DNA of 7,043 bases from Candidatus Mcinerneyibacteriota bacterium (GTDB lineage Bacteria > AUK180 > JAQVHJ01): the NCBI GenBank assembly GCA_030630935.1, contig DAOVMD010000155.1:1-7043 (forward strand), written 5' to 3'. This document shows positions 1-7,043 of the stretch, one piece after another. The first letter of the stretch is position 1; each line of letters starts with the position of its first letter. Under the pieces are notes generated by a model. It ran no database searches, was not told the DNA's origin, and saw only the letters and a program-made list of their open reading frames with translations. The translations under genes were made by a program, and so were the position numbers.

Positions 1-27
1 AAACTGTTGAAGTGTTAAAAATGCTAC

Positions 28-51
28 GATAGTTCAATAGTTCAAGTGTTA
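28..51 (+). repeat. 24-bp direct repeat, copy 1
   Basis: This 24-bp stretch matches 1471-1494 at 23 of 24 positions; the only difference is C versus T in the eighth base. The shared 16-bp core is AATAGTTCAAGTGTTA. The two copies bracket the radical SAM gene in the same orientation. They look like members of a short dispersed intergenic repeat rather than transposon ends, because no transposase or terminal inverted repeat accompanies them. Confidence 0.75.
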
Positions 52-110
52 ATTAGAAAGAGTTAAGCTCCAGTACAAATGTACCTATGAGATCAAAAGA
101 ATTTTATTTT

Positions 111-144
111 TCTGTTCTCTGTTCTCAGTTTTCTGCTCTCTGCT
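111..144 (+). repeat. CTGTTCTCT-rich repeat, copy 1
   Basis: This pyrimidine-rich stretch is built of repeated CTGTTCTCT / TCTGCTCTC units and runs straight into a hairpin at 141. A related but diverged stretch lies in the opposite orientation at 1569-1600, also next to a small GC/AAA palindrome (CAGC-TTT-GCTG at 1556-1566). The shared layout suggests one repeat family, with the copies inverted on either side of the radical SAM gene. Confidence 0.5.
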
Positions 145-179
145 AAAGCAACAGAGTTGCTTTAGCATGCTTTGCATGC
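141..179. repeat. Tandem hairpins: 12-bp stem then GCATGC palindromes
   Basis: TGCTAAAGCAAC (141-152) pairs perfectly with 156-167 across a 3-nt loop. The next hairpin, GCATGC-TTT-GCATGC at 165-179, overlaps its last three bases, so the two folds are mutually exclusive at the junction. No U-tract follows, so this is not a typical intrinsic terminator. It resembles a REP-like palindromic repeat. A role in ending transcription from an upstream gene or stabilising an RNA end is possible but unproven. Confidence 0.75.
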
Positions 180-193
180 GTTCAAGTTTGGAG

Positions 194-251
194 TGCATTG
201 ATGATCTTTGTGAATCAATGCAAAAACCTTGCATCGATTAGCATCGATGCA
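194..251. repeat. Pair of related 9-bp hairpins
   Basis: TGCATTGAT (194-202) pairs with ATCAATGCA (214-222) across an 11-nt loop. TGCATCGAT (230-238) pairs with ATCGATGCA (243-251) across a 4-nt loop. The two stems differ at one base pair (T:A versus C:G), a compensated change, so they look like diverged copies of one hairpin. The second ends only 6 nt before a TATAAT box and could affect transcription of the radical SAM gene. Confidence 0.75.
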
Positions 252-257
252 TTCCGA

Positions 258-263
258 TATAAT
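258..263 (+). promoter_or_regulatory. Candidate -10 box for the radical SAM gene
   Basis: TATAAT lies 29 nt upstream of the ATG at 293. No good -35 stands at the usual distance; TCGATT at 234-239 with an 18-nt spacer is poor. The box also overlaps a repeat fragment (AATAGTTCAAAGT, 261-273), so it may be accidental. The start codon has no clear Shine-Dalgarno sequence. Confidence 0.35.
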
Positions 264-292
264 AGTTCAAAGTAAAATTGTAAGTTTCAATT

Positions 293-1480
293 ATGAGTAT
301 AAATAAACATTTCAAAATAATAAAAAAAGCAATTAAGAAACATACACAATTAATAGATACCTATTTCCTGATAAAATATGCTTTTTCACCATATATGGCA
401 TGTGAACATGGCTGTAAATATTGTGATGGGCGTGCAGAGAAATATTATGTTGCGGGTGACTTCGAGAAAGACATTATAATTAGAAAGAACCTCCCCGAAC
501 TCTTAAGTCTTGAATTAAAGAAATTACGTGAACCGGGATTAATCTTTATCGGTTCTGGGATAAGCGATGCTTATCAGCCAATTGAGAAAGAAGAAAAACT
601 AATGAGGGAAGCTGCAAAAATTCTTTTAAAATTTAATTTTCCCGTTGCGGTTATGACGAAGTCATCTTTGATCCTGAGAGACCTGGATATCTGGAGTGAG
701 TTAAATAAAAAGAACGGTTTTATCTTAATGCTTTCATTGACAATGCTTGATGATAAGGTAAGGAATACTTTTGAGCCAAATGCAAGTTCAGTGGAAGAAA
801 GGTTAGAGACTCTCAGAAAATTTAAGGAGAAGGGTATCCCGGTCGGGATAAGCGGAATGCCTTTTATCCCTTTTATTACAAATAAGGAAAAGGATCTCAG
901 AGAACTTTTAACTGAATTAAAAAGTATCCCAGTTGATTTTATGTTCTATGGCAGCTTAACATTACGACCGGGGTGTCAAAAACAGTTTTTTATGAAAGTC
1001 ATTAAAGAGAAATATCCTAATCTTCTTCAAGAATTTAAAGTTCTTTATGGTGAGGATCGGGCTTCAGGGAGTCCTTTGAAATCTTATAGCCATGAATTTT
1101 TCAATACAATTTCAAAATTGCTAATGGAATTTGAAATTCCAACTCAAATCCCGCATTATTTATATAAGGGGAAATTCTCACTATATGATGAAATTTTTAT
1201 TCTTTTAAATCATATGACGGAACTATATAAATCAAAAGGTATTAAAATAAACCGCTTACTCAAAGCATTAAAGAATTATTCAAATTGGATACTGGAAGAG
1301 AAAAAGTATTTTAACAGGCGAAGAAATTTAAGTTATGAATTAATTGAAGATAAAATTAGGCATAGATTTAAAACAGGTGAATTTAATGATGTGCTTCAGA
1401 ATGAAAAGTTATTTCAATTCCTGAAACAAATAGTTCTTGAAGAAAAGACTCTTGATTATAATAAACTCAAGATAGTTTAA
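293..1480 (+). CDS. Radical SAM protein, SPL-like/Rv2578c-like group
   Basis: A 395-residue predicted iron-sulfur enzyme that would use S-adenosylmethionine to generate a radical; its substrate is unknown. Seen: a CX3CX2C cluster motif (C37, C41, C44 in ACEHGCKYCDGR); GSGISDAYQPIEKE at 87-100, matching the family's T-D-x-Y-Q-P-x-E signature with S for T; TKSSLILRD at 122-130; and a block from EPNAS (161) through GIPVGISGMPFIPF (181-194). This order is typical of proteins related to spore photoproduct lyase and mycobacterial Rv2578c. The roughly 150 C-terminal residues are Lys-, Phe- and Tyr-rich and make it somewhat longer than many relatives as I recall them. ATG 293 is the only ATG after an in-frame stop at 281. 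It appears monocistronic. True DNA-photoproduct repair activity should not be assumed: the group is broad and this is not a sporulation context. Confidence 0.88.
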   Translation: MSINKHFKIIKKAIKKHTQLIDTYFLIKYAFSPYMACEHGCKYCDGRAEKYYVAGDFEKDIIIRKNLPELLSLELKKLREPGLIFIGSGISDAYQPIEKEEKLMREAAKILLKFNFPVAVMTKSSLILRDLDIWSELNKKNGFILMLSLTMLDDKVRNTFEPNASSVEERLETLRKFKEKGIPVGISGMPFIPFITNKEKDLRELLTELKSIPVDFMFYGSLTLRPGCQKQFFMKVIKEKYPNLLQEFKVLYGEDRASGSPLKSYSHEFFNTISKLLMEFEIPTQIPHYLYKGKFSLYDEIFILLNHMTELYKSKGIKINRLLKALKNYSNWILEEKKYFNRRRNLSYELIEDKIRHRFKTGEFNDVLQNEKLFQFLKQIVLEEKTLDYNKLKIV

Positions 1481-1494
1481 TAGTTCAAGTGTTA
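1471..1494 (+). repeat. 24-bp direct repeat, copy 2, containing the stop codon
   Basis: Second copy of the repeat at 28-51 (23/24 identical). It overlaps the last codons of the radical SAM gene. The single mismatch (T here, C in copy 1) is the first base of the TAA stop (1478-1480), so copy 1 reads CAA where this copy reads the stop. The repeat may therefore have set the present C-terminus. Confidence 0.75.
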
Positions 1495-1496
1495 TT

Positions 1497-1512
1497 GTTT
1501 CGCTTCGCTACA
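1497..1512 (+). repeat. GTTTCGCTTCGCTACA repeat after a stop codon
   Basis: This 16-mer closely matches 6469-6486 (GTTTCGCTCCGCTCTACA), apart from one substitution and a 2-nt insertion. Both copies begin within about 20 nt downstream of a stop codon, in the same orientation as the gene. It is probably a short dispersed repeat that settles behind genes. Confidence 0.45.
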
Positions 1513-1552
1513 CATTTATGATTTATGGTTGATAATTATTAATTGATAAACC

Positions 1553-1600
1553 AAACAGCTTTGCTGCCGAGAACAGATATCAGAGAGTAGAGAACAGTTG
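1553..1600 (-). repeat. CTGTTCTCT-rich repeat, inverted copy
   Basis: Read on the minus strand, this stretch gives CTGTTCTCT followed by ACTCTCTGATATCTGTTCTC and then a small palindrome, CAGC-AAA-GCTG. The arrangement parallels 111-167 (pyrimidine-rich units, then a palindrome). Identity is only partial, so the family assignment is tentative. Confidence 0.4.
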
Positions 1601-1614
1601 TTTTCTAGTTAGTA

Positions 1615-1636
1615 GAGACGTGCCATGGCACGTCTC
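1615..1636. repeat. 22-bp perfect palindrome
   Basis: The half-site GAGACGTGCCA is followed directly by its reverse complement, with NcoI-like CCATGG at the centre. It is GC-rich against an AT-rich background. I recall near-identical GACGTGCCATGGCACGTC palindromes recurring between genes in unrelated bacteria, which would fit a dispersed palindromic repeat rather than a local operator. It lies about 400 bp from the next start codon, too far for a simple repressor site. Confidence 0.8.
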
Positions 1637-1797
1637 CCCAATATGTATATCATAATTAAATAATAATTACATGTCTCGTAAAAGTCTCCCGATACGCTTC
1701 TCTATACGGGATCTCCTCTCTCCGTTCGTCGACCTGCTAAAGAAATAAATATTTTTTGCACACAATTGTTTTTCTAATGTAATTATTTTCAATCATG

Positions 1798-1820
1798 CAC
1801 CAGTCCAAACTGGACTGGTG
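1798..1820. repeat. 10-bp perfect hairpin CACCAGTCCA
   Basis: CACCAGTCCA (1798-1807) pairs with TGGACTGGTG (1811-1820) over an AAC loop, with possible G-T pairs outside. No T-run follows (next bases TGAAGTTTTG), so it is a poor intrinsic terminator. It is one of several unrelated strong hairpins in this gap and is best read as a palindromic repeat element. Confidence 0.7.
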
Positions 1821-1863
1821 TGAAGTTTTGTACTTTGGGAAAGTATCATCATTACGCATAGCA

Positions 1864-1881
1864 ATGGGGTTTTACCCCCAT
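1864..1881. repeat. Small hairpin ATGGGG/CCCCAT
   Basis: ATGGGG (1864-1869) pairs with CCCCAT (1876-1881) around TTTTAC. It abuts the start of the 81-bp inverted repeat at 1879. No function is evident. Confidence 0.5.
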
Positions 1882-1959
1882 CATTAGCTCTAAGCAAATG
1901 CATTGTATTCAATGAAGCAAAATTATTCTTACTTATTCATTTTTCATTCTTACTTTTTC
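1879..1959 (+). repeat. 81-bp inverted repeat, left copy
   Basis: Aligned by hand to the reverse complement of 6489-6569, this stretch matches without gaps at about 64 of 81 positions, including a 24-bp perfect block (1936-1959 against 6489-6512). A hairpin lies inside: TGC plus ATTG pairing with CAAT plus GCA (about 1899-1919). The copies face each other across the three-gene operon. The right end stops 20 nt before the -35 box. No transposase lies between them, so the pair resembles dispersed small elements rather than the ends of a transposon. Confidence 0.7.
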
Positions 1960-1979
1960 CTTACCTTCTTAAAAACATC

Positions 1980-2008
1980 TTGACTGTTATATTAATATTT
2001 GTTATAAT
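1980..2008 (+). promoter_or_regulatory. Sigma-70-type promoter for the C11-MCE-UbiB operon
   Basis: TTGACT (1980-1985) matches the -35 consensus at 5 of 6 positions. After exactly 17 nt comes a perfect TATAAT (2003-2008), preceded by TG at 2000-2001 as in an extended -10. Transcription should begin near 2015, leaving a leader of only about 20 nt before the ATG at 2035. This is the strongest promoter signal in the window, and no other clear one is seen before the next two genes. Confidence 0.75.
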
Positions 2009-2009
2009 G

Positions 2010-2025
2010 CTATATAATTATATAG
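2010..2025. promoter_or_regulatory. 16-bp palindrome over the predicted start site
   Basis: CTATATAATTATATAG is a perfect palindrome beginning 1 nt after the -10 box and covering the predicted transcription start. Its position suits an operator where a dimeric repressor would block initiation. Alternatively it is only AT-rich sequence that helps promoter melting; chance self-complementarity is more likely in such sequence. Confidence 0.4.
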
Positions 2026-2034
2026 AAAAAAGCG

Positions 2035-3510
2035 ATGAAAAAAACAATTTTGATTTTAGTTTTACTTTTATTTGGCATCTTGGTATTGGGAGCTGATTGG
2101 ACGGTTGGAGTTTATATTTGTGCCGACAATAACCTTGAGGCTTATGCTTCAGGGGGAGAGTTACATTCAGGTATTTACGGAGATGTAAATGAGATGGAGA
2201 TGGTCGGTTCAGATACCAATGTCCACATTATTGTAGAGATAGATAAGCGGACTACTGCCTATACTGGTTGGGAAACAGCGAAGCGATTTTATATTGAAAA
2301 GGACGCTGATCCTAACACAATCACTTCCCCAGAGCTTGAGGATTTAGGTGAGATTAATATGGGGCACCCCAATACGCTTACGAGTTTCATTAATTATTTA
2401 ATTAATACTTCGACTTTTTCTTCAACGAAGTACGCTTTGATAATCTGGAATCATGGTTCAGGCTGGGAGAGAAGGGTTTCATCCTATGATGTTCCGCGTA
2501 AATGGATATGTGAGGACGTCACTTCTAATGATGTGCTTACGGTGAAGGAATTAAAGACTGCCCTTGAGAATTCAGCCAAACCGCCTTCAGGGAAGTTTGA
2601 CGTTTTAGCTTTTGATGCATGCTTCATGCAGATGCTTGAAGTTTTGTATGAAATTCAGGATTATGCAGAGGTTATTGTTGCATCTGAAGAGAGTGAACCG
2701 GCATTTGGTTATCCTTATCATACGATTTTTAATGATCTTATTAATACACCCGGGATGACCTCTTCAGAATTTGGTGAGGTAATTGCACAGGATTATGTTG
2801 CATCGTATGATATCAGTGATTATAGTACACAATCGGCAGTTTATTCTGATTCAATTACCGGGGTAATAACAGCACTGGATAATTTTGCACTTGAACTAAT
2901 TAGCTGCTTCGGAACCAACTTTGAAGCAATCAATAATATCAGGGCTCGCACGCAAACATTTGATGATTTAGATTATATTGATCTAATGGATTTTTGTAAT
3001 AGGATAAATTCTAAAACATCATTTCCTCCTAAATTACGCTCCGCTGCAAATGCACTTGTAAATTCTCTGGATAATACAATTATATATTCCGGGAATACAG
3101 GTGGGGTAGTTAGAAAAGCGAATGGTATTTCAATTTATTATCCAACTAACCCTGCAGATTATATAGTTGAATATAACTCTACCAGGCTTGCGAATGATAC
3201 GCATTGGGATGAGTTTATCAAACGTGATTTTAGTTATGGGGATGATTTTAGTAATATAATCGTTTACCCAAACCCATGCTTTATCTCCAAGTCTGAGTAT
3301 GTAATAATCGAGAATATTCCGCTTAATTCAGAATTAAAAATATTTACAATCTCCGGGGGTATTCTTCATAGTGTGAATACGGGGTTTCAGTCTACCTATT
3401 TCTGGAAAACAAAAAATAAATATGGAAACATAATTGCTTCAGGAGTATATTTAATTAATGTGAAAAAGAACGGAAAATCAACAACCAGGAAATTAGTAAT
3501 TATAAAATGA
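2035..3510 (+). CDS. Secreted clostripain-family (C11) cysteine peptidase
   Basis: A 491-residue predicted exported protease. Residues 1-19 form a signal peptide (two Lys, a hydrophobic run, cleavage likely near GA-DW). The mature part opens with WTVGVYICADNNLE (22-35), the usual start of C11 domains. The catalytic dyad is visible as H140 in IIWNHGSGW and C196 in AFDACFMQMLE. Clostripain-type enzymes cut after Arg or Lys, but specificity cannot be read here, nor can self-activation be confirmed. From about residue 405 there is a separate beta-rich module: YPNP at 411-414, GNIIASGVYLI at 464-474 and KLVIIK at the end. This matches FlgD-like/type IX secretion-type C-terminal domains, suggesting export across the outer membrane or surface attachment. 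The ATG has only an A-rich AAAAAAG upstream, not a proper Shine-Dalgarno. It is first in the operon; its stop overlaps the next start (ATGA). Confidence 0.9.
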   Translation: MKKTILILVLLLFGILVLGADWTVGVYICADNNLEAYASGGELHSGIYGDVNEMEMVGSDTNVHIIVEIDKRTTAYTGWETAKRFYIEKDADPNTITSPELEDLGEINMGHPNTLTSFINYLINTSTFSSTKYALIIWNHGSGWERRVSSYDVPRKWICEDVTSNDVLTVKELKTALENSAKPPSGKFDVLAFDACFMQMLEVLYEIQDYAEVIVASEESEPAFGYPYHTIFNDLINTPGMTSSEFGEVIAQDYVASYDISDYSTQSAVYSDSITGVITALDNFALELISCFGTNFEAINNIRARTQTFDDLDYIDLMDFCNRINSKTSFPPKLRSAANALVNSLDNTIIYSGNTGGVVRKANGISIYYPTNPADYIVEYNSTRLANDTHWDEFIKRDFSYGDDFSNIIVYPNPCFISKSEYVIIENIPLNSELKIFTISGGILHSVNTGFQSTYFWKTKNKYGNIIASGVYLINVKKNGKSTTRKLVIIK

Positions 3511-4781
3511 AAGAGAAAAAACTAACAACACTAATTGGTATTATCACTGTTGTAGTAATTTTTACTATTATAGGTTTAATAGCAAGAAAGATAACCTTAT
3601 CTTCAGAACCGAAAACTGAATATAAGATATTAGTTGATCATGCCGCTGGTCTAAATATTCACGATCCGGTTTTTTTAAACGGGTTCAGAGTCGGGAAAGT
3701 AAGGAGTGTCGAGATATTCAACAGCAGAGCTTTAATTTTGATTTCAATTAATGAAACTGCTCGAATTAGCCGGGATGCTTATGTTGGAATTGAATTTTAC
3801 GGTTTAACAGGGAGTTTAAAGATCTCAATTGTTAATCCTGTCAACACAATGGCTTTTTATCCATTGGATTATGTCGGTTATATTGAGTGCTATGAACTAT
3901 TACCATTCGAATATTATACAGAGAAAATTGAAACTTTTGCAAAGAGTGTTTATTCATTTGATGAATATCTCTTAACAATCTCAACCGGACTTGCAAACCT
4001 TGAAGGTATAAATATCAGGGAATTTAAAGAAAGAATCGAAGGAATAAACTTTGACCTGAGTGGTATTGAGACAAATATTACAGGTGGAATTAATACCCTC
4101 GAACAATTTCTTGCGTCAACTTCAGATAATATCTCCACACTCAATACCACAGTGAATAACTTAAGCGGTAGATTTCAGCTTAATACGGAGAATTATTCAG
4201 AATTAAACGGGTTTAGAAATCTTCAACAATCTAAATACTTTGATACAAGTTCCGAATTATATAAGAATTTTGACAGCTTAAAATATAATTATAAAAAACT
4301 AACAGAATCCAAATCTGAAAAAGATATCAGCTGGAGGTTAGATACCCTTTATTCTAAAGAGAACAACTATATTCAGAATTTCCTGATAAACACTGATATT
4401 AATGAGAGTTTCAATTACAGAGTAGGTTTTTATTATAATTATTTTCAGGAAGATTCAGATGTTGAGCTTGACCTGACAGTAGGAAAGATTTATAATGGAT
4501 TTTTTATTTTACGTGGTGGGTTAGTTGAATCTACCCCGGGACTGGGGTTTGAGTTGAGATTAAGAAAGATTAGAGTTGATTCTGATATATTTAATATGTC
4601 AGACGAAGAATTATTTTTTAGAGCTATGATTAGTTTGAGAATTTTTGAAAATTTTAATCTTATCATGAGTTACCAGAATAGAGAAGATAAGTTATTTTAT
4701 TCAGGACTCGGTTTAGTCTTTGATGATAATGACCTGAAAAGAATTTTTGGTGTGTTGAAAATTATGAAAACCGGGGAGTAG
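3507..4781 (+). CDS. MCE/MlaD-family protein with C-terminal beta-rich domain
   Basis: A 424-residue predicted lipid-transport component. One N-terminal membrane helix (about 7-26) anchors it in the inner membrane. An MCE domain follows at about 38-113, with GLNIHDPVFLNGFRVGKVRS (48-67) matching the family's G-L-x-x-x-x-P-V-x-x-x-G-x-x-V-G pattern. Residues about 130-295 are mostly helical and polar, like the helical stretches that form tunnels in other MCE proteins. Residues about 302-419 alternate polar and hydrophobic residues, with RGGLVEST (336-343) and GLGLVFDDNDLKRIFG (400-415). These signatures recall the beta-strand C-terminus of a subset of MCE proteins that may reach the outer membrane. 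The ATG overlaps the upstream stop by 4 nt, implying translational coupling; the nearest AGGA (3487-3490) is too distant. No permease, ATPase or MlaC-like gene is nearby. The fold of the C-terminal domain is inference. Confidence 0.85.
   Translation: MKEKKLTTLIGIITVVVIFTIIGLIARKITLSSEPKTEYKILVDHAAGLNIHDPVFLNGFRVGKVRSVEIFNSRALILISINETARISRDAYVGIEFYGLTGSLKISIVNPVNTMAFYPLDYVGYIECYELLPFEYYTEKIETFAKSVYSFDEYLLTISTGLANLEGINIREFKERIEGINFDLSGIETNITGGINTLEQFLASTSDNISTLNTTVNNLSGRFQLNTENYSELNGFRNLQQSKYFDTSSELYKNFDSLKYNYKKLTESKSEKDISWRLDTLYSKENNYIQNFLINTDINESFNYRVGFYYNYFQEDSDVELDLTVGKIYNGFFILRGGLVESTPGLGFELRLRKIRVDSDIFNMSDEELFFRAMISLRIFENFNLIMSYQNREDKLFYSGLGLVFDDNDLKRIFGVLKIMKTGE
4773..4778 (+). promoter_or_regulatory. 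Ribosome binding site of the UbiB-family gene
   Basis: GGGGAG lies 6 nt before the ATG at 4785, inside the last codons of the MCE gene. It is the only clear Shine-Dalgarno sequence before a gene start in the window and supports this start. Confidence 0.7.
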
Positions 4782-4784
4782 TAA

Positions 4785-6467
4785 ATGCCGACCTTAAAGA
4801 ATAAATATAAATCAATCAAACGCTGGTCTGAAGTAATAGAAATCATTGTGAAAAATGGACTTGGCTTCCTTCTTTCAAAACTCCAATTAGGTTATCATTA
4901 TCTTGGTAAGAGGATGAAGAGAAAAGTAGTAAGCGGAGAAGATATTCCTGCTTCCAATATTGTTGAAAGGATCAGGAAATCATTTGAGGAGCTTGGACCG
5001 TCATTTATCAAATTAGGACAGATGCTTTCAACTCGTCCTGATATCATCCCAATTACATTGTGTGAGGAGTTAAAGAAACTTCAGGACAAGGTTACACCTT
5101 TACCATATTCAAGCCTTGAGTCAACCTTAATTGAAGCCTATGGAAAGAATTATAAGGAGCAGTTCGATTATATTGATGAGAATGCTTTAGCCTCAGCTTC
5201 ATTAGCTCAAGTTCACAGGGCCAAGTTAAAAAAGGAGCAGATCGAAGTTGTTCTTAAAATTCAGAAACCTAATCTGGAATCTATTATTGAAGGTGATATT
5301 CAAATAATGAAGGATTTTGCAGGGCTTATGAAAAAATATGAGTTTGGTACTGATGTATTGAATCCTGACCTTGTTGTTGACGAGTTCAAGAAAAATATTA
5401 CAGAAGAGATTAATTTTATTTTTGAAGCTCGAAATACTGAGAGAGTAAGAGAGTCTTTTGCAGGTGATGACCAGATTATTATTCCTGAAGTCTTTTGGGA
5501 CTATTCTTCCAGAAAAGTTATGGTAACAAAGTTCATTGCGGGAAGGAAACTCAATGAAATTGACTTTGATAAGGAACCAGAGTATGATGCTGAGATTTTG
5601 ATAAACAGGGGGATGTCGGCTTTTTTGAAAATGATATTTGAGGATGGGTTCTTTCACGGTGACCCTCATCCGGGAAATATTATTGTTACTCATGATAAAA
5701 AAGTTGCACTTGTGGATTTTGGTATAATCGGGAGGTTGGATCAAAGAACCAGAAACTTATTAGTAGATGTGTTTATTGGAGTAATTTATCGCGATATTGA
5801 AAGGGTAGTCTATTCATTTGAAGATTTGGGCGTGATTGAAGAAGGGATTGAAATTAAAGAATTAAAATATGATATTTCATCTATGCTTGAGAAATATTAT
5901 GATATCCCGCTTGGAGACCTGGTAGTGAAGGATATCATTGAAGAAGCAATTGAAAAAATTGAGAAATATAATATTAAGATTCCACGAAACTTATATATCC
6001 TGATCAAGACTATGGTGACACTTGAGGGTATTGGAAAAGAGATTTATCCTGATTTCAATATTATGTCTTCAACAAAATACTACGCAAAAAAAATGATCAA
6101 GGATAAATACTCTCCTTTAAATTTCCTGAATGAAACGAGAAGGGGATTTTGGAAATTTCGAAGATTTCTTATGGCATTACCGGATGATTTAAATATGATC
6201 TTGAAGAAAACGAAAAAAGGTCAATTGAAAATTGAATTTGAACATAAAAACTTAGAGAAATTAGTTACCGGTTTAGATCATCTTTCTAATCGAATTGCAT
6301 TCTCACTAATAATCTCCTCACTTATTGTTTCTTCTTCTCTACTTATGAATTTCAATGTGGGTCCAAAAATATTTGGGATTTCTGTACTCGGACTAATAGG
6401 GTATATAATTGCTGGGGTTTTAGGATTATTTTTAATTATTGTAATCCTACGTTCTGGAAAGTATTAG
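4785..6467 (+). CDS. UbiB/AarF/ABC1-family atypical kinase
   Basis: A 560-residue member of the protein-kinase-like UbiB family, whose relatives support ubiquinone biosynthesis and lipid or quinone homeostasis. All hallmark motifs are present: FIKLGQ with the KxGQ motif at 76-79; the Ala-rich nucleotide loop ASASLAQVH (136-144) in place of a Gly-rich loop; the ATP-binding Lys in VVLKIQKP (K158); EEINFIFEARNTER at 207-220; the catalytic loop HGDPHPGN (291-298); and the metal-binding DFG (311-313). Two C-terminal membrane helices (about 504-521 and 529-555) are the usual anchor, so the kinase domain should sit on the cytoplasmic face of the inner membrane. The length is normal and no key residue is missing. 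It follows the MCE gene by 3 nt with a good ribosome binding site. No quinone biosynthesis gene is nearby, so the symbol ubiB is not assigned; a lipid role alongside the MCE protein is an alternative. Confidence 0.93.
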   Translation: MPTLKNKYKSIKRWSEVIEIIVKNGLGFLLSKLQLGYHYLGKRMKRKVVSGEDIPASNIVERIRKSFEELGPSFIKLGQMLSTRPDIIPITLCEELKKLQDKVTPLPYSSLESTLIEAYGKNYKEQFDYIDENALASASLAQVHRAKLKKEQIEVVLKIQKPNLESIIEGDIQIMKDFAGLMKKYEFGTDVLNPDLVVDEFKKNITEEINFIFEARNTERVRESFAGDDQIIIPEVFWDYSSRKVMVTKFIAGRKLNEIDFDKEPEYDAEILINRGMSAFLKMIFEDGFFHGDPHPGNIIVTHDKKVALVDFGIIGRLDQRTRNLLVDVFIGVIYRDIERVVYSFEDLGVIEEGIEIKELKYDISSMLEKYYDIPLGDLVVKDIIEEAIEKIEKYNIKIPRNLYILIKTMVTLEGIGKEIYPDFNIMSSTKYYAKKMIKDKYSPLNFLNETRRGFWKFRRFLMALPDDLNMILKKTKKGQLKIEFEHKNLEKLVTGLDHLSNRIAFSLIISSLIVSSSLLMNFNVGPKIFGISVLGLIGYIIAGVLGLFLIIVILRSGKY

Positions 6468-6468
6468 A

Positions 6469-6486
6469 GTTTCGCTCCGCTCTACA
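6469..6486 (+). repeat. GTTTCGCTCCGCTCTACA repeat after the operon
   Basis: Near copy of 1497-1512. It starts 2 nt after the UbiB-family stop codon. Together with the stop it can form a short TAGAG/CTCTA stem (6465-6469/6480-6484). Confidence 0.45.
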
Positions 6487-6488
6487 AT

Positions 6489-6569
6489 GAAAAAGTAAGA
6501 ATGAAAAATGAACAATGAAGAATGTTTTGGCATTAGATAACACAATGCCTTTGTTTAAAACTAATGTTG
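6489..6569 (-). repeat. 81-bp inverted repeat, right copy
   Basis: The reverse complement aligns without gaps to 1879-1959 at about 79% identity, with 24 identical bases at the end nearest the operon (6489-6512). It carries its own hairpin, GGCATT (6529-6534) with AATGCC (6544-6549), at the place where the left copy also folds although the bases differ. It begins 22 nt after the operon's last stop. Confidence 0.7.
6529..6556 (+). terminator. Possible weak terminator of the operon
   Basis: A 6-bp stem (GGCATT/AATGCC) with a 9-nt loop is followed by TTTGTTT. It lies 62 nt after the last stop codon of the operon, a plausible place for transcription to end. The stem is short and half A-T, so termination would be weak. 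The hairpin is also part of the 81-bp repeat. Confidence 0.3.
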
Positions 6570-6601
6570 CTTAAAGATTCGATTTAATGCAAAATAAGAT
6601 T

Positions 6602-6740
6602 TCATCGCAGAGAGGTACTAAACCACACGCTTTGCTTGGGTTAAGGATAAACTCCACCCGCAGAGGAAAAAAAACAAAATTAACTCGCTACGCTCAAACT
6701 TTTTTTTTCACCACAGAGGACACGGAGAACACGAAGGAAA
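6602..6740 (+). repeat. Degenerate CGCAGAG/CACAGAG repeats
   Basis: Three related motifs are seen: CATCGCAGAGAGG (6603-6615), CACCCGCAGAGG (6655-6666), and the longest at 6708-6740, which starts TTCACCACAGAGGACACGG and continues with GAGAACACGAAGG. I recall closely similar CACAGAGGACACGGAG-type sequences recurring between genes in many unrelated bacteria. No protein-coding sense is evident. Confidence 0.55.
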
Positions 6741-6766
6741 ATAAAAAACAAAAGAAAAAAAAAGAT

Positions 6767-6892
6767 TAGATTGGCGCATCTCGCTTGCAATGACATTCTG
6801 ACGTTCTTTTTAAAAGATAGATTGCCGCAGTCGTTGCACTCCTGGACGCAGGCTAGATCTTGCTTCGCTGCGATGCGCAATGACATTCTTTT
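6767..6892 (+). repeat. Two copies of a TAGATTG...GCAATGACATTCT repeat
   Basis: Copy A runs from TAGATTGGCGCA (6767-6778) to GCAATGACATTCT (6787-6799). Copy B runs from TAGATTGCCGCA (6818-6829) to the same 13-mer at 6877-6889. Copy B is longer and holds a second internal start, TAGATCTTGCTTCGCTGCG (6854-6872), so it looks like two units fused. I recall similar GCTTCGCTGCG...GCAATGACA elements from many bacterial phyla. The inner TTGC...GCAA arms can pair. Confidence 0.65.
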
Positions 6893-6912
6893 ATCTTCGA
6901 ATGAATACATTT

Positions 6913-7043
6913 TCAGAAGAAGAATCTTGCTCCTAAACCACCGGTAATATCGCCATCAGTTGATGGTATGATGAATAATCCGACGCCTACTTCTACAAAA
7001 ATCTCAAATCTTTGTATTTCAATACCTATACCTGCGACAAATC
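6913..7043 (-). CDS. C-terminal end of a probable outer-membrane beta-barrel protein (partial)
   Basis: On the minus strand an open frame enters from the right edge and ends at TGA (complement of 6913-6915), giving 42 residues. They start FVAGIGIEIQRFEIFVEVGV and finish GGLGARFFF. The alternating hydrophobic and small or polar residues, the Gly-rich turns and a terminal strand ending in Phe are typical of the last strands of outer-membrane barrels, where the final aromatic residue serves as a signal for the BAM assembly machinery. The rest of the gene is outside the window, so no family can be named. It is convergent with the three-gene operon. Confidence 0.65.
   Translation of the reverse strand, partial: FVAGIGIEIQRFEIFVEVGVGLFIIPSTDGDITGGLGARFFF

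Follow-up and report, generated by a model that had tools for sequence, protein, structure and literature searches.

A divergent paralogue of barrel-type long MlaD proteins, encoded beside a UbiB-like gene in a Candidatus Mcinerneyibacteriota bacterium, and its possible role as a bridge across the envelope

The window (the whole 7,043-nucleotide stretch analyzed, which is one entire contig, C118, of a 3.16-Mb genome in 471 contigs that is 80% complete) encodes a 424-residue MCE protein at positions 3507-4781 of the forward strand. Sequence comparison places this protein among the barrel-type long MlaD proteins, as a divergent paralogue. It probably combines an inner-membrane anchor, a periplasmic conduit and an outer-membrane barrel in one polypeptide and transfers lipid without MlaC or MlaA. 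This proposal builds on the domain order, the homology, the absence of MlaA and MlaC and the operon context. The long barrel-type MlaD architecture was already published in 2023 and has been described as widespread and ancestral (Grasekamp et al. 2023, PMC10665443); the window protein adds another case. The idea of a bridge, raised earlier in a sequence-only reading of this DNA, is well founded and not new. The operon that carries the gene, seen in two genomes, is a modest novelty.

Domain layout and the C-terminal module

The open reading frame begins with ATG and is uninterrupted, and a relative with 45% identity is encoded in a second genome (G001). A KD19 hydrophobicity scan returned a single strong transmembrane segment, with a maximum of 2.8 at residues 8-26 (3528-3584, +), and no second one; the inner-membrane anchor proposed in the sequence-only reading was thus found, as was the MCE domain that it had placed behind the anchor (PF02470 at residues 36-109; 3612-3833, +), which scored 39.5 bits against the Pfam cut-off of 25.1. 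The protein therefore shows the transmembrane segment followed by a single MCE domain that characterizes long barrel-type MlaD proteins. The equivalog model for short MlaD (TIGR04430) gave 32.6 bits, below its cut-off of 135. Between the MCE and C-terminal domains lies a predicted periplasmic, amphipathic helical region, residues 111-265 (3837-4301, +), whose helical hydrophobic moment was matched by just 8 of 2000 shuffles. The helical stretch had earlier been drawn at about residues 130-295; its character held up and its boundaries moved. Likewise, the β-rich C-terminus is borne out by homology to barrel-type MlaD, but it starts near residue 272 and not at 300, so that it spans about 150 residues. 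It comprises a predicted ten-stranded outer-membrane β-barrel domain (approximately residues 272-406; 4320-4724, +), identified by homology and alternation, with a β-signal-like last strand, YSGLGLVF (residues 398-405; 4698-4721, +). A conserved tail follows this strand, DDNDLKRIFG (family pattern D-x-D-L-K) and then VLKIMKTGE (4722-4778, +). GLGLVFDDNDLKRIFG, previously given as the end of the protein, is not its terminus: the nine further residues VLKIMKTGE come after it and are conserved in the G001 relative.

A profile was built from the C-termini of barrel-type MlaD proteins, with the window protein and its nearest relative excluded. It matched the full-length MCE protein with 60.0 bits (E 1.4e-17, scaled to 1000 sequences), and the highest-scoring of 1000 shuffled controls reached 12.3 bits; the other members of the profile are themselves inferred barrels. 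The expected similarity was thereby confirmed for a family of predicted membrane β-domains, and this profile match assigns the C-terminus to the barrel-MlaD module. The module is present in 97 of the 290 sampled genomes, mostly in open frames of the size of a long MlaD, and its genes adjoin MlaE-MlaF in the loci read. An alignment of 30 C-terminal domains contains ten segments with alternating hydrophobic columns. Two-residue alternation in the family profile was equalled or exceeded by 4 of 5000 permutations (mean) and by 1 of 5000 (strong-window count); in the window sequence alone the signal is weak, being reached by 97 and 161 of 5000 permutations, respectively. Among the 33 sequences listed, 31 follow the pattern x-x-G-x-x-hydrophobic-x-hydrophobic/aromatic in the last segment; in the form x-x-G-x-x-hydrophobic-x-hydrophobic, this pattern is known as the Bam β-signal. 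Stand-alone relatives of the module, about 220 residues long, lacking an MCE domain and apparently carrying a signal peptide, occur in the related genomes G081 (L100:622-1290, +) and G223 (L101:6807-7457, -); their existence speaks for an independent exported domain. These stand-alone proteins are encoded among surface-polysaccharide-like genes and fall in no Pfam or NCBIfam family.

A search of the PDB with the barrel profile returned weak matches only, the best being the outer-membrane barrel AlkL (E 0.094, not significant). AlphaFold2, run on two-sequence alignments, gave unusable models of both the full protein (pLDDT 34.6) and the C-terminal domain (pLDDT 31.9). Because neither model could be used, the closed ten-stranded barrel fold of residues ~272-406 and its placement in the outer membrane are predictions.

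Paralogues, operon and envelope context

The host genome contains three MCE genes. On contig C124, an mlaE-mlaF-mlaD operon encodes a 435-residue MlaD with the same C-terminal module as the window protein. A further mlaE-mlaF-mlaD operon, on C85 (L005:5862-8330), encodes a 329-residue MCE protein with a charged tail and without the barrel module; the ATPase of this operon is divergent (38 bits to ABC_tran), and a barrel-less MlaE-MlaF-MlaD operon is also found on contig C223 of G001. Downstream of the C124 mlaD (L004:12007-14783) are two tandem paralogues of about 415 residues, each showing by eye a transmembrane segment, a helical stretch and an end that resembles TonB-C. No mlaE or mlaF lies beside the MCE gene within the window, and the two MlaE genes found in the genome are those on C124 and C85. 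Because this adjacency is lacking, the MCE protein is classed by architecture as a long barrel-type MlaD and is not counted among MlaEFD operon members. In a tree built without the barrel-less MlaD rows, the window protein and its G001 relative form a long branch (2.39 changes per column). A grouping of the window protein with the barrel-less MlaD in a tree that included those rows was flagged as a meeting of long branches; with the rows removed, it stood on a long branch of its own.

The MCE gene is tightly packed between two others. Upstream, a clostripain (Peptidase_C11; 2035-3510, +) with a signal peptide by eye shares its last 4 bases with the start of the MCE gene. Downstream, a UbiB/AarF (ABC1 kinase-like) protein of 560 residues (4785-6467, +) begins 3 bases past the MCE stop. 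The latter carries the ABC1 domain (PF03109) and intact superfamily motifs (KxGQ, an A-rich loop, HGDxHxxN and DFG), and it scored 406 bits with the UbiB equivalog TIGR01982, under the cut-off of 487.6; it is therefore called UbiB-like and is not assigned as UbiB itself. G001 has the same clostripain-MCE-UbiB/AarF gene order, the MCE proteins being 45% identical and the UbiB-like proteins 71%. When genome contigs were searched with alignment A3, the sole match was JAQVHJ010000241.1 (MAG STE_202), which matches the G001 contig. The orphan operon is thus known from two genomes in two genera; G001 is 72% complete and may still encode a barrel-type MlaEFD. Viral contigs yielded no relative, and the remaining genomes read from the class contained only ordinary barrel-type MlaEFD and no close UbiB-like protein of the window type.

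Other features of the window were recorded. The clostripain ends in a Por-type (type IX secretion) sorting tail (TIGR04183, 33.5 bits; cut-off 23), which suggests, from the sequence, a type IX-like secretion system in the lineage. Convergent to the UbiB-like gene, positions 6905-7043 (-) encode what by eye is the C-terminus of an outer-membrane-type β-protein (...GGLGARFFF). Outside the operon, positions 293-1480 encode a radical SAM protein that is weakly similar to spore photoproduct lyase, its score of 17 bits falling short of the cut-off.

Neither MlaA nor MlaC was found in six genomes, the host and its relatives, in searches whose controls gave matches; the host genome is 80% complete and the agreeing relatives up to 96%. 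The setting free of both partners that had been envisaged for the protein was accordingly upheld. Omp85 and LpxC are present in all six genomes; therefore, an outer membrane is expected, probably with LPS. The LptD search, which gave matches in two proteobacterial controls only, was uninformative.

Proposed mechanism and alternatives

The closest described counterpart is the 419-residue MlaD of Veillonella parvula (Grasekamp et al. 2023, PMC10665443), which has a transmembrane segment, one MCE domain, extended helices and a C-terminal ten-strand barrel; when expressed separately, its barrel and its TM-MCE part went to the outer and the inner membrane, respectively. In that study a hexameric hydrophobic tunnel is proposed to operate together with MlaEF, and the arrangement of the barrels is left open (PMC10665443). 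Compared by published description, the window protein shares the order of parts, a nearly equal length and the lack of MlaA and MlaC. It differs in that its gene is flanked by clostripain and UbiB/AarF genes, with no adjacent mlaE or mlaF, and in that it occurs as a divergent paralogue in addition to a normal MlaEFD operon. The MlaD of Escherichia coli (MlaFEDB) also has a transmembrane anchor and a single MCE domain, but it is short, has no long helical span or barrel and depends on MlaC and MlaA. Other MCE proteins, PqiB and LetB (YebT), likewise span the periplasm; they do so with several stacked MCE domains, are not known to carry a fused outer-membrane barrel and have PqiA and LetA as partners. 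The mycobacterial Mce1A-F proteins share the MCE domain, a long helical tube and C-terminal strands, but they form a hetero-hexamer with one six-stranded barrel, to which each subunit gives one strand, in contrast to the full barrel per subunit predicted here.

Because of the homology, we infer that the window protein works in a manner like that of V. parvula MlaD. Its N-terminal helix would serve as the inner-membrane anchor, a hexameric ring would probably form from the MCE domains, and the helices would build a hydrophobic conduit spanning the periplasm. The C-terminal domain of each subunit would enter the outer membrane via Bam, and phospholipid or another lipid could then cross between the membranes without an MlaC shuttle or MlaA. 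In this scheme we infer the fold, the hexamer, the outer-membrane location, the cargo, the direction and the motor. The earlier suggestion that one polypeptide bridges the two membranes thus gains from the barrel-module homology, the alternation and the β-signal, but the known system still needs MlaEF, which is not adjacent here. Since the MCE gene has no MlaE or MlaF of its own, it would most likely work either with the C124 MlaEF in trans, alone or mixed with the C124 MlaD, or with no ABC motor at all. The C124 MlaEF acting in trans is the first choice of motor, and the UbiB-like neighbour is a minority reading.

The presence of that neighbour nevertheless raises the question of whether the UbiB/AarF ATPase is the inner-membrane partner, extracting lipid or quinone, feeding the MCE bridge and replacing MlaEF. 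The tight operon is kept in a second genus at the identities given above, the UbiB motifs of the neighbour are intact, and yeast UbiB proteins govern the distribution of CoQ, with Cqd1 making a contact site between inner and outer membranes and affecting phospholipids (PMC8346625, PMC10214851). On the other hand, the arrangement is seen in two genomes only, a UbiB homologue in a further genome (G037) stands without an MCE gene beside it over the stretch read, the mitochondrial parallel is an analogy, and interaction of operon mates is not a given. We consider such a partnership quite unlikely, and its fullest form, a transenvelope MCE bridge powered by a UbiB-family ATPase instead of the MlaEF ABC transporter and carrying quinone or another lipid, would be improbable. 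No mention of orphan copies or of AarF occurs in the main text of Grasekamp et al. 2023 (PMC10665443), and no paper linking the MCE and UbiB-like families was found in the literature searched.

A different alternative concerns the C-terminal domain, which might be decayed, or apposed to the membrane without a closed barrel, leaving an inner-membrane MCE protein with a β-rich tail. The long branch of the orphan pair and the weak alternation of the single sequence are consistent with this, and many long MlaDs have been reported with partial β tails (PMC10665443). However, both orphans retain the barrel module end to end (positions 3-189 and 5-189 of the 190-position profile), and the β-signal and tail are conserved; decay is judged unlikely. 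Since the same genome encodes another barrel MlaD, an ordinary one accompanied by MlaEF, the window protein might also not bridge the membranes by itself and could, for instance, be a minor or regulatory component of the C124 MlaD hexamer. Every domain is complete, however, and the orphan lineage has been kept in two genera, so that this role seems very improbable. The preferred reading is still a bridge of the long MlaD type.

The architecture of the window protein agrees with the view, already in print, that the lipid pathway commonly takes the form of a one-protein bridge and not of an MlaC shuttle. What is unusual here is the UbiB-type kinase-like neighbour in place of the usual transporter genes, and the orphan MCE copy beside it provides a connection between two families of lipid-handling proteins that can be put to the test.
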